Below, piece after piece: positions 1 through 55,890 of a stretch of 55,890 nt of DNA (the stretch's first letter is position 1; the number at the start of each line of letters is the position of its first letter). The notes below the pieces were generated by a model. It had not been told where the DNA came from. It saw nothing but the letters and a program-made list of their open reading frames with translations, and did not search any database. Source of the stretch: a virus; IMG/VR virus record IMGVR_UViG_3300009507_000022, positions 1 through 55,890 of that record; one strand, 5' to 3'. Both the position numbers and the translations under genes were made by a program.

Positions 1-782
1 TTTTGTCCAAAGTTTACCTTTACAACATTACCTTTGTCGTTGTTTACATATACTTTGAACTTCTTAACATCACCTTGCATAATCTTACCAAGTTCAACTT
101 TTCTACCTTGGTATTCTGCTTCGTATAAATCTTTTGGAGTTTCGCCCTTATGTAAATTTAGTTTTTGAGAATACTCTCTCATAAACTTAACAAATTCTTT
201 GATGTCTTGTTCGTTCTCTACATCATACTCTTCAACCTCACCATAATCTGATACTGTTGAAATGTAATCTTCTGCTTTTGTAATCAAAGACTGAACCCAA
301 GGTTCTAAATCACCCTTACCTTGAAGTTTTGTAATGAGTGCCTGTGCTTTTCTGATTGAAGTTTCTAATTGGTCTACTGCCATATCAGAATCAGACTCAC
401 CACCTTCGTTTACCGATTCGTTAAACATAGTACCAGTTCTCCAATCGCCAGTATGTTTCTTTAATACTTTGTAAATCTTTTGTATTTCTGAATCATCATC
501 GTGTCCAGCTCCCAATTCTATACTTAACTCACCTTTAGTTATAGGATGTTTACTGATGTAAACTTTGATTTTACTATTAATCTTTCTAATATCAGATTGT
601 ATTTTTGATAATTGTTGTGGGGTTACTTCTTCGTTAGATTCGTTTACCGCAGAAAATGCATTAACATATGGATTAGATACAACCTTACCCAACTCTGGAG
701 TAAAACCATACTTCTCTTCCATAAAGTTTTTTACATTATGGTATTCTTCTCTGATTAGTTCTTTCAGTTGTTTTTCAGTCAT
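1..782 (-). CDS. Unknown protein, C-terminus cut by window edge; candidate capsid-internal protein
   Basis: The reading frame is open from an ATG at 782-780 to the first base of the window, giving about 260 residues with no stop, so the 3' end lies outside. The protein starts MTEKQLKELIREEYHNVK and is hydrophilic and charged, with no membrane segment. It contains NESVNEGG, in which VNE|G resembles the T4 prohead-protease cleavage pattern (I/L-x-E before G/A). The same ESVNE module recurs twice in the adjacent gene at 784-1449, and two copies share an identical 15-nt DNA sequence. The gene lies 1 nt downstream of that gene and is surely co-transcribed. A role inside the capsid is inferred from the motif only; no family was recognised. 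Confidence 0.75.
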   Translation of the reverse strand, partial: MTEKQLKELIREEYHNVKNFMEEKYGFTPELGKVVSNPYVNAFSAVNESNEEVTPQQLSKIQSDIRKINSKIKVYISKHPITKGELSIELGAGHDDDSEIQKIYKVLKKHTGDWRTGTMFNESVNEGGESDSDMAVDQLETSIRKAQALITKLQGKGDLEPWVQSLITKAEDYISTVSDYGEVEEYDVENEQDIKEFVKFMREYSQKLNLHKGETPKDLYEAEYQGRKVELGKIMQGDVKKFKVYVNNDKGNVVKVNFGQ

Positions 783-783
783 C

Positions 784-1449
784 TTACTTAAACTTTTTAA
801 TTAGTTTTACTTGAACTGAATTACCTGGCTTACCTGCGATTGCAGCTACCAATGCCATTCTTTCTGGAAGTTTACCAACCTTAACGTATTGATATACTTT
901 TTCAATGTCTAATTTGTTATCATCAACAAACTTTTGGATAGCATCTTTGTTCAAACCAGTCAAACCACCAATTTCCATTGCAGTTCTTGATGCTGCTTCG
1001 TTTACTGATTCAGCTACAAATCCTTTTTGTAAAAGAGCTTTTTTGAAAGTTTCTAAATCTTTTTTGTTTTTGAAAATTTGAACATCAAAGAAATCACTAC
1101 CATCTTTGTGTTTCTTAACACCATCGTGATAGTTTACTACATATTTTGATTTACCAACACCATAGTTGGTATTGAATCTCTTTTTACCTTCGTTTACCGA
1201 TTCAACAATCTTCACAGGAACTAAAGCAGTACCTTTATCGGTCAACTTCATTACATATGGAACTCCATCAATTACCGATTTGTAATCTTTGTGAGTTTTT
1301 GCCCACTCTTTTTTAGAGATGGTATTTGTAATCTTAAAAGATGCAGCTTCGGATTTAGGAACACAATTAGGAACTTCTTTACCATTCTTCTTTTTCATTC
1401 CTACCATCTCGTAGTCATCCCAACACGGGCCTTCTTCTTTTAGTCTCAT
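784..1449 (-). CDS. Unknown protein with repeated ESVNE(G/A) modules
   Basis: A 221-aa protein starting MRLKEEGPCWDD, with a clear Shine-Dalgarno (aaggagcatca) before the ATG. The N-terminal part carries GPCWDDYEMVGMKKKNGKEV followed by PNCVP, a Cys/Trp/Lys segment that I recall from marine T4-like phage proteins (memory, not searched). ESVNEG and ESVNEA follow, each close to the T4 prohead-protease pattern, and could divide the chain into three pieces. The last 70 residues look like a small helical domain. It sits between two other unknown genes with spacings of 9 nt or less. A packaged, protease-processed protein is the best guess; the function is unknown. Confidence 0.75.
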   Translation of the reverse strand: MRLKEEGPCWDDYEMVGMKKKNGKEVPNCVPKSEAASFKITNTISKKEWAKTHKDYKSVIDGVPYVMKLTDKGTALVPVKIVESVNEGKKRFNTNYGVGKSKYVVNYHDGVKKHKDGSDFFDVQIFKNKKDLETFKKALLQKGFVAESVNEAASRTAMEIGGLTGLNKDAIQKFVDDNKLDIEKVYQYVKVGKLPERMALVAAIAGKPGNSVQVKLIKKFK

Positions 1450-1458
1450 TGATGCTCC

Positions 1459-1758
1459 TTAATTGATATATGCGTTAAGTTCGTATCCGTTCTTCATACC
1501 ATACACTTGAATCTGAAGTGCTTTTCTTTGTAGTTTACCACCTTTAAGTAGACCTACTGTGAAACGAGTGTCCTTACCTACTGATGGTCTTGAACGAACA
1601 TTCTTACCACCCATTGCAATTTGAGATTGCCAATCATCTTCATCGATTTCGTATCCACGTTTTTCAGCAAACTTTTTTGCTTCTTCTGCAGCATCAGTAA
1701 ACGATTTGTGGTATACTTTATAATCTGCTTCTTTTAAAAGTGACTTTAACTTAATCAT
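1459..1758 (-). CDS. Small protein with T4-type capsid-targeting N-terminus
   Basis: A 99-aa protein starting MIKLKSLLKEADY. The first ten residues form a short amphipathic segment ending LLKE|A, which resembles the capsid-targeting sequence of T4 internal proteins (such as MKTYQEFIAEA) cut by the prohead protease after Glu. The remaining 89 residues are charged, with a helix followed by probable beta strands (FTVGLLKGG, IQVYGMKNGYELNAYIN). The RBS ataaggatttctg precedes the ATG. The neighbour at 1768 starts in the same way. From the family precedent I infer that it is co-packaged in the prohead and trimmed after residue 10. The mature function is unknown. Confidence 0.8.
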   Translation of the reverse strand: MIKLKSLLKEADYKVYHKSFTDAAEEAKKFAEKRGYEIDEDDWQSQIAMGGKNVRSRPSVGKDTRFTVGLLKGGKLQRKALQIQVYGMKNGYELNAYIN

Positions 1759-1767
1759 CAGAAATCC

Positions 1768-2526
1768 TTATTTTTTATATACAGACTCTTTAAAGATTCT
1801 CATACCGGCATTTTCTACCAATGTCTCAACCTTTTGTCCTAATGGTCTACCAATAGTCATTGAGATGTAGAATCCCATTGCGTTTACAATGTCTTTACCA
1901 TCCCACTTACAAATATTTGCAACGTCAGGACCCAAGTCGTAGTGATACATTTCCTCAAGGTCTTTCATTCCTTGTGGGTCACCTTCGTATTTTGCTTTAG
2001 GGAACAATTTAGCAACACCCTTTGCTTCACTATGGAAGTTGGCATCAGTCAAGGCACCCATCAAAATGTGCATTACTGCCCATTGGTGATTTGCGCCACC
2101 TTTTCTTAAATCTTTAAGATTTTTATCTAAAAGTTGTTTAACCTTTTTGTTCATCCCAGCATCTTCATTAAGAAAACTTTCTACGATTGATTTTAAGTTC
2201 ATATCACTCTCCGTTGATTCTAACATCTTTAACAATTTGTCATCTTTAATAATAAATGTATATCCAGCTTGATGCCCATATGGGTCATTTTCAAATTCAA
2301 GACCAGTTTTCTTTTTTAGATAAACTGCCGTAGTATTTCTAAACTCTGCATCAGCTAATCTTGGATTTGAACTTTTACGAAGGATATCTTCAATCGCATC
2401 TAAATCTTTAGATGACTTTGGTATAAGGTTAATCTGACCATTCTTGAATGATGTATAAAATTCAACCTTTACACCACCATAAGTGAATTTGGCCTTACCT
2501 TCTGATAACAACGATGTTAGTTTCAT
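1768..2526 (-). CDS. Unknown two-domain protein with capsid-targeting N-terminus
   Basis: A 252-aa protein starting MKLTSLLSEGKAKF. The segment SLLSE|G fits the T4-type capsid-targeting and cleavage motif (L-x-E|G). A domain of about 110 residues follows, then a hinge with ESFLNEDAG, which contains a second L-N-E site followed by D, then a helical C-terminal domain containing NHQWAVMHILMGALTDANFH. The start overlaps the stop of the upstream gene as ATGA, indicating translational coupling. Neither domain was recognised. A packaged internal protein, possibly cut into two, is inferred from the motif. Confidence 0.8.
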   Translation of the reverse strand: MKLTSLLSEGKAKFTYGGVKVEFYTSFKNGQINLIPKSSKDLDAIEDILRKSSNPRLADAEFRNTTAVYLKKKTGLEFENDPYGHQAGYTFIIKDDKLLKMLESTESDMNLKSIVESFLNEDAGMNKKVKQLLDKNLKDLRKGGANHQWAVMHILMGALTDANFHSEAKGVAKLFPKAKYEGDPQGMKDLEEMYHYDLGPDVANICKWDGKDIVNAMGFYISMTIGRPLGQKVETLVENAGMRIFKESVYKK

Positions 2527-3104
2527 TCTTTGTTCTCCAACTTCTGAATAAAGTTCTCTTTAAACATACGGAACTCATTCTCTATTTTTTCTTCCATCTC
2601 TTCCCAAGTCGTACCATCCCATTCCTCAATCGAACCATCTTCGTTGATGTAGCGGGCTTTGATAGCCAGTTTTAGAGCTTCTTTCTCAAGTTCAGCTTGT
2701 TTTAACCAAGCTTTACCATTGTCCAACATTTTTTGTCGTTCATACTCTTCGTACTTACCCTCAATCTTTAATTGATGTTCCATATCAATTACACAATCAA
2801 AGCACATTCCGTGAATGGCTTTCATCTTGAGGTCATTACGCTTGGGGTTTGTACAAGTACAAACATCCTTACGACATTTAGGGAATGTGTTGATGTCATT
2901 TCTCAACTCTGAAAGTTTACCAAGTTTAACCTTGTATCCTTTCTTTTGTTCCCAAATATTTCCTTCACCATCAGTCCATTGGTCACCAACTTCCCTTTTG
3001 ATAAAGTCCGTACTCTCTCCAAAAGCAACCGTGTTTTTGGTTTGAGTTCGGTGATTTCCAGCAATCATTTCTTTGACTGCTTTAATATTTTGCAATTTTG
3101 CCAT
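2523..3104 (-). CDS. Cysteine-rich probable zinc-binding protein
   Basis: A 193-aa protein starting MAKLQNIKAVKEM. The centre carries a cysteine set, CRKDVCTCTNP followed about 20 residues later by HGMCFDCVIDMEH, that could bind one zinc (Cys/His knuckle). The C-terminal third is strongly helical and acidic (EEWDGTTWEEMEEKIENEF). A segment GDQWTDGEGNIWEQKKGYK near residue 40 looks like a small beta hairpin. It is the first gene after a weak TATACTTA-type promoter and overlaps the following gene by 4 nt. Zinc binding is inferred from cysteine spacing; the function is unknown. Confidence 0.75.
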   Translation of the reverse strand: MAKLQNIKAVKEMIAGNHRTQTKNTVAFGESTDFIKREVGDQWTDGEGNIWEQKKGYKVKLGKLSELRNDINTFPKCRKDVCTCTNPKRNDLKMKAIHGMCFDCVIDMEHQLKIEGKYEEYERQKMLDNGKAWLKQAELEKEALKLAIKARYINEDGSIEEWDGTTWEEMEEKIENEFRMFKENFIQKLENKE

Positions 3105-3130
3105 AACTCTTTTGTATAGTTTTACTACTA

Positions 3131-3159
3131 TAAGTATATTAGAAATACATTAAACCCAA
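3131..3159 (-). promoter_or_regulatory. Weak Bacteroidota-type promoter
   Basis: Reading the minus strand, TTG at 3159-3157 is followed after 18 nt by TATACTTA at 3138-3131, close to the Bacteroidota form TTTG-19-TAnnTTTG. It lies about 27 nt before the ATG at 3104 and overlaps the end of the upstream gene. The match is imperfect. Confidence 0.35.
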
Positions 3160-5439
3160 GATTTGGTTTAGTGATGCAAATGTACCTGTAAGTTTCATTG
3201 TGTATCCTTTGTAAGTAAATACAATACCCTCGTTTGGTACAATCTTATCTCTACCACCAACTGCGTTTAATCTTTCTAATTCCATTTTTAATTTTGCAAT
3301 CTTTTTTGGGTCACCTGACTTTTTAACATCACCGATGGTTTTGTCAAGTCTCTTCTGCATATCTCTCAATGCGCCATCAGGATTAACCGTGAGTGCTGAA
3401 GACATAAATGATAGAACCTCTGCGCCTACACCCAAGAAGATATCTTCAAACTTACGAAGATTATCTTTTGAGATTTTTGCCTGGTCAATCTTATCAGTTT
3501 TTTGTGCCCAATCTAATGTTTTCTTATCTGAAATGTTTTTACTATCCAAACGGAATCCTTTGTCGTAGAATGCCCATCTCTTTACCAATCCCATTTTGGT
3601 TTTGTTGTCCAAAGTAGTTGGTGAGTTTTTATCAACATACTCTTCCCACCATCTTTGATGATATTCAGCCACACCATCACTATCTTTAAGTTTGAACTCT
3701 TTTTGTACTTTGGATAGTTGACCAAAGAACTTTGATTTCATTTTTGATAGTTCTTGGTTTTGTGGAAGTTTTACCACAGGAGGGCCTTGGATGGTATACT
3801 TTGATTGAACATGAGCATTCACTTGTTTAATCATACCGGCAAGGATTCTTGCATCAGAGGTGTCTGCTCCAATTGCCTCACCCTTTTCATTGTATTCCAT
3901 TGTTCCGTGGAAAACTAATAGTGGTTGACCGTATGGTACTACATTAACTGACTCCGGCCAGATGACTTCAATGTTCATAAATTTTGAACCATCTTTGAAG
4001 ACTTTCTCTTTTTGTGCATCTGATAGTTTTGAAATAGCTGATTCCAAATCTCTCATTGCGAAGTTATACGCATCGGTCAAACCCCCTCTATTAGCAAACT
4101 TATCTGAAACACCTTTGATGTCCAATGCGTTAAGTCCCCTATCTTTGAGATGTGATTTATTTCTTGCAGCGATGATGCCTCTATCTTTTCTATATGAGAT
4201 AGCAAGTGCTTGTCCATCGGTTTTTTCTCTGGTAAATTCCAACTTACCATTTAGTGCTTTGTCGATGATAATTTTTAAATCACCGAAGGTTAATCCAAGT
4301 TCAGTATCAAATGGGTGATTCATGTGACCATATGCACCACCCTCGTTAAGGATACCTTCTTTAAGGTTGTTCTTTTTAGCTTTTTGCTTTTCGGTATCAA
4401 TTTTTGGAGTAAGGTTGTCGATTTCTTTTGGTTCTGCAAATTTAACAAACTCCATACCTAAACGAAGTGCGACTCTCTTAATGTGCTTTGCCCATTTAGT
4501 ATAACCAGGACGACCTGTGATGTCTTTACCATATCGTTTGGTCTGACCATCCATCGTGTCACCTGTTGGGAAGAATGATACACCCAAACGACCTGGACCT
4601 TTTGGATATTCGGTGGAAGTAATATTTTCCATCGAATCATCATCCATTAAATACGATACAATATCCCAACCTAATTTCCCAACAACATCATCCATTTCAG
4701 CACGAAATGTATTCATATTACCATAGAAAGCGCCAGGACCGTCATCCACCATACTTCTACCGATTGGTGAAACCGATGAACCTTCTTTTATAATTTCATT
4801 AATATCAATTGTTTGTAAGAATGACTCCATTACAGACTCAACCTTTGACATACGACCTGATACTAAATTAAAAATCTTTTGGTCAAACTTTGGGTATACT
4901 GATTTGAAAAACTTAATTCTTTTTTGTTCATCTGGCTCCGACATACCTTTGCGAACTTCAGTACCAGAAATACCACGACCTTGTGGTGGTACGATGTAAA
5001 CATATCCGTTATCTTTCATTGGAAGTGATGTATCACCCTTATATGGTTGGAAGAATCTTCCCTTACCCATACCCAATCTACCAGCATCTTTCTCACCAAC
5101 TACCGTGACAAACGCAGTTGTGTTCTCATCAAACTTTCCAAGAATTTCTTTTGGAGCGTATGGATTCTTTACTTGGTATATTTTATTTTTTGGAATACCA
5201 AACATCGTAGTCATTATCTGAACTTTTTCCTTAAATCGGAATGGTGACTTTGGTAATTCTACTTTATCAGAAGTTCCAATATAGACATTATCTTTACCAA
5301 ACTTTTTTACCAAATGTTGGTATACGGCGTTGTGACCTGAATGGAATGGGTGAAACCTACCTACATAGGTTACCACGGTTTTCTTAACATCTTCAGTTAA
5401 GATTGATTCTTTTACCCACTCGTTTATAAGCTTTCCCAT
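3139..5439 (-). CDS. NMN-adenylyltransferase-like domain fused to ligase-like domain
   Basis: A 766-aa protein. Residues 22-165 are a HIGH-type nucleotidyltransferase: GRFHPFHSGH at 27-36 (HxGH site) and ISGTEVR at 157-163 (the ISSTxxR-like motif), as in NMN/pantetheine adenylyltransferases. Residues 400-766 carry covalent-nucleotidyltransferase (ligase) motifs in order: EKTDGQAL with KTDG at 406-409 (motif I lysine), FMNIEVIWPE near 466 (motif III), NEGIVF near 735 (motif IV) and KLTG near 748 (motif V). The linker 220-361 was not recognised. IIKE|G at 219/220, LKE|G at 361/362 and LNE|G at 366/367 match the T4 prohead-protease pattern and fall between the domains; the N-terminus contains SILTE|D. 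A plausible role is nicotinamide-nucleotide or nucleic-acid repair, perhaps as a packaged polyprotein. The substrate is unknown. Confidence 0.8.
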   Translation of the reverse strand: MGKLINEWVKESILTEDVKKTVVTYVGRFHPFHSGHNAVYQHLVKKFGKDNVYIGTSDKVELPKSPFRFKEKVQIMTTMFGIPKNKIYQVKNPYAPKEILGKFDENTTAFVTVVGEKDAGRLGMGKGRFFQPYKGDTSLPMKDNGYVYIVPPQGRGISGTEVRKGMSEPDEQKRIKFFKSVYPKFDQKIFNLVSGRMSKVESVMESFLQTIDINEIIKEGSSVSPIGRSMVDDGPGAFYGNMNTFRAEMDDVVGKLGWDIVSYLMDDDSMENITSTEYPKGPGRLGVSFFPTGDTMDGQTKRYGKDITGRPGYTKWAKHIKRVALRLGMEFVKFAEPKEIDNLTPKIDTEKQKAKKNNLKEGILNEGGAYGHMNHPFDTELGLTFGDLKIIIDKALNGKLEFTREKTDGQALAISYRKDRGIIAARNKSHLKDRGLNALDIKGVSDKFANRGGLTDAYNFAMRDLESAISKLSDAQKEKVFKDGSKFMNIEVIWPESVNVVPYGQPLLVFHGTMEYNEKGEAIGADTSDARILAGMIKQVNAHVQSKYTIQGPPVVKLPQNQELSKMKSKFFGQLSKVQKEFKLKDSDGVAEYHQRWWEEYVDKNSPTTLDNKTKMGLVKRWAFYDKGFRLDSKNISDKKTLDWAQKTDKIDQAKISKDNLRKFEDIFLGVGAEVLSFMSSALTVNPDGALRDMQKRLDKTIGDVKKSGDPKKIAKLKMELERLNAVGGRDKIVPNEGIVFTYKGYTMKLTGTFASLNQILGLMYF

Positions 5440-5447
5440 AATAATAA

Positions 5448-8447
5448 TTATCCTCTACTCTGACTTAACTCAATTTTTAGTTGATTTACTTCATCAGAAA
5501 GTTCTTGTATCGCTTTAATCATCGGAGATATTAGTTCAGTATATCGTAATCCCATCATAGACCCTGTTGTAATTCCTGCAAAATCTAAAGTGGTTTTATC
5601 AAACTGACCCAATGATGAACTCAACTCTTGAGCAATTAACCCATAGTGGGTTCTCGTTTTACCAACCCAATTATAACTCACAGGTCGTAGTTCGTTTACA
5701 AACGATAATCCTAAATCTGAAGATGTAATATTTTCCTTTTGAGTTACATCGGATGTTTGTATTGTACCATTTGTTGCGTAAACATCATCCCATCGTGCAT
5801 CCGGAACTCCTGTACTAACACTTGCTATTTGACCAAGGTCATATGTGTTATCTCTACCGGGAATAAAGTTTCCGTGATGTGCCGTTCCATACTTTGTTGT
5901 GGATAATGATGATTGGTCAAATTGTAATCCTTTTACAAACAATGCCTCGGAAGAAGCTGCTTTTACAAGTCTTATTTCACCAAGCCTCATCCAATTTACC
6001 GTACCGCCACCGCTGGCACTTTGGGCATACCAACTTATTTTAATTCTAAACTGATTTCTGATTGTGAGTGTAGTTCCGGATACGGATACTAACGCATCAA
6101 GGATTGGTACGTTTATAGATAACCACTCGGCAGCGTTTAGTGATGTTATTTCAAATCTTTTCCAAACAGCACTTGTGGTAGGGTGTTTAATTTCAACTCG
6201 TACAGTTGGGCCAAATCCACCAAACGAAGAGCCAAATTTTGCGGCCGTTTGTAAAACCAACCCATTTAATGATTCAAGCCCAATCAAACTTGATGGTAGG
6301 GTAATCACTTCACTTAAAATTGAAAAATCGGATGTTTCTCCTATACCCGAGTTTCCTGCTGAAAATATTACGTTATCAACGGTAGCGTCTGTGGTGTATT
6401 CTTCTGGATATCCCGTTGGCATCCCAATAGCATTCAACCCAATATTACCTTTTATATCAGACCACTTTTTAAAAGTAGGTGGTTCTGTATTTGATACATC
6501 ACTACCATCAACTGCCTTTGTGTACTTTGATGCGTATAATATAGTTCCGTGAAATGTAGATGTAGCAGTTGAACCAGAGTCACACGTCCAAGTTAAGTTA
6601 CCATAAGATATGGTACTACCAATAGTACCAACATTTACTTTTGACCCACCGTACGCCCAAGATGATGTAATGTCGGCGGATGAGGTTACCCACGATTCCA
6701 ATATGTACTCATTACTACTATCTTTTGCAATAGTACCTACAACTTGTACATCATCAAAACGACCCACTTGTGCAATAATGTTACCATCTATCTTTGCATT
6801 CGATGCGGTGATGTGTCCGTTTGATTTTAAAATCAATAAATCATTTGATGAATTGATTTGCGTTTCACTAACTTCAAATCCACCAATAACTGCTTCACCA
6901 TCTTTTGGATTTAAATGAAAGAATGATGAACTAATTTCTATATTACCACCGGACCCGCTGATAAATTGTGTATCATCAGTACCTATAAAAAATTCATCCG
7001 TAATAACTTTTAATTGACCACCATCATGAGTTGTGAAATAAAAACTGGACGACCCACCTTCAGATACCATTTCCATACCAACTCCAGGATATTGGTCATC
7101 TCCTAATTGTAGATTACCACTACCACTCCAAATAAGGAATCCACCGGCACCTTTTCCAAGTGAAGCTGATGTGAATCCATTATATCCTATTGACTTTAGA
7201 TAACCACTTGAGTGACCTGCCATCTCAATACCAGTTCCAATAGCGTTACCAATATGGAATGACCCACTAATCAAAGATTGGTCACCGCCAATGTATACGT
7301 TACCACCTTCAAATACAATATCTTCGACCACAAGTTCAGTTGATGATACTTCACCTACTGAATTTAAAAATTGTAATTTTAAGCTTTTTGGGTCTTTTAG
7401 GTGTTCCGTTGGGATTGGAACTTTATATGATAACGATGGTGTATTTTCTACTTTAGTATTACCAATCAAATCATAATCAGCATTGGTAAGACCTTGTGAC
7501 TTAATCAATGTGTTTATAGAATCAATTCTCCCCACAATAGGTTTTACATTTGTAAGTGTAAAATTTGCAAATGCAATTTGGTTTTGTGTAGAGGTGTCGG
7601 AGCCAGTTGAGTAGTATTCTATATTTACTTCAAGAGTACCATCGGAGTATTCGTATGTATGTATTGAACCATCGCTACGATTATCACTTGCTGTAATTGG
7701 TGTGTTAATCCTCATTATTGTTGAGGACGCCACTTCAGTTATACTGGCTGTAAATTGTGTGGGTTGTGGTTGACCACCACCAAGTCGTGGGAACAATGTT
7801 GGAATGTTTACTGCATAAACAGTACCACCAACCATTTCTGCATTAAAGTTTGATAATGCGTCGTATTCTAAAGTAGTTGTGTCACCAAACGTAGACTTTT
7901 TATAATATACCTCACTATTTGCAATTGTTTTAGTGAGTTTACTATTGGATACCTTTTTATTAGTAAAGGTCTCAATACTTGAAGATACGTTTACTCGTGG
8001 TAATAACGTAGAATTAAATACAATATTTGATACAGACTTTCTACTCTTATTTACATCAATCTTACGAGACCATCTAACAAGATTACCATCAGGCAGAGTA
8101 CCTAATAAAATAATTTGAGCAGTTCCGTTTGGAGTATTATAATTACGATTTTCAGGAAGGTCATATATCCAAACTGAAATTAATCTACCTTTGTCTTCTT
8201 CCTTGTATTTTGGAATTTCCCAGTAGATTGGCCTCTCATTTGAATCAAGAACCTCAATTTCAATTTTTGTATTTGGTAAAAACGCACCATCAACGGGACG
8301 TATCTTAAACGAGTTTTTACCCTCACCAAGATACTTTGGAAAATCAACAACACCAAAAAATTCAGCAGATTCAGGAGAGTTGTCCTCTATGCCAACCTTT
8401 TGTGATTTAAGATATATCTTTGATTTCTTCTTTAATTCCAGTGCCAT
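5448..8447 (-). CDS. Tail fibre or spike with C-terminal S74 intramolecular chaperone
   Basis: A 999-aa protein. The C-terminal 110 residues match the Peptidase_S74 chaperone: SDVTQKENI (Ser and Lys of the self-cleaving dyad), LSFVNELRPVSYNW, HYGLIAQEL, and a final coiled coil AIQELSDEVNQLKIEL that holds the trimer together before release. The rest is Ser/Thr/Gly-rich beta structure, including a segment of short hydrophobic repeats around residues 380-560 (SGSFHIGNAIGTG, GAGGFLIWSGSGNLQLGDDQ) of the kind seen in beta-helical fibres. It follows the nuclease gene by 20 nt, with a TATTTATA-type motif between. Host receptor binding is the expected role; the exact position on the virion cannot be read from sequence. 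Confidence 0.88.
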   Translation of the reverse strand: MALELKKKSKIYLKSQKVGIEDNSPESAEFFGVVDFPKYLGEGKNSFKIRPVDGAFLPNTKIEIEVLDSNERPIYWEIPKYKEEDKGRLISVWIYDLPENRNYNTPNGTAQIILLGTLPDGNLVRWSRKIDVNKSRKSVSNIVFNSTLLPRVNVSSSIETFTNKKVSNSKLTKTIANSEVYYKKSTFGDTTTLEYDALSNFNAEMVGGTVYAVNIPTLFPRLGGGQPQPTQFTASITEVASSTIMRINTPITASDNRSDGSIHTYEYSDGTLEVNIEYYSTGSDTSTQNQIAFANFTLTNVKPIVGRIDSINTLIKSQGLTNADYDLIGNTKVENTPSLSYKVPIPTEHLKDPKSLKLQFLNSVGEVSSTELVVEDIVFEGGNVYIGGDQSLISGSFHIGNAIGTGIEMAGHSSGYLKSIGYNGFTSASLGKGAGGFLIWSGSGNLQLGDDQYPGVGMEMVSEGGSSSFYFTTHDGGQLKVITDEFFIGTDDTQFISGSGGNIEISSSFFHLNPKDGEAVIGGFEVSETQINSSNDLLILKSNGHITASNAKIDGNIIAQVGRFDDVQVVGTIAKDSSNEYILESWVTSSADITSSWAYGGSKVNVGTIGSTISYGNLTWTCDSGSTATSTFHGTILYASKYTKAVDGSDVSNTEPPTFKKWSDIKGNIGLNAIGMPTGYPEEYTTDATVDNVIFSAGNSGIGETSDFSILSEVITLPSSLIGLESLNGLVLQTAAKFGSSFGGFGPTVRVEIKHPTTSAVWKRFEITSLNAAEWLSINVPILDALVSVSGTTLTIRNQFRIKISWYAQSASGGGTVNWMRLGEIRLVKAASSEALFVKGLQFDQSSLSTTKYGTAHHGNFIPGRDNTYDLGQIASVSTGVPDARWDDVYATNGTIQTSDVTQKENITSSDLGLSFVNELRPVSYNWVGKTRTHYGLIAQELSSSLGQFDKTTLDFAGITTGSMMGLRYTELISPMIKAIQELSDEVNQLKIELSQSRG

Positions 8448-8467
8448 TAACGGACTCCATCACTTTC

Positions 8468-11400
8468 TTATAAATATGATACTTTAGAGAACCCACGAAC
8501 TTTATTGATATCAATTATCTGGTCAACCATATCTCGTGTCTTATCAATATGAGATATCGTGATGATAAAGTCAAATTGGGTCTTCAAGTAATCAAATAAT
8601 AAATATAGAGAATTAAAGTTGTCCGTGTCTAACGAACCAAACCCCTCATCAATAGCAATAAAGTTTGGTCGTGGTAGATTGGATACATTAATCAAAGCAG
8701 TTCTAATTGCGATAGATGAAATAAACTTCTCCATACCACTTGTAAGTTCTAATGGCCAATATTCGGTATCACCATATGCAATGTATGAGTTGATATTTTT
8801 ACCATCAGTATTTAATAGGATTTGAAAATCTACAATTGGTGATAGGATGTTATTAATCTCAATCTCCAACTTTGGTAGAACATCTGAAATTAGATTATAG
8901 GGGATGCCATCTCTCTTTACACACTTGAGGTAATATTCATATCCATCGAACCGAACTTCCATATCACGAAGTTTATCAATGGATTGATTTACATTCTCAA
9001 TAGTCTTTTCAGCAACCTTGATATCAGAATTGATTGTCATAATCTCATTAGTGGCATCATCAATATCATCTCGTAGTTGGTCTCGTGTGACTTTAAAAGA
9101 TTTTATCTTTTGTTGGATTTCAGCATTATGGCTTACTGCTTGCTCTTGGTCTTTAGCTCTTTGAATTTTTTCTTCGAGTGACTTGATGTCTAATTCAATG
9201 TCCTTAACCAACGATACACAATAATCATATGATTTACTTGACTTCAACCACTCTTTATCTAATTCAGCGTGTCTACTTGAAAGGCCTTCATACTCTTTGA
9301 GTTCTTTTGTAACATCCGACTTATCACGTTCAGACATTGTATTCAATCGTTCTGAAACAGTAGATGAATATTTCTTACCCAAAGACTCAATCTCATCTTC
9401 AAGACCTTGTGCTTGTTTAGCAAATGGTGTATTCTGATTCTTTACACAATGTTCACAATTATCATCAAAGGTTAATGAACCAATACCATCCAAATGTTTT
9501 TTAGCATGAATCATTTCGGATTCAATTTTATCCAAAGACAATCCAAGTTCATTGAATTTTCTATCCAATGATTTGTATTGGTTGTTTTTTTCTTGAAGTT
9601 CCTTAATATCGTATTTAGATATTTTGGTTGTGATTGACTTTTGTTCAGTCTCAATGTTATGAACCTCTGCAAGATTCAAGGCACATTCACTATCTTGTCT
9701 CTTACGTTCTTTTTGTAAAGATTGTAGTTGACCTTCTAAATCAGATACATCACCCAACTCCTCTACTGGTTTGAGATTACCCATCTCAAATTCAATTTTA
9801 GTATTTACCACATCACGTTTAGACTCTAACTCAACCTTTCTATCTTGTAGAGTGGTGAGAGACCCTGTAATGGATGTGATTGTATCTTCTGCCTCTGCAA
9901 GTTGTGTTGGTAGGTCTTGGTTCTTATAGTCCTTTAGAAGGGCTGATAGTTCCTTAATCTCCTCACTTGCGATTTGGTATAGACTTTCGAAGACATCCAT
10001 ATCCAAGAATTGTGCAAGTAGTTCCTTTCGTTCCTTTTGAGACTTGTCGATGAACCCACTATTGTTTGATTGGGTTGACATTGCCGTGAGAACGAAGTCA
10101 TCGTAAGTTCCAACATATTCTCTAATAATTGCGTTTGTTTCTCTTCGCTGTTCACCATTAAGAGATTCTATTTGCCCATCCACCACACGATAGAAATCAG
10201 TATCAACTTTTACAGTTCCCCTCTTTGGTGACTTCTTAGCAGTTCGTTCAATGGTGTAGTCAACACCATTCAATTCAAATGTAAACTTACAATCAAACGA
10301 CATCTTTGAGTAGTTCATCACATCCTCTGCTTTTGAGGTTCTTGAACACTTATCAAAAATACAAAATGAGAGAGCGTCCCAAAGGGTTGACTTACCACTT
10401 GCGTTTGGAGCAAAGATGCCATATGCTCCTTTCATCTGACTGAAGTCAATAACATTGTTAGGGCCATACGAGAACATATTTGAAAACTCAAATTGTTTTG
10501 GTATCCAAGTTGAGTTCGTAATTGTTCGTTGTGTTCCAAGTTTTGCGTTAATATCTTGGTTGATTGTTTTAACCACTTCAAGTTGTTCCTCGGTGAGATG
10601 TTCGGTGTCATTTAAGAATTCCTCAATCAGTTTGTTTTGGAACGCAGTGTCACGAACATTCTGAAGAATAATCTTTTCGTGTTCACCACCCTCTTTACGA
10701 GTGATAACTTTTTGTACGGTCAACTCTTGTACCTTACGACCCTTCTTTAGTTCAGCAAGAATCTTGTTAAGGTCAGATGCCTTTGTGTCTTTTACACGAA
10801 CTCGCATTCGTGGTTTTTGAGGGATTGGAGTATTTGATACAATCTTGCCCTCTTCAATATCTACCGTGACATATCCATAATCGTTATGAATTTTTACGAA
10901 TTTATTTTCACGAGTTTCTACATCCCATACCAAAATTCCGTGGTCTGGGTATTTAGCCTCTCCGTGATTCTGAACGATTAATGAACCTGGGTATTTAATA
11001 TTGTCTTTGCCTTGGACTGGATTATTTGGTTTGTGGATATCACCCAAAAGTACGATGTCGTATCCATCAAAGTTCCCAACACTAATGTTCTTGTTCTCTA
11101 TTGTAAACCCATGTTCGGTCTCAATCTTATCAACCGGCCCATGGAACATTGCAATTTTTACATCACCACTATAATCGGTTGCTGGTGGGAATCCTGGAAC
11201 ATTATCCCATACGGTCTGATGTACAAATGTAATACCACCAATTTCCCATGCACCACTATCTTTTAAGTAAACCAACCGTGGAAGTTTTAATGCGTTAACA
11301 ATGGGTGTTAATGCATCCAAACGAGATGGGTTATTTAAGTTAGCATCGTGATTACCTGGAATCACAATCGTTGGTAGTAGGTCTGATAATCGAGTAAAGA

Positions 11401-11635
11401 ACTCTTGAGTCAAATCTACCACCTCTGGTGACATATCCGTTTTTGCGTGAACAATATCACCTGCAATAACGATAATGTCGTTTTCCTCCATTGTGGTCAA
11501 AATATAACCATAAAGTTGGGAAAATACATCGCGATACTCGGAATGTCTTTTTAGGTTTCTAATGTGAACATCGGCGATGTGATAAATCTTATTTACCTTT
11601 TCAACACCTATATTAATCTTTTTCAGTTTCTTCAT
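8468..11635 (-). CDS. Fused Mre11/SbcD-Rad50/SbcC-like recombination nuclease (T4 gp47+gp46 type)
   Basis: A 1055-aa single chain. Residues 1-340 are an Mre11/SbcD metallophosphoesterase: ADVHIR (D22, H24), AGDIVH (D60), IPGNHD near 95-100, MFHGPVD near 160 and LGDIHKPNN near 200. Residues 390-1055 are SbcC/Rad50: Walker A APNASGKST near 425, two long coiled coils flanking a CxxC zinc hook (NCEHC), the ABC signature ELTSGMEKF and Walker B FIAIDEGFGSLD. In T4 the two halves are separate genes, 47 and 46, making the nuclease that resects ends for recombination-dependent replication; here they share one frame with no internal stop. The start overlaps the primase stop (ATGA). Conserved motifs are intact, so activity is expected. 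Confidence 0.93.
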   Translation of the reverse strand: MKKLKKINIGVEKVNKIYHIADVHIRNLKRHSEYRDVFSQLYGYILTTMEENDIIVIAGDIVHAKTDMSPEVVDLTQEFFTRLSDLLPTIVIPGNHDANLNNPSRLDALTPIVNALKLPRLVYLKDSGAWEIGGITFVHQTVWDNVPGFPPATDYSGDVKIAMFHGPVDKIETEHGFTIENKNISVGNFDGYDIVLLGDIHKPNNPVQGKDNIKYPGSLIVQNHGEAKYPDHGILVWDVETRENKFVKIHNDYGYVTVDIEEGKIVSNTPIPQKPRMRVRVKDTKASDLNKILAELKKGRKVQELTVQKVITRKEGGEHEKIILQNVRDTAFQNKLIEEFLNDTEHLTEEQLEVVKTINQDINAKLGTQRTITNSTWIPKQFEFSNMFSYGPNNVIDFSQMKGAYGIFAPNASGKSTLWDALSFCIFDKCSRTSKAEDVMNYSKMSFDCKFTFELNGVDYTIERTAKKSPKRGTVKVDTDFYRVVDGQIESLNGEQRRETNAIIREYVGTYDDFVLTAMSTQSNNSGFIDKSQKERKELLAQFLDMDVFESLYQIASEEIKELSALLKDYKNQDLPTQLAEAEDTITSITGSLTTLQDRKVELESKRDVVNTKIEFEMGNLKPVEELGDVSDLEGQLQSLQKERKRQDSECALNLAEVHNIETEQKSITTKISKYDIKELQEKNNQYKSLDRKFNELGLSLDKIESEMIHAKKHLDGIGSLTFDDNCEHCVKNQNTPFAKQAQGLEDEIESLGKKYSSTVSERLNTMSERDKSDVTKELKEYEGLSSRHAELDKEWLKSSKSYDYCVSLVKDIELDIKSLEEKIQRAKDQEQAVSHNAEIQQKIKSFKVTRDQLRDDIDDATNEIMTINSDIKVAEKTIENVNQSIDKLRDMEVRFDGYEYYLKCVKRDGIPYNLISDVLPKLEIEINNILSPIVDFQILLNTDGKNINSYIAYGDTEYWPLELTSGMEKFISSIAIRTALINVSNLPRPNFIAIDEGFGSLDTDNFNSLYLLFDYLKTQFDFIITISHIDKTRDMVDQIIDINKVRGFSKVSYL
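8469..8478 (-). promoter_or_regulatory. CATATTTATA motif, candidate late promoter
   Basis: The minus strand reads CATATTTATA, 21 nt before the ATG of the tail-fibre gene and overlapping the stop codon of the nuclease gene. The identical 10-mer occurs at 18555 and 47575 at the same distance from a start codon. See the finding on the TATTTATA class. Confidence 0.4.
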
Positions 11636-12567
11636 ACTTTAAATAATTGATACTCCATCAACTTGCGTAAATCAAGTGGAGGTGTATCATATATCTTTTT
11701 GTTTATACGAGTATATCCCATCTCCGAAGGGTCTTCATCAACCAAATCAACAAGATGGGTTTCAATCCCATACGACATAAACTTCTTCGCTAGCCCCAAA
11801 GCATTCTTTAGAGCATCCGAATCTAAACAAATATACAACTTTTTTACTGAATTTCCAACTATTTTCTTTTCTAATTCAGATTGGATGGATTTTCCGAATA
11901 ATGGAATTGCGTTTCTTCTAATTGCGATTGCATCAAATGCGCCTTCACACAATACAATAGGAGTGTCCCAATTAACCAATAAATCAAACCCAACAATATC
12001 TTTGGATACCTTCGGGTTCTTATGCTTAAACTTTGTATCATAAAATGACCTTCCAACAAAAAAGTTTAGTTTACCTCGTTCATCATAGGATGGAATGATA
12101 ATTTTATCTTCATATTCACCACTCTCACAAAATCCAATGTTGTATTTAACAATATCCTCAACACGAAGACCTCTATTTAATAAATAGTTTAATGCGTGCT
12201 TCCACTTGATTGAGTTGGATTGTTGGTAAAGGGGTTTGAATTCTTTTGGAAGTTCAACTTGCTCTACAACTTCCGTAGTATCGTACTCACTTGAGTATCG
12301 ATTGACCTTACTGAATATAGAATTGTATTCATCCCAAGTTTGTTTAGATACACGAAGTTTCTTGAATAGACCTTTAATGGTTCTGCCCTTCTCATCCGAA
12401 ATCCAACAATGCCACGGGTTGTTTCCTTTAGAATTAATTCGTATATTAATCTCTAACTTTGGTTTGTAGTGGTCAACGAATGGAGAATAGAACGCATAAT
12501 TGTCCCCACTTGTTTTCTTGGATTTACCAAGAACGGACTCTAATAATTCAAGTAGTCTATCTTCCAT
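11632..12567 (-). CDS. DnaG/gp61-like primase with Toprim domain
   Basis: A 311-aa protein. The C-terminal half is a Toprim fold: CEGAFDAIAI near residue 205 (catalytic Glu) and YICLDSDALKN near 245 (DxD metal site), followed by THLVDL. The N-terminal half contains NPWHCWISDEKGRTIKGLF, as in phage primases, but without a complete CHC2 zinc finger, as far as I can see. It is expected to make RNA primers for lagging-strand synthesis with a replicative helicase, which is not present in the window. It shares ATGA with the Mre11-Rad50 gene. The ATG lies only about 5 nt from a predicted -7 box, so the mRNA may be leaderless unless it is also read from upstream. Confidence 0.82.
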   Translation of the reverse strand: MEDRLLELLESVLGKSKKTSGDNYAFYSPFVDHYKPKLEINIRINSKGNNPWHCWISDEKGRTIKGLFKKLRVSKQTWDEYNSIFSKVNRYSSEYDTTEVVEQVELPKEFKPLYQQSNSIKWKHALNYLLNRGLRVEDIVKYNIGFCESGEYEDKIIIPSYDERGKLNFFVGRSFYDTKFKHKNPKVSKDIVGFDLLVNWDTPIVLCEGAFDAIAIRRNAIPLFGKSIQSELEKKIVGNSVKKLYICLDSDALKNALGLAKKFMSYGIETHLVDLVDEDPSEMGYTRINKKIYDTPPLDLRKLMEYQLFKV

Positions 12568-12572
12568 AACTA

Positions 12573-12603
12573 CTAATATACGAAATTATTTTGAGAAATC
12601 AAA
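12573..12603 (-). promoter_or_regulatory. Bacteroidota-type promoter for primase operon
   Basis: The minus strand reads TTTG (12603-12600), a 19-nt spacer ending aatttcg, then TATATTAG (12580-12573), one base off TAnnTTTG. The predicted start is about 12568, at or next to the ATG at 12567. It lies inside the end of the endonuclease gene. Confidence 0.6.
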
Positions 12604-13017
12604 AAAATCTTGTTTAGGTTTTTCATCCAACCATTCTTGGGGGATTTCTTTCTTGGCCCATTTGAATCCATTCTTATCACACCATTGTGCATAAGTAGTT
12701 TTTGAACCCTTATAAATTTTACCATTTGGGGACTGAAGAACAAACCTCAAATCGATTTCAGGATGTTGTTCTTTGATAAGGGTGTGTTTTTTTCGGTCTT
12801 CTGGTAAGAACCAACCTTTAGATTCAATGTAAATTCCATTTGGTAATTTAAAATCGGGTTTATAAGTGTGGTGAGTTGCAGGAACAACATACGGAATTTC
12901 GTGTTGTTCGTATTCCCCATCGATACCTTGAATTCTTAATTGTTCGTTAATTTTAGTTTCAAGGCCGGACTTGTGTCCTTTTGATTTTTGGATGTGACTC
13001 CAATTTCCTTTTGCCAT
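12586..13017 (-). CDS. T7 endonuclease I-like Holliday-junction resolvase
   Basis: A 143-aa protein with the PD-(D/E)xK arrangement of phage T7 endonuclease I: SGLETKINEQL (helix with Glu), YKPDFKLPNGIYIESKGWF (PD and ESK, the catalytic Asp, Glu and Lys) and a C-terminal TYAQWCDKNGFKWAKK typical of this family. The usual size is about 150 aa, so it is complete. It cuts branched DNA and may serve in place of T4 endonuclease VII (gp49). It lies immediately upstream of primase and the recombination nuclease, forming a DNA-metabolism block between two structural regions. Confidence 0.88.
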   Translation of the reverse strand: MAKGNWSHIQKSKGHKSGLETKINEQLRIQGIDGEYEQHEIPYVVPATHHTYKPDFKLPNGIYIESKGWFLPEDRKKHTLIKEQHPEIDLRFVLQSPNGKIYKGSKTTYAQWCDKNGFKWAKKEIPQEWLDEKPKQDFFDFSK

Positions 13018-13033
13018 AACTTATATTTTTTTA

Positions 13034-14086
13034 TTATCCAACTCTTACTATATTAGCAATAATTGATGGGGTTTCGGGAACAGGTCCGAACGCGGGGGTT
13101 TCTTCTAATGATAATGTTGTACTATCACCAGTCCACCATAATTCAATGTAACCATTATCCACTACATTCTGACCAACTATGTTGATACTCATTAGTTGAG
13201 CAGATGCAACACCCGAATCCTTTCGTGTTGGGAGGGTCATTCTGGTTGTGGAGTTTGGAAAATTGCTTCCGTTATATTTTATCCAAAAATAAGCATCGTG
13301 TACTGCATTATCAGAGTTACTTATTTGTGCTACAAAACTAAATTGGTATGTACCTTGATTTTCCATTACCAAACGAGAACCAGAAACCAAACTCATCCCA
13401 CTTTGCCCCCAACTATTTGAAAAGGTTACAGCCTGCCCCGAACCAGATGTTATTAGGGATTGTGATGATGTATCGTATAAAGAGATGTAAGCGGATTTTA
13501 CTAACGAACCTGTGAGATATGTACTTAAAGATGAAATAGGTGTTTCTACACTTCTATTATTTGAATCACCTACCCAAACATTATTTTCAGTTAATGACGC
13601 TTCAAATGAACCTGAAAGGTTAACTGAACCTGTTGTGGTAGTGTTACCAATTCTAATGTAATCGCCTACTTGGGTCATACTACCAGAGATGTATTGGAAT
13701 GACCCAGTTTCGGCGATAAATGAATTGCCAGATTGAACCAATCTCAAACCACCAACAGAAATATCCAAATTACCATTGTTGTTTGAAATAAGTGCGGAAG
13801 GGTCACCGGGTGTATCTGATTCGATGGAGATAGAACCCGATTGTAGAAATAGTTCTCTAAATGGTTTTTCTGCAGTACCTAAAGTTGCTCCTTCGGGAGT
13901 AGTCGGTATGATATCTCCTGACACTGTTATACCAGATGCAGTTAGTGGAACATTGTAATTTCTAATTGGAGTTGCAATATCACCAATAAGTGTATGTTTA
14001 GTTTCACCACTATTAACAATAGCAAACGCGTCACCAAGTAGTGGGGTTGTTAATCTATTTAATTGAGATATTTTTTTATCAGCCAT
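13034..14086 (-). CDS. Virion protein with C1q-like jelly-roll C-terminus
   Basis: A 350-aa protein starting MADKKISQLNRLTTPLLGDA, an N-terminus common in phage tail-fibre proteins (a short attachment segment with LxGDxxxIV). The middle part is Ser/Gly-rich beta structure (AEKPFRELFLQSGSISIESD). The last 150 residues contain GTYQFSFVAQISNSD, YFWIKYNG and IELWWTGDSTTLSLEE, which resemble C1q/TNF-like trimeric jelly-roll domains in phage adhesins. It overlaps the next gene by 1 nt. Role: a tail appendage or adhesin, inferred. Confidence 0.7.
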   Translation of the reverse strand: MADKKISQLNRLTTPLLGDAFAIVNSGETKHTLIGDIATPIRNYNVPLTASGITVSGDIIPTTPEGATLGTAEKPFRELFLQSGSISIESDTPGDPSALISNNNGNLDISVGGLRLVQSGNSFIAETGSFQYISGSMTQVGDYIRIGNTTTTGSVNLSGSFEASLTENNVWVGDSNNRSVETPISSLSTYLTGSLVKSAYISLYDTSSQSLITSGSGQAVTFSNSWGQSGMSLVSGSRLVMENQGTYQFSFVAQISNSDNAVHDAYFWIKYNGSNFPNSTTRMTLPTRKDSGVASAQLMSINIVGQNVVDNGYIELWWTGDSTTLSLEETPAFGPVPETPSIIANIVRVG

Positions 14087-14295
14087 TATAATATTATCCT
14101 ATCACCATTTTCTTGTAATAAATAGTCACCATTTTCTTGTAATAAAAAATTAGCTGGTTCTACTACTTCAGATTCACTTGTAGAGGTGTCTGCCATATAT
14201 TCCAAGTCCATCATAAAGTTATATTGTCTAATCATTTCATTCATAGACATTGAATCTTTATTTTCTCGATGATATTGTGACCAAGTAGGTAACAT
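14086..14295 (-). CDS. Small virion-associated protein ending in a tandem LLQENGD repeat
   Basis: A 69-aa protein starting MLPTWSQYHRENKDS and ending in two copies of an 8-residue unit, LLQENGDY and LLQENGDR, then IIL. The copies are encoded by a 19-nt perfect repeat with 24-nt period. Similar LLQENGD endings occur in other phage tail proteins (memory). It lies between two tail genes with 1-nt junctions, so it is part of the structural operon. Function unknown; possibly a small tail decoration or assembly factor. Confidence 0.7.
   Translation of the reverse strand: MLPTWSQYHRENKDSMSMNEMIRQYNFMMDLEYMADTSTSESEVVEPANFLLQENGDYLLQENGDRIIL
14102..14144 (-). repeat. 19-nt tandem repeat, 24-nt period
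   Basis: tcaccattttcttgtaata occurs at 14102-14120 and identically at 14126-14144. It encodes the two LLQENGD units at the end of the 69-aa protein. Confidence 0.9.
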
Positions 14296-14296
14296 A

Positions 14297-16027
14297 TTAA
14301 TCTAAATCAAATTTTACATTTATGGTTACATCGACATCTTGTCGTTTTTTTAGTGGAGAACCTAACTTACCAATGGCAAGTAAATCACCATTGTCATTGT
14401 AAAGACCAATTTGAGTAATATAAGGTCTAAAATCTGAACCAGTAGCTATACCCAACAATCGAGTGTCGGTATCAGACCCATCAACTCGTAATGATGAGTT
14501 GGATGATACGTTGAACTCATCTCTTTTGATTTCACAAAGAATCGAAAATTCCTCAACTTGTTTGGTAGCACGATAATCCAATTGAAAGTTTCTATTTGTA
14601 TAATTCCAATTACCATTACCCAATAAAATATTTTGATATCTAAATCTTGGGTCTGATATGATAATCATACCATGCTTGTAAAATACATATCCAACTTCTT
14701 TTCGTTGTAACGCAGAACCACTTGTTGAGTTGTCTGCTAATGATGAAATCATATCGGAGGATAGACTATTTCTATGAATTCTAAATTGAGACATAGAACC
14801 ACTAAAGAATGCATTCGTTTCACTTATACTACGTGCTCCAATAAGAATGTCTCTATCATTAGTAACAACACCCTTAAATGAATATGAAGCGGAAACTTCG
14901 TTTGTACCATCAACCCATAGTGCAATTTCACTATTAGTTTTATTTAACACATACTCGTGAGCTAACCCATCATTGTATGCATTTGATGATGAAAAGTTTA
15001 ATACAGAGCTACCATCGGATGCTTTAATAAAAATATGTCCGGGACTTGTAGGGTGTAGTTCGGTATAAAATGAAATATCAAATGGATATTGACCATTTCC
15101 TTGTGATTTTACTTGTTCCAATCCAGCATCATCAATATAAGTGTAGGTATTTCGTTTTTGTACCAATGATTGTTGTTGTCTTCCAACTAACGATTGTGAT
15201 GGTGGGATAACTGCCCAAAACGAAACTGCCCAGTCATCATTTTTGTTTAATACATTAAAATGCTCTCTATGTTTAATCTGAATACTTTGTGAGTGATTAA
15301 AATTATAGGTATTACCAATACCTAATGAGGGGTTTGTAGATATTAATGAATTTGAACTTAATACACCTCCGGAAGAAACACTAACGCCAGATGAGGCAGA
15401 TGCTTCATATTCTGCAACGGCTGCGTCCAATTCAGTATTAAAATCAAACCCAAGTGTATCGCCATTTAAACTTGAAGTATCACCTACAAGGAATATAGTT
15501 CTATGTACTTGTTGTCTTTCACTTAAATCGTCGCTTGGGCCAAATCCATCTGATATTGTTGCGTGTCTACCGTTACCATTCTCGAATTCAAATTGAACAA
15601 ACCCCGAGCTTGCATTTGCGAAGGTCACATTTGTAATCTTGGATATACTACTTGTTACACCTGTTGTTGTATTGAAAAATGGATAGTATACACTATAATC
15701 AGTTTCATTATTAAAGTAGTCATTACTTGATACTGCCCATAAACCAGTTGTAACTGCATCCTTTAAACTTTGAGTGGCAGCATTATCCCATACACTTCCA
15801 GTTTGACCACCAAGGATTTGCTCACCATCCAAGTTTATGAAATCAAAATGAGTATATACTTCTTTTACAGTTTGTGAAGCAAAGTCACCACCAATATCAT
15901 CAACATCGACATCAGTATCCACAAGAGCTGTGTGTGAACCACTTCGTGTATATACATAACCTAACTCATCGATTGGAGTTTCGTATATAGTAGTATATGC
16001 ACCTATTGAATCAATACCCCAAGCCAT
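14297..16027 (-). CDS. Tail protein with LamG/concanavalin-like domain
   Basis: A 576-aa protein. Residues 255-425 look like a laminin-G/concanavalin-A jelly roll: DWAVSFWAVIPPSQS, FDISFYTELHP, IALWVDGTNEVSASYSF, DILIGARS and a closing GSMSQFRIHRNSLS. Such domains usually bind glycans. The last 90 residues (IKRDEFNVSSNSSL, YITQIGLYNDNGDLLAIGKL, INVKFDLD) are homologous to the C-terminus of the gene at 16606, so the two share a domain. It overlaps its upstream neighbour by 1 nt. A carbohydrate-binding tail protein is inferred. Confidence 0.75.
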   Translation of the reverse strand: MAWGIDSIGAYTTIYETPIDELGYVYTRSGSHTALVDTDVDVDDIGGDFASQTVKEVYTHFDFINLDGEQILGGQTGSVWDNAATQSLKDAVTTGLWAVSSNDYFNNETDYSVYYPFFNTTTGVTSSISKITNVTFANASSGFVQFEFENGNGRHATISDGFGPSDDLSERQQVHRTIFLVGDTSSLNGDTLGFDFNTELDAAVAEYEASASSGVSVSSGGVLSSNSLISTNPSLGIGNTYNFNHSQSIQIKHREHFNVLNKNDDWAVSFWAVIPPSQSLVGRQQQSLVQKRNTYTYIDDAGLEQVKSQGNGQYPFDISFYTELHPTSPGHIFIKASDGSSVLNFSSSNAYNDGLAHEYVLNKTNSEIALWVDGTNEVSASYSFKGVVTNDRDILIGARSISETNAFFSGSMSQFRIHRNSLSSDMISSLADNSTSGSALQRKEVGYVFYKHGMIIISDPRFRYQNILLGNGNWNYTNRNFQLDYRATKQVEEFSILCEIKRDEFNVSSNSSLRVDGSDTDTRLLGIATGSDFRPYITQIGLYNDNGDLLAIGKLGSPLKKRQDVDVTINVKFDLD

Positions 16028-16593
16028 TATATAATCCTATTTGAAAAGTTGGACTTGTCCGAAGTATCGGACTCGAAGTCTAAATATACCAAAGTGTCAC
16101 TTGAGTTAATGTAATTAGACCCAGTTTGCTCAGATGCAATTAGTAATCCATATTCATCAGTAACCTTTTGGTCGTATAGATGTATTGAAGATGATGGATA
16201 ATTTGAATTATCGGTCACATATACAGAACCAGGTTTTATATTTTCACCAAATTTATTTTGTGGAATTGAGATTACAGATGCAGTATCATATAATCTAATA
16301 TCACTTCTTCTTTTAAAGAAAGTTGAATTAATTGAATTCCAAACAATCGGCTGTGGTATTGAGTTTAACTCACGAGTAACACCACCTGAAGAAGTTAAGA
16401 AAGTTCCAACACCAATTTGATTAGCAACTGATGTTGAAACTTCCGTTAAGATTCCATTGTCGGATACACCTCGGAGAATAGAAATCTCGAACGATGATGA
16501 GTGGTTTACATTTGTAACTTCATATCGTTTATGTGCTTTGAAGGGTCTTGCTTGAACTCCCCCATTGAATATTCTTTTGAATACTATTCCCAT
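16027..16593 (-). CDS. Unknown structural protein of the tail cluster
   Basis: A 188-aa protein starting MGIVFKRIFNGGVQARPFKA. It is beta-rich with a Ser/Thr bias like its neighbours (SSFEISILRGVSDNG, SSIHLYDQKVTDEYG), with no membrane segment and no recognised family. It shares a 1-nt overlap with the LamG-like gene downstream and lies 12 nt after the glycine-rich gene upstream. It is assigned to the virion by context only. Confidence 0.65.
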   Translation of the reverse strand: MGIVFKRIFNGGVQARPFKAHKRYEVTNVNHSSSFEISILRGVSDNGILTEVSTSVANQIGVGTFLTSSGGVTRELNSIPQPIVWNSINSTFFKRRSDIRLYDTASVISIPQNKFGENIKPGSVYVTDNSNYPSSSIHLYDQKVTDEYGLLIASEQTGSNYINSSDTLVYLDFESDTSDKSNFSNRII

Positions 16594-16605
16594 TTGGTAT
16601 CATCT

Positions 16606-17838
16606 TTAGAAGTCTAATTTAACCTTAATCAAAATTTCATTTGAGAATGATTTCAACAAAGGTTTAGACAACTTAGCAATTGCTAAAAGTTCATTATCGT
16701 TATTGTATAAACCTACCGTGGTGATATATGTTTTTGGGTCACCTACGAATGTTTGTTGTAATAACTTACCATTTGAACCAGTAACATATGATGGGTTGTT
16801 CGAGAAGTTGTATTCTGCATTCTTTGCTCTAACAAAGAAGAATGTTGATTTTACTTCTTCCTCACTTCTGGCTTGGAAACCATTTCCAGCATTATCAGCA
16901 GCTGCGCCACTAATTGCAGTGAATAACTTTCCGTGGTTTTGTGCGTCAGTATTAGTTGTTCTAATTGTACCAATTGATGATGATGCGTCAAGAGATGCCG
17001 CGCTCAATACAATAATACCAAATTGTGGGTATACTGTACCAAATACTTCACTTTCACTATAAACACCATTAAGTAATGAACCAGATACAACATTGTATAC
17101 ATTTTGGTTTGAATTACCTAATTGATTTGCGTCACCACTATTATCAATTAATCTTAACAATGGTTTGTTTCCAGAACCAGAAATAACTAATTCCCAGTTT
17201 CCTGGGTCAAGTTTATCTTTGATACGCTCTCTATTGATTGAGATAATATATACATCATCTTGAGCCACACTATTGAATGTAAATCTACGTTGTGCTGCTG
17301 GAAGCAGGACTTGTTGGAATTGTGAGTAGATTGCATTTGATGGTGAATCTTCATTTGTTCCTAATGAACCACTACCAGCGTAGTGACCATACGCAATTGA
17401 GAATTGAGCGTAGTTTGTAGAAACCGTTGGGTTACCATTATAAATTTCGTAGTAGTATTGTTTTTGCGTAGAAGACTGATATGATGAAGTCCAGAATGAA
17501 GTCAACTCACCAACATTACCACTCCACAATCCGCGGGTTACTCTTTGAGTAGAACCTTCTACGACATCTTCAATGGTGAATGCGGTAAATACTTTACCCG
17601 TTCCAAAGTCGTATGCACCTGCTGGGATTACAGGTGTTGCGTCTTGTACTACATCATTAGCAGACAATGAAGCTACTGATACTTGTGGTATTCCGGTAGA
17701 AGCTCCACCACCAGCTCCTAATGAACCAAGTATTGAGGGGCCATTGTTTCCGGTACTTCCACCACCGCCTGTTCCAGAATTAAATCCTGCGCCTGCTCCG
17801 GTTCCACCTCCGTTTGGGTCAATTGGTTGTATTGGCAT
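16606..17838 (-). CDS. Tail protein with glycine-rich N-terminus and shared C-terminal domain
   Basis: A 410-aa protein. Residues 8-50 are almost pure Gly/Ser/Thr (NGGGTGAGAGFNSGTGGGG), a flexible linker seen in phage fibres and needle-like proteins. The body is beta-rich (YYYEIYNGNPTVSTNYAQFS, SINRERIKDKLDPGNWEL). The last 90 residues (FFFVRAKNAEYNFSNNPSY, YITTVGLYNNDNELLAIAKL, ILIKVKLDF) match a C-terminal domain I recall from marine phage tail proteins and are repeated in the 576-aa protein at 14297. The RBS aaaaaggaaag precedes the ATG. Likely a tail or baseplate-attached component. Confidence 0.75.
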   Translation of the reverse strand: MPIQPIDPNGGGTGAGAGFNSGTGGGGSTGNNGPSILGSLGAGGGASTGIPQVSVASLSANDVVQDATPVIPAGAYDFGTGKVFTAFTIEDVVEGSTQRVTRGLWSGNVGELTSFWTSSYQSSTQKQYYYEIYNGNPTVSTNYAQFSIAYGHYAGSGSLGTNEDSPSNAIYSQFQQVLLPAAQRRFTFNSVAQDDVYIISINRERIKDKLDPGNWELVISGSGNKPLLRLIDNSGDANQLGNSNQNVYNVVSGSLLNGVYSESEVFGTVYPQFGIIVLSAASLDASSSIGTIRTTNTDAQNHGKLFTAISGAAADNAGNGFQARSEEEVKSTFFFVRAKNAEYNFSNNPSYVTGSNGKLLQQTFVGDPKTYITTVGLYNNDNELLAIAKLSKPLLKSFSNEILIKVKLDF

Positions 17839-17860
17839 AATCTTTCCTTTTTATTTTATA

Positions 17861-18535
17861 TTACGCTGGACTTACTACGTTAACCACCGTTGTTTGTGCA
17901 TCGGTTACAGGATTAACAGTCACATCAATTTCAGTTCTACCACCAGTTTCGTTACCAATGATTACAATACGAGTTGTAATAGCAGTATCGTTTGGTAGGT
18001 TTGCAGCCGACACAAATGTAAATTGATTCTTACCCACAACCGTTTGAGATTGTGCGGTATTGTAAGAACTTACATTTACAATCGGAGTAACATTTCCAGG
18101 AACACCAGAATTTCCAGTAATAGAACCCGCGTCTGAATTTAACAAGATAGCAGTGTAGCCCAAGTTTTCATTACCACCATTTTTCGTGGTCACTGCAATT
18201 ACTGAATTGTTTGCGCCTTCATTAAGTGTTAAACTTGAAGGAGAAACTTGAATGTATGGTAATCTTGCAGTTGTTTTTGGAAGAGACAACAATTTATATT
18301 TCATTGCGTAGTTCTCATCCGTGATTGCTTCAATTACAGGCATATTTTCAATTACGATTCCATAATAGTCAGAACCCAACGAGTGTGCTGGATTCCAAAG
18401 TTCGTAATCAACCTCATCATCCGCAAGAGCGAATTGAGTGATTTGAAACTTATCACGACCTTGTGCCAAAAGCTCTCTACCCTTCTTGGTGAGGATGGCG
18501 TCTACTGTTACTGATGAATTATCTAAAAATCCCAT
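17861..18535 (-). CDS. Phage structural protein, LTKKGRELLA family, with Ig-like C-terminus
   Basis: A 224-aa protein. The N-terminal 90 residues carry AILTKKGRELLAQGRDKFQI and FALADDEVDYELWNP, a block I recall as conserved in structural proteins of marine and Bacteroidota phages. Residues 105-224 are a beta sandwich resembling a bacterial Ig-like domain (SPSSLTLNEGANNSVIAV through RTEIDVTVNPV). The RBS aaaaaggaaacact is strong. A CATATTTATA motif stands 19 nt before the ATG. Role: tail or baseplate surface protein, inferred. Confidence 0.75.
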   Translation of the reverse strand: MGFLDNSSVTVDAILTKKGRELLAQGRDKFQITQFALADDEVDYELWNPAHSLGSDYYGIVIENMPVIEAITDENYAMKYKLLSLPKTTARLPYIQVSPSSLTLNEGANNSVIAVTTKNGGNENLGYTAILLNSDAGSITGNSGVPGNVTPIVNVSSYNTAQSQTVVGKNQFTFVSAANLPNDTAITTRIVIIGNETGGRTEIDVTVNPVTDAQTTVVNVVSPA

Positions 18536-18554
18536 AGTGTTTCCTTTTTATGTA

Positions 18555-18564
18555 TATAAATATG
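18555..18564 (-). promoter_or_regulatory. CATATTTATA motif, candidate late promoter
   Basis: The minus strand reads CATATTTATA, identical to the copies at 8469 and 47575. It lies 19 nt before the ATG at 18535 in a 48-nt intergenic gap that follows the very large baseplate gene, a sensible place for a new structural transcript. Confidence 0.45.
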
Positions 18565-18583
18565 GTTTTGTTTTGTTTTTAAT

Positions 18584-21500
18584 TTAAGTAGATAGAATTA
18601 CTCTAATTTCCACATCAAATGGGTATGACCCGATTTGGAAAGAGTAATCAATTACATTCAATTGATATGCCGAATTCCAAACTATTTGACCCGTACCAAC
18701 TTGTGTTAAGAATACTTGATTAATTACTCTCAACGAGCCGGCGGTTGATGTTGGGTTAAAGTCATTTATTCGTATTGTATTCTTCATACCCATTATTGCG
18801 TTGGTAGTATCAACACCATTTACACTTAACCTATAAGATGGTTTTGGTAATTGTGTTAATGATTTCCAATCTCCAAACTGCCATCCTTCTAAAGAATAAT
18901 AAACAAAGTTTGATTTATAAATTTTAAATCTATTTGATATTGACTTTTCAATAGCGTATATGGAGTTTGTATCATTTTTGATGATATTAGCTTTTGGTTT
19001 AGAATTTCTAACAATAAATGGTAGAGGTTCTAATGAAGATTGAAGAGATGCTACATTTACTGCTGAATTCTTATTTTTCTTCTTTTTGTTGTTTACCGAT
19101 ACTAATAAGTCATCAGGAACTTTACGAACTGGACCAGTAACATTACCATCATTTGTTAAATTACCATCGGCCGCAGTTTTGCCAGAGTACACCAATGTAG
19201 TCGAATCTACTTCGGTAATCTCAACAACAGGCCCACCATCTGGTGTATCTTCAGAGTCGGTTGTTAATGAGTCACTTGATATTCTACACCCATTGTAATA
19301 TAAGTTTTCAAGAGCAAGTGGTAACCTTGTATCTTGAACTTCAGCGGAATGGAATGATGTTGAATTTGGAGTAAGCGTAGCCGCATCTTCAGATGATGTA
19401 AAGAAATATTTAGGTTCTAAATACCATTTAGATGGTCTGGCGTTTAATACAGTAGACCCCGTTGGTGAGTATTCCCAATATCCGTTTGTTCTATTTACAT
19501 ATGTTCCACTCTCATCTAAAGTAACACAGCTTTGTACTAAACTTGAAGATGTAAATACACCAAATCCCTCAGCGGCGCTATCTTCGGATGTGCTTAACGT
19601 AAAACTATGTTGTGCACCATTAAATGATGCATGAATGTTATATTGTGCTTCTATCTCCAATTGATATACACCCGGAGATAGATTTGTAATCTGAGCAATA
19701 CTTGCACTTGGAGTTTGTATACCACCAATCGAATTATCTACGAATACACCAAGATTCTCTTCATTATAAATCCAAGCAGCGGATGATGTGAAGAAATCTA
19801 AATTGTGAGCATTATGAGATGCTGAGTCATATACTATGTAGACATCATTACTATCAATTGGGGTTGAATACACACTTGCACTTGCATTTGTATTGACAGT
19901 TGATAACGAACAAGATAAACTTGAGGATAGAGTTGCAATCTGATATTGATATGTCGATGGTTGGAAGTCATACAAATCTAAACTTGATGAATAATCATGT
20001 CTTGATGCTGTAATTACACCACCCACATTACTGATAGTACCATCGTACATATGTCTTGTGTATGAAATATCCCGTGGTCTACGATACTTACTTCTTTCAA
20101 AAACGTGTGGTTCAATCAATATACCCTTATGCCAATCTACACGAGCTGGTAGGAGTTGTTTGATTTGTTCAAATACCGACATATCATATCGTGATAACAT
20201 ATCTAAAATTAAATCGATAGCAGTACCAGTTGTATACTTTTGGAAATAATTTTTGGCTCTAAACTTTAACAATGGGTAATCATTGTTGTATCTTTTATCA
20301 GGGTCACCCACCCAATCATCAGCTTCAAAGTAACCTTCTGAATTGTAGATATCAAAGTTTACAGTGTCGGTAGTTGAAAAGTATGTTCCTAATAGATTGG
20401 AGTCCAACGGAGCATAGTCGTATTCTGAAATTTCATTTGACTTATCAGGATTTAGTTTACCTTTTAAAGATGCTGACTCAATTCTGATTTTATTGTTCAT
20501 TAAGTTTAAAGCACCCATGGATGGTACGGTTACAAACTGCGTATCAACCTCACCTACCAAATCACCCGAACCCATATTAATCAAAGATGCGGTTAGTGGT
20601 AATCCACTATCGGTTGTAGTAAATCTTTGGTTTGGTTGAATTGAACGAATATAACTTGATGTGGTTGCAAATGAGCTATCAGGGAATATACGATACATCA
20701 ACTTATCAAATGAGGTGTCGATGTCTAAATCGGTAGTGTTATCATCACTAAAGTATGCTTCTCGGTTTTTAGCGTGTTCAGTTGTAATTTCATTTGTAAT
20801 TGCGTCTCTAAAGTATCTAATTTCTTGAATACTAGCAGTTTCATATGAATTAACATTTGAATCGGTAGTTGGGCCAGGAACTTGTAATGTTCCAGTAGAA
20901 CTCCACACAGTATTAAATGTTGCGTTAGTACCACTAAACGTAGCAGTCGGGTTGGCAAGAAGATTTCCCCAATCATCCACCCAAGCCGCTTGAATATCAA
21001 TACTTCCCGAAGTTAATACAAAAGCAGCATCTCTTCTTAACTTGTATGGTACATATGATGATGATATAATATCAATACCATTTACAGCCAAACGAATTCT
21101 TGCGGTTTCTTGTGCTGTGTTATAATCCCAAAAATAATCCACATTGTTAGAACTATCAGTCAATCGTAGGATATGATAATTACCCTTTGGCATTTTACCA
21201 ATAACTTCAATTGAGTTTGGTCTATCCGATTGAATATCATCCCAAGGATTTGAGATATACTTTGATGGAGACGCTTGTAATTTGTTTACAAATCTTTCGT
21301 GTTCGTAAACATTCTTACGAGTTGAAATTGTAGGGCCACCCCACTCACGAATCTTCAAGAATGCCTGTGGAATACCATATGTTGAAAGGATTGCTTTGAT
21401 TGAACGAGCAGTACCCTTTGTCTTGTACAACATAGGTAACGTATTCAAAATCCTTCTCCAAATTTCTTCGGTAATTTGTTTTCTTGCTTTAGTTTCCATT

Positions 21501-23467
21501 GAACCGGTTTGGTTTAATGTACCATCGGATTCCACACCCAATGCATATTTCCAAAGAGAAACATCTGAATATCCGTTTGATAACTTCCAACCTAAAGCTT
21601 CAGCAACTGATTTTAGTATTTCATCTGCCATACCATCTTTAGGGTGTTCTTCTCTACGATTAATATCCGTTAATGATTTAATATAAGTCCATTGAATATC
21701 AAAGTGTTGACCAATCATATCAACAAATGTAATGTATTCGGAATTCTTTTCATCTTCTTGTAGATGAATTGGAATCATATTTCTCAGCTTAGCATCATTA
21801 AAGTTATCATACAATGACGCAGATGCATATACCCCAGCATACCAATTCTCACCTTCAGTCGAGGTGGCCGCTCTTAAAACGTGAGGGAACGTAGAAGCCT
21901 TTGGATATGGTTCAATAGTATATGCTGAAGATGACCAATGTGTATATAGATTACTTGTAGTATTGTAATACAAGTAATGTTCAAAGTCATCAAACCCACC
22001 AATAATTCTATCTTTACGAATAATTGATTGTGAAATATTGGTTAGCGCTTCCGAACCACTTACTGATTGTAATGTATTGATTCTTGAATCATATGCTTCA
22101 ATTTGTTGTAGTTTATAAACAAAATTATCAACACGTTCAGTTGCAGATGAGAAATGTACAAAATTCTGAAAATCAGAGTAGTCGATGTTTAATTTTGTAG
22201 AACCAAGAGAACCGCTAAAATAATAGTTAATCAATTGTTGAGATGTTGTTGCGTTTACATCTAATAACGAATTCCAGTTTTGCCAATTTGTTCCCTCAGC
22301 ACCAACTTGGTCTGACATATCCATTCCGAAGTTCGGGTCGGAAAAATCAGGTCGTGATTGATTTTGTATACTTGGGAACGCAACAATTTTCTCAACCCAC
22401 GATTTCATAATACGAGCATCAATATTAAGAATATCACCTACTTCAATATTTGAAGCTAATGGTGTTGATAATTTTAATATCACATTGTTTACCAATGTTA
22501 CTGTATTATCAAATCGTCTGTATTCGAGTTGTAGGTCATTACGATTAATTGTAGCGAATACATCATCACCATTATCAATCGCAGTTTTTAAATTTGGTTC
22601 TTTTATATCCAAATCATCCGGTGGTGTTGTAAATGTTTTTTGCCCAGCAACCCATACAAGTACACCATTTGAATTTTGTTGAAGTTTATATTTTCTAAAC
22701 CTACCTGTTAGCTTTCCGAAGTTGGTTTGAGGTTGATTGATAGCGGGCACATATACTTCAACCATTGTTCTCCACAAATCAACCCCACCCTCAAATGTAC
22801 CATCAAATGGAACAAATTTAGTTGGTTGTGAATTCTGACCATTTGCTGCCGAAAAGAATGAAGTTGGGTATGATAGTGTTTCGTTTACAATACCGGTACG
22901 AGTCCCATCAAACTCAAGGTTGAATACATCGTATAACTCGTTAGAGCCAAAGTTTATAACAATATCTTTTTTAACACCAGATGTATCAAATGAATTAACA
23001 CCAACGGAGTTGATTAGATTTAGTAATGGTTTGAATGAATCTGAAATATTGTTTTTTGATACAAGTTTTACTTCAGTTCTATCGGATGATATGGCAAAAA
23101 TCTTTGCGTCTGGTATGACTCTAAATAAGAAGTTGTATACCATAGAATACGCGCCTTGTTGTATTCCGGTTAACCTTAAATCTAATTCAGGTTGTGTATA
23201 AATCGTGGGATTAGAACCTTTGGTTAAATATTTCGGTACATTACCATAAGATGACTTAATTAGGTTGGAATCCGCATAGATGTGTAATTCTTGGTTTGGT
23301 GTAAACACCAATCCTGTATTGTTGTCAATTTCACCAGTAATATCACCCAACGAAATATATGTCGGAATTTTAACGATATCACTCAAATTTTCAAGTGGTA
23401 TTGTTTCACCAAATACAGGAGTATATCCTAAAACCTGTTCTTTATTTTGAAATCTATTTAACGACAT
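18584..23467 (-). CDS. Giant baseplate/tail protein (1627 aa), with a P2 gpI-like segment
   Basis: The largest gene here. Around residues 600-720 it contains GQHFDIQWTYIKSLTDINRR, ADEILKSVAEALGWKLSNGY and WRRILNTLPMLYKTKGTARS followed by IKAILSTYGIP, which resembles the tail-protein I (P2 gpI) family that links wedge and fibre in contractile baseplates. The rest is Ser/Thr-rich beta structure. Its place directly after gp25-like, gp6-like and DNRLRE-like genes suggests a wedge protein filling the position of T4 gp7 (about 1030 aa), but sequence similarity to gp7 itself cannot be judged by eye. No frameshift or repeat expansion was seen. Confidence 0.75.
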   Translation of the reverse strand: MSLNRFQNKEQVLGYTPVFGETIPLENLSDIVKIPTYISLGDITGEIDNNTGLVFTPNQELHIYADSNLIKSSYGNVPKYLTKGSNPTIYTQPELDLRLTGIQQGAYSMVYNFLFRVIPDAKIFAISSDRTEVKLVSKNNISDSFKPLLNLINSVGVNSFDTSGVKKDIVINFGSNELYDVFNLEFDGTRTGIVNETLSYPTSFFSAANGQNSQPTKFVPFDGTFEGGVDLWRTMVEVYVPAINQPQTNFGKLTGRFRKYKLQQNSNGVLVWVAGQKTFTTPPDDLDIKEPNLKTAIDNGDDVFATINRNDLQLEYRRFDNTVTLVNNVILKLSTPLASNIEVGDILNIDARIMKSWVEKIVAFPSIQNQSRPDFSDPNFGMDMSDQVGAEGTNWQNWNSLLDVNATTSQQLINYYFSGSLGSTKLNIDYSDFQNFVHFSSATERVDNFVYKLQQIEAYDSRINTLQSVSGSEALTNISQSIIRKDRIIGGFDDFEHYLYYNTTSNLYTHWSSSAYTIEPYPKASTFPHVLRAATSTEGENWYAGVYASASLYDNFNDAKLRNMIPIHLQEDEKNSEYITFVDMIGQHFDIQWTYIKSLTDINRREEHPKDGMADEILKSVAEALGWKLSNGYSDVSLWKYALGVESDGTLNQTGSMETKARKQITEEIWRRILNTLPMLYKTKGTARSIKAILSTYGIPQAFLKIREWGGPTISTRKNVYEHERFVNKLQASPSKYISNPWDDIQSDRPNSIEVIGKMPKGNYHILRLTDSSNNVDYFWDYNTAQETARIRLAVNGIDIISSSYVPYKLRRDAAFVLTSGSIDIQAAWVDDWGNLLANPTATFSGTNATFNTVWSSTGTLQVPGPTTDSNVNSYETASIQEIRYFRDAITNEITTEHAKNREAYFSDDNTTDLDIDTSFDKLMYRIFPDSSFATTSSYIRSIQPNQRFTTTDSGLPLTASLINMGSGDLVGEVDTQFVTVPSMGALNLMNNKIRIESASLKGKLNPDKSNEISEYDYAPLDSNLLGTYFSTTDTVNFDIYNSEGYFEADDWVGDPDKRYNNDYPLLKFRAKNYFQKYTTGTAIDLILDMLSRYDMSVFEQIKQLLPARVDWHKGILIEPHVFERSKYRRPRDISYTRHMYDGTISNVGGVITASRHDYSSSLDLYDFQPSTYQYQIATLSSSLSCSLSTVNTNASASVYSTPIDSNDVYIVYDSASHNAHNLDFFTSSAAWIYNEENLGVFVDNSIGGIQTPSASIAQITNLSPGVYQLEIEAQYNIHASFNGAQHSFTLSTSEDSAAEGFGVFTSSSLVQSCVTLDESGTYVNRTNGYWEYSPTGSTVLNARPSKWYLEPKYFFTSSEDAATLTPNSTSFHSAEVQDTRLPLALENLYYNGCRISSDSLTTDSEDTPDGGPVVEITEVDSTTLVYSGKTAADGNLTNDGNVTGPVRKVPDDLLVSVNNKKKKNKNSAVNVASLQSSLEPLPFIVRNSKPKANIIKNDTNSIYAIEKSISNRFKIYKSNFVYYSLEGWQFGDWKSLTQLPKPSYRLSVNGVDTTNAIMGMKNTIRINDFNPTSTAGSLRVINQVFLTQVGTGQIVWNSAYQLNVIDYSFQIGSYPFDVEIRVILST

Positions 23468-23507
23468 ATATTATACCAACTTAATTATTTCCTTGACTAT
23501 CTGACTA

Positions 23508-23816
23508 TTAGTCATCATTCTGCCCTTGACCAAATCCAGAATCTTCTAAAGCTTGCGTCACATTTATAATGGTTTGTAGAGAAATTAACGGATTTACATT
23601 ATTGTCAGCAACTCTCAACTCATCTGAAATTGTAATATCAAATTCTTGAACAAATGATGGTTGGTTTAACTTTACAACCCGTGTACCACTCTGGCCAGCA
23701 GTATTAAAAGATGACTTACCATATGAATCTGATTGAATTGCAGAGTCGAGTGCACCATAAATTTCATATGATACAATTTGTCCCCTGCCGTTTCTTTTAA
23801 TTTCTCTTTCAGCCAT
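23508..23816 (-). CDS. Small unknown baseplate-cluster protein
   Basis: A 102-aa protein starting MAEREIKRNGRGQIVSYEIY, with a probable beta-strand core (FVQEFDITISDELRVADNN) and an acidic Gln/Gly tail. It overlaps the 690-aa gene upstream by 1 nt and lies 40 nt before the giant baseplate gene. No family recognised; assigned to the baseplate by position. Confidence 0.65.
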   Translation of the reverse strand: MAEREIKRNGRGQIVSYEIYGALDSAIQSDSYGKSSFNTAGQSGTRVVKLNQPSFVQEFDITISDELRVADNNVNPLISLQTIINVTQALEDSGFGQGQNDD

Positions 23817-25888
23817 TATCTAACCACCTTAAAGTAGAAGTTATCATCAAAGTATCTTGTAGTTCCATTTTGGTCTACTCTGAATACGAACTTGTAGAAT
23901 CGTTCAGGTTGTAATCCATTGAACCAGAAGTTAAAGTAGTTGGATGTAGAATCACAACTTATCTTTGTATAATTAGTATCGAATGGAATAATTACCTGTT
24001 CGGTCTCAGCGTCAACTACCGAATAATACGAGGTAGTTGGGAGGTATTTCACTAATGTATAGTTTGATGTTGAAGAGAATGTTCTTGCTGGGAATCGTTC
24101 TCTTGCATAAACTCTAATCTTACCTTTAGATGTTTCTTTGTATTCAGTTGATAGATTCTTAACATACACAATCATATCTTCACTATCAAGAGCGTCTAAC
24201 GAACCTGTTACAAATGATGAGTCATCCCATCGAACCTCAAGAACTGGTGGATAGATTGTATTGGTATCTGAAGAGAAGAATTTAATTGAACCAAATTTAG
24301 TTGTAGATTCTTCATCTACTTTTGATTTTTTAATAATCAATCCGTTATTAGTCCGTGTGTTGTTTAACCACTCGTTTACATAATCGGTAACTTGAGTATT
24401 GAGGTTATCGGTATATTTTGTAAAAGATTGTTTGTAATGCGTTCCGTTTGAAAATGATGAAGTATACCAAGTACCACCGCCTAAATTGTTATTCCAATGG
24501 GCATCATAATATATGTCAACATATTGAGAACTTGTAATATCGTGGTCTAATGATTGTAGTCTAAAATTGTCTAATGACGCGGAGTATTGACCACTTCCAC
24601 TGGCAAAGAACGACCATCTGAATAGGTATTCACCACGTTGTCTTGCTTGGAAATTTATAGTTGGGGAGGTACTCCCACTAATATATTTAGAGTAACCACT
24701 TAAATCGTTTTCATCTACAACTCTACCATTTGGGTCTAAAATAGTAAATTCAATTGAGCCGGTAACTTGACCATTATATAGTGGGTAATTACTATCAATA
24801 ATATCAAAACTTGAAGTATAGTTTCTATTTTCTTGTAAAGTATATTTTCTATTTAATGTAGCCCCACCATATTTAGAGGCTGTTAAAAATAGCGTGTAGT
24901 TAGATATTACAGCAGAGCCATTAATACCATCTTCGTTTTGGATTTCCTCATTTAATACATAAGTGGATGGTAGTGTTGTAAGGTTTGATGCGAATTGGTC
25001 TAATACAAGAGTTGATGTAGAAACCTCTCTATATAAATAAAAGTTATCAACAGACCCATCTGACCCATTAGCACCATTATTATCAAAGAATGTAAATTGT
25101 AGTTTGTATACACCATTAATGCTTGCTGTGAAAGCCATATTGTAAGTGTCGGTATTAACTAAAGATTCTTGGAAGTTTACAATGCTATCATTTAATAAAT
25201 CATTGTTTGGGTCTAATACATTAAAGTCAACTCCAGATAATGTGTTTCTGTTAAAGTCGAACTCAATTTTATAAATAGAACCGACTTCTAATGATGCTGA
25301 TAGATTAGCAGTACCACCACCATAGTTAGATGCGGACATTGTTAGTCTCCCATCAATAGATGCAATTTGTGGTGATTGTCCATCAGTACCTTTAATTGGT
25401 TCTATTAATTCAAAACCACCAACACTTGCTGCAAAATCATAGTATGCTTGTAACGATGCGATTGAATCAGGATTGGTTGGTTTTCCAACTGTTGAGTTAG
25501 TAGTATCCCAAGTGGCATCCAAACTTCTACTAACCCAACTTACATTAGTTGTATTATGTGGAGTGTCAGCTTCTGACCCAAGGCCTTCAGTCCAAGATTC
25601 CTTTACAGGAAACACATAAAGGTCATAGTTGGATTGTATCTCTTTGTTTTCAATATTCTCCAGTCTCAATCTATATTGAGGTGATGTGATATCACCACTT
25701 ACTATGGATGATGAGATTGATGATAAATCAAACTGAATTAATGCTCTACTATTACCCAACAAGGTAGTGTTATCGGTATCGTAAAACTTACCAACTTCAA
25801 GAATTTCATCCTTGCCCGTGTTTTGTAATTTACGAGAAGAGTCCTCGTAGATAGTGGCGTCTTTGCTTGGATATATTCTATAAATCAT
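23816..25888 (-). CDS. Baseplate/spike protein with DNRLRE-like N-terminal domain
   Basis: A 690-aa protein. Residues 1-130 read IYPSKDATIYEDSSRKLQNT, ILEVGK, RALIQFDLSSI and YRLRLENIENKEIQSNYDLY, which fits the DNRLRE carbohydrate-binding beta sandwich. Related strand patterns recur at 170-290 and 300-455, each with YGG.a(T/N)L, tYn/NYt.sFdi and vyKLqFtFf-like phrases, so the middle probably holds two tandem beta-sandwich modules. The C-terminal part (RFYKFVFRVDQNGTTRYFDD) resembles a fibronectin-like strand set. It sits between gp6-like and the giant wedge gene. Glycan contact at the baseplate is inferred. Confidence 0.72.
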   Translation of the reverse strand: MIYRIYPSKDATIYEDSSRKLQNTGKDEILEVGKFYDTDNTTLLGNSRALIQFDLSSISSSIVSGDITSPQYRLRLENIENKEIQSNYDLYVFPVKESWTEGLGSEADTPHNTTNVSWVSRSLDATWDTTNSTVGKPTNPDSIASLQAYYDFAASVGGFELIEPIKGTDGQSPQIASIDGRLTMSASNYGGGTANLSASLEVGSIYKIEFDFNRNTLSGVDFNVLDPNNDLLNDSIVNFQESLVNTDTYNMAFTASINGVYKLQFTFFDNNGANGSDGSVDNFYLYREVSTSTLVLDQFASNLTTLPSTYVLNEEIQNEDGINGSAVISNYTLFLTASKYGGATLNRKYTLQENRNYTSSFDIIDSNYPLYNGQVTGSIEFTILDPNGRVVDENDLSGYSKYISGSTSPTINFQARQRGEYLFRWSFFASGSGQYSASLDNFRLQSLDHDITSSQYVDIYYDAHWNNNLGGGTWYTSSFSNGTHYKQSFTKYTDNLNTQVTDYVNEWLNNTRTNNGLIIKKSKVDEESTTKFGSIKFFSSDTNTIYPPVLEVRWDDSSFVTGSLDALDSEDMIVYVKNLSTEYKETSKGKIRVYARERFPARTFSSTSNYTLVKYLPTTSYYSVVDAETEQVIIPFDTNYTKISCDSTSNYFNFWFNGLQPERFYKFVFRVDQNGTTRYFDDNFYFKVVR

Positions 25889-25898
25889 TTTCTACCTC

Positions 25899-27809
25899 TT
25901 AAAATAATGATACTACTCTACCTTTGATATCAACATCCGGATATTTTACCTCAAAACAAGTTGGGTCTTTTGGCGGATATACAATACCACTACGAGTTGC
26001 ATTTTTAATATTATATTTATTAGATGAATAGTTACCATCAAATTTATTTACAATTTGTAAACCACCATTTCCATCTTTATCAGGTCTTACAACGGTTTGT
26101 ACACCATCAACTCTATCTAATAACACATATATGTCAGTAAGTGTAATTGGTTTGTTAATTCCCATATTCTCAATCCTAAAGAAACTCTTTAGTGCATTAA
26201 TACATTTTAAAAGAACCTCATTTGAATTATAGTTTGGAAGAACTACGATTTCAAAGTCGATACCGATGTTTACAATATATGCGTTCTTGATATTTACAGC
26301 ATCGGTTAAGATACGATAATACGACAAATAGTTTTGTAAATTTTGTTTTGTAGCCGGATTTAGGATTTGTAAATTCTTGTTTGAATCATATCCTAAAACA
26401 TAGAAGTTGATAGCCAATGGATTTGGAATTGGGTCAATTCCATCATCCAATAATGTATTGATTTGAAAATCAGGAGCAGCGTATGCTTTTGCTACCGAAC
26501 CAAATTGTGGTGGTACTGCGTATGCTCTTAATAAATAGTCCTCTTTGGTTACCGCTCTATTTTGTGCTCTGAAGTATGCCATAGCATTATTACGAACTTC
26601 TTCGAGTTCTTCTTCGTATTTACCACCTGCTGCAGCTACTTCGTTTGTTACGGCTATTGAGTTTTGTACAACATTAAATACATCAGTAACTAATCCGGTA
26701 CTACTTGTTTCAATAACACGTTCAACAATTTCCGTGAGGTCTTGTGATGCTACATTATCAACTACACCAAGCCCCGTTCTATATGTTACAGTAAGAGTTG
26801 TATTTGCGGGTGCTACGCCATATGTTTTAGCATACATAAAGTTTGAAGGGTCAATACCTTGGTCGAGGTTTCCACTTGTACCATAAAGAGCAGAGCCTAC
26901 GTTATCTGGATTTGGAAGAATTTCTTCATCAGCGTTTTGAGATATACCACTGCCAAATTGAATATCAATTGTACCACCATCGGTAATACGAGTAATAAAT
27001 CGTTTAGGTACTCTTTTTAACTTTAGTAATGATGGCGTTTCATTTGCATATGCCGACATGGCAATTGAATAATCCGTGGTATTTGGTAGTTCTTCAAATA
27101 CAGTATCTTGTGCAAGGTAATCGACTTTAGTCCATTCATCACCATCATCATCAATGATTGATATTACATCAATAAGACCATCAGCCTCTAACTTAATTTT
27201 GTCGTATGGTTTTGGTTCGTTAAATTCAAAAGTAGTAGATTCTTGTTTTCCACTAACAACTTTAACATATTTTTTTAAAAGATAGTATACAGGTTCATCG
27301 GTTACTTCATCAATTTGATAAACTGAAACTTCGGTTGGGTCAAATGATGATGAGAATCCAAATCTAACTTTTTCAATAGTTGAAAATTCTACATCACCAT
27401 TTGTAGAAGAACCCACTATCATTCCCTCGGATAATGTTAACGCGTAATCAAAGTTTGGTCGTACAGTGTCACCACTACCTTGTGCTGGTACTAATTGATA
27501 AACTGTTAATGTGGTTGTAGCTGGAACATTTAGTTTTGGTTTGTATCCAAACGATTGTGCTATTGTAAATACATTTGATTTTTCTTGAGCTTGTTCTAAT
27601 AACGATTCCCTTAACTGAACATCAGTATAGTATGAAAGTACATCACCTACATATGATGCCATTTCGATAAACATCATACCCGGAGATGACTCATTAAAGT
27701 CATTGTAGGTTTGTGGGAAGTAATTTTTTGTAAAATCAATTAGGTTTTTGCGAATATCACCAAAATCTCTACCAATTAAATTTACACTCTTTTGTACTTT
27801 ATCTGCCAT
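25899..27809 (-). CDS. Baseplate wedge protein, T4 gp6-like (baseplate J family)
   Basis: A 636-aa protein, close to T4 gp6 (660 aa). The N-terminus reads GRDFGDIRKNLIDFTKNYFP, SSPGMMFIEMASYVGDVLSY, then YYTDVQLRESLLEQAQEKSN, a block typical of gp6/gpJ-like wedge proteins in T4-like phages. The centre holds VDVISII and ITRITDGGTIDIQFGSGIS, and the C-terminal part AMAYFRAQNRAVTKEDYLLR is the J-family helix. gp6 forms the inner baseplate ring that opens during tail contraction. It lies 9 nt after the gp25-like gene, the same order as in T4-like and P2-like baseplate clusters. Confidence 0.92.
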   Translation of the reverse strand: MADKVQKSVNLIGRDFGDIRKNLIDFTKNYFPQTYNDFNESSPGMMFIEMASYVGDVLSYYTDVQLRESLLEQAQEKSNVFTIAQSFGYKPKLNVPATTTLTVYQLVPAQGSGDTVRPNFDYALTLSEGMIVGSSTNGDVEFSTIEKVRFGFSSSFDPTEVSVYQIDEVTDEPVYYLLKKYVKVVSGKQESTTFEFNEPKPYDKIKLEADGLIDVISIIDDDGDEWTKVDYLAQDTVFEELPNTTDYSIAMSAYANETPSLLKLKRVPKRFITRITDGGTIDIQFGSGISQNADEEILPNPDNVGSALYGTSGNLDQGIDPSNFMYAKTYGVAPANTTLTVTYRTGLGVVDNVASQDLTEIVERVIETSSTGLVTDVFNVVQNSIAVTNEVAAAGGKYEEELEEVRNNAMAYFRAQNRAVTKEDYLLRAYAVPPQFGSVAKAYAAPDFQINTLLDDGIDPIPNPLAINFYVLGYDSNKNLQILNPATKQNLQNYLSYYRILTDAVNIKNAYIVNIGIDFEIVVLPNYNSNEVLLKCINALKSFFRIENMGINKPITLTDIYVLLDRVDGVQTVVRPDKDGNGGLQIVNKFDGNYSSNKYNIKNATRSGIVYPPKDPTCFEVKYPDVDIKGRVVSLF

Positions 27810-27818
27810 GTTCTATCC

Positions 27819-28253
27819 TCAAACAATAGATATATTTCCCTGCTCTGAAACAAGAATTGTTATTTGTGTATTTGCGCCCGATTCCGTTACTCTTACGCTC
27901 AACGATATGTTTACACTATTGTAATCTTCATTTGTGATTACACTAATATTATCAACAACGATATATGGTAACCAAAACTTAATATCATTTCTTAAAGAAC
28001 TTTCCAACTCATTACTTAAATCTGATGACATATTTTCGAATAGTAATGAGTATACATCCGACCCAAACAATGGTTGTAATGGTCGTTCACCCTTTCGAGT
28101 TAGAATTAGATTTTTTAAATTTGAAATTGCTTGCTCTTCAGTTGTATATGATAACTTAAACAAGGGAGACCCACCCAATGGTAGCATTACTCCAATTGCT
28201 GTATTTCGTTTTAAATCTAACGGATGTATCTTATACTCTTTACGAACTGCCAT
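27819..28253 (-). CDS. Baseplate wedge protein, T4 gp25-like (GPW/gp25 family)
   Basis: A 144-aa protein (T4 gp25 is 132 aa) with the family core: YTTEEQAISNLKNLILTRKG, ERPLQPLFGSDVYSLLFEN and a terminal beta region. This family initiates sheath polymerisation at the baseplate and resembles the lysozyme fold without its catalytic role. It overlaps the upstream structural gene by 1 nt. Confidence 0.93.
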   Translation of the reverse strand: MAVRKEYKIHPLDLKRNTAIGVMLPLGGSPLFKLSYTTEEQAISNLKNLILTRKGERPLQPLFGSDVYSLLFENMSSDLSNELESSLRNDIKFWLPYIVVDNISVITNEDYNSVNISLSVRVTESGANTQITILVSEQGNISIV

Positions 28254-28726
28254 TATTTACCCTTCTTGGTATTGATGTGTTTCATCAAACCAGAATAATC
28301 TCGTGTTAATGCATTAACAACCGCTTGACCTGCTTCAGTTTGTTGAAGTTGTTGTGTTGATACTTGACCGCCTTCGGTAGTTTGGAATGTTGATTGTTGT
28401 GTGTTAATTCCACCACCCCAACCTTGTGCTTGTGATGCGTTAAATACACCACCAGTTCCGTTGATATTTTTCCACTCACCACCTTGTGCGGTTTCATTCA
28501 ACAACTCATTTAATGTTGAGTTGTTAGTAAATGATTTTTTCGTTTCTTGCTTTGTTTCAAAGAGGTGGTCTACATCAAGCGGGTCTTTCTCAACAACTTT
28601 TGGTTGTGATTGTTTTACTTCTTTAAGGATAGATTCACGAAGAGACTTTTCTTTTTTAGCCACTTCCTTCTTCACTTCTTCCTTAACGATGAGTTGAATT
28701 GCTTTAATTAGTTTCTTTGTATCCAT
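28253..28726 (-). CDS. Unknown structural-cluster protein with charged helical N-terminus
   Basis: A 157-aa protein. Residues 1-55 are a Lys/Glu-rich helix or coiled coil (KEEVKKEVAKKEKSLRESIL), and residues 65-157 are low-complexity Gln/Gly/Thr/Asn with an EWKNINGTGGVFNASQAQGW segment. No family recognised. It lies between the hub-like and gp25-like genes and overlaps the latter by 1 nt. The ATG (atccatgg on the plus strand) has no good Shine-Dalgarno. A tail or hub accessory factor is inferred from position. Confidence 0.65.
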   Translation of the reverse strand: MDTKKLIKAIQLIVKEEVKKEVAKKEKSLRESILKEVKQSQPKVVEKDPLDVDHLFETKQETKKSFTNNSTLNELLNETAQGGEWKNINGTGGVFNASQAQGWGGGINTQQSTFQTTEGGQVSTQQLQQTEAGQAVVNALTRDYSGLMKHINTKKGK

Positions 28727-28750
28727 GGTAATAAATATGTTTATGTATAA

Positions 28751-29764
28751 TTATTGTTTCATTAATTGTAATTGAGTTTTAACTTGTGTAATTGCTGATA
28801 ACAATTGAGGGCCTGCTGTGGTAAGACTTGGAACTGGAAAGGGGCCCGCAGTGGCTGCGGTTATGGCGGGCGCTAATTTAAGAAGTGCATCCGTGATTGA
28901 TTCCAACTGACTAAATATAATGTCCATATCAGCTTTCCAATTTGAAGTTGATATATTTACTGACTTAGCACCGCTAATAAGAACTGAATCCTTTTTTGAG
29001 TTAAGGACAACTCGTTCTGAATTAATTATAATTTGAGGATTCTGATATTGTTCGGTTGGTATAACACCTAATGTAAATTTATTAGATGAACTTAATCCAA
29101 TCTTTTGTTTAGAACCCAACCAAATCGAGGAATCATCTTTGTTGATGTCCTCTATAACATATTTGTTATATCCATTTGACTTACCAGCGCCATTTCTAAT
29201 AATTGTTATCGGAGATTCAGGAGTTGTCGAACTCCAAGATGGTTCGTTTGTAGCACCTTTTATTTTGTTATTAGTTGTCTTAACACCCTGTGGAGTGTAC
29301 CCAAACCTAATAGACTGGCCATATCTTCCTTCAAATATAATGTCTCCTAAAAATGGTTGAAGTTGTGATATTCCCGAAACCTCAATAAATCCGATACCAA
29401 AGTCTGCTTCACTATCGGTTGATGAATTTTGTGGTACACCTGCAGATACACTACCATAGCCGCCACCATCACCTTCTATGAGTTTGGATTCTGGTAATGC
29501 ATTATGATTTACATTTTTTTGGAGAGATACAATGGATGCGTAATAATTCCGTGTACCACCATTTAGACCAGACGCTTCATCCGAAGTGGTGGTATATACA
29601 TACACTTGTTCACCAAGGATGGGTATTTGTCTATGGTTTGTATTTAATGGATAACATCTAATCTTTGAACCAATCCCACCTGCGGTTGTGTCTACAATGA
29701 TACTACCAAAGTTATCAGCATTATCATCATCAAGGATTACACCCTTTACTACACCAACTTTCAT
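28751..29764 (-). CDS. Baseplate hub protein, gp5-like (OB-fold) candidate
   Basis: A 337-aa protein starting MKVGVVKGVILDDDNADNFG. The N-terminal 90 residues (IVDTTAGGIGSKIRCYPLN, PILGEQVYVYTT) look like the OB fold of gp5/gpV-type spikes. The centre, QPFLGDIIFEGRYGQSIRFG, is a phrase I recall from gp5-like hub proteins of marine T4-like phages. The C-terminus is a helical Ala/Pro segment in place of the long triple beta-helix and the lysozyme domain. It overlaps the upstream small gene as ATGA. The hub assignment rests on memory of those families and on cluster position. Confidence 0.72.
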   Translation of the reverse strand: MKVGVVKGVILDDDNADNFGSIIVDTTAGGIGSKIRCYPLNTNHRQIPILGEQVYVYTTTSDEASGLNGGTRNYYASIVSLQKNVNHNALPESKLIEGDGGGYGSVSAGVPQNSSTDSEADFGIGFIEVSGISQLQPFLGDIIFEGRYGQSIRFGYTPQGVKTTNNKIKGATNEPSWSSTTPESPITIIRNGAGKSNGYNKYVIEDINKDDSSIWLGSKQKIGLSSSNKFTLGVIPTEQYQNPQIIINSERVVLNSKKDSVLISGAKSVNISTSNWKADMDIIFSQLESITDALLKLAPAITAATAGPFPVPSLTTAGPQLLSAITQVKTQLQLMKQ

Positions 29765-30123
29765 TCATCATCTCCATCTTCTTTAGGAAGGTCTTTTTCA
29801 ACCTCATCAATCGCATCCATCAGTTGTCTCTTTTCTTCTTCAGACAAAATAAACCCACCAGCTTCCGCTGATGAGTTGTCTTTCATCATTCGTTGAACGA
29901 TTGCCGCAAGTTTGATTAATGCATCATCATTCTTTACGGAAATATCAAGATATTCTTTAATAAGGGGTACAACCACTGCGGCATCGTTCAAGTTCTTGAC
30001 CATTGGTTCAAGTTGAGCAATTAGTAGTTTTACTTGTCGGTCTTTCTTCTTCTGATTGGAATAGATGTCAGCCATCAAATCAGAGAAAGATTTCCCTTTA
30101 AAGATTTCATCATCTTTAGTCAT
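29761..30123 (-). CDS. Conserved small T4-like phage protein of unknown role
   Basis: A 120-aa protein starting MTKDDEIFKGKSFSDLMADI. Its core, LDVVVPL-like AAVVVPLIKEYLDISVKNDD, AIVQRM and an acidic C-terminus (SEEEKRQLMDAIDEVEKDL), matches a small helical protein I remember beside baseplate genes of marine T4-like phages. There is no membrane segment and no catalytic motif. It is translationally coupled to both neighbours (8-nt overlap with the sigma gene, ATGA with the hub gene). Confidence 0.7.
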   Translation of the reverse strand: MTKDDEIFKGKSFSDLMADIYSNQKKKDRQVKLLIAQLEPMVKNLNDAAVVVPLIKEYLDISVKNDDALIKLAAIVQRMMKDNSSAEAGGFILSEEEKRQLMDAIDEVEKDLPKEDGDDE

Positions 30124-30832
30124 TGAATTCCTCCACTCGGTGTGTTATACTTAATATACCAACCTTCATATAATCAACATATAATTCACCATAGATTGAT
30201 TTCATTTTACCAACTACTTTGGTGATATATTGAGTTTGGACACCAGTTCTCTCTCTAATAAGTATGTAAAGTGCCTTTTTGTTATATGAATATAGGTTGT
30301 CTCGTGTTTTAAATAACTCGGTTAATGAATCAGCAATTTTTCTATCTCTATCTTTTTGGAATAAGGTAAATATATTATAGTCCATATAACGAGCAAAATA
30401 ATCTATAAAATCTTTTAACTCATCCGCCTGTTGTTTATCATATACCTCATTTACAATATTACGATTAGTGTCAATAACATCAACACCATCACGAGCTTTC
30501 ATCCGTGCATAGTTTGCATTGTTCTCGTTAAAAAGATAGTTTCTGGCGATTACTGTAAAGTAGGAAAATGCCCTACCATTCTCACCTTTAAACTTGTGAA
30601 TCTTTTCGTTTAGGAATGCAACTACATTCATCTTCACATCTTCATATGGTACATCAAAGTAATATGTCTTATAAGTGTGAATTACATTTTCAGCAAGTTT
30701 GTCAAATGGATAGTGGATGAACCGATTGTAGATTTTATTCTTTAATCGTTGGTCATCACATCCGTTATAAGCGTTGATTGCAATTTCTGTAATGGCTGTA
30801 AAATACCTTTTACTCTTTCTCTTCCGACCCAT
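30116..30832 (-). CDS. Late-transcription sigma factor, T4 gp55-like
   Basis: A 238-aa protein. The segment KGENGRAFSYFTVIARNYLF near residues 75-97 is the region-2-like signature of gp55 sigma factors in T4-like phages, preceded by YEDVKMNVVAFLNEKIHKF and followed by a C-terminal helical region ending THRVEEFND. gp55 directs host RNA polymerase to short -10-only late promoters, usually together with a sliding clamp. Region 4 seems to be missing, as in gp55. It is the only transcription factor recognised in the window, so it may read the TATTTATA class proposed here. It lies between a membrane protein and the baseplate cluster. Confidence 0.85.
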   Translation of the reverse strand: MGRKRKSKRYFTAITEIAINAYNGCDDQRLKNKIYNRFIHYPFDKLAENVIHTYKTYYFDVPYEDVKMNVVAFLNEKIHKFKGENGRAFSYFTVIARNYLFNENNANYARMKARDGVDVIDTNRNIVNEVYDKQQADELKDFIDYFARYMDYNIFTLFQKDRDRKIADSLTELFKTRDNLYSYNKKALYILIRERTGVQTQYITKVVGKMKSIYGELYVDYMKVGILSITHRVEEFND

Positions 30833-31091
30833 AGTATTCTTCCAATTCAGAAATTATTTCATATAAACTTTTAAAGATAAATCCAGTTTCATCATCAGCC
30901 TCAAAAGAACCCAATTGGTCAATCTCTTTCATACGACTTAATGAATTATCAATCTTTTCTGCGATATCAGCGACCAATTCCTCTTGTTCGAGAATTACAT
31001 CTTCCAAGGCTTCATTCTTACGCAACAAGTTGTATGTTGTGTATCCTAAAACCAAGGTTAAAACTGACAATATGATTATAGTTAATAACAT
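30810..31091 (-). CDS. Small membrane-anchored coiled-coil protein
   Basis: A 93-aa protein. Residues 2-22 (LLTIIILSVLTLVLGYTTYN) form one membrane helix, followed by an acidic coiled coil (KNEALEDVILEQEELVADIA) and a Glu-rich end. The topology is probably N-out/C-in or a signal anchor. It overlaps the sigma gene by 23 nt and lies 2 nt after the HD gene. Function unknown; small inner-membrane proteins of this kind in T4-like phages are sometimes involved in lysis control or superinfection exclusion, but nothing here shows that. Confidence 0.7.
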   Translation of the reverse strand: MLLTIIILSVLTLVLGYTTYNLLRKNEALEDVILEQEELVADIAEKIDNSLSRMKEIDQLGSFEADDETGFIFKSLYEIISELEEYYGSEEKE

Positions 31092-31093
31092 AA

Positions 31094-31876
31094 TTAATCC
31101 TCTACAATATCTTTGAATGCGTCAAACACACTCGTTGGTTTAACATCATTACTTGCAAAGGTTTCACTCAAGTCACCTTTCTTTGGTCTACCCGTAGTAG
31201 GTTTACGAGTTGATTTTACAGGGTTCATCTCAGCTTCCCATCGTTTGTTCTCATAGATAGCCGCCATTTGGTCTGCGGTGTGCATTATGAATGGAATTGA
31301 TGTGGCCAATCTATCATCGTTGTTGTACTTGATGTAATACTCTTTATTGTTTTCATCGTACAACCCATCGGTTAACCTCATACCAATCATTTCCTCTTCA
31401 GTATATTTAACACCAAAGTATTGTAGATTGTACATAGTTCGGTCATTAAGATTCATCCAATGGATTTTAGGATTGGTTTTATAAATTTTACCTTGATTCT
31501 TTACATGCCATTCGGAATCATTCTTAATGTAGTAATCCATTTCAGGAGTTCCTAACTTACCAAGGTCGTGATGAAGGGCTGTAAAGATTAGTGTTTCTCT
31601 ATCAAACTCTTCCATAATCATACCAAGGTCTTGCCATAGGTCATACACTTTTAGTGCGTTACGAGTAACACGAAGAACGTGGTCAATGTAACCACCTGGA
31701 AAAGCGTTGTGGTAATGTTCGACTGAAGATGCCGGGGTATATAGCATACGTTCTTCAAAGTGGTCGTACATTTTGTTAAGTGATTCTAATCGTTCACCGG
31801 TAAAGGTTTGATTGATTAGTTTACGAAACTTCTCGTAATTAGATACGAGTTCTTCTGCGGTAAAGAAGTCAAGCAT
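31094..31876 (-). CDS. HD-domain metal-dependent phosphohydrolase
   Basis: A 260-aa protein with the HD signature: HYHNAFPGGYIDHVLRVTRN near residue 57 and FTALHHDLGKLG near 98 (HD pair), then HTADQMAAIYENKRWEAEM near 198 with a further metal-binding Asp. HD enzymes hydrolyse nucleotides, dNTPs or cyclic nucleotides. The acidic C-terminus (SDVKPTSVFDAFKDIVED) may be a peptide docking tail. In a phage the likely roles are dNTP or deoxyribonucleotide turnover or removal of a signalling nucleotide; the sequence does not decide. It is 2 nt from the ClpP-like gene. Confidence 0.85.
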   Translation of the reverse strand: MLDFFTAEELVSNYEKFRKLINQTFTGERLESLNKMYDHFEERMLYTPASSVEHYHNAFPGGYIDHVLRVTRNALKVYDLWQDLGMIMEEFDRETLIFTALHHDLGKLGTPEMDYYIKNDSEWHVKNQGKIYKTNPKIHWMNLNDRTMYNLQYFGVKYTEEEMIGMRLTDGLYDENNKEYYIKYNNDDRLATSIPFIMHTADQMAAIYENKRWEAEMNPVKSTRKPTTGRPKKGDLSETFASNDVKPTSVFDAFKDIVED

Positions 31877-31878
31877 TT

Positions 31879-32505
31879 TTAAATGATTTTATCTATAATT
31901 CCTAATTCTAAAGCTTTCTCTGCGGACATAAAGTAATCTGAAGATGAAATGTTCTCCCAATATTCTTTATCCATTTTTGAGTTATCAGCCATTAACTGAT
32001 TACACTCGTGTTCTAACTCCTCACTAAATTTGGCGTTAGATTTAACATCACTCAATTTACCTACTACAATAGTAGACAATTGGTGAACCATAATCTTGGA
32101 GTGCTTGGATGCAGCACGAAGGCCAGTTCCACAAGTCAACAACAATGCAGCCGCCGACATAGCAGCACCACGAACAATAATATTAAACTTAATACCTTGT
32201 TCTTTTTGTGACTGAAAGTAGTCGATGAGTGCAAGGGTTTCGATTACATCACCACCTGGAGAATTCAATAGGATATTGATGGTATTGATATCACCATTAA
32301 TCTTTTTTAACAAGCGAACTTTTGATACAATATCAAATGTTAATCCAGATGTAATTTCATCTTGAATAAGAATTACATTATCGGTAGTATCAATACCATA
32401 GTCAAACTCACGGTAATAGATACGTTGTGTATCACGTTCATCATTTGACTCGTAACTCATTTTATAATCCCCAGCGCTTACAGCACTCCCATATAACTCA
32501 TCCAT
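31879..32505 (-). CDS. clpP: ClpP-like serine protease
   Basis: A 208-aa protein of normal ClpP length. The catalytic triad is visible: Ser in GAAMSAAALLL near 110, His in KIMVHQLS near 133 and Asp in SSDYFMSAEKALELGIIDKI near 190. The oligomerisation region INILLNSPGGDVIETLALID is intact. No Clp ATPase was found in the window, so it either works with a host unfoldase or has a special task, such as processing a virion protein. It follows a full-match Bacteroidota-type promoter and is followed directly by the HD gene. Confidence 0.88.
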   Translation of the reverse strand: MDELYGSAVSAGDYKMSYESNDERDTQRIYYREFDYGIDTTDNVILIQDEITSGLTFDIVSKVRLLKKINGDINTINILLNSPGGDVIETLALIDYFQSQKEQGIKFNIIVRGAAMSAAALLLTCGTGLRAASKHSKIMVHQLSTIVVGKLSDVKSNAKFSEELEHECNQLMADNSKMDKEYWENISSSDYFMSAEKALELGIIDKII

Positions 32506-32537
32506 ACTTAATATGTTATTTCAATTGTTTATTAGAA

Positions 32538-32569
32538 CAAATATACGAAAAATAATCCAATAATCCAAA
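32538..32569 (-). promoter_or_regulatory. Bacteroidota-type promoter upstream of clpP
   Basis: The minus strand reads TTTG (32569-32566), a 20-nt spacer ending tttttcg, then TATATTTG (32545-32538). This is a full match to TTTG-N19/20-TAnnTTTG. The predicted start near 32533 leaves a leader of about 28 nt before the clpP ATG at 32505. Confidence 0.8.
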
Positions 32570-32570
32570 C

Positions 32571-33707
32571 TTATTTTTTTATATTACGTTGGGTAGCCAC
32601 ATATGTGTGTTTCTTCTTTGGTGATGGTTTTTTTTGGACTTCACCATAAAGTTGCTTTGCCTCCTCATCAGTAGGAACAAACCTTACTTCTTCTTTTTGC
32701 GATTGTTTTTTTTGAGGTTGTTCTTTTTCCACCTCTTTTTCATTATCTCCGCCCGTTTTTTCATCATCTTGTGGTCTTTCTTCTCCCACTTCATTTGTAG
32801 GTACTGATATTTCTGCGCTGTCCGTTTCATCATTGGTATCAGAAACAGTAGAGTTGATATTCCCAGTATCAAAAATATCAAGATTGCTATTAATTCGGTC
32901 ATCATCTTTATTTGTTAATTTATTTAATGCGATTACCATTGAGATTGCAAGTGGGTCAAATACAAATACAATCAAAAGGGTAAACCAGTTTACAATTACA
33001 TTCATAGGTTTGCCTGTGATTTCAGCCATATATCTCAATGGCCCGACTTCAGCAGCAACCTCATTATTGGATTCTAAATCTAATACTTGTAAATCAAGTG
33101 AGGTAAGTGAATCCGTTAATACCTCAATCTTTCTTGCTACGCCATCACGAGATTGTACAGCGGAGTTTAGTTGGTTCTCCAACGACTTTCGTTGTGATGA
33201 AGATGTTGTCGTGATAATTTGACCGGTTTCCCTATCACGATACTGAACTTGGTTGTTTGACAATCCATTTCTTAATTCAGTAATAGATTCAGCAAGCTCT
33301 TTCTTTTCCACATTCAAGTAATCTAATTGTTCTTGGAATCGTTCCTTCTTCAATTCAACTACTTGAACTTGTTTATCCATTATACCTAATTGGTCTGCGG
33401 TCTTTTGATATGCAGATGTTAAGAATCCATATATACCAGCAGAGGTGATTATCATTAGCACACCAACTGCAAGAGTAAGATACCATTTCATCCAACCAGC
33501 TTTGTTCCAATGGTTGTGTAAGTAAGATGCAATAATAAGTTTACTAAACTCCAACGCACCTGCCATTATAATAACTTCAGTTTTAGCTCCAGCGAATAGA
33601 GAACTTAACCCAAATACAGAATAGTATGCCGCTGAACCTGCAAGTGCAAATGTACTCACAATCATCAGTACTACAAACCCATTCTTCTTATTAAAAAATT
33701 TTATCAT
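32571..33707 (-). CDS. Integral membrane protein with central coiled coil
   Basis: A 378-aa protein. The start is taken as the ATG at 33707 (MIKFFNKKNGF); a TTG four codons upstream is less likely. Three or four hydrophobic helices lie before residue 110 (FVVLMIVSTFALAGSAAYYS, VIIMAGALEFSKLIIASYL, WYLTLAVGVLMIITSAGIYG). A coiled coil of about 120 residues follows (KKERFQEQLDYLNVEKKEL), then another membrane helix (VNWFTLLIVFVFDPLAISMV) and a charged, disordered Glu/Gln/Lys tail. I recall similar proteins in T4-like phages of Bacteroidota but no function. The transcript probably starts within the 161-nt leader upstream. Confidence 0.75.
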   Translation of the reverse strand: MIKFFNKKNGFVVLMIVSTFALAGSAAYYSVFGLSSLFAGAKTEVIIMAGALEFSKLIIASYLHNHWNKAGWMKWYLTLAVGVLMIITSAGIYGFLTSAYQKTADQLGIMDKQVQVVELKKERFQEQLDYLNVEKKELAESITELRNGLSNNQVQYRDRETGQIITTTSSSQRKSLENQLNSAVQSRDGVARKIEVLTDSLTSLDLQVLDLESNNEVAAEVGPLRYMAEITGKPMNVIVNWFTLLIVFVFDPLAISMVIALNKLTNKDDDRINSNLDIFDTGNINSTVSDTNDETDSAEISVPTNEVGEERPQDDEKTGGDNEKEVEKEQPQKKQSQKEEVRFVPTDEEAKQLYGEVQKKPSPKKKHTYVATQRNIKK

Positions 33708-33868
33708 ATTTCTTTTCAAAGTTAGTTTTATTAACTTCAGGAGTTGTACTTATTATCAACTATCGTTTCGCTAAGCAGCTCAAGCAGTTAAGTTAACCTG
33801 ATAAGAATAAATATCAGGAAAATAATAATAACTTAATATTATCAAGCTTTCCCCATATTATGCCCTTT
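33708..33868 (-). other. Intergenic leader with inverted repeats
   Basis: There is no gene in these 161 nt. A 7-bp hairpin (cctgata at 33797-33803, tatcagg at 33812-33818) lies downstream of the UV endonuclease gene. A TAACTTTG box lies just before the membrane-protein ATG but has no -33 element at the right distance. It may hold a terminator or a structured leader; the evidence for either is weak. Confidence 0.4.
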
Positions 33869-34771
33869 TTAGAGTGTACCAAAATTGGAAAGATAATTTA
33901 ACACAGTCAGTTCTTTCATCTTAGCCTCAATATCAATGTCAAGGTCGTGGCCATATGTGTTGATTGGTGAGTAAATATAATCAGAGTGTGCTTGTGGTTT
34001 TGCAGTAGGGTCTTCTAATGTCTTGGACTCTGAATAGTGAACAAGTGGTTTGATGTCACCCCAAGTGGACATAGCCAACTCAAGTGCTTCTTGTTCGGAC
34101 AAGTCACCAGTATTGAATGTGTGATGGTGATAATCAAAGACAATAGGAACGCCAGTACGTTCGTGGATGTACATAAGGTCTTTGACTGAATACATACTAG
34201 CCTTGTCATCATTCTCAACAGTCAGTCGTGTCTGAACTGATTCGGGTAATCGTTCGAAGTTCTTGATAAATCTATCCATCGCAGATTGTTTGTCACCATA
34301 GACACCATTACAATGGATGTTGATTAGATTGTACGGAGTTCTCTCTAACCCCATAAGGTCAAAGTGTTCTCCGTGTATAGAAAGGTCTCTAATGGTGTTT
34401 TCCACGACTTTCTCGTTGGGGGAGACCAACACATTGAATGGGCCGGGATGTGATGTTATACGTTGTCCATAGGTCTTAGCGAGAGTACCTGCGCCACGAA
34501 GTACATTGGAGAACTTCTCATAGTCAGGCATTTCTGATAATTGGAACTCACTAGCCCACGGAACAAGGTCAGATGTCATACGGAATAGCTTGAAGCCATT
34601 CCGATGATTCCACTTGATAATTTCTACAAGGTCTTTAGCGTTTTGTAACGCAAGGTCGGATGACCTACTAATACCCTCGGCAAGAAATGTTTTCTTAATC
34701 ATACTACGATTGGTAGTAATCTTATCCTTACGGAGTGTCATGTTGATACAACAGTATCCTAAATTTGTCAT
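33869..34771 (-). CDS. uvsE: UV damage endonuclease (UvsE/UVDE family)
   Basis: A 300-aa protein starting MTNLGYCCINMTLRK; an upstream TTG start would run into the dnaK terminator and is rejected. Family features: LGYCC.N at the N-terminus, FRMTSDLVPWASEF, RITSHPGPFNVLVSP, LINIHCNGVYGDK, LTVENDDKASMYSV and IVFDYHHHTFN. These contain the His, Glu and Asp metal ligands of the TIM-barrel nuclease that nicks 5' of UV photoproducts. Such an enzyme would allow repair of phage DNA in sunlit surface water. T4 uses an unrelated glycosylase (DenV) for this, so it is an alternative solution. It lies downstream of the dnaK terminator. Confidence 0.92.
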   Translation of the reverse strand: MTNLGYCCINMTLRKDKITTNRSMIKKTFLAEGISRSSDLALQNAKDLVEIIKWNHRNGFKLFRMTSDLVPWASEFQLSEMPDYEKFSNVLRGAGTLAKTYGQRITSHPGPFNVLVSPNEKVVENTIRDLSIHGEHFDLMGLERTPYNLINIHCNGVYGDKQSAMDRFIKNFERLPESVQTRLTVENDDKASMYSVKDLMYIHERTGVPIVFDYHHHTFNTGDLSEQEALELAMSTWGDIKPLVHYSESKTLEDPTAKPQAHSDYIYSPINTYGHDLDIDIEAKMKELTVLNYLSNFGTL

Positions 34772-34798
34772 AACTAAATCTTTATATCTAAAGATAAT

Positions 34799-34826
34799 AA
34801 AAAAGGGGGACTTATACAAGCCCCCC
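34799..34826 (-). terminator. Intrinsic terminator after dnaK
   Basis: On the minus strand a GC-rich stem (GGGGGG, CTT / AAG, CCCCC around an ATAC-type loop, one mismatch) is followed by TTTTTT. It lies 15 nt past the dnaK stop and just before the uvsE start. Confidence 0.85.
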
Positions 34827-34841
34827 TATGTTAAGTTTATG

Positions 34842-36677
34842 TTAAATTTCTTCGTGAGGAATATCTTCCGTTTGAGTTTGACCTGTATTCTGATAAAGTC
34901 TTGTAGTTATATCATTCCACACGGTCTCTAATTTAGAATGACTTTCTTTAATCTTCTCATAATCTTTCGTTTCGATTATAGAACTCAAATCAGACATCAT
35001 AGAATTCAATGCGTTCTTGTCATCCTCTGTAAGAGACTCAAGGGTCTTCATTTGTTTTTCAACTTCAAACATATAAGATTGTGCATTGTTTAAAATCTCA
35101 ATCTCCTCTTTACGTTTTAAATCAGCTTCCCTATTAACTTCAGCATCATCTCGCATCTTCTTTATTTGTTCATCCGACAATCCAGTTCCAGATGTAATAC
35201 GAATGGCTTGTTCTTTTTGAGTTCCTAAATCTTTAGCTGAAACATTTATAATACCATTTGCATCAATATCAAAAGTTACTTCAATTTGAGGAATACCTTT
35301 TGGTGCTAACGGAATATCAACCAGCTTAAACCTACCAAGGGTTCTATTGTCTCGTGCCATTGGTCTCTCACCTTGAAGAACATGGACATCCAACATAGTT
35401 TGATTATCAGCCACGGTTGAAAATGTTTGTGATTTTTTAACAGGAATGGTTGTATTGGAATCGATGATAGGTGTAAAGATTCCACCCATAGTTTCGATAC
35501 CCAAACTTAATGGAGTAACATCCAGAAGTAAAACATCAGTAACATCACCACCAAGTACACCACCTTGAATAGCAGCACCAACAGCCACTACTTCATCTGG
35601 ATTTACACCTTTGCTTGGTTTTTTTCCAAAGAACTTTTCAACAGCATCTTGAACTGCCGGAATACGAGTAGAACCACCAACGAGGATTACTTCATTAATT
35701 TCTGCTTTTGAAATTAAAGCATCTTCAATTGCTTTCTTACACGGAATCATACACCTATCAATCAACCCCGAAGATAGTCGTTCAAATTCAGAACGAGACA
35801 TGGTTTCCTCAAAGTGAATAGGGCCAGCCTCTGATACGGAGATGTATGGTAAGTTAATATTAGTTGATGCAGCAGAAGATAACTCAACCTTTGTTTTTTC
35901 TGCGGCTTCACGAACACGTTGTAATGCCATTGAGTCTTTGGTAATATCAATACCCTTTGATTTTTTAATCTTATCACAAACCCAATCGACAATTATTTCA
36001 TCAAAGTTATCACCACCAAGTTGAGTATCACCATTGGTAGACAACACTTCAAATACACCATCACCTAATTCAAGGATTGAAATATCAAAAGTACCACCAC
36101 CCAAATCAAAAACAGCAATTCGCATGTCGGTGTCTTTTTTATCAAGTCCATACGCAAGAGCAGCAGCGGTAGGTTCGTTGATGATACGAAGAACATCCAA
36201 CCCAGCAATTTTACCAGCCTCCTTCGTAGCTTGTCTTTGAGAATCATTAAAATATGCAGGAACCGTAATTACTGCTTTTGTAACTGATTCACCCAAATAA
36301 TCTTCAGCCGATTTACGAATGTTTTGTAAAACCATAGCTGAAATTTCTTGGGGTACATATTCTTTACCATTAGCGGTAATAATAACTGAATCACCACTAC
36401 CTTTGGATACCTTATAAGATACATTTAAATGGTCGGAGTTTAATTCAGAATACCTTTGACCAATAAATCGTTTTACCGAATATAATGTGTTTTCAGGATT
36501 AGTTACTGCAACTCGTTTAGCCGCAGCCCCTACTTTAATCTCACCTTTATCAAATGAAACTATGGATGGGGTAGTTCGAGTTCCCTCGGAATTTACAATG
36601 ACAACTGGGTCACCACCTTCGATAACGGAAATACACGAATTGGTCGTACCCAAGTCTATTCCAATAATTTTTGACAT
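34842..36677 (-). CDS. dnaK: Phage-encoded Hsp70 chaperone DnaK
   Basis: A 611-aa protein, nearly full DnaK length. The ATPase domain has [20 protein letters not shown] at the N-terminus, [20 protein letters not shown] near 193, [14 protein letters not shown] and [14 protein letters not shown] near 330. The linker [15 protein letters not shown] and substrate domain ([20 protein letters not shown]) are intact. The C-terminus ends EDIPHEEI rather than the usual EEVD-like acidic end. No DnaJ or GrpE is present, so it must use host co-chaperones. The RBS aaagaggtatt is strong. It sits in a chaperone pair with Hsp20 upstream, separated by a terminator. Confidence 0.96.
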
Positions 36678-36693
36678 AATACCTCTTTTAGAT

Positions 36694-36703
36694 TATAAAT
36701 ATA
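36694..36703 (-). promoter_or_regulatory. TATATTTATA motif upstream of dnaK, candidate promoter
   Basis: The minus strand reads TATATTTATA, 16 nt before the dnaK ATG. It is 9/10 identical to the CATATTTATA copies. It lies directly after the Hsp20 terminator hairpin, so dnaK probably has its own start here. Confidence 0.4.
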
Positions 36704-36728
36704 AAAATGGGTGGAATAAAACCCACCC
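36700..36728 (-). terminator. Intrinsic terminator after hsp20
   Basis: The minus strand reads GGGTGG (36728-36723), an 8-nt loop, CCACCC (36714-36709), then ATTTTTAT. It lies between the Hsp20 stop at 36742 and dnaK. Confidence 0.8.
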
Positions 36729-36741
36729 ACCCTTAACATAA

Positions 36742-37089
36742 CTACTTAACTTTAACATCAATCTTTTTAGCCGCTCGGTCTTCGTATTTGGGAATAGTAA
36801 CGGAGAGAATACCATCCTTTGCAATGGCAGATGTTTGGTTGATGTCAAATGCATCGTGGATTTTGTATCTCTTATGGAATTTACGACTTTCCTTTTCGGC
36901 TTTAACTTCCAACATTCGGTCTTCAACTGTAACCTCAATATCTTTATTAGATAAGCCAGGAACTTCAAACTCAATAGTCAATACATCATCCTTCAAATAT
37001 GCAGTATGAGTTGATATACGATGGCTATCCCAGCCACCAGAAACCATATCAGAAACCATAGTGTGAAATGTTGAATCAAATAGTGTCAT
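36742..37089 (-). CDS. Small heat-shock protein Hsp20 (alpha-crystallin domain)
   Basis: A 115-aa protein. The alpha-crystallin core runs from HTAYLKDDVLTIEFEVPGLS through KDIEVTVEDRMLEVKAEK to a C-terminal GILSVTIPKYEDRAAKKIDV, which includes the GxLxxxxP signature. Small Hsp20 proteins are common in marine T4-like phages, where they are thought to stabilise folding of virion proteins. It is complete and has a good RBS (aaaaagggtaatat). Confidence 0.93.
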   Translation of the reverse strand: MTLFDSTFHTMVSDMVSGGWDSHRISTHTAYLKDDVLTIEFEVPGLSNKDIEVTVEDRMLEVKAEKESRKFHKRYKIHDAFDINQTSAIAKDGILSVTIPKYEDRAAKKIDVKVK

Positions 37090-37166
37090 ATATTACCCTT
37101 TTTAATGTTAATGTGTTATTAAAAGGACAAATTCCCTACCAATAGTGTATTTTATGACACTTTGTC

Positions 37167-37511
37167 TTAATTTACCGACAATGGGTCAATCTTACTGACA
37201 AGTTTGTAAAATCGTGACTGACCTCGTGTGTGCTCGTGGAGAAGAATAAACCCATCCATCTTAAACATACTAACTGTTTTATCAGCAACACCATCATCAT
37301 CACAAGTAACAATAACATGAGTATCAGTTAATACAACATCAACAGAAGTGATTGGAGAATCATCTTCCTCATCAAAATCAAATTCACCTTCAATAGAATC
37401 ATCATCTAAATTGAAGTAATCATACATATACTCCAATTTGGATACATCGGACAACGACATAAAGAAGTTGTATTCGGCATCATCCCAAATCCAATCGCCA
37501 TAATCTTCCAT
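37167..37511 (-). CDS. Acidic unknown protein
   Basis: A 114-aa protein. The start is set at the ATG at 37511 (MEDYGDWIWDDAEYNF) because aaaggagg stands 7 nt upstream; an in-frame ATG 17 codons earlier lacks such a site and would overlap the preceding gene. It is strongly acidic in the first half (DDDSIEGEFDFDEEDDS), with a beta-rich second half (VVLTDTHVIVTCDDDGVADK). No family recognised. Acidic DNA-mimic proteins are one possibility but the sequence does not show it. Confidence 0.7.
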   Translation of the reverse strand: MEDYGDWIWDDAEYNFFMSLSDVSKLEYMYDYFNLDDDSIEGEFDFDEEDDSPITSVDVVLTDTHVIVTCDDDGVADKTVSMFKMDGFILLHEHTRGQSRFYKLVSKIDPLSVN

Positions 37512-37533
37512 ATGACATCCTCCTTTATTATAA

Positions 37534-37851
37534 CTATCCACGAATTGATTTATGTATCTCATTTAAGAACGATAATGCTTCTTTATTTAAATACTCACCC
37601 TCTTTGATTGATTCTAAACATATCTCAACAAACACTCGATACAATTTAGAGTCTTCGGATAAGTCAAAATATAAATCATTAAGAGTTGATATCATTTGTG
37701 ATTTATAAGATACCCTCACTTCGCCGGTTGGGTTATCGTGGATTATGAGGTCTTTAATCTTACTTTTAGAAATAGTAAAATAGGGGTCTCTTCGTTCTAT
37801 TAAGATTGAAGAAACCCCATCATCTTTTACATATTCCAAGAGAGTATTCAA
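37534..37851 (-). CDS. Unknown protein, probable TTG start
   Basis: A 105-aa frame, starting at a TTG 6 nt after the upstream stop; no ATG occurs before codon 39, so the N-terminus is uncertain. The sequence reads NTLLEYVKDDGVSSILIERR, a beta segment TGEVRVSYKSQMIST and a helical C-terminus (FVEICLESIKEGEYLNKEAL). No family or motif recognised. It lies in a run of small unknown genes between hsp20 and the AAA ATPase. Confidence 0.55.
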   Translation of the reverse strand: MNTLLEYVKDDGVSSILIERRDPYFTISKSKIKDLIIHDNPTGEVRVSYKSQMISTLNDLYFDLSEDSKLYRVFVEICLESIKEGEYLNKEALSFLNEIHKSIRG

Positions 37852-37857
37852 GGTATC

Positions 37858-38157
37858 TTACTGAAGAGTCCCTACACGATATCTCATTTGAGTAGAAGTC
37901 AATGCGGTATCAAGAGTTTGCATAATCTTGATAGCTTCAGCTTTAGTCAATTCGATTTCGTGATTGCCGATAATCAAAGAACCAATTTCAGTCGTGTTCC
38001 TAATTGGAAAGTCCTCCGGCTTCAAATCTGGATTAAATCCAAAATCAATTGAGGTGTAGTTCTTACCAAATGCTTTTGATTGTCTCTGAACTTCAGAATC
38101 CGTAACACCATACGACTGGTTGACATAACCACGTTGGTTCTTATTAAACTTTTTCAT
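37858..38157 (-). CDS. Unknown small protein
   Basis: A 99-aa protein starting MKKFNKNQRGYVNQSYGVTD. The centre FGFNPDLKPEDFPIRNTTEI and the C-terminal helix IELTKAEAIKIMQTLDTALT are visible, but no family was recognised. A TATTTATA-type box lies 21 nt before the ATG. No clear Shine-Dalgarno. Confidence 0.65.
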   Translation of the reverse strand: MKKFNKNQRGYVNQSYGVTDSEVQRQSKAFGKNYTSIDFGFNPDLKPEDFPIRNTTEIGSLIIGNHEIELTKAEAIKIMQTLDTALTSTQMRYRVGTLQ

Positions 38158-38178
38158 ATTATAAGAATTAGAATTTCC

Positions 38179-38188
38179 TATAAATAGT
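38179..38188 (-). promoter_or_regulatory. ACTATTTATA motif, candidate promoter
   Basis: The minus strand reads ACTATTTATA in the 50-nt gap upstream of the 99-aa gene, 21 nt before the ATG. It shares the TATTTATA core with the copies at 8469, 18555, 36694 and 47575. Confidence 0.3.
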
Positions 38189-38207
38189 TTAGTATAGTTT
38201 AATAAAA

Positions 38208-38504
38208 TTATTTTTTACGATTTCTTCGAGCAACTCTATCAAATTTTTTCTCATTAAAGTCCATAGAGAATTTATCAGGATGAGTACGATTCAAGTTTTG
38301 TTCCAACTTAACACATTCGTTCGCCCAATACCAAGCCATTTGAACATTTGGTTGTGGGGGAATCATAAATTCAGAACCAATGGTAGACCCAACACCATCT
38401 GAAACATAGTATTGACCATTTAAATTTATTTGAGTTTTTGCGTTAGGGTACTTTTTCTGAACCTTACGTTTGTAAGATTGGAACTTCTTCTTGTTAATTT
38501 CCAT
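38208..38504 (-). CDS. Unknown basic small protein
   Basis: A 98-aa protein starting MEINKKKFQSYKRKVQKKYP. Lys/Arg-rich at both ends (ends KKFDRVARRNRKK), with a central MIPPQPNVQMAWYWANECVK. It may bind nucleic acid by charge, but no family was recognised. It overlaps the upstream gene by 11 nt. Confidence 0.65.
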   Translation of the reverse strand: MEINKKKFQSYKRKVQKKYPNAKTQINLNGQYYVSDGVGSTIGSEFMIPPQPNVQMAWYWANECVKLEQNLNRTHPDKFSMDFNEKKFDRVARRNRKK

Positions 38505-38706
38505 TACTTAATGATTTTGTCAATCCACGAATAATATGGCAATGTGATAACTCTTTATTTACCGAACACTCTTCAAGATGTTTTCCGTTTTCTAATTCAA
38601 CAGAATAAATCCATCCTCTTTTTAGTTTTCTTCGTAGAGAAACAGTACCCACTCGGTGGATACGATTTACTCTTACGACTACCATATCTCCTACGGAGTA
38701 TATCAT
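38494..38706 (-). CDS. Small SH3/KOW-like protein
   Basis: A 70-aa protein starting MIYSVGDMVVVRVNRIHRVG, then KRGWIYSVELENGKHLEECS. The strand pattern (GDxVVVRxxxxxxGTVxxxxxxxxxYxVExExG) resembles a small SH3-like barrel. It shares ATGA with the gene upstream. Function unknown. Confidence 0.65.
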   Translation of the reverse strand: MIYSVGDMVVVRVNRIHRVGTVSLRRKLKRGWIYSVELENGKHLEECSVNKELSHCHIIRGLTKSLSNGN

Positions 38707-38903
38707 TGAATTACCTTAATTACTTTAGTTTCAATAACTGCGTTTACTTCGTACTCCAAGTTTGAACCTTCAAACTCGGTAACTACTTTTGCCTCTGCAT
38801 CAGTAACCGATACTGCATCAACAATATATTGTTCGGTTACTTTTTTGACACGACCTTTGTCATCTTCGTGATGAACTTTAACTTTAGCGATGTAATAAGC
38901 CAT
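38703..38903 (-). CDS. DUF4494-like small protein (Bacteroidota family)
   Basis: A 66-aa protein starting MAYYIAKVKVHHEDDKGRVK, with VTEQYIVDAVSVTDAEAKVV. The pattern of E-x-YxVDAxSxTxAEAxVxxE matches, from memory, DUF4494, a family largely confined to Bacteroidota and their phages. The function of the family is unknown. The match supports the proposed host group. Confidence 0.7.
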   Translation of the reverse strand: MAYYIAKVKVHHEDDKGRVKKVTEQYIVDAVSVTDAEAKVVTEFEGSNLEYEVNAVIETKVIKVIQ

Positions 38904-38914
38904 AGTGTTTAAAT

Positions 38915-39520
38915 TTAAAATTGATTATAATTAGTGTTTAACATTTCAAAAAGTTCAATTTCATCTACCAATTTGTAGTCACCATTAGGGCCACCACTAT
39001 GATAGTCTTGAAAAATTGTATGGTAAAATTGAACCATCTTTTCACCATCATGCTGTTTACCAGCAGGCACAACGATGATTTCGTAATTGTCTCCATAGTC
39101 AATGAATCGGATTGAATCATCAGCGCCAGTTACTTTGTAGACCTCATGTGAGTAATTGATATCCATAATTTCATCTATTTGAATTGCGTTTGTTTGTAGT
39201 TGTTCGTTTACAAGTATACCTTCTTCAGTTGCTTCATATGCCAACCGACCTTCTTCATTCACTACTAATCGTACTAATCCTTTTTCCGATAGTGATTCAA
39301 GAGTTTGGTCTACTTCCCATGTATTGTATTTAGTCAAAGATTGGTGAAGAATATCTGACAACAAATCCATGTCATCGGCATCTTCCAATTCATCAGCCAA
39401 GAAGTGAAGAAACATCTCCACATTTTCAATCTTCATCATCTCAAAGAAATCGCTCTTATATAATTCCTTTCTAATGTTCGAGAAGACATCATCAAACTCC
39501 TCTGCGCTCCATTGACTCAT
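38915..39520 (-). CDS. Unknown protein with winged-helix-like segment
   Basis: A 201-aa protein starting MSQWSAEEFDDVFSNIRKEL. Residues 60-105 (LTKYNTWEVDQTLESLSEKG then LVRLVVNEEGRLAYEATEEG) resemble a winged-helix half with a beta wing, which would fit a DNA-binding or anti-sigma function, but this is only a shape reading. The C-terminal part is a beta region with GDNYEIIVVPAGKQHDGEKM. It overlaps the gene downstream of the DUF at one end and the small gene upstream at the other. Confidence 0.65.
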   Translation of the reverse strand: MSQWSAEEFDDVFSNIRKELYKSDFFEMMKIENVEMFLHFLADELEDADDMDLLSDILHQSLTKYNTWEVDQTLESLSEKGLVRLVVNEEGRLAYEATEEGILVNEQLQTNAIQIDEIMDINYSHEVYKVTGADDSIRFIDYGDNYEIIVVPAGKQHDGEKMVQFYHTIFQDYHSGGPNGDYKLVDEIELFEMLNTNYNQF

Positions 39521-39671
39521 ATTGTTCTTTTATTGATTGGTAGTATTCCATAGATTCAACCGAACCCATTAACATATCAGCACTACCATAGTTTTCTAAT
39601 ACACTCTTTACCCCAAAGTCATATACCATATTCTGAAGTAATGACTTACTTGGAAGGATTCGTTTATTCAT
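39492..39671 (-). CDS. Small unknown protein
   Basis: About 59 aa from the ATG at 39671 (MNKRILPSKSLLQNMVYDFG); another ATG at 39677 and a TTG at 39683 are possible starts. It overlaps the stop of the upstream gene and the start of the gene downstream, which is usual for coupled phage genes. The C-terminus reads YYQSIKEQYESMERRGV. No family recognised. Confidence 0.55.
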   Translation of the reverse strand: MNKRILPSKSLLQNMVYDFGVKSVLENYGSADMLMGSVESMEYYQSIKEQYESMERRGV

Positions 39672-39954
39672 TCCCATCTTCAAACTTTTCTTTGAGTTTA
39701 TTCAAAACCCATTCGTTACGTTTGGCGTTATATTCTTTTGACATTGTATTCAATGACTCATGTTCCTTGTCGGATATGTCACGACCCTCAACCTTTGCTG
39801 CTGTATATGCGTATCGTTTAAGGTAATAGCCCGGCAATGGTTTAGTGAATTGTTTTAAATACTCAGCCTTAGCATCCAAGTAGTCCAAGAACTCATCTTC
39901 AGTCAATGACTTCATTTGTTCTTCGGTTAATTCGTTATTAGGGTCGTAAATCAT
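39664..39954 (-). CDS. Unknown small helical protein
   Basis: A 96-aa protein starting MIYDPNNELTEEQMKSLTED. It is helical and charged, ending KLKEKFEDGNE. The ATG lies about 1 nt from the predicted start of a full-match promoter, so either the mRNA is leaderless or translation begins at the internal Met at codon 14. No family recognised. Confidence 0.65.
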   Translation of the reverse strand: MIYDPNNELTEEQMKSLTEDEFLDYLDAKAEYLKQFTKPLPGYYLKRYAYTAAKVEGRDISDKEHESLNTMSKEYNAKRNEWVLNKLKEKFEDGNE

Positions 39955-39959
39955 CTTGA

Positions 39960-39990
39960 CAAATATACAAAATTAATTTTAAATATCCAA
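39960..39990 (-). promoter_or_regulatory. Bacteroidota-type promoter
   Basis: The minus strand reads TTG (39990-39988), a 20-nt spacer ending aattttg, then TATATTTG (39967-39960). The predicted start is near 39955, next to the ATG at 39954. It lies just after and partly inside the end of the 137-aa gene. Confidence 0.7.
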
Positions 39991-40392
39991 GCCTCTCCGG
40001 CGCATTTTTTCGTGACAATAATAGTCATACAATTCTTCCAAGTCCATCGGGTCAGCTTTCATCATCTCATCCCAAAGGTCAAATCCAAACTCTTCTCGTA
40101 ACTCATTACGAAGATTGGTTAACAAACGAATCTCGTGAGCGTGTCCTTCTTCATCAAGTTTAAGGGCCCGTACATTCTTCATCTTGGCAGTCACACGGGC
40201 TTGTCCGTAGTCACCTGTCCTCTTCATAGTTTCTTGGAAGAGGGAAGCGTACTCTTGTCGAGACGCCTCCGCTTCCGTGAAGTAATGAGAGTAATTAAAG
40301 TCCCCATTTTTTATCTTGTCAAACAAGTGTGCGGATTGGGGAAGTTTCCGTTTCTTATTACCCTTCCACCATTGGTATGGATTATATGCCAT
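39979..40392 (-). CDS. Unknown protein
   Basis: A 137-aa protein starting MAYNPYQWWKGNKKRKLPQS. Helical, with SLFQETMKRTGDYGQARVTA and an Asp/Glu-rich C-terminal half (LWDEMMKADPMDLEELYDYY) ending in a basic CHEKMRRRGLDI. It lies 2 nt after the AAA ATPase and is likely co-transcribed with it, so it may be a partner, but nothing in its sequence proves this. Confidence 0.65.
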   Translation of the reverse strand: MAYNPYQWWKGNKKRKLPQSAHLFDKIKNGDFNYSHYFTEAEASRQEYASLFQETMKRTGDYGQARVTAKMKNVRALKLDEEGHAHEIRLLTNLRNELREEFGFDLWDEMMKADPMDLEELYDYYCHEKMRRRGLDI

Positions 40393-40394
40393 CT

Positions 40395-41657
40395 TTAGAA
40401 AGGATTAGAAATATCAGCAGTTTCAACATTGAACAAGTCCTCATTTTCAGGGGTCTTACCCAAGAACTTCTGAACGTATTGTTTCATATAAACTCGTTCT
40501 GAATCAGCACCACCACTTTGGTCGAACATTGGGTAGATGGTAATCTCAGCAGCTTCCTCAAGGGAGAACCCATCGTAAAGTAGAGAACCAATCTCGACAG
40601 CGGTACGAGTCGAAAGTGAGTTAGACAACTTTGGTGACTCGGACAACAACTCACCACGAGTCATAGAAGTAATCTCAGCAACCGACTGAAGGAGGTTCAT
40701 CTCAACCGAAGGATACATCATTGAGAGGAGTTCTGACTCTTCATATTGTGACAACGTATCCATCTCAATCACAACGAATCGGTCAAGGATAGCCCGGTCA
40801 AGAGCTCGTGTGGCTGTGTACTCATTACCGATGTTAGCAGAGGCGATGAAGGACACACCCTCGGCCACCTTGACAACAGGAGCGTCAGCAGCCTCATCCA
40901 AACGTAGGTATCGTTGACCCAAGTCAAGAACCGACATCAAGATGTTGTGAGCCTCTGGATGAGCACGAGTCAACTCATCAAGAATCACCACGGTGTTTGG
41001 AGTTTGAATCGCCTTGACAAAAGGTGAGGGGTTGAAGACCGTACCCTTCTTGGTATCAAATTGAGTATTACCAATCAGAGTGGTTCGTGGGTCTTGAGTA
41101 GCACCCAAGTTGATGATGAAAGTGTTGTAACCCTCAATCGAATTAGCAGCAGCCTTGGCCGCCATAGTCTTACCACATCCGGCGGGACCAGTCATCATAA
41201 TGTTCTTACCACGAATGATGTTACGAATAAGATACTTCCACTTGAGGGAGTTCATAAACAACATCTTTGGTTTCAAACCATTAGCATCCTCGTGGATGAA
41301 TTTCAAGACATCATCGGTCATTTCAATAGAGGCCGGAGCCGGAGTATTAGGTTCATATTTCAAAGCGACAAGACCGCCATTCGGTGCGGTGAAGTTACCA
41401 ACTGGTTCAGGATTAGTCTCAACCTTCTCAACTGGCACACGAGTGTGACCAATCTCACCATTCTTTAAAGTACCAACGACACGAACCTTCCAAGCCCACT
41501 TGGCCGGATTGTTAGCAGCCGCTCGGGCACGTTTGTAAAGGGAAGACCCATTCTCATTAAGTTCAGGGATGTTAAAGGTAACACCTTCTGAATCTTGGAA
41601 CATTAGTAGATTGTCAACCTCAACAATCTTACCGAAAACTGATTTTTGTGCTTTCAT
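40395..41657 (-). CDS. AAA+ ATPase, MoxR/CobS-like
   Basis: A 420-aa protein. Walker A GPAGCGKT at 157-164, Walker B VVILDELTRAHPE near 223-235, sensor-like ASANIGNEYTATRALDRAI with LDRFVVIEMD near 285, and a helical lid. This arrangement is typical of MoxR/CobS ATPases, which remodel or insert metal into a partner protein. The N-terminal 150 residues form a phage-type extension (KAQKSVFGKIVEVDNLLMF). Its downstream neighbour on the map, read just before it, is a VWA protein, the usual CobT-like partner. T4-like cyanophages carry a similar cobS gene, but a cobalamin role has not been shown there. Confidence 0.88.
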   Translation of the reverse strand: MKAQKSVFGKIVEVDNLLMFQDSEGVTFNIPELNENGSSLYKRARAAANNPAKWAWKVRVVGTLKNGEIGHTRVPVEKVETNPEPVGNFTAPNGGLVALKYEPNTPAPASIEMTDDVLKFIHEDANGLKPKMLFMNSLKWKYLIRNIIRGKNIMMTGPAGCGKTMAAKAAANSIEGYNTFIINLGATQDPRTTLIGNTQFDTKKGTVFNPSPFVKAIQTPNTVVILDELTRAHPEAHNILMSVLDLGQRYLRLDEAADAPVVKVAEGVSFIASANIGNEYTATRALDRAILDRFVVIEMDTLSQYEESELLSMMYPSVEMNLLQSVAEITSMTRGELLSESPKLSNSLSTRTAVEIGSLLYDGFSLEEAAEITIYPMFDQSGGADSERVYMKQYVQKFLGKTPENEDLFNVETADISNPF

Positions 41658-41696
41658 AGAAAACTGATTTAATTATTATCTCTCATTATTACTCTG

Positions 41697-41728
41697 TAAA
41701 TGTACGAAACATATTGGTTAAAACCAAA
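41697..41728 (-). promoter_or_regulatory. Bacteroidota-type promoter for AAA ATPase
   Basis: The minus strand reads TTTG (41728-41725), a 20-nt spacer ending gtttcg, then TACATTTA (41704-41697), one base off. The predicted leader is about 35 nt. Confidence 0.65.
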
Positions 41729-41733
41729 TCTTT

Positions 41734-41754
41734 AATGTTAACAAATTGTTAAAT
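41734..41754 (-). repeat. 21-nt AT-rich repeat at gene end (copy 1)
   Basis: Plus-strand aatgttaacaaattgttaaat, overlapping the stop codon of the VWA gene. Close copies lie at 43916 and 44134. Confidence 0.75.
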
Positions 41755-43857
41755 CTTCACCTCAAACTTTTTATTCAAGGTCTTCGCCAGTTGAGTCATA
41801 TTACTCGTGTCGATGAACTCTGCGTCCTTACCATACATTTCGGTGAATGATTCCATACCACTACCATGTCCAAAGTCGTAGTCAGCAATAAAGTAGGATA
41901 GGACTTGGACACCGGCTTGTCTCATCTTTTTGACTTGAGCCGCTGTGTGTTTACGAGCAGCAACACCACCATATGAAATCTGACTATTGTCAAACCCTGG
42001 CCAACCATCGGAGAAGTTGATAAGGTATGTATCAGTACCATTCTTGGTCTTGGTCAACTCGTTGAGGATAGCCTCATAACATAATCCTTCGGGAGTAGTA
42101 CCATCGTAAGTGATGTACTTGAAGAGTTGCTGAATCTTTGAGAACTTGTCCTTACGACTATCGTAAGCAATCAACATCAAAGGTTGAACACTACCAAAGT
42201 TACCAGCTGAGTAGTAAACACCTCGGTAAGAAATTACCACGTTGATGTTATCGGTCATTGAAGCCGCCTTAGCGATGGCGACAGCAGCGGTTTGAGTATT
42301 GAACCACTTCTTACCACTCATCGAAGAACTTGCGTCAATTGAGATGTGAAGTAGAACCGGCGTTGATTTGTTAATCAAGGTTTGTTCGAAGATGTCGAAG
42401 TTACCAAACCCAATCTCGTGAATCATACGACCACTCAACTTACCACTCTTCATTCGTGGGGTAGTGAGGACACGTTCTTCGGAACGAGTCTTGAGCTTCT
42501 TACCAAGGATAGTACCCAACTGAATACCTCTCTTAATGTAAGGTTCATTTCGGTCAGCACTCCATGGCGATGTTGACAACATACCTACCATGCCGGAGTC
42601 AATCAAACCCTTGGTCATATTGTTGATGATGTAGGTTTGAACTCCGTTGGAGCCCGTTGACCAATTACTTTTGTTAAAACCCTTACCGGTCACTTCTGAT
42701 TTGATGTCTGCTTTGTCAAGTTGGTCAATCTTGTTTTTATCAGCCTTGGAGATTTTCTTTTTGGTAATCTCACCCTCCATGAAGTCATTTTGTTTCTTAA
42801 TAGCATTATCCAACATTTTCTTTTGGCGGTCTGAAAGCGGCTCGTATTGACCACCAGCCCCATTGGGATTGTAATCAACAACATCCATACCCTCTTCATT
42901 AGACTCATCAGACTCTTCACCATCGTTAGAGTCACTTGGAGAAGACTCACCTTGACCCTCACCACTCATACCACCACCACTTTGTTGGTTGTTGGTATCA
43001 CCACTCATTGATGATTCACCATTGGTATCACCATTACTTTCTTCATCAGAGTTAGAGTCAGAACCACTTTGATTTTGAGACTCAACTGAAATGTTCTTTT
43101 CAACAATCATAAGAATCTGACCGGCCACCTCAAGAGCATCCCACGAATCTTTCAAACGAGAGATGTTACGAAGGTCAAGGACATTCCAAATCTCACGAAG
43201 ACCTTTGAGGGCGTTGAGGTCACGATTGGGGTTGGTCAAGTTGATGATACGGAACATATAAGAATCCCAATCCTCATCACGTTTTTCTGAAGACTGAAGA
43301 CCTTTGTCAATCACACTTGAGTGAAAGTATTTGTCATACATAGACTCGTAGTAACCACGATAGCCGGGAGCCGTAGTGTAAATGTGGTTATCGATTCTTC
43401 GGTCTTCAACGTAGTTAAGAAGTGACTTGAGGTTATTGGAGATTAACCATTTAAGGTCATCAACACCACAATTGTAACGATTAGCCAACCACTCTTTATC
43501 AATGGTAGATGGTAGGTAACCATTTCTCATTTCAGTCAGAGTTTCGAAATCAGTCAAAGCGATATGAGACCCCTCGTGGAGAGCCAGACCAACAACGGGG
43601 TCGAACTCTTTGTCATCCAACTTAGCGGAGATGGTAACCGACTGACCATCAGTATAAGAATCCTCACCACGACCATCGAAGGTCACTGGGATTGACCTAC
43701 CCGTAACGATGTTTACGAAGTTACCGATAGACCTTTTGTAGGCCATCAACTTCATTAGGTCACTTGACTTTTTCTCAACCGTGGTTAGGTTGTCATCGGA
43801 CTCTTCAAAGATTGAATTGTCAAGCCAGAACGATGAATAGGACATTTTATTTTTCAT
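41749..43857 (-). CDS. VWA-domain protein with N-terminal HExxH motif (CobT-like)
   Basis: A 702-aa protein. The C-terminal 200 residues are a von Willebrand A domain with a MIDAS site: HISIDASSSMSGKKW (DxSxS), TPEGLCYEAI and a final NFSDGWPG. Residues 90-105 read GLALHEGSHIALTDFE, with HEGSH at 94-98 matching the zinc metallopeptidase motif. The centre (residues 265-345) is an acidic Ser/Asp/Gly-rich linker (SGSDSNSDEESNGD). VWA proteins pair with MoxR/CobS ATPases, and here the ATPase gene follows at 91 nt. A metal-dependent remodelling or protease machine is inferred; the target is unknown. The HExxH should be tested before a protease role is accepted. Confidence 0.85.
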   Translation of the reverse strand: MKNKMSYSSFWLDNSIFEESDDNLTTVEKKSSDLMKLMAYKRSIGNFVNIVTGRSIPVTFDGRGEDSYTDGQSVTISAKLDDKEFDPVVGLALHEGSHIALTDFETLTEMRNGYLPSTIDKEWLANRYNCGVDDLKWLISNNLKSLLNYVEDRRIDNHIYTTAPGYRGYYESMYDKYFHSSVIDKGLQSSEKRDEDWDSYMFRIINLTNPNRDLNALKGLREIWNVLDLRNISRLKDSWDALEVAGQILMIVEKNISVESQNQSGSDSNSDEESNGDTNGESSMSGDTNNQQSGGGMSGEGQGESSPSDSNDGEESDESNEEGMDVVDYNPNGAGGQYEPLSDRQKKMLDNAIKKQNDFMEGEITKKKISKADKNKIDQLDKADIKSEVTGKGFNKSNWSTGSNGVQTYIINNMTKGLIDSGMVGMLSTSPWSADRNEPYIKRGIQLGTILGKKLKTRSEERVLTTPRMKSGKLSGRMIHEIGFGNFDIFEQTLINKSTPVLLHISIDASSSMSGKKWFNTQTAAVAIAKAASMTDNINVVISYRGVYYSAGNFGSVQPLMLIAYDSRKDKFSKIQQLFKYITYDGTTPEGLCYEAILNELTKTKNGTDTYLINFSDGWPGFDNSQISYGGVAARKHTAAQVKKMRQAGVQVLSYFIADYDFGHGSGMESFTEMYGKDAEFIDTSNMTQLAKTLNKKFEVKI

Positions 43858-43915
43858 ATGCTCTCAATGATTACTTTATAAAAGTAGTGAAAAAAAGGGA
43901 AATAAACAAGTTTCT

Positions 43916-43936
43916 AATGTTAAGAAATTGTTAAAT
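43916..43936 (-). repeat. 21-nt AT-rich repeat at gene end (copy 2)
   Basis: Plus-strand aatgttaagaaattgttaaat, overlapping the stop codon of the 54-aa gene. It differs from copy 1 at a single position. Confidence 0.75.
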
Positions 43937-44084
43937 CTTTTTTGTGTTTCTCTTTACGAGAATACGTTTTTTTGCTCTTGTGAGTTTGTTGAGTGGTCTT
44001 TTTACCAATATGATGACTTGCCTCACCGGCAGTCCACCCACCATTGAAGTCCAAACTTTCTTGATATGATTTCTTCTTCTCCAT
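43920..44084 (-). CDS. Small basic unknown protein (54 aa)
   Basis: An ATG at 44084 opens a 54-aa frame starting MEKKKSYQESLDFNGGWTAG, then EASHHIGKKTTQQTHKSKKT and a Lys-rich end. It is too short for most gene callers but has its own full promoter 13-43 nt upstream, good coding character and a repeat at its end shared with neighbouring genes. A DNA- or RNA-binding role is possible from its charge. No family recognised. Confidence 0.65.
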   Translation of the reverse strand: MEKKKSYQESLDFNGGWTAGEASHHIGKKTTQQTHKSKKTYSRKEKHKKDLTIS

Positions 44085-44096
44085 CACAAATACATA

Positions 44097-44127
44097 CAAA
44101 TGTAATGAAAAAAAGTGAGATGGCCAA
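44097..44127 (-). promoter_or_regulatory. Bacteroidota-type promoter for the 54-aa gene
   Basis: The minus strand reads TTG (44127-44125), a 20-nt spacer ending tttttcat, then TACATTTG (44104-44097), a full TAnnTTTG match. The predicted leader is about 8 nt. Confidence 0.6.
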
Positions 44128-44133
44128 GAAATG

Positions 44134-44154
44134 AATGTTAACTATTTGTTAAAT
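44134..44154 (-). repeat. 21-nt AT-rich repeat at gene end (copy 3)
   Basis: Plus-strand aatgttaactatttgttaaat, overlapping the stop of the thioesterase gene. It matches copy 1 at 18 of 21 positions. Confidence 0.7.
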
Positions 44155-44528
44155 TTTAATCTAACTCTATCCGAAATTGGTATCGGGTCTCCATTCTCAT
44201 CGATACGAACGAACTTAATATTAGTAGATAAGATAACCGATTGTACGCCAGAGTATACATTATGTGCTCTTGCTTCAAGATATAATGTAAGGGATGTGTT
44301 ACCAACCTCTTTTACATCACCATATATTTTAAGGAGTTGACCTTCTTTAGCAGGTCTTTTAAATAGACACTCATCAATCTTGATGGTGACCATACGGGGT
44401 GTATCAGCAACTTCCATGGCGAGTGCAGCACCCGCAGCATCCAACCAAGCAAGTAGCTTACCACCAAATAGATTAGCATGGAATCCTAAATCGGATTTCT
44501 TAATAGGATGTGTACTGATTAACTGCAT
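44142..44528 (-). CDS. Hotdog-fold acyl-CoA thioesterase-like protein
   Basis: A 128-aa protein, the right size for a single-hotdog thioesterase. HANLFGGKLLAWLDAAGAAL near residues 17-36 is the hotdog helix with the FGG and catalytic Asp seen in YciA/BACH-type acyl-CoA thioesterases; IDECLFKRPAKEGQLLKIYG and SLTLYLEARAHNVYSG are later strands. It would hydrolyse acyl-CoA, perhaps altering host lipid flux, but phage context gives no direct evidence. It lies 1 nt after the 95-aa gene in the tRNA-Gly transcript. Confidence 0.85.
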   Translation of the reverse strand: MQLISTHPIKKSDLGFHANLFGGKLLAWLDAAGAALAMEVADTPRMVTIKIDECLFKRPAKEGQLLKIYGDVKEVGNTSLTLYLEARAHNVYSGVQSVILSTNIKFVRIDENGDPIPISDRVRLKFNK

Positions 44529-44529
44529 T

Positions 44530-44817
44530 TTAAAATGGTGGTTCTAATAACCATTGTTTAATCTCTTCTCGTACTGAATCATCTTTTTGTTCCATCCAAA
44601 CAAGTTGCCACTCATCTCGTAGATACCTTCTATGGTGTTCCAACAACTCATCACCCCTATCAAGATAGGTAACAATACCTTTCAGTACAGCATAGGTCTT
44701 ATTCTTTTCTACTTGACTCCATTTAGAGTTTTCTATAAGTTGATACATCACCAACACAATCTCGGCTGGTGATTTAAACGACCATAGTTTTTTGATGTAC
44801 TCTTGTTTAGTTTCCAT
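44530..44817 (-). CDS. Unknown small helical protein
   Basis: A 95-aa protein starting METKQEYIKKLWSFKSPAEI, with Trp-rich helices (LVWMEQKDDSVREEIKQWLL). It begins 10 nt after tRNA-Gly, so it belongs to the transcript starting at 45150. No family recognised. Confidence 0.65.
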   Translation of the reverse strand: METKQEYIKKLWSFKSPAEIVLVMYQLIENSKWSQVEKNKTYAVLKGIVTYLDRGDELLEHHRRYLRDEWQLVWMEQKDDSVREEIKQWLLEPPF

Positions 44818-44827
44818 TGATACCTTG

Positions 44828-44900
44828 AGCGAAAGACCGGGTTCGAACCGGCGACCCTAACCTTGGCAAGGTTATGCTCTACCAACTGAGCTACTTTCGC
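44828..44900 (-). tRNA. tRNA-Gly (anticodon GCC)
   Basis: A full cloverleaf on the minus strand: acceptor GCGAAAG/CTTTCGC, D-stem GCTC/GAGC, anticodon loop TTGCCAA, T-loop TTCGAAC, discriminator T. CCA is not encoded. It is the last RNA of an array with three non-standard RNA units. Confidence 0.97.
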
Positions 44901-44907
44901 TTATAGA

Positions 44908-44978
44908 GCGGAGAGGTGGCTCTGCCCCACCATCTTTGTACTGGACGTACAACGAGTTTCTCTTAACTCCTCCCCCGC
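44908..44978 (-). ncRNA. tRNA-like cloverleaf unit C (non-canonical)
   Basis: A 71-nt minus-strand unit folding exactly as a tRNA: acceptor GCGGGGG/TCTCCGC (7 bp, two G-U), 2-nt joint, D-stem GAGT/ACTC, 1 nt, anticodon-like stem TTGTA/TACAA with loop CGTCCAG, 4-nt variable region, T-stem GGTGG/CCACC with loop GGCAGAG, then T at the discriminator position. It lacks G18-G19, U33 and the TTC of the T-loop. All four stems show compensatory changes relative to unit A. The glycine identity bases (GCGG/CCGC, T73 and C35-C36 of a TCC triplet) are kept. It is read from the promoter at 45156. Not a standard tRNA; a non-ribosomal glycyl-RNA or a decoy is a hypothesis. Confidence 0.75.
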
Positions 44979-44984
44979 ATTGTT

Positions 44985-45070
44985 GGGTAGTAATAACCGG
45001 TAGCCCATACTTTAGGCAAGGCCTTTAGCAATTGATGTAGCGGTTTTATCCACACCTTTAATTACTACCC
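44985..45070 (-). ncRNA. Structured RNA unit B between the cloverleaf units
   Basis: An 86-nt minus-strand segment closed by a perfect 10-bp stem GGGTAGTAAT/ATTACTACCC. Inside, GGTGTGG/CTACATC forms a 7-bp hairpin (two G-U) whose loop carries AACCG, able to pair with CGGTT next to the closing stem, giving a pseudoknot; AGGC/GCCT can form a small third hairpin. It is separated from unit A by 4 nt and from unit C by 6 nt. No T-arm can be drawn, so it is not a tRNA. Function unknown. Confidence 0.65.
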
Positions 45071-45074
45071 TTGA

Positions 45075-45145
45075 GCGGAAGGTTGGAACTGCCCCAACAC
45101 CTTTTATCTGGATGATAAACGACTTTCTTTTAAGTCTTCTTCCGC
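45075..45145 (-). ncRNA. tRNA-like cloverleaf unit A (non-canonical)
   Basis: A 71-nt minus-strand unit: acceptor GCGGAAG/CTTCCGC, D-stem GACT/AGTC, anticodon-like stem TTTAT/ATAAA with loop CATCCAG, variable AGGT, T-stem GTTGG/CCAAC with loop GGCAGTT, then T. Same length, same stems and nearly the same loops as unit C. The first base is about 5 nt from the predicted transcription start, so the RNA may begin almost exactly at its acceptor stem. Confidence 0.75.
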
Positions 45146-45155
45146 GTTTGTTATA

Positions 45156-45186
45156 CAAATATACAAAATTAATTTTAAATATCAAA
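45156..45186 (-). promoter_or_regulatory. Full-match Bacteroidota-type promoter for the RNA array
   Basis: The minus strand reads TTTG (45186-45183), a 19-nt spacer ending aattttg, then TATATTTG (45163-45156). It drives units A, B, C, tRNA-Gly and probably the two genes beyond. Confidence 0.85.
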
Positions 45187-46156
45187 ATAAAAATTGATAA
45201 TCATCTATATTTGTTGAAATTTGTAATCTAATCCAATCAGAGTTGTAATCACCAGGTATGGTACAATTGGCTCGAAACTCAATATTAGATGGTAAATCAA
45301 TTGTAGTATTACTTCTAATGTGTACCCAATTACAATGGCCATCATAAATTTCATAACCATGTTGAACCAACATATCCATTAATTGTCGTTTGGTTTGAGT
45401 TACACCATCGATATATTTATACACACTCTCTTTATTATTAATTAAAGTTTGTATCCATTTAACACCAAGTCCACTAATCTCGTACATATCTTTATACACC
45501 ATTAGGTTCTCAATGTTTTTATTTTGTGAAATAATTACACCAACCCTAACTCCAGCAGACCCCCATGCTTTTGACATAGAACGAATAACAAATAAGTTGG
45601 GGAATCTTTCAGTTAATTGAACTACACTTTCAGTTTTACTAAATTCAATATATGCCTCATCAACTAAAGTAGGTACACCACAATGTAAAATCTTTAGTAG
45701 GTCACCACGAGAAATGGTATCACCAATTGGTGATGATGGATTTGATAATACAACAACACTATTTTTCTCTATGTTGTGGATTGTATTCTTAACATCAAAC
45801 TTACCAAGCTGATATGGTACACTAATAACACTCATACCCATCATATTAGCATATACATTATACATACCAAAACATGGGTCTGAAAGTATAACCTCTTTAT
45901 CAGAGTGGAGTTCAAAGAAATATTTAATACATCTATCACTACCTGCACCAATCATTAAATCAGTTCCACTTGGTATATTATAAAACTCCTTTAGTTGTGG
46001 TCTAACCTCCTCAACATTTGGATAATACCTAACATCAGTATCTCGCAGTGAATCAATAAACGACTGCCATATATTATTCTCCCACATATCGTTACGCTCG
46101 GCTGAGTGTAGTCGGAGTTTATCGTGTGGTATGATTGGGTTATTCTTTCGTTTCAT
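45182..46156 (-). CDS. PLP-dependent aminotransferase, HisC-like
   Basis: A 324-aa protein of the fold-type I aminotransferase class, close to histidinol-phosphate aminotransferase (and CobD) in layout. Key points: LMIGAGSDRCIKYFFELHSD near 75, VVVLSNPSSPIGDTISRG near 150, TLVDEAYIEFSK near 180 (Asp and Tyr that hold PLP), and RSMSKAWGSAGVRVGVIIS near 207 with the Schiff-base lysine. Histidine synthesis genes are otherwise absent, so it probably acts on another amino-phosphate or keto substrate. It overlaps the PhyH-like gene by 17 nt, suggesting a shared pathway, and lies between tRNA genes, a common place for acquired genes. Confidence 0.87.
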   Translation of the reverse strand: MKRKNNPIIPHDKLRLHSAERNDMWENNIWQSFIDSLRDTDVRYYPNVEEVRPQLKEFYNIPSGTDLMIGAGSDRCIKYFFELHSDKEVILSDPCFGMYNVYANMMGMSVISVPYQLGKFDVKNTIHNIEKNSVVVLSNPSSPIGDTISRGDLLKILHCGVPTLVDEAYIEFSKTESVVQLTERFPNLFVIRSMSKAWGSAGVRVGVIISQNKNIENLMVYKDMYEISGLGVKWIQTLINNKESVYKYIDGVTQTKRQLMDMLVQHGYEIYDGHCNWVHIRSNTTIDLPSNIEFRANCTIPGDYNSDWIRLQISTNIDDYQFLF

Positions 46157-46961
46157 CTTTTTTAAAATCTTTATATGGGTTTGTGGATTCTAATTTATTG
46201 ATGATTTTCTTCATCTCACTAATAACAAACTCCCTACGATGTGTAGTAGCACGTTCAAAAACATCTTGGTCTTTTTCTTTTGTATTCAATCTAACTTGTA
46301 ATACAATCCCTTTACGATGGTGACTTGTATAGTTAGCGGATGACCCATGCACCATCAGATGATTGAAAAATAAAATATCACCAGCCTTCATAGTTACTGT
46401 CTTAATACCATAGGTATCATTTAGATACTGAAGTGTTTTTGTAGTTAATCTTCGTTTGTGTCCAAGGTTATCTCCAATGATATCTTGATGTTCTAACAAT
46501 CCAAACTTATCAGAGCCAGGAATAATCTTTAAACACCCATTATCAATTGTATGGTCATCCAATGCAATGTAAATTTGCATAAAGTTTTCGTGGTCATCGA
46601 CTGTATAGCCAGGAGCATATGTATCGATATTAGACATCTCTTGATGCCACTCAACGGCACTACCAAAGAACGCTCCCTTATTATTTACAATGAGATGGTT
46701 AAAGGTGTAGTTATCACTCCTAAATAAAGTAGTACAAAAGTTTTGTATATACTCGTTTTTAGGAACTAAACTAAACACCTTATCATCCACCAAGTTCCCG
46801 TAGCCCCAAGGAACATCACTATATGGAATGTACAATTTAGGTTCAATAGTTGAGAGTTGTAATTTAAGGGCACGGATAAAATCCTCACCAAGAATTCCTT
46901 CTGCGAAGTAGTACCCATCTTCTCTATATTTCTCTATAACATTTTCCATATCATAAAACAT
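46140..46961 (-). CDS. PhyH-like Fe(II)/2-oxoglutarate dioxygenase
   Basis: About 273 aa from the ATG at 46961 (MFYDMENVIEKYREDGYYFA); a longer TTG-started frame would enter tRNA-Thr and is rejected. The N-terminus YREDGYYFAEGILGEDFIRA is typical of phytanoyl-CoA dioxygenase-like enzymes. Metal site: EWHQEMSNIDTYAPGYT near 125 (His, with Glu where most members have Asp two residues on) and MVHGSSANYTSHHRKGIV near 225 (distal His and the 2-oxoglutarate Arg). Substrate unknown. It is coupled to the HisC-like gene, so a hydroxylated amino-phosphonate or sugar product is possible. Confidence 0.83.
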   Translation of the reverse strand: MFYDMENVIEKYREDGYYFAEGILGEDFIRALKLQLSTIEPKLYIPYSDVPWGYGNLVDDKVFSLVPKNEYIQNFCTTLFRSDNYTFNHLIVNNKGAFFGSAVEWHQEMSNIDTYAPGYTVDDHENFMQIYIALDDHTIDNGCLKIIPGSDKFGLLEHQDIIGDNLGHKRRLTTKTLQYLNDTYGIKTVTMKAGDILFFNHLMVHGSSANYTSHHRKGIVLQVRLNTKEKDQDVFERATTHRREFVISEMKKIINKLESTNPYKDFKKDETKE

Positions 46962-46973
46962 CTGACTGCGTTG

Positions 46974-47047
46974 AGCCTCCAGTTGGATTCGAACCAACGA
47001 CCCCGAGATTACAAATCACGTGCTCTGGCCAGCTGAGCTATGGAGGC
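46974..47047 (-). tRNA. tRNA-Thr (anticodon TGT)
   Basis: Minus-strand cloverleaf: acceptor GCCTCCA/TGGAGGC, D-stem GCTC/GAGC, anticodon loop TTTGTAA, T-loop TTCGAAT. One T-T mismatch in the anticodon stem. Discriminator T, no encoded CCA. Confidence 0.93.
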
Positions 47048-47054
47048 TTTTAGA

Positions 47055-47172
47055 CCCAATCACCTCACTATCTGCAGGTGCAAGAGAATGTCGAGCTAAT
47101 TGCATATACATTCTAATTGAGTCATCGGTAGTTGATTGGGGTTCTACTACCAAAACCCATAGGCTAGACTCA
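47055..47172 (-). ncRNA. Candidate structured RNA between tRNA-Thr and tRNA-Ser
   Basis: In this tRNA-flanked gap five complementary pairs occur (plus-strand coordinates): cccaatca 47055-47062 with tgattggg 47133-47140; cacct 47061 with aggtg 47076; agaatgt 47085-47091 with acattct 47108-47114; tgagtc 47118-47123 with gactca 47167-47172; ggtagt 47127-47132 with actacc 47146-47151. The 8-bp pair uses the loop of the last hairpin, a pseudoknot. A single copy only, so no covariation support. Confidence 0.45.
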
Positions 47173-47201
47173 GCGTCTTTCCTACCTTGACAGGGCAGTT
47201 G

Positions 47202-47286
47202 CGGAGAGTCAGGGATTCGAACCCCGGGTACCTTGCGGTACGCTGGTTTTCAAGACCAGTGCATTCGACCACTCTGCCAACTCTCC
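47202..47286 (-). tRNA. tRNA-Ser (anticodon TGA)
   Basis: Minus-strand class II tRNA: acceptor GGAGAGT/ACTCTCC, anticodon loop CTTGAAA in stem CTGGT/ACCAG, long variable arm GTACCGCAAGGTAC, T-loop TTCGAAT, discriminator G. Confidence 0.96.
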
Positions 47287-47292
47287 GTACGG

Positions 47293-47553
47293 TTATCCTT
47301 TCAACAATTGCTTACTATCCAACTCATCAAACCCACCATACTCTTCACCGAAGTTATCACGAAGGGTTGATAATTTATCAGTAGCATTGGTCAGTTGGTC
47401 TACCAATGTATCAAGTTCTTCAGTATGTTGGGGGTGTTCTCCAATAGCAACTGGTGATTCGAAGTAAATAGAAATTCTGGCTCTTGCGTCCATAATCTCT
47501 GCCGTGTATTTTGCTTCCAATGCTTGGAATAATCTACGAGAAATCTTACTCAT
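47293..47553 (-). CDS. Conserved small phage protein
   Basis: An 86-aa protein starting [20 protein letters not shown], with [20 protein letters not shown] and [20 protein letters not shown]. The phrase npvGIGEHpqh is one I remember from a small helical protein present in many marine T4-like phages, with unknown function. It lies between tRNA-Ser and tRNA-Glu. Confidence 0.8.
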
Positions 47554-47574
47554 AACTTTTGTTTTTAATTCTAA

Positions 47575-47584
47575 TATAAATATG
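47575..47584 (-). promoter_or_regulatory. CATATTTATA motif, candidate late promoter
   Basis: The minus strand reads CATATTTATA, third exact copy, 21 nt before the ATG at 47553. It is followed by a TATATTAG box (47578-47571) overlapping it, so the site could also act as a weak TAnnTTTG-class promoter. Confidence 0.4.
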
Positions 47585-47607
47585 TTTCACAACATTAATA
47601 AACATAG

Positions 47608-47679
47608 TAGCCCGTAGGGGAATCGAACCCCTCTTTCATCCGTGAAAGGGATGCGTCCTAACCGATAGACCAACGGGCC
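47608..47679 (-). tRNA. tRNA-Glu (anticodon TTC)
   Basis: Minus-strand cloverleaf: acceptor GGCCCGT/ACGGGCT (terminal G-U), D-stem GGTC/GGAC, anticodon loop CTTTCAC in stem CATCC/GGATG, T-loop TTCGATT, discriminator A. Confidence 0.95.
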
Positions 47680-47686
47680 ATTTGCG

Positions 47687-47759
<73 letters not shown>

Positions 47760-47849
47760 AACTGGTTGTTTTAGGACAACCATAACCTGCCTACTTTAGC
47801 TCCACCCGATTTTTTACAAGAATGGGAAACTTGAGGTACACGCCTGGGG

Positions 47850-47932
47850 TGGGGGTAGCTGGACTCGAACCAACGAACTCTATACGAGGAGGGAGTTACA
47901 GTCCCTTGCAATTGCCGCTATGCGATACCCCC
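47850..47932 (-). tRNA. tRNA-Tyr (anticodon GTA)
   Basis: Minus-strand class II tRNA: acceptor GGGGGTA/TACCCCC, anticodon loop CTGTAAC in stem AGGGA/TCCCT, extra arm, T-loop TTCGAGT, discriminator A. The 90 nt between it and tRNA-Pro hold a 6-bp hairpin (ggttgt/acaacc) and no gene. Confidence 0.95.
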
Positions 47933-47942
47933 AATTTATTTG

Positions 47943-48014
47943 TACCCCCTCAAGGATTCGAACCTCGATTCGCTGAACCAAAATCAGATGTCCTGCCAAT
48001 TAGACGAAAGGGGT
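47943..48014 (-). tRNA. tRNA-Gln (anticodon TTG)
   Basis: Minus-strand cloverleaf: acceptor ACCCCTT/AGGGGGT, anticodon loop TTTTGGT, T-stem CGAGG/CCTTG with loop TTCGAAT, discriminator A. Confidence 0.95.
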
Positions 48015-48020
48015 AAATGG

Positions 48021-48094
48021 TACACCCAACAGGAGTCGAACCTGTAACCTACGCATTAGAAGTGCGTTGCTCTATCCAATTGAGCTATGGGTGC
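48021..48094 (-). tRNA. tRNA-Arg (anticodon TCT)
   Basis: Minus-strand cloverleaf: acceptor GCACCCA/TGGGTGT, anticodon loop CTTCTAA in stem ACGCA/TGCGT, T-loop TTCGACT, discriminator A. It decodes AGA, a frequent codon in AT-rich phages. Confidence 0.96.
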
Positions 48095-48118
48095 TCGTTA
48101 ATAAGTTAAAGAACTTTG

Positions 48119-48204
48119 TACCAAAGGTGGGAATCGAACCCACACGGACATTACTGTCCAAGGGATTTTAAGTCCCTCGTGTCTACCTATTCCACCACTT
48201 CGGC
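48119..48204 (-). tRNA. tRNA-Leu (anticodon TAA)
   Basis: Minus-strand class II tRNA: acceptor GCCGAAG/CTTTGGT, anticodon loop CTTAAAA in stem AGGGA/TCCCT, variable arm GGACAGTAATGTCC, T-loop TTCGATT, discriminator A. First tRNA of the main cluster. Confidence 0.95.
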
Positions 48205-48217
48205 GTTTTTGGTGATA

Positions 48218-48249
48218 CAAGTATACGAAATAAAATTCACACCACCAAA
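48218..48249 (-). promoter_or_regulatory. Bacteroidota-type promoter for the tRNA cluster
   Basis: The minus strand reads TTTG (48249-48246), a 20-nt spacer ending ttatttcg, then TATACTTG (48225-48218), one base off. Predicted start about 9 nt before tRNA-Leu. Confidence 0.7.
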
Positions 48250-48567
48250 TCAGTATTTAGATATTTGTTCTTTTACTTTCTGAATTAATTCGTTGTCGGT
48301 CAGGTATGGAATCAACTCCTCCAACAACGACTTCATAAAATCTTTTGATTTCTTCTTTGAGATTTGTTGATTGGTATGTTCCACTTGATATAAGTGATAT
48401 GCAATTTCATCAACCGATTTCAACTTGTTGTAGTATTTGCTCAATCTCTGGTCTATCTTACGACTACGACCAATATCAGTAATAGTTGGAAACGCTTTGT
48501 GTAGTTCATCAATACGACCCTTGAGGTATTGAATCTCTAATAGTTTGTGTAGTTCTTTTTCGTTCAT
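48250..48567 (-). CDS. Unknown helical protein
   Basis: A 105-aa protein starting MNEKELHKLLEIQYLKGRID. Charged helices throughout (RKIDQRLSKYYNKLKSVDEI, TDNELIQKVKEQISKY), no catalytic motif or membrane segment. It shares ATGA with the three-domain enzyme upstream, so it is translated with it. Confidence 0.65.
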   Translation of the reverse strand: MNEKELHKLLEIQYLKGRIDELHKAFPTITDIGRSRKIDQRLSKYYNKLKSVDEIAYHLYQVEHTNQQISKKKSKDFMKSLLEELIPYLTDNELIQKVKEQISKY

Positions 48568-50390
48568 AACAATTCTTTTGATAGTTCAAAATAATGAGAA
48601 CACTTATCATTATCGTGTAGTGGTATTAGACTAAACAACAATGATGCGGTTATCAATTTAATATTAGTTAACTCTTCCATACTAAACTTACTTTCAAAAT
48701 ATTTTTTGATTCTTTGTCTGTATGATTCAACCACATACTTGTCTGATAAGATTTCATCATATCCACAAAGTGATTGATATATTTTTGCGTAATCGTAATA
48801 GGGGTCACCATAAATTCCAAACTCACTATACTTAACATCAATGAATTTGATATTACTTGTTGAAGTAAAGATGATATTTGTAAATACACAATCTCCGTGA
48901 TATGTAGATAATTCAAATCCATGCTTCAAATATAAGTCTAATCCATTTCGTATTTTAGAATAAACAACATCGGCATTATCAAATTTTGAATAATCATATT
49001 GTTTGTACCTATTATCTATTTTTTGTTGATAGTCAATATACGAATTATTTTTTGAATGCACAACTTTATTAGAGTGTAATCGGTCAATAGATTCCAATAA
49101 TAAGTCAATATGCCGTTCAGTCAATATGTTGTTAATAAACAATTCACTAAATGTAGTACCTTCAATCTTTTCCATCTCAAGATAGCCCTCACCATACGAT
49201 ATTAATTTAGGAAACAAATCCGATAACGAGGTCTCGTGGATGTCGCTGTAATATTTAGATTCACCTGATAGTTTAGAATCTTGTGAGTATTTTATAACGG
49301 AATTTTCCGATACTACTATCTTATTAAAACTTCGTGGCTTGATATCATCTAAATAAAATCCAAGTTGTTTTGATAAATCCATTTTAGGATTTATGCATAG
49401 GTCATCTATATAATGGTGCGCATATGGTTTACCAAATACTAACTCATCGTATGGAATGTTAAACTTATCCAACGTGTCCATAGTAATCTTACCAATGTCT
49501 GCGACCACACCACCCACATTACCATTATGGGTTCTCATCCTACGAGCGGTATATACTATGATATGATGGCCAGCTTCTTTTAACTTTCTTAAATAAGTAA
49601 TGGTATCTTGTATTGGCTCTACACTTGTATAGTCACCAGATACTCTTGGGTAGGTAACGAGAGTGTTGTCCAAGTCAAAAACAAATCGTTGAGGTTCTAC
49701 TTTGTAGTTCTTACTAAACTCAACAATATGTTGCGGTGTACCCAGTACATAGAAGTTGGATACACACATACCTCTAAACTCACAACCACCATCAATCATC
49801 GATTTAATTACATCAGAAGTATACACCTCACCTTGAGTGTAATCCATATTGAGTAAGTAACGATGTAATTCTTTTACCGACCAAAAGACATAACAACCAC
49901 TATTTGCATTGTCCGAAATCTTTTCCTTTTCTTTTATTTGGGTGATTACATTATCAGTACCTAACTTGATGTATGAATAGATTGGCTTGGGGTCGGTACT
50001 ATTAAAGTACATAACACCATTATCTACAAGCCGTGCTTTACTTAATACATCTTCATCATAGAATGTATCACCATCCAATACTACCAACTTATCATCTTCT
50101 TTAAAGAAGTGTTCGATGGCAAGCCGAATGGTTTCGGCAGCACCACGGGTGTTGGGTACTGACTTTGTTTTGATGTGTGGATACTTGGACTGAATGATGT
50201 TCCCAAGATTATGTTTATCCAACGATTCATTATAAGTGATGTACAACTCATCATCCTCGGCAAGTTTTAGATTGTCAATAACCCAAAACAAAAGAGGTTT
50301 ACCCAATACCTTTATGAGAGGTTTGGGTGTAGTATAGTTGGCATCGCTAAATCGTTTACCAACCCCACCAAGTGGAATTAGTATTTTCAT
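48564..50390 (-). CDS. Three-domain nucleotidyltransferase - HAD phosphatase - choline-kinase-like protein
   Basis: A 608-aa protein. Residues 1-228 are a nucleotidyltransferase: IPLGGVGKRFSDANYTTPKP (GxGxRF and PKPL) and VVLDGDTFYDEDV, as in RmlA/LicC enzymes. Residues 235-335 are a HAD phosphatase of the capsule-synthesis type: FVFDLDNTLVTYPR (motif I DxDNT at 239-243), IIVYTARRMRTH (motif II), KPYAHHYIDD (motifs III-IV). Residues 365-608 resemble choline-kinase/APH proteins: YLEMEKIEGTTFSELF, STYHGDCVFTNIIFTST (HGDxxxxN catalytic loop) and IKFIDVKYSEFG (second Asp). Together the domains could make and attach an activated alcohol-phosphate to a glycan or lipid. Substrate unknown. Confidence 0.88.
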   Translation of the reverse strand: MKILIPLGGVGKRFSDANYTTPKPLIKVLGKPLLFWVIDNLKLAEDDELYITYNESLDKHNLGNIIQSKYPHIKTKSVPNTRGAAETIRLAIEHFFKEDDKLVVLDGDTFYDEDVLSKARLVDNGVMYFNSTDPKPIYSYIKLGTDNVITQIKEKEKISDNANSGCYVFWSVKELHRYLLNMDYTQGEVYTSDVIKSMIDGGCEFRGMCVSNFYVLGTPQHIVEFSKNYKVEPQRFVFDLDNTLVTYPRVSGDYTSVEPIQDTITYLRKLKEAGHHIIVYTARRMRTHNGNVGGVVADIGKITMDTLDKFNIPYDELVFGKPYAHHYIDDLCINPKMDLSKQLGFYLDDIKPRSFNKIVVSENSVIKYSQDSKLSGESKYYSDIHETSLSDLFPKLISYGEGYLEMEKIEGTTFSELFINNILTERHIDLLLESIDRLHSNKVVHSKNNSYIDYQQKIDNRYKQYDYSKFDNADVVYSKIRNGLDLYLKHGFELSTYHGDCVFTNIIFTSTSNIKFIDVKYSEFGIYGDPYYDYAKIYQSLCGYDEILSDKYVVESYRQRIKKYFESKFSMEELTNIKLITASLLFSLIPLHDNDKCSHYFELSKELL

Positions 50391-50542
50391 TTAGAGACTC
50401 CGTAAATGGATAAGAATGTTTTTAATGGTAATCGTTTACCTTGAGCAAACTTAACAGCAGCATTGTATCGTGACAAGGCCTTACAATAATAAATGGGTTC
50501 TTTTGATTTGTCAATCTTTGAATAAAAGAAATACGACTTCAT
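50387..50542 (-). CDS. Small unknown protein (51 aa)
   Basis: An ATG at 50542 opens a 51-aa frame, MKSYFFYSKIDKSKEPIYYC to LSIYGVSK, ending with ATGA overlap into the three-domain enzyme. The overlap, position directly after the 109-aa gene and absence of other coding in this stretch support it. Aromatic-rich N-terminus, no motif recognised. Confidence 0.65.
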   Translation of the reverse strand: MKSYFFYSKIDKSKEPIYYCKALSRYNAAVKFAQGKRLPLKTFLSIYGVSK

Positions 50543-50543
50543 A

Positions 50544-50873
50544 TTAATTCTTCTTTTTAAGTTGTACCATTATATCAGTTACAAATTCACCAGCATAAAC
50601 TTTAGAACCAACATTCCAAGTTTGGTTCATCGTAGTAGTAAAACCATCATCGTATGTTTTCCAATCGTAGATGGTGAATACTACATTATCTTCAGTTCGT
50701 ACAAACACCCATTCTTTTTGAATCTTACCATCCCCACTTGGTGTGGGGAATGTGGGTTCTCCAAATGCGGCTACTAATTGTTTGTAATTAAATCCAACCA
50801 ATCGGTCTTTCAAAGATGTACCACTCATTAGTTTAAGGGCGTTTTCTTTGTTTGTGATTTTGTTATACTTCAT
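50544..50873 (-). CDS. Unknown protein with beta-rich centre
   Basis: A 109-aa protein starting MKYNKITNKENALKLMSGTS. The centre (EWVFVRTEDNVVFTIYDWKT, TTTMNQTWNVGSKVYAGEFV) is a beta sheet with several Trp and Tyr. It is the first gene of a transcript from a full-match promoter and lies 1 nt before the 51-aa gene. No family recognised. Confidence 0.7.
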   Translation of the reverse strand: MKYNKITNKENALKLMSGTSLKDRLVGFNYKQLVAAFGEPTFPTPSGDGKIQKEWVFVRTEDNVVFTIYDWKTYDDGFTTTMNQTWNVGSKVYAGEFVTDIMVQLKKKN

Positions 50874-50893
50874 ATTTCTTATTTCTTATAATA

Positions 50894-50924
50894 CAAATAT
50901 ACGAAATTATTTTGTATTATCAAA
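50894..50924 (-). promoter_or_regulatory. Full-match Bacteroidota-type promoter
   Basis: The minus strand reads TTTG (50924-50921), a 19-nt spacer ending aatttcg, then TATATTTG (50901-50894). The leader to the ATG at 50873 is about 16 nt. It overlaps the stop codon of the methyltransferase. Confidence 0.85.
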
Positions 50925-51633
50925 GCGTTGGTGTTAAGTTTTCGTTAAGATTCTCATCGGTTGTATCCAGGAATGAATCCAATTCATCACAAGAAATTAG
51001 GTTAAGATATTCTTTTTTCTTTTCTTGTAAAATATTAAAGTCATAAAACTCATTGTCGGCAGGTGCCAGAATTTGTCTACCTCTTCTAATGAGACCCACA
51101 CCATAATCGGTATCAATAACACACATAGATAAATCAGAACGAGTCTTACGAAGTTGATAGTATGCTTTCCAAGTAGTACCATTCCACGGATAGTTGTACC
51201 CATCAATAGAATAATTCTCTCGTTGTCTCCAAACATTAGGTGGATTACAATCGTGCATAAGAATAAATCCACCCTCATTCAAGTGGTCTAATGCATTATA
51301 CACATCCTTGATTACTTGTTGAGCGAGATGAAGGCCATCAATGAATATCACATCCCACTTCTTATCCTTTGGTATGGTATCAAAGAACTCATCGGAAGTC
51401 ATATTGTAGTTCGCTACATTGTTATCAAACTCGTAGCCGGGGTCTACTCCATCCTTATCACGACACGATACCATATTGAAACACCATCGTGGGTTGGATA
51501 CACCAATCTCTAAATATGATTCGAATTTATATCTTTTAATTAAATGGTTTATAATCTCCCATCTATCCATACACCAAGGTTGTTCCCACCAAGTTGCAAG
51601 GTCGTGTTCTATTTCTTTCATTGACAATTTCAT
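50920..51633 (-). CDS. SAM-dependent methyltransferase (Methyltransf_24-like)
   Basis: A 237-aa protein. YLEIGVSNPRWCFNM near 35 is a variant of the SAM-binding glycine motif, GVDPGYEFD lies one strand on, and KKWDVIFIDGLHLAQQVIKD near 93 with LDHLNEGGFILMHDCNPP near 117 are typical of the family that includes glycan and small-molecule methyltransferases. The C-terminus SFLDTTDENLNENLTPTL is acidic and extended. A role in altering sugars together with the three-domain enzyme is possible; the target is unknown. Confidence 0.82.
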   Translation of the reverse strand: MKLSMKEIEHDLATWWEQPWCMDRWEIINHLIKRYKFESYLEIGVSNPRWCFNMVSCRDKDGVDPGYEFDNNVANYNMTSDEFFDTIPKDKKWDVIFIDGLHLAQQVIKDVYNALDHLNEGGFILMHDCNPPNVWRQRENYSIDGYNYPWNGTTWKAYYQLRKTRSDLSMCVIDTDYGVGLIRRGRQILAPADNEFYDFNILQEKKKEYLNLISCDELDSFLDTTDENLNENLTPTL

Positions 51634-51661
51634 CGTGTATACTTAAAAATTTTTCGTGTGT

Positions 51662-51682
51662 GAAAAGGAACTGGCGTTCCCC
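51662..51682 (-). terminator. Probable intrinsic terminator
   Basis: The minus strand reads GGAAC (51680-51676), loop GCCA, GTTCC (51671-51667), then TTTT. It lies 35 nt after the stop of the small membrane gene at 51715. Short stem, so strength is uncertain. Confidence 0.55.
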
Positions 51683-51714
51683 CCTATTGCTTATTTGCTT
51701 GATTGCTTACCGGC

Positions 51715-51939
51715 TCAATCCCTACGACCAAAGACTGCCTTAATAAAGTTAAACCAAAAGACCCACCCATAGATAGGCCAGAGAAGTAATACAACAATAC
51801 GTTCCATATTGGTAAGCTTACGATTGGGTTCTTCTTTTAAATCTGCTATCTTGGTTACAAAGTAATCCATAACGAATAAGGTTAATCCTCCCACGAGTAG
51901 GTAATAACTAACCAAATCCAATATATTAAATGTTCCCAT
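51715..51939 (-). CDS. Small membrane protein (two helices)
   Basis: A 74-aa protein from the ATG at 51939 (MGTFNILDLVSYYLLVGGLT); an upstream TTG would overlap the previous gene extensively. Two hydrophobic helices, residues 8-28 (LVSYYLLVGGLTLFVMDYFV) and 48-68 (VVLLLWPIYGWVFWFNFIKA), flank a charged loop. It ends basic (VFGRRD). It could be a holin or an accessory membrane factor by size and shape, but no signature supports either. Confidence 0.7.
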   Translation of the reverse strand: MGTFNILDLVSYYLLVGGLTLFVMDYFVTKIADLKEEPNRKLTNMERIVVLLLWPIYGWVFWFNFIKAVFGRRD

Positions 51940-52252
51940 AGTTCCACTCGTATGTTTGTTTCCATTCATCCTCGGATACGATATCAATGTCTTCGTACTC
52001 TGAAGACCAATCAACTGGATAGATAGAAGAAGAATGTTGGTACAACTGAAAGTCTTGAGTAAAGTTGGTATTGGTATACCATTCCCTTAACATCTCTTCT
52101 ACACCCATACTATCTATTACTTCATCTATGTTGTTATACCCATAGTCTATATAGTAGGACATTAGTTGAGATTCTGAAGGAGAGATAAGTTCAGCCTTCT
52201 TGACCTTGGCCACTCCGTAGAACACTCTCTCTTTCGTTTCACTTTTTTTCAT
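51926..52252 (-). CDS. Unknown acidic protein
   Basis: About 108 aa from the ATG at 52252 (MKKSETKERVFYGVAKVKKA). Tyr- and Asp-rich (LMSYYIDYGYNNIDEVIDSM, EYEDIDIVSEDEWKQTYEWN). It overlaps both neighbours (14 nt each side). No family recognised. Confidence 0.65.
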   Translation of the reverse strand: MKKSETKERVFYGVAKVKKAELISPSESQLMSYYIDYGYNNIDEVIDSMGVEEMLREWYTNTNFTQDFQLYQHSSSIYPVDWSSEYEDIDIVSEDEWKQTYEWNYGNI

Positions 52253-52406
52253 CACCAAATTCTTTGTTTAGTATTTGTTCCTGCCATTCTTGAAGTTCAA
52301 TGTCATCATTGTCTTCCAACAAGAATTCCATCAACTCCTGTTCTTCTTCTTCGGACATAATATAGAGTTCTATATTGTCCCTATCTAACATTGACTTCTT
52401 ATTCAT
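52239..52406 (-). CDS. Small highly acidic protein (55 aa)
   Basis: From the ATG at 52406 (MNKKSMLDRDNIELYIMSEE) the frame gives 55 aa with a run of Glu/Asp (EEEEQELMEFLLEDNDDIEL) and a basic end. It overlaps the tail of the Cys-rich membrane gene by 8 nt. Small acidic phage proteins sometimes mimic DNA or bind host polymerase; nothing here shows which. Confidence 0.6.
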   Translation of the reverse strand: MNKKSMLDRDNIELYIMSEEEEQELMEFLLEDNDDIELQEWQEQILNKEFGDEKK

Positions 52407-52539
52407 TGCATTTACAATTTCCACCACACGGACATTTAGACTTCTTTTTGTCTTGATTATCCAAATAGATTTGATATAAACCTATACCAAATACTAATAA
52501 CATACTACCTGTAATTACCAATCCAATCATTTTATCCAT
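52399..52539 (-). CDS. Small membrane protein with CPCGGNCKC tail (46 aa)
   Basis: The ATG at 52539 opens a 46-aa frame: residues 1-24 (MDKMIGLVITGSMLLVFGIG) form a membrane helix, then a Lys-rich segment and the end KKSKCPCGGNCKCNE with four Cys in CxCxxxCxC. It overlaps both neighbours, as expected for a real coupled gene. The cysteine cluster could bind a metal or form disulfides. Confidence 0.65.
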   Translation of the reverse strand: MDKMIGLVITGSMLLVFGIGLYQIYLDNQDKKKSKCPCGGNCKCNE

Positions 52540-52685
52540 TCTCTATATGCTAAGTGATATGCATCAACTCGTCTCATTTTTGGATTTGCATCCATCTCTT
52601 TTCTTGCCCATTCCATTACTTCTTGTGCTAACCCATATGAGTGAGACTCAATTAGGATTTCTTCGATTTGTTGTTCTTCAGTCAT
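52527..52685 (-). CDS. Small helical unknown protein (52 aa)
   Basis: ATG at 52685, MTEEQQIEEILIESHSYGLA then QEVMEWARKEMDANPKMRRV, 52 aa. Helical and charged, with a purine-rich RBS (aaagggggtattgtt). It overlaps the membrane gene downstream by 13 nt and lies 22 nt after thymidylate synthase. No family recognised. Confidence 0.65.
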   Translation of the reverse strand: MTEEQQIEEILIESHSYGLAQEVMEWARKEMDANPKMRRVDAYHLAYREWIK

Positions 52686-52707
52686 AACAATACCCCCTTT
52701 ATTATAA

Positions 52708-53646
52708 TTAGTTACTTAATTCAGCTTTAATAGAAGGATGACACTCATAGTCAATCAGCTCATAGTCAAACTCACCATTTAAGATATCTACATTACTAAC
52801 CTTTAACTCTGGTAAAGGGAATGTATGTCTATTCATTTGTTCAATGGCTTGGTCTATATGATTTTTATATAAGTGTACATCACCAAGGTTTCCAATCAAA
52901 TCACCTGGTTTGTATCCTGTCTCTTCACATAATAGAAGTAATAGTGTTGCATATGATGCAATGTTAAATGGTAGACCAAGGAATGTATCCACACTTCTCT
53001 GATTCCACATTAGAGATAGTTTACCATCTGATACATAACATTGGAATCCATAGTGACATGGTGGTAGAGTCATATCATTTATATCACCAACATTCCAAGC
53101 GGATACCATATGTCTACGAGAATCGGGATTGTATTTCAATCCATTTATGAGGTTTTCTATTTGGTCTGCAGTTCTCTCTACAATAATCGGATTACCACCA
53201 TTAAACTTTTCAGTATAATATTCAGTCCAACTTCTCCATTGTTTACCATAGATGGGGCCTAACTCTCCCCATTTCTTAGCAAACTCATCATTTGTTTTAA
53301 TCTTATCAATGAACTCACTTTTTGATAAAACAAAATCATGCGGAGGGATACCTGGTGTAGTTTCTTTACCTAAATAAGCTTGGTAGCAGTCTCCATCCCA
53401 AATATGACAATTATTATCAACCAAATATTTGATGTTGGTATCTCCTTTCAAGAACCACTTCAATTCGGTCATCATAGTTTTGACTGCCATCTTCTTTGTG
53501 GTTAGTAATGGAAACCCATGACACATACAGTGTCGGATTTGTCTACCAAATACGGAGATGGTACCTGTACCAGTTCGGTCAGACTTTTCTACTCCGTTGG
53601 TAAGGATGTCATTGAGTAGAATTAAATAATCAGTTTCAATGTTCAT
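52708..53646 (-). CDS. thyA: Thymidylate synthase ThyA
   Basis: A 312-aa protein with the full ThyA pattern: RTGTGTISVFGRQIRHCMCH near 25, GPIYGKQWRSW near 130, the catalytic cysteine in LPPCHYGFQCYVSDGKLSLM near 195, and NQRSVDTFLGLPFNIASYA, HLYKNHIDQA near 265. It methylates dUMP to dTMP with methylene-tetrahydrofolate. It overlaps the YkgJ-like gene by 11 nt. Phages with such a gene supply thymidine for rapid replication. Confidence 0.97.
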   Translation of the reverse strand: MNIETDYLILLNDILTNGVEKSDRTGTGTISVFGRQIRHCMCHGFPLLTTKKMAVKTMMTELKWFLKGDTNIKYLVDNNCHIWDGDCYQAYLGKETTPGIPPHDFVLSKSEFIDKIKTNDEFAKKWGELGPIYGKQWRSWTEYYTEKFNGGNPIIVERTADQIENLINGLKYNPDSRRHMVSAWNVGDINDMTLPPCHYGFQCYVSDGKLSLMWNQRSVDTFLGLPFNIASYATLLLLLCEETGYKPGDLIGNLGDVHLYKNHIDQAIEQMNRHTFPLPELKVSNVDILNGEFDYELIDYECHPSIKAELSN

Positions 53647-54031
53647 TTAATTTTTCTTTTAGGTATGGACATAAATAGTTTCTACAAGTTTGTGGTCGTA
53701 TGTCATATACACTACAACTACGAGTAGCAGTATTATACATCACACAGGGTTTACGTTTTTTTTCTAAATCAAGTTTAAACGCAGGAAAGTTATTTGGGTC
53801 TTGCCAATTTGATAGATTAGGAAATTGTTTTGAACCTTCTTCAAATGAATAAAACACTTCGGAGAAGTCAACTACCCTACCTAACTTATCAGATAACTTT
53901 TTAAGAAACTCTTCATAATCAGTTATAGCACCCATAATATAATTACGGTCTTCTAACATACAACAACTACCATCGTAGTCATCACGACCAAAACATTTAA
54001 AGGCACATATGTCTAAATGATTATCAGACAT
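53636..54031 (-). CDS. YkgJ-like cysteine cluster protein
   Basis: About 131 aa from the ATG at 54031 (MSDNHLDICAFKCFGRDDYD). Cysteines: CAFKC, SCCML, KPCVMYNTATRSCSVYDIRP, QTCRNYLCPY. This is the layout of the YkgJ/CxxCxxCC family, thought to hold a zinc or Fe-S cluster, with unknown reaction. It is coupled to thyA and to the 75-aa gene upstream. Confidence 0.85.
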   Translation of the reverse strand: MSDNHLDICAFKCFGRDDYDGSCCMLEDRNYIMGAITDYEEFLKKLSDKLGRVVDFSEVFYSFEEGSKQFPNLSNWQDPNNFPAFKLDLEKKRKPCVMYNTATRSCSVYDIRPQTCRNYLCPYLKEKLNEH

Positions 54032-54258
54032 CAATCAAACTTTAATCCATTCTCAAACATAATCTCACGGAGTTGGTCTCTACACTTTTCGTAAGTTTCG
54101 TATTTGTCCTTACTGTATTCAGTATCAGGCATATACTTATATTGTGCTCTTAACCATTGGTCAAACTCCCACAATGTAGATTGTGCTTTAGCACCATTGA
54201 CTGCCAATTCAAAATCAATATGGTCTTCAGGTAGATTAAACTCTAAAACTGCTTTCAT
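54031..54258 (-). CDS. Unknown small helical protein
   Basis: A 75-aa protein starting MKAVLEFNLPEDHIDFELAV. The phrase NLPEDHIDFELAVNGAKAQS, followed by LWEFDQWLRAQYKY, is one I recall from small proteins of various T4-like phages without a known function. It is preceded by the 20-nt segment also found before the gene at 55178. Confidence 0.75.
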   Translation of the reverse strand: MKAVLEFNLPEDHIDFELAVNGAKAQSTLWEFDQWLRAQYKYMPDTEYSKDKYETYEKCRDQLREIMFENGLKFD

Positions 54259-54270
54259 TTCTCTTTGGTG

Positions 54271-54687
54271 TTATTTTTCTATAACTATTTCGTACCCATC
54301 TTCGTTAGGGATGAATCCATTTACTTTACCTTCCAATTTAAAGAAAGACATATCCATACCTTCAGTAATGTATGGGCCACCACTTGGGTCTATCATTGTG
54401 ATGGTATTCCAATCAGAGTATACCAATGATTGATATGTTTTGGAAATCTCCGAGAACTCAAAGGTGTCACGGTCGTAGTAGTGGACTTCCTTAACGAATT
54501 CAGGCATTGATATTGTACCACCATCTTTCTTGTATTCATTGTATGCATCATCATACACATTAGCTACTGCGAAACGGCAGTGTTCGAAGTTACCACTCCA
54601 TTGGATGTTACCATCTTCAGTTTCGGTGAAAGTAAACTTGTCTCCGTACCGATTGGTATACTCTTCAGTTTTCATTTCTAAATCCAT
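54271..54687 (-). CDS. Unknown beta-rich protein
   Basis: A 138-aa protein starting MDLEMKTEEYTNRYGDKFTF, with TETEDGNIQWSGNFEHCRFA, DWNTITMIDPSGGPYITEGM and GKVNGFIPNEDGYEIVIEK. Beta strands and charged turns; no membrane segment and no recognised family. It overlaps the upstream small gene by 23 nt. Confidence 0.65.
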   Translation of the reverse strand: MDLEMKTEEYTNRYGDKFTFTETEDGNIQWSGNFEHCRFAVANVYDDAYNEYKKDGGTISMPEFVKEVHYYDRDTFEFSEISKTYQSLVYSDWNTITMIDPSGGPYITEGMDMSFFKLEGKVNGFIPNEDGYEIVIEK

Positions 54688-54856
54688 TTTTTAATTTGTA
54701 TCTACTATATATTCGTTCAATCATTGAGGATGATGCCGATACCATTGCAAATTTCCAAGTTGGGAATACTCTCTTTGCCCAATTGTATTGTTCATCAATT
54801 GATAGACTTCTCCACCAAGACAATGCAAGTTCTCTATTCGTTATGTTTCTTTCCAT
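54665..54856 (-). CDS. Unknown small protein (63 aa)
   Basis: The start is set at the ATG at 54856 (MERNITNRELALSWWRSLSI) because gaggagagcgct lies just upstream; a longer frame from 54916 would lie wholly inside the small membrane gene. The sequence has two Trp-rich segments (LSWWRSLSIDEQYNWAKRVF, PTWKFAMVSASSSMIERIYS). No family recognised. Confidence 0.65.
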   Translation of the reverse strand: MERNITNRELALSWWRSLSIDEQYNWAKRVFPTWKFAMVSASSSMIERIYSRYKLKNGFRNEN

Positions 54857-54968
54857 AGCGCTCTCCTCGTTCTTCTTTGTCATATCCCCACTTGAATACT
54901 TTAGAAATAAATACAAGCGCTACAAATCCCCACATCAACATATGGGCCAATAATGGAAAATCAATCAT
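54834..54968 (-). CDS. Small membrane protein (44 aa)
   Basis: ATG at 54968: MIDFPLLAHMLMWGFVALVF then ISKVFKWGYDKEERGERYGK, 44 aa. One membrane helix (residues 5-23) and a basic/acidic tail. It overlaps the next gene by 23 nt and contains that gene's RBS. Function unknown. Confidence 0.6.
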   Translation of the reverse strand: MIDFPLLAHMLMWGFVALVFISKVFKWGYDKEERGERYGKKHNE

Positions 54969-54988
54969 AACAATATTGTTTTAGAAAT

Positions 54989-55020
54989 ACAATATACAAA
55001 ATTATTTTGACATTTCCAAA
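54989..55020 (-). promoter_or_regulatory. Weak Bacteroidota-type promoter
   Basis: The minus strand reads TTTG (55020-55017), a 20-nt spacer ending aattttg, then TATATTGT (54996-54989). It has the same spacer ending as the strong sites but a shortened -7 box. Confidence 0.45.
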
Positions 55021-55178
55021 TTATGTTGTCGAAATCCGATAACTTGAGTCGGGCCCGCTACAACCAGTCTTCGTTGTTCAATAGCCACCTTGGTCATCTC
55101 TAATGTTTCTACATCAGTCTCTGCACCTAACCATTCAAAGAACCATTTGGTCAGTAGTTTCTTTTTTAACTTGTTCAT
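55002..55178 (-). CDS. Small unknown protein (58 aa)
   Basis: ATG at 55178: MNKLKKKLLTKWFFEWLGAE, then TDVETLEMTKVAIEQRRLVV and a basic end, 58 aa. The first half resembles an amphipathic helix. It follows the 20-nt segment shared with the gene at 54258, which contains the start codon and leader. Its 3' end overlaps the weak promoter. No family recognised. Confidence 0.6.
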   Translation of the reverse strand: MNKLKKKLLTKWFFEWLGAETDVETLEMTKVAIEQRRLVVAGPTQVIGFRQHNLEMSK

Positions 55179-55190
55179 TTCTCTTTGGTG

Positions 55191-55424
55191 TTAAAGGTTA
55201 TCTCGTACTGCATTACCCATTATCATTTGGGAAGTTGGAGCGATACCGAAGTAAGTCCAATCACGACCATCAATACCATTGTATTGAGCTCGACAGTAAT
55301 CCATAATCGTATCATCAAAGGGAAGTTGATTACCGGTGATATCGGTTACAGGCAACCAACGAGTTTGCCAACCTTCTCCAAGGAAAGTTACCCAAGCCAT
55401 TTCTTTATTCAAATCAATCATCAT
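55191..55424 (-). CDS. Unknown small protein
   Basis: A 77-aa protein, start set at the ATG at 55424 (MMIDLNKEMAWVTFLGEGWQ); the longer TTG/ATG frame overlaps the 111-aa gene by 50 nt or so and is rejected. WVTFLGEGWQTRWLPVTDIT and DTIMDYCRAQYNGIDGRDWT look like a small beta-alpha domain. No family recognised. Confidence 0.65.
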   Translation of the reverse strand: MMIDLNKEMAWVTFLGEGWQTRWLPVTDITGNQLPFDDTIMDYCRAQYNGIDGRDWTYFGIAPTSQMIMGNAVRDNL

Positions 55425-55434
55425 AACTTTAATA

Positions 55435-55770
55435 TTAACGTAAGTATTCAGGTCCGTGTGGGCCGTATTGTGCAGTCCCATCAATCACATTACCACGAGG
55501 GTGTTTAGCAGCAGCGGCCCAACCGGCAGGTTTCATCAAGTCACCTTTCTTTAGTTGGATACCTTTGTGAACAAATGGGATTCTTGCGATGAAACCCCAT
55601 ACACTCGTTCCCACTACTACCTTGTAGAATTTCTTACCAGGGTAGATTTTGATTTCGGGAAGAGTCATTCGGTGAAAGTTCTCTTGGTAATACTCACGAA
55701 TCTGATTAGTGAGTTGAACATCGAACTCTTCAATAGTCTTAACTGGCTTGGTGTTTGTAAACATACTCAT
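55435..55770 (-). CDS. Unknown protein
   Basis: A 111-aa protein starting MSMFTNTKPVKTIEEFDVQL. LPEIKIYPGKKFYKVVVGTS and VWGFIARIPFVHKGIQLKKG form a basic beta-rich core, ending GTAQYGPHGPEYLR. Similar small proteins occur in T4-like phages (memory) without a function. It is 10 nt from the next gene. Confidence 0.68.
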   Translation of the reverse strand: MSMFTNTKPVKTIEEFDVQLTNQIREYYQENFHRMTLPEIKIYPGKKFYKVVVGTSVWGFIARIPFVHKGIQLKKGDLMKPAGWAAAAKHPRGNVIDGTAQYGPHGPEYLR

Positions 55771-55773
55771 AAC

Positions 55774-55890
55774 TTATTTATTTACTGAATGAATTCCTAA
55801 TTGTTTGTTCAACCACTTTGTTTCTTTTGAAAACAACATTTCCGTTGAGTAGATGTATGACTCTTGGTAAAGTGTCTCACCTTTTAAAAA
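55774..55890 (-). CDS. Unknown protein, only the C-terminus in the window
   Basis: A frame entering at the right edge and ending with TAA at 55776-55774 gives about 38 residues, including GETLYQESYIYSTEMLFSKE and KWLNKQLGIHSVNK. The start lies outside the window. No family can be named from the fragment. Confidence 0.55.
   Translation of the reverse strand, partial: FLKGETLYQESYIYSTEMLFSKETKWLNKQLGIHSVNK

Follow-up and report, generated by a model that had tools for sequence, protein, structure and literature searches.

What use could a phage have for RNAs that fold as tRNAs, carry the identity of glycine tRNAs and appear unable to decode? The question is raised by two minus-strand RNAs in a phage fragment of 55,890 nt (the window, by which we mean the whole stretch analysed). 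Unit A (45075..45145, 71 nt) has the anticodon loop CATCCAG, the T-loop GGCAGTT and U73, and scores 92.0 bits with the covariance model R1. The second copy, unit C (44908..44978, 71 nt), has the anticodon loop CGTCCAG, the T-loop GGCAGAG and U73, and scores 87.5 bits.

Two cloverleaf RNAs in a phage tRNA region

The minus-strand sequence of unit A (45145-45075) is GCGGAAG AA GACT TAAAAGAA AGTC G TTTAT CATCCAG ATAAA AGGT GTTGG GGCAGTT CCAAC CTTCCGC T, and that of unit C (44978-44908) is GCGGGGG AG GAGT TAAGAGAA ACTC G TTGTA CGTCCAG TACAA AGAT GGTGG GGCAGAG CCACC TCTCCGC T. The initial annotation had placed two 71-nt minus-strand cloverleaves at exactly these positions, and this is right: all 21 of 21 pairs are standard in each unit, in the 7-4-5-5 bp arms of the RF00005 cloverleaf. 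The z-scores of the minimum free energy are -3.9 for A and -3.1 for C, and none of the dinucleotide shuffles folds equally well. In the real window, three places have this geometry with 21/21 pairs, every one on the minus strand; 60 mononucleotide-shuffled versions of the window have none. No standard tRNA model gives the units a high score, as both are missed by ARAGORN and by Rfam (at the gathering threshold and also at E up to 10), while the same searches do detect an ordinary decoding tRNA-Gly(GCC) directly after unit C (44827..44900, minus strand).

The main tRNA array (46973..48204, minus strand), comprised of eight genes (Thr, Ser, Glu, Pro, Tyr, Gln, Arg, and Leu), lies upstream of unit A. 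A promoter-like site of the Bacteroidota type, TTTG-N19-TATATTTG (45156..45186, minus strand), ends 10 nt before unit A, and several relatives have a similar upstream sequence. This pattern is found at 6 sites in the window, compared to 2.0 expected. Elements resembling the site, which deviate at 3 of 19 bases, are located at 50906-50888 and ahead of the tRNA-Leu gene of the main array (48230-48212). An element around TTTTGTATATTTGTATAAC is repeated at 39959-39990, 48212-48230, 50888-50924, 54987-55021, and 45150-45186, and probably represents a family of promoters of a phage with a Bacteroidota host.

Between A and C lies unit B (44986..45072, minus strand), a separate conserved structured RNA with a covarying 10-bp closing stem P1 (GGGTAGTAAT/ATTACTACCC) and the core ATAARRCCG ... 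ACCGGYTAT. The first part of the core forms the loop of the P2 hairpin, to which ACCGGYTAT could pair back as a pseudoknot. No Rfam match to unit B was found at E up to 10. At least seven further phages (L011, L012, L021, L027, L028, L034, and L040) have the element beside their tRNA-like copies or between them.

The window aligns collinearly with positions 1-54,000 of G019, a phage of 166,988 bp in which two such RNAs are located at 44.3-44.5 kb. Genes for a thioesterase (4HBT), an aminotransferase, a PhyH dioxygenase, and a nucleotidyltransferase are inserted in the tRNA region of the window (44142-44528, 45182-46997, and 48564-50390), which looks like a cargo hotspot. The aminotransferase adjoins unit A, and we rejected it as a partner of the RNAs, since all four of these genes are missing from G019 and the RNAs are kept there. 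A full-length gene for a DnaK-like chaperone (34842-36677), for which several matching records are annotated as DnaK, has no match in G019 either, and was not useful as a marker to find relatives.

An RNA family absent from Rfam

Units A and C belong to a family absent from Rfam. The first pattern used to collect it was limited to the three loops, with all acceptor bases free, and matched 32 viral contigs, nearly all of the matches being perfect cloverleaves, often in pairs; the second left all anticodon bases free and added a second RNA group. The family includes 63 distinct copies, of which 48 are stand-alone, from more than 50 viral contigs and from prophage-like loci of Planctomycetota. 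An alignment of 62 copies (58 distinct rows) has 71 columns and no gaps. In it, 98.9% of the cloverleaf cells are paired, compared to 75.6% with shuffled partners and at most ∼50% when the structure is slid, and there are 281 two-sided, compensatory changes compared to 84 in shuffles. Thus, what had been noted for two copies, namely stems changing in a compensatory way and loops staying constant, holds across the family, and the stems are kept in the additional homologues.

Several searches delimit the family. Unit A yielded only chance matches by BLAST against cultured phages, and a strict pattern had no matches; looser patterns succeeded. A tRNA-like pattern with the NTCCAG loop had no match among 84,980 genomes of bacteria and archaea, and hence this form appears restricted to phages. 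Several weak matches to R1 were rejected as family members, being ordinary tRNA-Gly(UCC) with the loop CTTCCAA.

One could suspect decaying or misread, functionless tRNA-Gly genes, as the sequences of the units lie beyond the range covered by standard tRNA models. However, this is contradicted by the strong covariation, and also by the conservation of the RNA block, which is 93% identical between the window and G019, while the flanks are mostly at 65-84%, so that the block is more conserved than the surrounding genes. We give decay practically no credence, and regard A and C as real conserved RNAs with near certainty.

The loops of the family are not those of decoding tRNAs. Position 33 is A in unit A and G in unit C, hence U33 is absent; the D-loop is YAARAGAR and the T-loop is GGCAGNN, with neither G18-G19 nor UUC, as the initial annotation had observed for the two units. 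In addition, RNAalifold extends the family cloverleaf by the covarying pairs 14-21 and 32-38, the latter being C-G in 60, U-A in one, and U-G in one of the aligned copies. As a result, the D stem has 5 bp and a 6-nt loop, while the anticodon stem has 6 bp and a 5-nt loop, N-N-C-C-A. The loops had thus been correctly called abnormal, although they are shorter than had been stated. Normal decoding had been considered unlikely, and this assessment is reinforced by the covarying 32-38 pair, which leaves a 5-nt loop, and by the freedom of position 33; judging by its sequence, such an anticodon loop cannot decode normally. Among stand-alone copies, all four bases (A, T, C, or G) occur at position 33, and T or A at position 34.

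The identity elements behave in the opposite way. The determinants of bacterial glycyl-tRNA synthetase (GlyRS) are G1-C72, C2-G71, G3-C70, U73, C35, and C36 (PMC9976931). The complete set, reported initially for A and C, is invariant in the 63 distinct copies, as is A37, and pairs 1-72, 2-71, and 3-70 are the only ones in the acceptor stem that never vary. This set was never required as a whole by one search, as the loop pattern fixed no acceptor base and the second pattern no anticodon base. The family thus has the full sequence set expected of a bacterial GlyRS substrate, and we consider it very probable, from sequence, that these RNAs accept glycine and do not decode.

Two further observations concern the ends and possible relatives of such RNAs. 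Copies of the second group (L110, L113, L116, L118, L160, and L161) have two types of 3' end, with TTTT or similar in place of CCA in some and TCCA in others. A Mom-bearing contig carries an odd cloverleaf (L251:2686-2755) with the T-loop GTCGGTA, the anticodon loop TTGTGGA and the acceptor GTGTTTG/CTTACAC; it may be a tRNA for another amino acid whose arms are altered in a similar way.

Association of the RNAs with Mom

The RNAs travel with Mom (PF25680, PHROG 1384, and PDB 8bv8), a GNAT enzyme of the phage Mu type, which places a glycinamide group on adenine N6. Mom (PF25680) is present in 10 of the 11 RNA-bearing contigs longer than 110 kb, usually as two Moms for two RNAs, versus none of 47 background contigs, a 48th having one sub-threshold match. 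The background contigs were chance pattern matches or had been obtained through unrelated genes; G061/L099 was excluded from the background because it carries two Moms and a diverged RNA with the GGCAG T-loop. Fisher tests of the RNA-Mom association yielded p = 2e-7 and 9e-5, which are indicative values only, as the contigs are phylogenetically related and the background contigs are smaller. Only long contigs can show both genes, since the group-1 RNA and Mom are tens of kb apart; in G019, the two Moms are at 109.5-111 kb. There is no Mom in the 55,890-nt window, a phage fragment, and from its collinearity with the Mom-bearing G019 we infer that this phage carries Mom in the missing part.

The copy numbers of RNA and Mom mostly agree. 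Two Moms accompany two RNAs in G003, G011, G017, G019, G024, G054, G120, and G121, and one Mom accompanies one RNA in G059 and in the group with the RNA inside mom (see below). G016 and G041 have two full-length Moms and a short one with two RNAs, and in G007, G010, G037, and G057 there is one RNA for two or three Moms. G023 and G119 carry the RNA without Mom, both being probably fragments. As a separate observation, ARAGORN predicts up to 26 genes in the large Mom phages L275, L276, and L291 (G120, G121, and G070), among them a phage tmRNA.

In the second group, from Planctomycetota-type phages, the RNA lies in frame at the 3' end of mom. The gene encodes ∼255 residues and is identified as Mom by both Pfam and PHROGs, and the RNA codes for the C-terminal tail AGEGSRETRxPPRxExSGQFRxxA, located after the region common to other Moms. 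Despite coding, the pairs covary, with 43 two-sided changes compared to 14 in shuffles. Position 33 is the third base of a Pro codon in most copies, and its freedom in this group may reflect synonymous change. Among GTDB genomes, all four Mom genes found, in Planctomycetota (Phycisphaerae) metagenome-assembled genomes, carry the RNA 642 bases past the mom start; the Planctomycetota copies were reached solely via Mom.

These arrangements bear on what the RNAs may do. Some phage tRNAs are known to evade host nucleases through changes in the anticodon loop, and the altered anticodon loop of the family would suit nuclease-resistant or nuclease-baiting decoys directed against host anticodon nucleases; the RNAs could also be GlyRS sinks. 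Both the decoy and the trap had been proposed initially, but neither explains the tie to Mom genes or the copies within mom of Planctomycetota-type phages, and we consider such roles very unlikely. The position within mom would rather suit an mRNA element for autoregulation, and the translation of Mu mom is controlled through binding of Com to RNA (PMC6483171). The RNAs might then regulate or chaperone Mom, as a sensor of the charged and uncharged states or by a binding that limits the known toxicity of Mom, with no donation of glycine. However, stand-alone copies are located outside the mom mRNA and retain U73 and the acceptor end, and the exact GlyRS set (G1-C72 to G3-C70, C35, C36, and U73) would be needless for a mere regulator, which makes this role quite unlikely as well.

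A further option is that the RNAs are charged with glycine for some other non-ribosomal transfer, to the envelope, a protein or a lipid, and share phages with Mom through a common pool of anti-defence or large-phage genes. Non-proteinogenic glycine tRNAs of staphylococci are generally known to feed peptidoglycan synthesis, and group-1 copies reside in tRNA arrays distant from mom. Still, one RNA group is inside mom, the copy numbers follow Mom, and in the neighbourhoods of the RNAs we saw no other enzyme using aminoacyl-tRNA; we rate this option as unlikely.

The association was also tested in reverse, with contigs chosen by Mom alone and the whole records searched with the covariance model. 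L204 proved to have a full family member (73 bits). The glycine tRNAs of L183, L189, and L192 combine an ordinary T-loop with the loop CGTCCAG, in which position 33 is G, and L199 and L215 have an eight-base loop, CATTCCAG; several of these contigs also contain an ordinary phage tRNA-Gly(UCC), whose loop is CTTCCAA. In the whole viral collection, a pattern for glycine tRNAs with an ordinary T-loop and no U33 matched six contigs, five of them with two Moms: three are the Mom-sampled ones, and the others are two contigs with two Moms each and one 65-kb contig. On the other hand, in G060 and in the G066-G070 lineage, Mom is present and the variant RNA was not detected, these contigs having only ordinary glycine tRNAs or none. 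No such RNA was found in the cultured Mom phages Mu, P12002L, Melnitz, and Y8A, and a search for a hidden cloverleaf in the Mu mom region yielded nothing beyond chance-like 19/21 shapes. Given these exceptions, the RNA predicts Mom, yet Mom does not always need the RNA. Overall, we are fairly confident that the family RNAs are a functional partner of Mom.

Proposed glycine donation to Mom and comparison with known systems

The modelled group-1 Mom (pLDDT 86.8) has Mu Mom (8bv8) as its best fold match in Foldseek, followed by acetyl-CoA GNATs, and was not grouped with Fem-type aminoacyl-tRNA transferases. Invariant residues of Mom include the serine to which the "inactive mutant" in the title of PDB 8bv8 refers. 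The Mu product is alpha-N-(deoxyribosylpurin-6-yl)glycinamide (Swinton, 1983, as cited in PMC3874153). A review gives the Mom donor as an acyl-CoA, e.g., glycyl-CoA (PMC7824862), a donor that had been proposed from the GNAT fold. In the literature covered, which included few subscription papers and no preprints, we found neither an experimental identification of the Mom donor nor a link between Mom, momylation, and glycyl-tRNA; the depositors of 8bv8 could already have reported the donor.

Since the RNA appears loadable and non-decoding and travels with Mom, it is probably the long-unknown supplier of glycine. The host GlyRS should charge A and C, as they keep the full bacterial identity set, and the 5-nt anticodon loop and the missing elbow motifs of the D- and T-loops would keep them off the ribosome. 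The phage Mom, with its GNAT fold, would then take glycine off the charged RNA and place it on adenine N6 of phage DNA, the modification by which phage DNA is protected from restriction. Being unusable by the ribosome, a dedicated RNA would maintain the glycine supply without draining protein synthesis, and the two Mom paralogues would go with the two RNA paralogues in each phage. We thus propose that A and C are probably dedicated, non-decoding glycyl-RNA donors for Mom. A glycine tRNA-like in its charged state carries the atoms needed. The chemistry may proceed via N6-glycyl-dA, in which the amine would attack C6 through a five-membered spiro ring (Smiles type), the nitrogens being swapped to yield N6-carbamoylmethyl-dA, the glycinamide found in Mu. 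The two compounds are isomeric (dA + C2H3NO, dA + 57.021), and we give this rearrangement an even chance. The joint reading is that dedicated glycyl-tRNAs donate to Mom in the first aminoacyl-tRNA-dependent DNA base modification, with a rearranging N6-glycyl intermediate, a tRNA paralogue per Mom paralogue, and the enzyme and its donor sometimes encoded by the same bases; we lean towards it with modest confidence.

The structure of the Mom modification has been known since 1983, and a glycine-specific non-decoding tRNA makes the question of the donor directly testable, pointing to an aminoacyl-tRNA as a donor for DNA modification. The family also explains a class of tRNA-like genes missed by annotation tools and supplies a covariance model to find them; even if the Mom donor has already been reported, a dedicated non-decoding tRNA family is new to Rfam. 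The initial annotation had suggested charged RNAs for another reaction, with staphylococci as a parallel, and this option is now favoured by the evidence; what goes beyond it is the association with Mom, the second group of RNAs, located within mom, and the anticodon loop of 5 nt.

Compared to known systems, the family shares the cloverleaf, the acceptor end and the location in tRNA arrays with tRNAs of RF00005 and phage-encoded tRNA-Gly, but lacks U33, G18-G19, and the TTC T-loop, has a 5-nt anticodon loop and scores below the model threshold. TacT is a GNAT that recognizes glycyl-tRNA via U73 and G71 (PMC9976931). The likeness to TacT-type toxins acting on Gly-tRNA-Gly is in the GNAT fold reading glycyl-tRNA; the difference is that TacT adds an acetyl group to the charged glycine, which Mom is instead proposed to remove. 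The partner enzymes are clear homologues of Mu Mom with identical invariant residues, whereas Mu has no such RNA near mom, and presumably uses another donor or the host tRNA-Gly. Finally, the non-proteinogenic tRNA-Gly of staphylococci are donors for the pentaglycine bridges made by FemXAB. From what is generally known of them, they resemble the family in the retained glycine identity, degraded decoding, a D-loop without G18-G19, and a dedicated non-ribosomal role. By contrast, the family is found not in staphylococci with FemXAB but in uncultured phages and Planctomycetota loci, with Mom as the partner: it is borne by phages and prophages, has a 5-nt anticodon loop and the T-loop GGCAGNN, and is associated with a DNA-modifying GNAT instead of Fem.

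Follow-up and report, generated by a model that had tools for sequence, protein, structure and literature searches.

A predicted pseudoknot-capable RNA with a conserved fold at several genomic locations in uncultured phages

Organization of the locus and predicted fold of unit B

The window, by which we mean the whole stretch of viral DNA analyzed here (55,890 nucleotides), is predicted to come from a myovirus-like phage because of its SbcC-like, primase, and baseplate-wedge matches. On the minus strand, a predicted promoter is followed by two tRNA-like cloverleaves, units A and C, with the 86-nt unit B between them, and by tRNA-Gly (Table 1). TTTG/TATATTTG with 19-nt spacing fits the Bacteroidota promoter form, which suggests a Bacteroidota host, and in most of the other arrays where a promoter of this kind is present, TATATT(T)G is located 10–13 nt ahead of the first unit. 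The initial annotation of this DNA had described an 86-nt pseudoknot-capable RNA between two tRNA-like units, closed by a perfect 10-bp helix, and its coordinates and letters proved correct, with 10/10 Watson-Crick pairs in the closing stem P1. It had also placed unit B 6 nt from C and 4 nt from A, and the promoter about 5 nt before A; the spacing to C stands, whereas that to A is 3 nt and TATATTTG lies 10 nt before A. Its grouping of A, B, C, and tRNA-Gly into one array agrees with the promoter position and the strand, which fit one transcription unit.

Table 1. Coordinates of unit B, its predicted elements, and its neighbors in the window
Feature	Position	Strand	Remark
-33-type promoter element, TTTG	45183-45186	-	19-nt spacing to TATATTTG
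-7-type promoter element, TATATTTG	45156-45163	-	10 nt before unit A
Unit A, tRNA-like cloverleaf, anticodon loop CAUCCAG, U73	45074-45145	-	Exact tRNA dimensions
Unit B (86 nt, pseudoknot-capable), bounded by P1	44985-45070	-	From the sequence
P1 5' strand, GGGUAGUAAU	45061-45070	-	10 Watson-Crick pairs with 44985-44994
Junction UAAA (URAA across the unit-B family)	45057-45060	-	Conserved in alignment A1
P2 5' strand, GGUGUGG	45050-45056	-	7 pairs including 2 G.U
P2 loop, AUAAAACCG	45041-45049	-	AUAARRCCG conserved in the family
Pseudoknot 5' strand, AACCG (last five P2-loop letters)	45041-45045	-	
P2 3' strand, CUACAUC	45034-45040	-	Pairs with 45050-45056
Variable P3 region, often a small hairpin	45005-45033	-	0-59 nt in relatives
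Pseudoknot 3' strand, CGGUU, adjoining P1	44995-44999	-	CGG conserved, UU not
P1 3' strand, AUUACUACCC	44985-44994	-	Pairs with 45061-45070
Unit C, tRNA-like cloverleaf, anticodon loop CGUCCAG, U73	44907-44978	-	Exact tRNA dimensions
tRNA-Gly (GCC)	44827-44900	-	ARAGORN; Rfam RF00005, 69.6 bits

Without the pseudoknot, the folding energy of unit B is calculated as −26.9 kcal/mol, compared with a mean of −19.7 kcal/mol for dinucleotide shuffles (z = −2.4, with 3 of 200 shuffles equally good), which is a modest difference when taken alone. What speaks decisively for a real structure is the conservation and covariation in the relatives, not the folding energy.

Unit B does not appear to be a tRNA, with neither an ARAGORN nor an RF00005 match and a predicted fold lacking a T-arm. 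It gave no Rfam 15 match at the gathering threshold or at E ≤ 10, its relatives gave none at E ≤ 5, and units A and C were likewise without ARAGORN and Rfam matches. The view that unit B has no T-arm and matches no known RNA family, for which the initial annotation had proposed an Rfam search, is thus upheld by ARAGORN, Rfam, and the fold. The abiF model (RF03085) found nothing over its cut-off in 12 records, and its sole sub-threshold match in the window lies at 40716–40728. Tandem repeats beside a toxin gene, as in type III antitoxins, were not found for unit B, which is present in single copy, and the four neighboring open reading frames scanned (an aminotransferase, a PhyH, a thioesterase, and one without a match) include no recognized toxin gene. 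Our literature search found no description of this RNA, and unit B appears to represent an RNA family new to Rfam and of a known general kind. A protein-coding role was rejected, with the frame open in some members and closed in others, and is also opposed by the variable length and the placement between tRNAs.

Conservation and covariation in the unit-B family

A search pattern based on the A and C loops retrieved 32 viral loci, several of which hold B-like sequences between the units, and further relatives were found with patterns from B itself and then with the covariance model R1 (20 sequences), which scores unit B of the window at 76.3 bits, an in-sample value because the window sequence was used to build it. 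The relatives amount to about 50 virus records and 32 distinct sequences. Unit B is single-copy in almost all matching records, including phage contigs of 167–187 kb (L019 has two copies), and a repeated processing signal was therefore rejected as its identity; it lies on the sense strand at every place inspected. Between the window and L005, unit B is identical at 86/86 positions and 300 nt of the open reading frame after the array are 84.9% identical; the identity of B could come partly from recent exchange. No unit B was found by blastn in cultured phages. Among these, Microcystis phage Mel-JY01 is the nearest uvsX relative; the gap in front of its recombinase gene is only short, and its weak opposite-strand match to B (E 0.03) was read as chance. 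One narrow pattern gave four matches in 84,980 bacterial species genomes, all within coding sequence and apparently due to chance, and the pattern matches in L039–L046, L048, and L228 were also set aside as chance.

The predicted helices P1 and P2 are conserved in the unit-B family. In alignment A1, compensatory changes occur at 8 of the 10 P1 pairs and 96.5% of the cells are paired. Over the whole structure, 80 cells are changed on both sides against a shuffled mean of 25.2 (0/500 shuffles reach 80, and slid controls give 8–27), with the cells counting sequences, not events, among relatives that are all metagenomic contigs and include near-duplicates. In the hand alignment of 29 sequences, failures at the eight inner P1 pairs are confined to 3 cells, and the four loop-proximal P2 pairs, each represented by several pair types, are intact in all cells but one. 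This covariation was not imposed by the searches, because P1 and P2 letters outside the flanking consensus were absent from the search patterns; the conservation of the URAA junction in A1 was partly fixed by them. The P1 complementarity that the initial annotation had expected homologues to conserve was found, with many compensatory changes. On this sequence evidence, we regard 44985–45070 as a genuine small RNA gene, and about 50 sequences from uncultured phages preserve its fold.

The five-pair pseudoknot AACCG/CGGUU, also proposed initially, was retained in part. Three of its pairs, CCG/CGG, are universal and possible in 29/29 tabulated sequences, whereas the full pairing is present in only six of them (the window, L020, L026, L003, L004, and L032), with one A-U replaced by G-C in L020, and the fourth position is A.A, A.C, or A.G in 23/29. 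CCG and CCGG were fixed in the search patterns for B, and the members found via A/C patterns alone keep CCG/CGG as well, with one change in L025, as do those found by the model. Covariation cannot prove these pairs because their letters never vary, and almost none is seen in the pseudoknot helix among the 29 sequences. The conserved complementarity is consistent with unit B adopting an H-type pseudoknot in solution, as we infer.

The A/C family comprises 50 distinct units, with 99.9% of the cells paired and two or more Watson-Crick types at 14 of the 21 pairs, and has members in the window, L002–L033, and L061–L089, the window copies being those missed by ARAGORN and Rfam. Its D-, anticodon-, and T-loops are altered (UAARAGAA, CNWCCAG, and GGCRGNN) and lack the conserved U33, D-loop GG, and T-loop UUC. 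The bacterial glycine determinants U73, G1-C72, C2-G71, G3-C70, C35, and C36 (PMC9976931) are all present in the A/C units, with the constancy of C35/C36 and of GGC partly imposed by the search patterns, which included these letters but not U73 and the acceptor pairs. By eye, no pairing of B with the A or C loops was seen. Two tRNA-like units have near-normal T-loops, one in L004 (minus strand from 9744, UGCGAUU) and one in L019 (5445–5519, UUCAAAU), and are possible intermediates between tRNA-Gly and A/C. In the close relative L034, a methyltransferase-like gene (~6970–7700) lies at the place that the array has in the window neighborhood.

Genomic locations of unit B

Unit B is not a fixed member of an A-B-C array, as had first been supposed: L009 and L015 are among the loci in which A and C are present and B is absent, and B in turn is found where they are missing, as between tRNA-Thr and tRNA-Ala and ahead of uvsX or a DnaB-like gene. 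In the locations described here, all gene names except RecA and DnaB_C were assigned by our own reading of the sequences and do not come from database matches. In arrays, B lies between tRNA-like units, between tRNA-Thr and a tRNA-like unit, or, in L008, between tRNA-Thr and tRNA-Ala, a few nucleotides from the flanking tRNAs, so that no adjacent gene is left for it to regulate. Another location is between a gp32-like gene and uvsX, the product of which has a RecA Pfam match, shortly ahead of a GGAG-type ribosome site; among the 80 closest uvsX loci, the model places B immediately ahead of the gene in 10, and further cases are L051, L053, L054, L056, and seven more. In six records (L047, L049, L050, L052, L055, and L057), B is found directly behind the stop codon of an RNase H/exonuclease-like gene, ahead of the promoter for a DnaB-like helicase gene, and non-coding stretches harbor it in L130 and L223/L230. 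The B family is found on the sense strand at the places inspected, nearly always in single copy, and at several unrelated locations.

The gp32-uvsX gap of relatives is empty or contains a plain GC-rich hairpin, B, one of two other P1-closed RNAs, or tRNA-Ala. On a basal stem TAGT/ACTA that is kept, L174 carries a hairpin, L180 the B core, and L190 tRNA-Ala (UGC), an exchange which indicates that B fills the kinds of place that tRNA genes fill. Unit B seems to behave like portable RNA cargo, interchangeable in the uvsX gap. The 5'-UTR riboswitches have a constant place upstream of the genes they control, which B does not, since it also lies between tRNAs and after a gene before a promoter. One further P1-closed structured RNA occupies the gap in L133–L136, L138, L143, and L210, and another in L139, L158, L185, and L211; manA RNA (RF01745) is found near uvsX in L133 and L139.

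Possible roles of unit B

We tentatively favor, with a probability of roughly 0.45, that unit B encodes a separate phage RNA, which is released from a tRNA-type transcript and acts in trans by protein binding. The promoter just before A would drive A, B, C, and tRNA-Gly as one transcript, from which B would be freed when tRNA-processing enzymes trim the flanking units, and the closing stem P1 would keep the released RNA stable. The functional domain would consist of the URAA junction, P2 with the loop AUAARRCCG, the ACCGG adjoining P1, and the H-type pseudoknot, the core of which would bind a protein of the host or the phage, perhaps as a decoy. Co-transcription, release, and trans action are read from the arrangement of the sequence elements, and the protein partner is a guess. 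The tRNA-like gap placement, together with the arrays in which no gene is adjacent, speaks for action in trans and against a leader element without proving it, and the recurrence upstream of uvsX could point the other way, toward a cis role.

A cis-acting mRNA element would terminate, stabilize, or regulate the gp32, uvsX, or helicase mRNA and, in the tRNA arrays, insulate or protect the precursor. This reading, which we consider rather unlikely, draws on the position of B between the gp32-like and uvsX genes near a GGAG-type ribosome site and on that right behind the RNase H/exonuclease-like stop, where a promoter and then the DnaB-like gene come next; in relatives, the gp32-uvsX gap is occupied by plain hairpins, and U-rich runs follow some uvsX-gap P1 stems (L188 and L170). 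However, the array copies, a few nucleotides from tRNAs, have no gene to control, B is absent from most of the 80 uvsX loci, and any hairpin would suffice for stability, leaving the conserved core unexplained.

The trans-acting reading might extend to a counter-defense cassette, in which B would decoy a host RNA-binding defense protein, such as a ribonuclease toxin, while A and C would be glycine-identity mimics that keep the bacterial GlyRS determinants and have lost the ribosome-facing loops; we give this a low probability. It is still less probable that B is a self-cleaving or otherwise catalytic RNA cutting polycistronic phage transcripts: a compact pseudoknot with conserved unpaired letters, sited between units or genes, would suit such a role, but neither unit B nor its relatives match Rfam families at permissive thresholds, the known self-cleaving ribozyme models included, and A/C tandem pairs exist without B, which is therefore unnecessary for separating them. 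Least probable is a neutral intergenic stem-loop without a function of its own, for although many different hairpins and structured RNAs occupy the same gaps, the core of B is conserved across 32 distinct sequences and several genome contexts, P1 is kept through many compensatory changes, and B is identical in the window and L005.

Among known systems, RNAs C and D of T4 (species 1 and 2) are stable small non-tRNA RNAs that lie in the T4 tRNA cluster and have no known function. Unit B is likewise a small non-tRNA RNA sitting inside a phage tRNA cluster, and differs in that it also occurs outside such clusters. The autoregulatory pseudoknot of T4 gene 32 lies in the gene 32 leader; B is beside a single-stranded DNA-binding protein gene in some loci, but after the gp32-like gene, and it is also present in unrelated places. 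The manA and wcaG motifs (RF01745 and RF01761) are structured RNAs, present in marine metagenomes and in T4-like phages, that were found by comparison and proposed to be 5'-UTR switches (PMC2864571). B is likewise a structured phage RNA found by comparison in metagenomes, but it matches neither model and also lies between tRNAs. Phage pseudo-ToxI, a small RNA pseudoknot that mimics a toxin-neutralizing RNA and escapes abortive infection, provides a precedent for a decoy role (PMC5449768). Like ToxI and pseudo-ToxI, B is predicted to be a small RNA pseudoknot; unlike ToxI, it is single-copy, with a 10-bp closing stem, no tandem repeat, and no Rfam match, and its scanned neighbors hold no recognized toxin gene.

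The unit-B family adds an uncatalogued, strongly covarying RNA to phages known from metagenomes alone, and suggests that the tRNA arrays and replication-gene gaps of these phages carry swappable structured RNAs. If the trans action is true, the old question of the non-tRNA RNAs in phage tRNA clusters becomes testable.

Other spacers between tRNAs also have candidate RNAs. Between tRNA-Tyr and tRNA-Pro of the window (47760–47846), a spacer that contains CCAGGCGUGUAC and GGUUUCC...GGUGGAGCU resembles a further structured RNA and recurs in similar form in L005, L008, and L072. The spacer between tRNA-Ser and tRNA-Thr (47048–47200), with GAGUCUAGCC and GGGUUUUGGUAGU...AACCC, is another candidate, with similar spacers in L005, L008, L022, and L072. 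A candidate RNA GAGAGGUAGUGAAGCUAC...AACCCCGAAAGACCCGAAACCUCUC lies between tRNA-Leu and tRNA-Arg in L014, L024, and L031, and between tRNAs in L013 and L019.
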